Shown piece after piece: positions 1-7,636 of a DNA stretch of 7,636 nt. The stretch's first letter is position 1; the number at the start of each line of letters is the position of its first letter. The position numbers were made by a program, and so were the translations under genes. The DNA comes from Nitrospirota bacterium (GTDB taxonomy: Bacteria > UBA2233), in contig WOZJ01000047.1 in the NCBI GenBank assembly GCA_011620345.1, forward strand, positions 1-7,636. Reading direction: 5' to 3'. Below the pieces are notes generated by a model that saw nothing but the letters and a program-made list of their open reading frames with translations, did not search any database and was not told where the DNA came from.

Positions 1-1
1 C

Positions 2-61
2 CAGTTCCCCGATCTGGAACGATACTGTGTGCAACTAGATGTCCTCCGAGGAACCATTTGA
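2..61 (+). CDS. Possible C-terminal tail of an upstream gene (partial)
   Basis: An open frame enters from the left edge and runs 19 codons to a TGA at 59-61; it ends in ...VQLDVLRGTI. The residue mix is protein-like, but 19 codons without a stop is easily reached by chance, and no family can be recognised. If real, it would be the end of a gene lying outside the window, and the operon promoter would sit roughly 250 nt downstream of it. Treat it as a weak candidate. Confidence 0.2.
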   Translation, partial: QFPDLERYCVQLDVLRGTI

Positions 62-161
62 ATGCAATGCCCATGTGCTCCAGTGTCTCAGCCTATCCTT
101 TTTTCTTGTCAAGTTCCAAATCTGCTGCAATTTGCTCTGGCTAGGATGGCTTCCTTCGTGC

Positions 162-191
162 CCTCTAAACGACAGGCCTGTCGTTTAGAGG
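162..191. repeat. Perfect 30-bp palindrome
   Basis: The left arm CCTCTAAACGACAGG (162-176) is followed immediately by its exact reverse complement CCTGTCGTTTAGAGG (177-191), with no spacer and 15 of 15 pairs. The symmetry stops at 161/192 (C against A). There is no T-run after the right arm, so a classical intrinsic terminator is not supported. It could be a dimeric-regulator operator, a REP-like element, or a transposon/site-specific recombination footprint. The sequence shows the palindrome with certainty; its role is unknown. Confidence 0.9.
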
Positions 192-217
192 AGTCTTCTT
201 CTGAGCTGCCCTTGAAA

Positions 218-235
218 GGCCAGCAGGGTCTGGCC
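218..235. repeat. Short inverted repeat, 6-bp stem
   Basis: GGCCAG (218-223) and CTGGCC (230-235) are reverse complements separated by 6 nt. The stem shares base 235 with the next hairpin, so the two could form only as alternatives or stacked neighbours. The role is unknown and could be chance. Confidence 0.4.
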
Positions 236-259
236 CCATCCTGCCATGACCAGGATGGG
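235..259. repeat. Inverted repeat, 9-bp stem and 7-nt loop
   Basis: CCCATCCTG (235-243) pairs perfectly with CAGGATGGG (251-259) around the loop CCATGAC. No T-tract follows (the next bases are CACCCTGTGG), so it is not an ordinary terminator. It lies about 45 nt upstream of the candidate -10 box, which fits a regulator site or an RNA structure from upstream transcription. Confidence 0.5.
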
Positions 260-283
260 CACCCTGTGGGCATGGCTACCTGT

Positions 284-310
284 AGGACAATAGAAAAACC
301 TTAGTATAAT
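284..310 (+). promoter_or_regulatory. Candidate sigma-70-type promoter of the operon
   Basis: A perfect TATAAT lies at 305-310. The best -35 match is AGGACA at 284-289 (4 of 6 to TTGACA) with a short 15-nt spacer, so the -35 is weak and the promoter may need an activator. Transcription would begin near 317, giving a leader of about 75 nt before the ATG at 391. A 7-bp inverted repeat, GTAGGAC (282-288) and GTCCTAC (355-361), brackets the promoter and could be a split operator. No other promoter-like sequence is evident before the first gene. Confidence 0.45.
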
Positions 311-337
311 ACTCATGGAAAGATGGCAAGCTCAAGG

Positions 338-351
338 AAGCGCTTGCGCTT
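338..351 (+). promoter_or_regulatory. Small hairpin in the operon leader
   Basis: AAGCG (338-342) pairs with CGCTT (347-351) around a CTTG tetraloop, in the predicted 5' leader and about 28 nt upstream of the SD sequence GGGAGGTG (379-386). It may stabilise the mRNA 5' end. It is too small to be assigned to any riboswitch class. Confidence 0.3.
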
Positions 352-390
352 TAAGTCCTACGGAAAGCTGTAGACAACGGGAGGTGTGTT

Positions 391-1194
391 ATGTCTTACG
401 AAGACATCCTGTACGAAATCAAGGAAGGTATCGCCACGGTCACGATCAACCGGCCAAAGGTGTACAACGCATTTAGGCCCAAGACGATCGAGGAGCTGAC
501 CGATGCGTTCACAATAGGGGGAGACGACCCAGAGGTAGGCGTCATCGTGCTTACGGGCGCGGGCGAGAAGGCCTTCTGCACGGGCGGCGACATGGGAGAA
601 TGGCACGTTGGCGAGGGCTACACGGGGGCAAGCTGGACGGGGATCGGGCTGTCTATGGAGAGGCTGCACCGCATGATCCGTTCCGTCCCCAAGCCCGTGA
701 TCGCATCCGTCAACGGCTACGCAATCGGCGGCGGGAATGTCCTTCAGGTGCTCTGCGATTTGGCGATTGCCTCCGAAACGGCCGTCTTTGGCCAGGTTGG
801 CCCGAAGGTCGGAAGTTTCGACGCCGGCTTCGGTACGGCCTACTTGGCGAGGCTCGTGGGCGAGAGGAAGGCCCGCGAGATCTGGATGCTCTGCAGGCGC
901 TACTCGGCCAAGGAGGCACTCCAAATGGGGCTGATCAACCACGTCGTGCCCCAAGATCAGCTCGCCCAAGAGACCGAGAAGTGGGCCAAGGAGGTCCTCG
1001 CTTTGTCGCCCACTGCCCTTAAGGCGATCAAGTACTCCTTCAACGCGGACACAGAGCACATCGCGGGGCTAACCAACCTCGCCATGGCCTCCGTCGGGCT
1101 GTACTACCGCACGCCCGAGTCTGGGGAGGGCCACAACGCCTTCAAAGAGAAACGGCCCACGGACTTCATGCGCTATCGAAAGCCCGGATTCTAA
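391..1194 (+). CDS. BadI/MenB-type crotonase: probable cyclic beta-ketoacyl-CoA hydrolase
   Basis: A 267-residue crotonase-fold enzyme. GGAGG at 380-384, 6 nt before ATG, fixes the start. Motifs in order: INRPKVYNAF (19-28), oxyanion-hole loop FCTGGD (62-67), second oxyanion segment YAIGGGN (110-116), GQVGPKVGSFDAGFGTAYLA (134-153) with the catalytic-type Asp144, REIWMLCRRYSAKEA (162-176) and the C-terminal LYYRT (237-241) with Tyr239. Asp144 and Tyr239 match the Asp and Tyr used by 1,4-dihydroxy-2-naphthoyl-CoA synthase (MenB) and by BadI, which hydrolyses 2-ketocyclohexanecarboxyl-CoA to pimeloyl-CoA. The absence of MenB's extra N-terminal stretch and the GFGTAYLARLVGE wording favour BadI, as does the lack of any other menaquinone gene. 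It is the first gene of a catabolic acyl-CoA operon, 3 nt before the next gene. Ring-opening (reverse Dieckmann/Claisen) hydrolysis is the best guess. The exact substrate is unknown, and a plain enoyl-CoA hydratase role is less likely. Confidence 0.82.
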   Translation: MSYEDILYEIKEGIATVTINRPKVYNAFRPKTIEELTDAFTIGGDDPEVGVIVLTGAGEKAFCTGGDMGEWHVGEGYTGASWTGIGLSMERLHRMIRSVPKPVIASVNGYAIGGGNVLQVLCDLAIASETAVFGQVGPKVGSFDAGFGTAYLARLVGERKAREIWMLCRRYSAKEALQMGLINHVVPQDQLAQETEKWAKEVLALSPTALKAIKYSFNADTEHIAGLTNLAMASVGLYYRTPESGEGHNAFKEKRPTDFMRYRKPGF

Positions 1195-1197
1195 AGG

Positions 1198-2376
1198 GTG
1201 CCCGGTTTGCTTTCGGGCCTTCGGGTGCTGGATTTTACGAACCTTCTCCCCGGCCCTCTTTGCTCGATGCTGATGGCGGACTCTGGGGCCGAGGTGATCA
1301 AGATCGAGCCCCCCATGAAGGGGGATTTAGGAAGGCAGACCGAGCCTCGCGAGGGAGGAGTCTCGCTTCGCCACCTCCAGCTCAACCGGGGAAAGAAGAG
1401 CCTTACGCTCAACCTCAAAGACAAAAGGGGAAGGGACATTCTTCGAACGCTGGCCAAGGAAGCGGACGTTCTTCTGGAGGGTTTCCGGCCGGGGGTGATG
1501 AAAAGGCTGGGCGCGGATTTCCCTAGCCTTTTTGAGGCCAACCCGCGCCTCGTCTACGGCTCGCTCGCGGGGTTTGGCCAGGATGGGCCCCTTGGCCAAA
1601 CCCCTGGCCACGACATCAACTACCTAGGGTATTCCGGCGTGCTTTCGCTCATGGGGCAAAATCCGGACGAAGTGGCCATTCCGGGCGTACAAATCGCAGA
1701 CGTGGGCGGGGCGCTTCTTTTCTTCTCGGGTGTTTTGATGGCGCTTTTTGCCAGGGAGCGAACTGGCCGGGGCTGCCATATCGACACTTCCCTATTTGAT
1801 GCCGCAGCCTTGTTCCTTGCGCCCGTCCTGCCCGAGGCGATGACGCTGGCCGGGGGGCCAAAGCGCGGGAAATTGCGCCTAAACGGCAAATGGGCCTGTT
1901 ACGGCGTTTACCCCGCCAAAGACGGCAAGTTCTTGAGCGTTGGGGCGCTCGAGCCAAAGTTTTGGAAGAGGCTCTGCGAGGCTCTAGGAAGGCCCGAGTG
2001 GGTCCCCATGCAGTACGAGCCCGGCCAAACCCAGGCCGAGCTGAAAGAAGGCCTAAGAGGCGTGTTCCTTGGCCAAGACCGCGCCTACTGGCTTGAGCGC
2101 TTCAAAGGGGAAGACGTTTGCATCGGGCCGGTTTTGGAGCCCGAAGAGGCGATCTTGGAGCCCCAAGCGCGCTCAAACGGGCTTTTTTTGGAGCTTGACC
2201 ACCCAAGGGCGGGCAAACTCATCCAGCTTGGCCTTCCTTGGCGTTTCAGCTCTTTGCCCAAGGCCCCTCCGTTCAAACCCGCACCCGGGCTCGGCGAGCA
2301 CACTATGGAGATTCTAAAGGGGTTGGGAATCAGCCAGGCCAAGGCTGCACAACTCAAAAAAGAGGGCGTTGTGTGA
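1198..2376 (+). CDS. CaiB/BaiF-family protein, alpha-methylacyl-CoA racemase-like
   Basis: A 392-residue member of the type III CoA-transferase/racemase family. Opening LLSGLRVLDFTNLLPGP (4-20), then NRGKKSLTLNLK (63-74), RPGVMKRLG (97-105), GHDINYLGYSGVLS (137-150), IADVGGALLF (166-175), RERTGRG (186-192) and VGALEPKFW (248-256). All CaiB-family enzymes need an Asp here (Asp168). In addition, His138 in GHDINY and Glu252 in ALEP fall at the spacing of the His126/Asp156/Glu241 set of mycobacterial alpha-methylacyl-CoA racemase. This suggests epimerisation of a 2-methylacyl-CoA, although CoA transfer to a dicarboxylate cannot be excluded. Start: an in-frame TAA lies 3 nt upstream, so GTG 1198 is the earliest start but has no spaced SD. 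TTG 1207 has AAAGGG 8 nt upstream and would give a product 3 residues shorter. The gene overlaps the next one by one base. Confidence 0.85.
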   Translation: MPGLLSGLRVLDFTNLLPGPLCSMLMADSGAEVIKIEPPMKGDLGRQTEPREGGVSLRHLQLNRGKKSLTLNLKDKRGRDILRTLAKEADVLLEGFRPGVMKRLGADFPSLFEANPRLVYGSLAGFGQDGPLGQTPGHDINYLGYSGVLSLMGQNPDEVAIPGVQIADVGGALLFFSGVLMALFARERTGRGCHIDTSLFDAAALFLAPVLPEAMTLAGGPKRGKLRLNGKWACYGVYPAKDGKFLSVGALEPKFWKRLCEALGRPEWVPMQYEPGQTQAELKEGLRGVFLGQDRAYWLERFKGEDVCIGPVLEPEEAILEPQARSNGLFLELDHPRAGKLIQLGLPWRFSSLPKAPPFKPAPGLGEHTMEILKGLGISQAKAAQLKKEGVV

Positions 2377-3524
2377 TGGATTTTTCGCTCCCAGAAAGCA
2401 TCCTAGAGATGAAGAAGGTCGTTGCCGCGTTCGTGGCCAAGGGGGTGGACCCGAGGGCCAAGGAAATCGAAGAGGCGGACGCCATTCCTGAGGACATCGT
2501 TGCCAAGTGCAAGGATATGGGGCTTTTTGGCCTTGGCATTCCAGAAAACTACGGCGGGCTTGGGCTTGGCATGGTGGGCCGTGCGGCGATTTTAGAAGAG
2601 CTCGGCAAAACGATCAACGGGTTCACGACGTTCATCGGAGGGCATGTGGGAATCGGAACGGTCGGCATCGTCGCTTTTGGTTCCAAGGACCAAAAGCTGC
2701 GCTATCTCCCAAAAATGGCCTCTGGCGACTGGATCGGGGCGTTTGCCCTAACAGAGCCGGATGCAGGGTCGGATGCGGCATCTCTCAAGACCACGGCCGT
2801 AAAGAAAGGGGAGCGCTACGTTCTAAACGGCTCGAAGCACTTCATCACGAACGGCGATGTCGCCCACGTCTTTACCGTCATGGCCAAAACCGACCCCAAG
2901 GCGGGGCCTAGGGGGATCAGCTCATTCCTCGTCGAAAAGGGCTTCCCCGGGCTTCGTGTGGGCAAGCTCGAGAAAAAAATGGGGCTTAAAGGCTCGCACA
3001 CGACCGGGCTGTCCTTTGAAGACTGCGAGGTTCCTGAAGAGAACCTTCTTGGCAAGGAAGGGGAAGGGTTTGTAAACGCGCTTAAGGTGCTCACGAACGG
3101 GAGAGCTGGCCTGGCCGCGAGGAACCTGGGTTCCTGCCAGAAGCTTTTGGAGCTAAGCCTAGCCTACGCAAGCGAGCGTGTGCAGTTTGGCAGGCCCATC
3201 CTTGCCCAGCCGGCCATTCGTCACTACTTGGCCGAGATGGCCACGGAAGTCGAGCTGGTGCGCTCGATGGTATACCGCGTGGCCTGGATGGTGGATCAAG
3301 GTCAAAACGTGATCAAAGAGGCGGCCATGGTCAAGCTGTTCGCCTCCGAGGCGTACAACCGCATCGCGGACAAGGCGCTCCAGGTCCACGGCGGGATGGG
3401 CTACATGTGCGACATGCCCATCGAGCGCTACTACAGGGACGCCAGGATCACCCGCATTTACGAGGGCACTTCCGAAATTCAAAAGAACATCATCGCCCGG
3501 GAGCTCGAAAAGGGGCTTGAATGA
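2376..3524 (+). CDS. Acyl-CoA dehydrogenase (FAD, ETF-linked type)
   Basis: A full-length 382-residue acyl-CoA dehydrogenase that forms an alpha,beta-double bond in an acyl-CoA and passes electrons to electron-transfer flavoprotein. N-terminal helical domain with MGLFGLGIPENYGGLGLG (48-65); beta-domain FAD/substrate signature FALTEPDAGSDAASL (123-137) and FITNGDVAHVF (156-166); C-terminal helical domain NGRAGLAARNLG (241-252), ERVQFGRPI (267-275), QVHGGMGY (336-343) and IYEGTSEIQ (361-369). Glu363 in YEGT is at the position of the catalytic base of medium- and short-chain enzymes. The frame is open further upstream, but ATG 2376 is chosen because GAGGG lies at 2362-2366, the ATG overlaps the previous TGA (TGATG), and family proteins begin this way. 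The substrate is not readable; in this cluster a cyclic or branched acyl-CoA is plausible. It overlaps the next gene by 4 nt. Confidence 0.93.
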   Translation: MDFSLPESILEMKKVVAAFVAKGVDPRAKEIEEADAIPEDIVAKCKDMGLFGLGIPENYGGLGLGMVGRAAILEELGKTINGFTTFIGGHVGIGTVGIVAFGSKDQKLRYLPKMASGDWIGAFALTEPDAGSDAASLKTTAVKKGERYVLNGSKHFITNGDVAHVFTVMAKTDPKAGPRGISSFLVEKGFPGLRVGKLEKKMGLKGSHTTGLSFEDCEVPEENLLGKEGEGFVNALKVLTNGRAGLAARNLGSCQKLLELSLAYASERVQFGRPILAQPAIRHYLAEMATEVELVRSMVYRVAWMVDQGQNVIKEAAMVKLFASEAYNRIADKALQVHGGMGYMCDMPIERYYRDARITRIYEGTSEIQKNIIARELEKGLE

Positions 3525-4777
3525 TGCAAAGATGGGTCAGCCCCAGCCAGGCGATCGCGCGCATCGGCTCGTTCCAGAGCGTGGCCATGGGTGCGATGTG
3601 CGCGGAGCCCCCGGTGCTCGCACTCGAGCTCGCCCGTCAGGCTCCAAGGCTTGAGGGCGTCGCGCTGTACATCTCGGCACTAGGAAGCCCCTGCCCTTAC
3701 GCAACGCCAAGCTTTCGAGGAAGCTTCAAGATTCGGCCCTTGCTTTCCTCTTTTGCCCTAAAAGAAGCCTCAGAGGCGGGCATGGTGGAATACCTGCCGG
3801 TCAACTTCAGCGAGGCCCCAAGGCTTTTTGAGACGCTCAGGCCGGATATCGCCCTCATCCAGGCAACCCCGCCCGATGAAAAGGGGCGCTTTGGCCTTGG
3901 GTTGGCCTGTGATTACACGCTTGCTTTGGCAAGAAGCGCAAAATGCGTGATCGTCGAAGTAAACCCCGCCATGCCGCGGGTGTTCGGCGAAGGATCGCTG
4001 GGTGAGGAAGAAATAGACCTTCTCGTGGAAGGGGGCGAACCCCCCTACGCGCTCCCTAAAAAGCCCCCCAGCAAGGAAGAGGCTATGATCGCCCTCCATG
4101 TGGCGGGGCTCATCCCGGACGGGGCGACAATCGAAATAGGGATCGGGGCTTTGGCGGGCGCGATTCTTAAGGCGCTCGAAGGCAAGAAAGACCTAAGCCT
4201 TCATACGGGCACGTTTCCCGAAGAGGCCTTCTTGCTTATCGAAAAAGGCGCCGTTCAGAACACGAGCAAAGGCAGGGACTCAGGCAGGATCGTGGCCAGC
4301 AACTTGGCTGGCACCGAGGCGCTGTATGCGTGTGCCAAAGAAAACCCCCTCGTAGAGCTAAGGCCCACGGATTACACCCACCATGCCCGGACGCTTTCGA
4401 CAATCCCAAAGTTCTTCGCCATCAACCAAGCGATTGAGGTGGACCTCGCGGGACAAATCAACGCCGAGAGGCTTGGAGGCCTTATGGTTGGGGGCGTGGC
4501 GGGCCAGGCGGATTTCATGCGGGGGGCCGTGGCCTCTCATGGAGGGGCCTCGATCGTTGCGCTCCCTTCCACCGCCAAAGGGGGTTCGGTTTCAAGGATC
4601 GTCCCAAGCTTAGCGCATGTGACCTCGGCCAAATCCGACGTGCACGCGATCGTCACGGAGTTCGGCGTTGCCAGGCTCTTTGGCCAAACGCTCCCCAAGA
4701 GGGCCGAAGCGCTCATCGGCATCGCCCATCCCGCGTTCCAGAAAGGGCTCGAAGAGGCCCTCAAGGCGATACACTGA
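3521..4777 (+). CDS. Acetyl-CoA hydrolase/4-hydroxybutyrate CoA-transferase-family protein lacking the usual catalytic Glu
   Basis: A 418-residue protein of the acetyl-CoA hydrolase/transferase family (AbfT, butyryl-CoA:acetate transferase type), of about normal length. N-terminal domain with PDIALIQATPPDEKGRFGLG (108-127); middle IPDGATIEIGIGALAGAIL (198-216); then LHTGTFPEEAFLLIEKGAV (227-245); C-terminal domain FAINQAIEVDLAGQINAE (299-316), GGVAGQADFMRGAVASHGG (324-342), ALPSTAKGG (347-355), SRIVPSL (358-364), DVHAIVTEFGVARL (373-386) and RAEALIGIAHPAF (394-406). Active family members carry a Glu in a HSE/HTE motif that forms the CoA thioester. Here the motif reads HTG, with Gly230 at the Glu site. 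Fold assignment is secure, but true CoA transfer is doubtful; a hydrolase or C-C cleaving role is possible. The start is the ATGATG at 3521/3524, with AGGGG at 3511-3515; the 4-nt overlap suggests translational coupling to the dehydrogenase. Confidence 0.85.
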   Translation: MMQRWVSPSQAIARIGSFQSVAMGAMCAEPPVLALELARQAPRLEGVALYISALGSPCPYATPSFRGSFKIRPLLSSFALKEASEAGMVEYLPVNFSEAPRLFETLRPDIALIQATPPDEKGRFGLGLACDYTLALARSAKCVIVEVNPAMPRVFGEGSLGEEEIDLLVEGGEPPYALPKKPPSKEEAMIALHVAGLIPDGATIEIGIGALAGAILKALEGKKDLSLHTGTFPEEAFLLIEKGAVQNTSKGRDSGRIVASNLAGTEALYACAKENPLVELRPTDYTHHARTLSTIPKFFAINQAIEVDLAGQINAERLGGLMVGGVAGQADFMRGAVASHGGASIVALPSTAKGGSVSRIVPSLAHVTSAKSDVHAIVTEFGVARLFGQTLPKRAEALIGIAHPAFQKGLEEALKAIH

Positions 4778-4783
4778 AAGGAG
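4778..4783 (+). promoter_or_regulatory. Strong Shine-Dalgarno site for the HMGCS-like/OB-fold gene
   Basis: AAGGAG lies directly after the preceding TGA (4775-4777) and 6 nt before ATG 4790. It fixes that start and marks the only junction after the dehydrogenase where the genes do not overlap, so this gene probably initiates independently. Confidence 0.75.
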
Positions 4784-4789
4784 TTTGCC

Positions 4790-6193
4790 ATGCCAGGCAT
4801 CGTTCGGATCGGTACCTACCTTCCCCGCCATCGGCTTTCGGCGGCAACCCAGGGCTGGCCCCATGCCAGCTCCCGCGCCGTAGCCTACCACGACCAAGAT
4901 AGCCTAACGCTTGCCATAGAGGCTTCGAGGCGCTGCCTTATGGGGTTTGATCTAGACAAAGTGGACGCGGTGTTTTTTGTGAGCACCTCCTCGCCCTTCT
5001 TAGAAAAGCTCTCAAGCGCCTTCCTTGCGGCAGGGTTGGGGCTACGAAGCGATGTGCTTGCGCTCGACATTGCCGGATCGCCCGCAGGCCTTGGTGCCGC
5101 GCTCGAGGCGGGGCTTGGGATGATCGCCTCGAACAGGGCTCGCTACGTCCTGATCGCCTCGGGCGATTGCCGGGACGCCATGCCCTTTTCTTCGATCGAG
5201 GCGCTAAGCTCGGATACAGGAGGGGCCGTGCTGCTCGGCCGGCAGGGCGTCATCGCAGAGCTTGAAGGATCGAGTTTTCTTACGCTCCCCATCCTCGATA
5301 CCTGGCAGTTACGCCATGAGCGCTACTTAAAAGACACCGAGGAGCGCTTTATCCAAGAGAAGGGCTATCTAAGCGCCCTTCCAAAGGCAATGGAAGGCCT
5401 GCTTCAAAAAATGGGTGCCGGGGTACATGACTTTGCCTATGCAGGCATCGCACAACCCGACCCAAGGCGCCTTGGCCAGGCGGCCAAGGCGTTGGGGCTT
5501 GGCCAAAAGGGCCTTCTAGGCGAGCGCCTGTACAAGGAGCTTGGCTACCTCGGCTGCTCTACGCCCGCGTTCTTGCTCGAGGAGGCGCTTCAAACGATGA
5601 CCTCTGGAGAGCGAGCACTCCTTTTGGGTTACGGCGACGGGGCGTTCGCGATCGCGCTCAAGGCCGCCCAAGGGCTTGAAAAAGCAAGGCCAAAGAATGC
5701 GTCCTGGCTCTTTAGGGACGTGGCGCACTACACGGACATCTTAAAATGGAAAGAGCACGTGCTTTACGCCCCCAGGGCAAGAAGGCCGTCTTTAGACCCG
5801 TCCTCCCCGATCTCTCTTTTTCGTGAGCGCCAGCAGAATTTGGCGCTCGTCGGCGTGCGCTGCAAAGGTTGCGGCTACCCTCAGTATCCAGCTCAACGGC
5901 TGTGCACTCGCTGCAGGGGGACGGATTTTGCCCCCGAGCCCTTTGCCGAAAAACGCGCCACACTCTTTACTTATTCGCTGGACACCTTAGGCCCAACGCC
6001 CGACCCACCCTTGATCGTGTGCTTCATCGATTTTGAGGGCGGAGGAAGGATGCAGTGCCTGATGACGGATGCCGACCCCAAAGAGCTAAACATCGGGATG
6101 CCGCTTGAAATGACGTTCCGGAGGCTATTTGTGGCGGATGGCATCCCCAACTACTTCTGGAAATGTACGCCCATGAGGGAGGGCAAGTCATGA
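4790..6193 (+). CDS. HMG-CoA synthase-like domain fused to a DUF35 Zn-ribbon/OB-fold; probable non-catalytic thiolase partner
   Basis: A 467-residue two-part protein. Residues ~1-295 have the thiolase-like HMG-CoA synthase/KAS III fold: FVSTSSPFLEKLSSAF (63-78), LDIAGSPAGLGAALEAG (92-108), ASGDCRDAMPF (123-133), SDTGGAVLLG (141-150), ERFIQEKGYL (185-194), AGIAQPDPRRLGQAAKALGL (218-237) and LGYGDGAFAIAL (279-290). After a linker, residues ~355-380 form a rubredoxin-like zinc ribbon (Cys358, 361, 372, 375), followed by an OB-fold to about residue 460. The usual Cys, His and Asn catalytic positions read Ser97/Pro98, Ala221 and Tyr253, so condensation chemistry is unlikely. DUF35 proteins bridge thiolase and HMGCS in archaea and partner the benzoylsuccinyl-CoA thiolase BbsB as BbsA. 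With the thiolase gene overlapping it by 4 nt (ATGA), a structural or CoA-channelling partner is the likely role. The subunit arrangement is inferred. Confidence 0.85.
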   Translation: MPGIVRIGTYLPRHRLSAATQGWPHASSRAVAYHDQDSLTLAIEASRRCLMGFDLDKVDAVFFVSTSSPFLEKLSSAFLAAGLGLRSDVLALDIAGSPAGLGAALEAGLGMIASNRARYVLIASGDCRDAMPFSSIEALSSDTGGAVLLGRQGVIAELEGSSFLTLPILDTWQLRHERYLKDTEERFIQEKGYLSALPKAMEGLLQKMGAGVHDFAYAGIAQPDPRRLGQAAKALGLGQKGLLGERLYKELGYLGCSTPAFLLEEALQTMTSGERALLLGYGDGAFAIALKAAQGLEKARPKNASWLFRDVAHYTDILKWKEHVLYAPRARRPSLDPSSPISLFRERQQNLALVGVRCKGCGYPQYPAQRLCTRCRGTDFAPEPFAEKRATLFTYSLDTLGPTPDPPLIVCFIDFEGGGRMQCLMTDADPKELNIGMPLEMTFRRLFVADGIPNYFWKCTPMREGKS

Positions 6194-7377
6194 GCGGGAT
6201 AACGGATAAAATCGCCATCGTCGGGATGGGATGCACGAAGTTTGGAGAGCACTGGGACAAGGGTCTCGAAGACTTGATCGTCGAGGCCGCGCTCGAGGCC
6301 TTTTCTGATGCCCAAATCGAGGCCAAAGACATCGAGGCCGCGTGGTTTGGGATGCAGTACGCCATCGGCACGGCCCGTGGCACCCCCTTGGCGCACGCCT
6401 TGAAGCTCGATTACATCCCGATCACGCGCGTCGAGAACGCCTGCTGCACGGGAACGGACGCCTTTCGCAACGCCTGCTTCGGTGTGGCCAGCGGGATGTA
6501 CGAGACCGCACTCGTCGTGGGCGTCGAAAAAATCAAAGATTCGGGGCTCTCTGGCCTGCCCGTCTCGTACGCCCCCATCTGGGGCTCGCGGGTTGAACCG
6601 CCCGTACCCGCGCCCGTCCAGTTCGCGCTGGCCGCGACGCGCTACTTTGCAACCTACGGCCTGAGCTACGAGGAGGGTAAGCGCCTTTTGGCCAAAATCG
6701 CCGTAAAGAACCACAAAAACGGCGTGAAGCACCCCAAGGCACACCTGCGCCGCGAAATCAGCCTCGAAGACGCCTTAAAGGCCCCGCTTGTGGCCTGGCC
6801 CTTGGGGCTTTTCGACTGCTGCCCGGTAAGCGACGGCGCGGCCGCCGCCATCATTACGACCCCCGAGAAGGCAAGAAGGCTTGGCCGCCCTTACACGCTC
6901 GTCAAGGGGATAGGGCTTGCCTGCGGGGCAAGGCAAGCCCTCTTAGACGATGCCTACGATATGGTCCACTTTGAAGAGACCGTCCGCGCGGCCAAACAGG
7001 CCTACGACCAGGCGGGCATCAAAAACCCGCGCGAGGAAATAAGCCTGGCCGTCGTTCACGATTGCTTCACGATCACCGAGCTCATCATCTACGAAGACTT
7101 GGGGCTCAGCTCTAGGGGCAGGGCCAAGGAGGACATCGATTCGGGATTCTTCGAGATTGACGGGGGGCTTCCTGTCAACACGGACGGTGGCCTGAAGTGC
7201 TTTGGACACCCGATCGGGGCCTCGGGCCTGAGGATGCTCTACGAGGTCCACAACCAGCTCCTTGGAAGGCCCTTGGGGCTCAAGGTTGAAAACCCAAGGC
7301 TCGGCCTGACCCACAACCTTGGCGGCCATCCGGGGCATTTCACCTGCGCGGTGTGCGTACTGGGGCAAGGAACGTGA
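6190..7377 (+). CDS. SCP2-type thiolase (acetyl-CoA acetyltransferase family)
   Basis: A 395-residue SCP2/nonspecific-lipid-transfer-type thiolase that should cleave a 3-oxoacyl-CoA with CoA. Motifs: IAIVGMGCTKFG (8-19), VENACCTGTDAFRNA (81-95) with nucleophile Cys85, CPVSDGAAAAI (211-221), VVHDCFTITE (288-297) with His290, NTDGGLKCFGHPIGASG (330-346) with His340, and THNLGGHPGHFTCAVCVLG (374-392). The nucleophilic Cys and both His motifs are kept, so it should be active, unlike the related steroid side-chain aldolases (Ltp2 type), which work without thiolysis. ATG 6190 is preferred over the in-frame ATG 6163: GGAGGG (6178-6183) sits 6 nt upstream and the start overlaps the preceding stop as ATGA. 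Coupling to the HMGCS-like/OB-fold gene predicts a complex like BbsAB. The His-rich HPGHF segment near the C-terminus looks unusual for the family. The substrate is unknown. Confidence 0.9.
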   Translation: MSGITDKIAIVGMGCTKFGEHWDKGLEDLIVEAALEAFSDAQIEAKDIEAAWFGMQYAIGTARGTPLAHALKLDYIPITRVENACCTGTDAFRNACFGVASGMYETALVVGVEKIKDSGLSGLPVSYAPIWGSRVEPPVPAPVQFALAATRYFATYGLSYEEGKRLLAKIAVKNHKNGVKHPKAHLRREISLEDALKAPLVAWPLGLFDCCPVSDGAAAAIITTPEKARRLGRPYTLVKGIGLACGARQALLDDAYDMVHFEETVRAAKQAYDQAGIKNPREEISLAVVHDCFTITELIIYEDLGLSSRGRAKEDIDSGFFEIDGGLPVNTDGGLKCFGHPIGASGLRMLYEVHNQLLGRPLGLKVENPRLGLTHNLGGHPGHFTCAVCVLGQGT

Positions 7378-7481
7378 ATCAAAAGGGGAAGCTAAAAAAG
7401 AAGGGCAAAAAAGTTCGCTACCTCTTGAGCTTTTCGATCGAGATCGAGGCAGAGAACCGCTTCAGGATGACGGAGAACTAG
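7374..7481 (+). CDS. Possible 35-residue basic micro-ORF at the operon end
   Basis: GTG at 7374 overlaps the thiolase TGA as GTGA and opens a 35-codon frame ending at TAG 7479-7481. The product starts MNQKGKLKKKGKKVR (7 Lys and 1 Arg in the first 15 residues) and continues YLLSFSIEIEAENRF, an alternating pattern that suggests one beta-strand, ending MTEN. A GGGG (7362-7365) lies 8 nt before the start and AAGGA only 2 nt before it, so the ribosome site is mediocre. The coupling geometry matches other junctions of this operon, which supports it. The A-rich sequence could equally be non-coding trailer. No family is recognised. Confidence 0.4.
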   Translation: MNQKGKLKKKGKKVRYLLSFSIEIEAENRFRMTEN

Positions 7482-7497
7482 GTTATCCTAGGTAATG
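7478..7497. repeat. Tandem 10-bp imperfect direct repeat
   Basis: CTAGGTTATC (7478-7487) is followed directly by CTAGGTAATG (7488-7497), matching at 8 of 10 positions and one helical turn apart. It lies at the micro-ORF stop and about 45 nt before the next gene. It could be a regulator site for that gene or chance. Confidence 0.3.
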
Positions 7498-7541
7498 TGT
7501 CCAATAGCCCGAGCAAAGGGTGTTTTGAAGCTAAGAGGATA

Positions 7542-7636
7542 ATGGCCGTGCTGATTTCGGAACATTTCACGCCTGTATCCGCGCTACTTGGCGGGGTCAT
7601 TCTTGGTTTGGCCGCTTCGCTGGCGTGGGTTTTGCT
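7542..7636 (+). CDS. YeeE/YedE-family membrane protein, N-terminal fragment (cut by window edge)
   Basis: The first 31 codons of a gene running off the right edge: MAVLISEHFTPVSALLGG followed by VILGLAASLAWVLL. The FTPxSALLGGxxxGLAA opening and the immediate hydrophobic helix are typical of YeeE/YedE (TsuA-like) inner-membrane proteins, which import thiosulfate or related sulfur species. AGAGG at 7534-7538 is only 3 nt from ATG 7542. GTG 7548, two codons in, has a better 9-nt spacing and would make a product beginning at residue 3. It stands about 60 nt after the last possible operon ORF, so it may belong to a different transcription unit and a different function. The assignment rests on about 30 residues only. 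Confidence 0.6.
   Translation, partial: MAVLISEHFTPVSALLGGVILGLAASLAWVL

Follow-up and report, generated by a model that had tools for sequence, protein, structure and literature searches.

A six-gene acyl-CoA operon, probably of Candidatus Cutipiota, with a proposed role in alicyclic ring opening

What is the function of a compact six-gene acyl-CoA operon in Candidatus Cutipiota (UBA2233), a phylum with two known genomes whose reported habitats are an oil-contaminated soil and a tailings pond? A sequence-only reading had taken the locus for a candidate uncharacterised ring-opening pathway. The window analysed here, 7,636 nucleotides long, is a complete contig (C44), probably of one of those two genomes, in which all six genes, designated A to F, are co-oriented on the + strand between positions 391 and 7377:

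162..191, no strand assigned (.): perfect 30-base palindrome CCTCTAAACGACAGG/CCTGTCGTTTAGAGG, upstream of A
391..1194, + strand: gene A, predicted BadI-like 2-oxocycloalkane-carboxyl-CoA hydrolase of the BadI/MenB crotonase branch (profile scores, identity, tree)
1198..2376, + strand: gene B, CaiB-fold protein with alpha-methylacyl-CoA racemase residues, GTG start (PF02515, alignment)
2376..3524, + strand: gene C, acyl-CoA dehydrogenase (Pfam ACAD domains, solved homologues)
3521..4777, + strand: gene D, putative ThnP-type (Gly/His subfamily) CoA-transferase-fold protein (signature, tree)
4790..6193, + strand: gene E, domain of the HMG-CoA synthase fold lacking the catalytic residues, fused to a zinc ribbon/OB (DUF35) domain
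6190..7377, + strand: gene F, thiolase (PRK06157 family) with catalytic Cys and His intact

The spacings from A to F are, in order, +3, an overlap of 1, an overlap of 4, +12 and an overlap of 4 bases (a range of -4 to +12), in agreement with the earlier description of genes packed with overlaps or tiny gaps. The family calls of that reading were likewise confirmed (crotonase, CaiB/CoA_transf_3, acyl-CoA dehydrogenase, AcetylCoA_hydro, HMGCS-like with a ChsH2-type zinc ribbon/OB fold, and thiolase), as was the lack of a hydratase and a 3-hydroxyacyl-CoA dehydrogenase in the contig. The contig also encodes no CoA ligase or BadH-type dehydrogenase, and the step making the beta-keto substrate is therefore not linked to the operon; a full-length 3HCDH_N match lies elsewhere in the source genome (G000:C26). 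The palindrome, a possible operator or upstream terminator, is present as a single copy in the source genome and is absent from genome G001. An Rfam search returned zero matches.

Conservation of the six-gene order, raised by the sequence-only reading, was not borne out. The full set was found in only one close relative, the sister genome, where all six genes are adjacent but rearranged as two divergently oriented units, along with an additional dehydrogenase gene, and a conserved order was dropped. A set comprising A, D, E, F and a dehydrogenase recurs on proteobacterial plasmids of aerobic degraders, accompanied by CoA ligases, alkane monooxygenase and beta-oxidation genes. A and D are neighbours in three of these clusters (Sphingopyxis, QY30 and N. 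resinovorum), and E, F and D in three others (Azoarcus KH32C, PGU19 and HDW4B). Annotated coordinates were used for the plasmid genes, as simple ORF calling is unreliable on GC-rich plasmids.

The A protein scored 356.9 bits against the badI model TIGR03210, under the equivalog cut-off of 467.6 (361.5 bits for its sister-genome counterpart), and 361.5 and 330.1 bits against two MenB models, both under their cut-offs (380 and 342.7). With BadI-type proteins encoded on plasmids of Marinobacter and Cupriavidus, next to AliB- and BadH-like genes, it shares 62-64% identity. In the tree, a MenB clade (support 97/100) leaves out A and takes in the MenB of the sister genome's men operon. Because the tree separates A and the sister genome has its own men operon, a role as housekeeping MenB was ruled out. 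By these comparisons A is BadI-like, nearest to BadI and outside the MenB clade, with a predicted hydrolase activity.

Gene B encodes a CaiB-fold protein (360 bits against PF02515) whose top PDB score was to a succinate-hydroxymethylglutarate CoA-transferase (197.8 bits, versus 178.7 for a racemase). Alignment with M. tuberculosis MCR revealed that the catalytic His, Asp and Glu, which we take to be His126, Asp156 and Glu241 in MCR numbering, are kept in B (GHDINY, D and GA[LI]EP, with GALEP in B). B carries the alpha-methylacyl-CoA racemase triad in this alignment, and a racemase role is predicted. The C protein contains three Pfam ACAD domains and keeps the usual catalytic Glu within its motif RIYEGTSEIQ; it shares 38% identity with the gene in the ThnO position of a thn operon. 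Close solved homologues exist for C, D and F, those of C scoring up to 363 bits.

Homologues of D include 4-hydroxybutyrate CoA-transferase. D had been described as "Glu-less", and its catalytic Glu is indeed replaced, by Gly230; beyond that description, His287 stands in place of Asn, and the two changes are coupled across the subfamily, Asn-to-His accompanying Glu-to-Gly in 23 of the 24 Glu-to-Gly members. This Gly/His signature and the tree identify D as ThnP-type, with a predicted transferase activity. ThnP, from anaerobic naphthalene degradation, has been shown biochemically to be an intramolecular CoA-transferase that also lacks the Glu; its discoverers regard the mechanism without glutamate as open and suggested Glu269 as a substitute residue (PMC11659651). 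The equivalent position is Asn261 in D, and Glu is not kept there in the D proteins of the sister genome, ZC4RG07, Sphingopyxis or Azoarcus. The C and D genes overlap, placing an acyl-CoA dehydrogenase next to D, as for ThnO-ThnP.

The E protein matches PF12172 and PF01796 (zinc ribbon and OB fold) above cut-off, and its zinc-ligand residues Cys358, Cys361, Cys372 and Cys375 are kept in 90/90 sequences. At the positions of the HMG-CoA synthase catalytic Glu, Cys and His, E has Thr, Pro and Ala, and none of the 90 relatives retains any of the three, which rules out HMG-CoA synthase activity. The earlier assignment of an HMGCS-like/OB-fold fusion is thus retained for the fold and the fusion, but not for HMGCS catalysis. 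Since E lacks these residues, we assign it the role of a DUF35-type partner to F, a thiolase whose own catalytic residues are intact. The E gene lies directly upstream of the F gene in 76 of 80 loci. F scored 559 bits against NF004810 (cut-off 403), and its Cys85, His290, Cys292 and His340 are invariant among 96 sequences; scores against the BbsAB models (156.3 and 22.7 bits) are below the equivalog cut-offs of 750 and 250. The composition of the E-F pair is that of thiolase/HMGCS-fold/DUF35 complexes, from which E differs in that the HMGCS and DUF35 parts are fused and the HMGCS residues lost.

Among known systems, the lrc operon for limonene ring cleavage in Syntrophobacteraceae LiM6 has a similar gene set, the likeness resting on published annotation; the window differs in having no hydratases or hydroxyacyl dehydrogenases and in having the CaiB/racemase gene (PMC12583861). 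LrcC has been proposed to cleave like HMG-CoA synthase in reverse (PMC12583861), a mechanism by which the E family, judged by its residues, could not cleave. The thn operon of N47 and NaphS2 (anaerobic naphthalene degradation, PMC11659651, PMC12016498) shares with the window the acyl-CoA dehydrogenase beside a Glu-to-Gly CoA-transferase (ThnO-ThnP), a crotonase-fold ring hydrolase and thiolases. Identity between A and the gene in the ThnL position, however, is only 34%. An SDR separates the ThnO and ThnP positions in one thn locus (L163). AtuA-like lyases (ThnQ/ThnS) and naphthoyl-CoA reductase genes are absent from the window and the annotated sister flanks, and the MaoC pair and amidohydrolase from the window. 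The bad/ali pathway for cyclohexanecarboxylate (BadI, BadH, AliB) has in common the BadI-type ring opening predicted for A, but the operon contains no BadH- or AliA-type genes, and bad/ali has no need of D, B or E-F. The edc estrogen cluster of Novosphingobium tardaugens shares a BadI-like gene, a thiolase, an HMGCS-like gene and an acyl-CoA dehydrogenase; steroid genes are present there, and D or B is not reported in the sections consulted (PMC7793797). The Castellaniella mrc cluster was rejected as a direct match, as the portions of its description consulted report BadH/I/K homologues and no D/E-F set. By analogy, each part of the operon resembles known ring-degradation enzymes, the E-F and D types already occurring in lrc- and thn-like settings.

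Steroid or ring-reducing genes near the operon, which the sequence-only reading had suggested looking for, did not emerge: the annotated parts of the sister genome's cluster flanks contain no steroid genes, and no aromatic ring-reducing reductase was found in either genome. The search of both genomes gave a single HGD-D protein accompanied by an ATPase partner, with no AFOR-type enzyme in either; therefore, neither benzoyl-CoA reductase class was found in the two genomes, and an aromatic origin via benzoyl-CoA reductase was rejected. Glycyl-radical activation was also rejected, as no PFL-like gene was found. OYE-type enzymes are present, none of them identified as an aryl-CoA reductase.

We consider it somewhat probable that the operon constitutes the lower part of a degradation route for alicyclic carboxylic acids (naphthenic-acid- or terpenoid-like). 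Its most likely role would be the opening of a branched 2-oxocycloalkane-carboxyl-CoA ring, a shift of CoA between carboxyl ends, and thiolysis. In this pathway, A would hydrolyse a beta-keto thioester of the 2-oxocyclohexane-carboxyl-CoA type, so that ring opening yields the mono-CoA ester of a dicarboxylate. B would epimerise alpha-branched acyl-CoA, making both configurations usable by the dehydrogenase; D, like ThnP, would shift CoA between the diacid carboxyls without the usual glutamyl anhydride; and C would form the alpha,beta double bond. Beta-oxidation enzymes from other loci of the genome would carry out the hydration and the oxidation of the hydroxyacyl intermediate, and an E-F complex, with catalysis by F and a structural, CoA-binding role for E, would thiolyse the bulky beta-keto acyl-CoA. 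From the gene packing, homology, residue states and co-clustering observed here, together with the ThnP reaction and BadI chemistry established in other systems, we infer the substrate, step order, direction and mutual binding of E and F.

This proposal is favoured by the placement of the BadI-like A beyond the MenB clade, the sister men operon encoding a true MenB; by the shared Glu-to-Gly change and dehydrogenase neighbour of D and ThnP; by the racemase triad in B; by the E-F pairing with F intact and E inactive; by the adjacency of the six genes in the sister genome and the A-D and E-F-D neighbours on plasmids; by the lrc operon, with its like set by annotation; and by the oil-affected habitats of the phylum and the 3HCDH protein elsewhere in the genome. 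It is weakened by the score of A below the badI cut-off and its branching apart from classical BadI, by the lack of a CoA ligase, BadH-type dehydrogenase or hydratase in the contig, by Asn261 at the Glu269 position, and by the presence of Gly/His D-type proteins outside ring clusters, too, in Desulfobacterota. Ring opening through acyl-CoA chemistry is nevertheless supported by analogy as the best reading of the operon (BadI-like A, ThnP-type D and the plasmid clusters), while "uncharacterised" applies only in part, given the lrc set.

IpdAB is one of the two analogies open to D, which could then be a carbon-carbon hydrolase acting on a second ring or a 1,3-diketone, with A opening or hydrating another ring and the operon degrading a bicyclic or steroid-like acid. 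IpdAB also has no Glu nucleophile, the residue missing in D; several SCP2-type thiolases are encoded in the source genome, and E resembles partners in steroid-type thiolase/DUF35 complexes. However, D belongs to the single-chain Cat1/4-hydroxybutyrate branch and not to the two-subunit IpdAB branch, its characterised relative performs intramolecular CoA transfer, and steroid genes are missing from the parts of the sister flanks read, making this explanation unlikely. Quite unlikely, too, is the degradation of acyclic methyl-branched or isoprenoid acids, a route without ring opening in which B racemises, C dehydrogenates and A hydrates or hydrolyses linear substrates. The triad in B, the thn crotonases reported to act on linear substrates and the lack of a ring-reducing reductase or glycyl-radical activating enzyme would all suit it, but A closely matches BadI-type proteins encoded next to AliB-/BadH-like genes and lacks a counterpart in ordinary beta-oxidation, and a D-type transferase fits best with diacids from ring opening.

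A biosynthetic cluster, with E-F acting like a PhlA/PhlC acyltransferase or condensing enzyme and A closing a ring as MenB does, is very improbable. Although E and F match PhlA/PhlC and HMG-CoA synthase complexes and A is close to MenB, A falls outside the MenB clade and the sister genome has a MenB of its own; the acyl-CoA dehydrogenase and ThnP-type transferase suit catabolism, and the plasmid relatives are grouped with CoA ligases, an alkane monooxygenase and beta-oxidation genes.

More tentatively, the alicyclic-acid proposal may be extended: D, ThnP and the other Gly/His proteins of the CoA-transferase fold might form a separate enzyme class in which His replaces the glutamate chemistry, and the operon, with its racemase and pseudo-HMGCS/DUF35-thiolase, might be a distinct and complete pathway through which an uncultured phylum handles branched naphthenic acids. 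Two parts, D and E, have no textbook catalytic residues family-wide, pointing to chemistry other than their names suggest. The coupled Gly/His signature singles out one residue (His287 in D) for the ThnP-type mechanism and supplies a test family, and the uniform loss of HMGCS residues in the E family speaks against retro-HMG-CoA-synthase steps for such ring-degradation proteins. For Candidatus Cutipiota, whose two known genomes come from oil-affected sites, the operon provides a concrete metabolic hypothesis.

The packed six-gene set proposed in the sequence-only reading proved real: its coordinates were confirmed, with gaps or overlaps of -4 to +12 bases, and the families assigned there to genes A-F agree with their Pfam and NCBIfam placement.

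Genes of the packed set, with spacing to the next gene
391-1194, + strand: gene A, BadI-like; +3 bases to B
1198-2376, + strand: gene B, CaiB-fold; -1 base to C
2376-3524, + strand: gene C, acyl-CoA dehydrogenase (ACAD); -4 bases to D
3521-4777, + strand: gene D, CoA-transferase-fold; +12 bases to E
4790-6193, + strand: gene E, HMGCS-like/OB fusion; -4 bases to F
6190-7377, + strand: gene F, thiolase; last of the six

A perfect 30-base palindrome at 162-191, ~200 bases upstream of gene A (one copy in the genome, none in the sister genome G001), is a candidate operator or terminator. At 7541-7636 an open frame begins (MAVLISEHFTPVSALLGGVILGL...) that is interrupted by the contig end and, by eye, looks like a YeeE/YedE-type membrane protein. 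The window is an entire contig (C44; 7,636 bases) of an assembly of 1.80 Mb that is 97% complete, and the view of neighbouring genes in this genome stops at the contig's ends. G001 was the closest relative found by search and shares its genus, while the remaining genomes compared are related at domain level only. UBA2233 is listed as Candidatus Cutipiota, whose two genomes, 1.8-1.89 Mb in size, come from oil-contaminated soil and a tailings pond (PMC11382960).

Gene order, suggested earlier as a check on the operon, was not kept in G001: A-B-C-D form one unit there, and an extra ACAD gene, E and F are divergent from it. Clustering of the six genes is thus kept, but not their arrangement as a single operon. 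About 4 kb from this sister cluster lie genes for a molybdopterin oxidoreductase with a Tat-like leader and an iron-sulfur subunit (L103 5887-9271, contig C9 of G001), with molybdate/tungstate-transporter-like genes, recognized by eye, on the opposite side. Of the 80 loci retrieved with F, none outside G001 has close counterparts of A, B, C and D. Bacillota ZC4RG07 has a B-D pair at the end of a contig, and A-D or E-F-D neighbours recur on plasmids of Sphingopyxis, Rhodobacteraceae QY30, Novosphingobium, Azoarcus KH32C, Paraburkholderia PGU19 and Diaphorobacter HDW4B, beside CoA ligases, MaoC, CoA ester lyase, BKACE proteins and acyl-CoA dehydrogenases, and in Sphingopyxis also an alkane monooxygenase.

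The set had been put forward as a candidate uncharacterised ring-opening pathway. Its enzyme kinds are nearly those of the limonene lrc operon, compared by annotation only (PMC12583861), and it shares BadI-like, thiolase and HMGCS-like genes with the edc cluster (PMC7793797), which makes the set a variant among the known ring-opening clusters for alicyclic and terpenoid compounds. It is new relative to these in its putative racemase and in having no hydratase or hydroxyacyl dehydrogenase of its own; a clear 3-hydroxyacyl-CoA dehydrogenase is encoded elsewhere in the genome. For the operon, we infer substrate, direction and order of steps. Searches of the genome for benzoyl-CoA reductase of both classes and for a glycyl-radical enzyme found none, which speaks against entry of aromatic hydrocarbons by those known routes. 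Both genomes encode a single HGD-D protein adjoining an ASKHA-type activator ATPase (L188 1180-3281, contig C21 of the window's genome; L187 734-2778, contig C55 of G001), a pair that falls short of the subunit number of a class I benzoyl-CoA reductase.

Gene A scores slightly below the MenB cut-offs and far below the badI cut-off. Its identity is 54-59% to annotated MenB proteins and 62-64% to plasmid-encoded BadI-type proteins from Marinobacter and Cupriavidus; in the Marinobacter cluster, aliB (cyclohexanecarboxyl-CoA dehydrogenase) and an SDR gene adjoin the BadI-type gene, and a Haematobacter plasmid has badI, aliB and aliA annotated. In a tree, A falls outside a MenB clade (support 97/100) that does hold the MenB of G001's own men operon, so A is not this lineage's menaquinone enzyme. 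That operon (L178 8386-11905, contig C54 of G001) carries genes like MenD, MenB and MenA. No second MenB-like match besides A was found in the window's assembly, and the menaquinone MenB is either lost or missing from the assembly. Gene B scores marginally closer overall to a CoA-transferase. Aligned to the M. tuberculosis alpha-methylacyl-CoA racemase, however, it retains the GHDINY motif, the Asp of D(F/V)GG and the Glu of GA(I/L)EP, while the aligned CoA-transferases have GYD or AYD rather than GHD; these residues suggest a racemase-type enzyme.

E is a fusion of an HMG-CoA-synthase fold with a zinc ribbon/OB domain. At the three positions that are catalytic in the archaeal enzyme, Glu, Cys and His are missing from all 90 relatives; of four plasmid relatives, that of Sphingopyxis has a His at the third position and none has the Cys or Glu. 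Cys85, His290, Cys292 and His340 of F are invariant across the 96 sequences compared, and in 76 of 80 loci the gene immediately upstream of F is E. E-F is thus a widespread two-protein thiolase, in which the synthase-like part of E is probably structural and E would bind F physically. PhlA likewise lacks the catalytic Cys, and the DUF35 complexes reviewed in PMC12329534 are comparable to the E-F pair. The window's genome and G001 each have a second E-F pair without A-D context (L105 10340-13050, contig C26 of the window's genome; L108 8419-11129, contig C2 of G001; F ~52% identical).

D carries Gly230 at the active-Glu site of 4-hydroxybutyrate CoA-transferases. Among the 54 family members in the alignment, those with Glu, Gln or Pro at this site have Asn at a second site in 29 of 30 cases, and those with Gly have His there in 23 of 24 (Fisher p ~2e-14, kinship not taken into account). 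In a tree of the first 44 alignment rows, one branch (100/99) separates the Glu/Gln/Pro-Asn set from the Gly set, and D clusters with G001's D and a Bacillota protein (100/99). The D proteins of all six plasmid clusters have the Gly/His pair. In succinyl-CoA:acetate CoA-transferase, Asn347 provides the internal oxyanion hole and also holds the essential Glu294 in position (PMC4876117); by match ranges alone (D 278-412 against chain 338-468), His287 of D corresponds to about residue 347. In ThnP, from the naphthalene-degrading culture N47, Gly238 takes the place of the Glu, and the protein's intramolecular CoA transfer between both carboxyls of 2-(carboxymethyl)cyclohexane-1-carboxylate has been demonstrated (PMC11659651). 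In locus L163 the genes follow the published thn order, among them AtuA-like, amidohydrolase, paired MaoC-type, thiolase, ACAD and SDR genes; the protein at the ThnP position there shares 43% identity with D and has the Gly/His pair. Glu269, the candidate of the ThnP authors (PMC11659651), is by our count the Glu of a TAE motif in L163 and aligns with Asn261 in D; the conserved His may be a better common candidate.

A second Gly/His clade, in Desulfobacterota with an HSGML motif (L156 4182-5462, L157 9628-10908, L159 1408-2691, L160 4737-6023), adjoins unannotated genes outside ring clusters, so the signature extends beyond ring degradation. MaoC, CoA ester lyase, a Gly/His CoA-transferase and BKACE recur together without E-F on plasmids of Methylobacterium and Novosphingobium (L199 7092-10201, L200 7120-14875), which suggests another use of the D-type protein. 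Most worth following, in our view, are the subfamily of CoA-transferases with the Gly/His pair and the inactive synthase partner.
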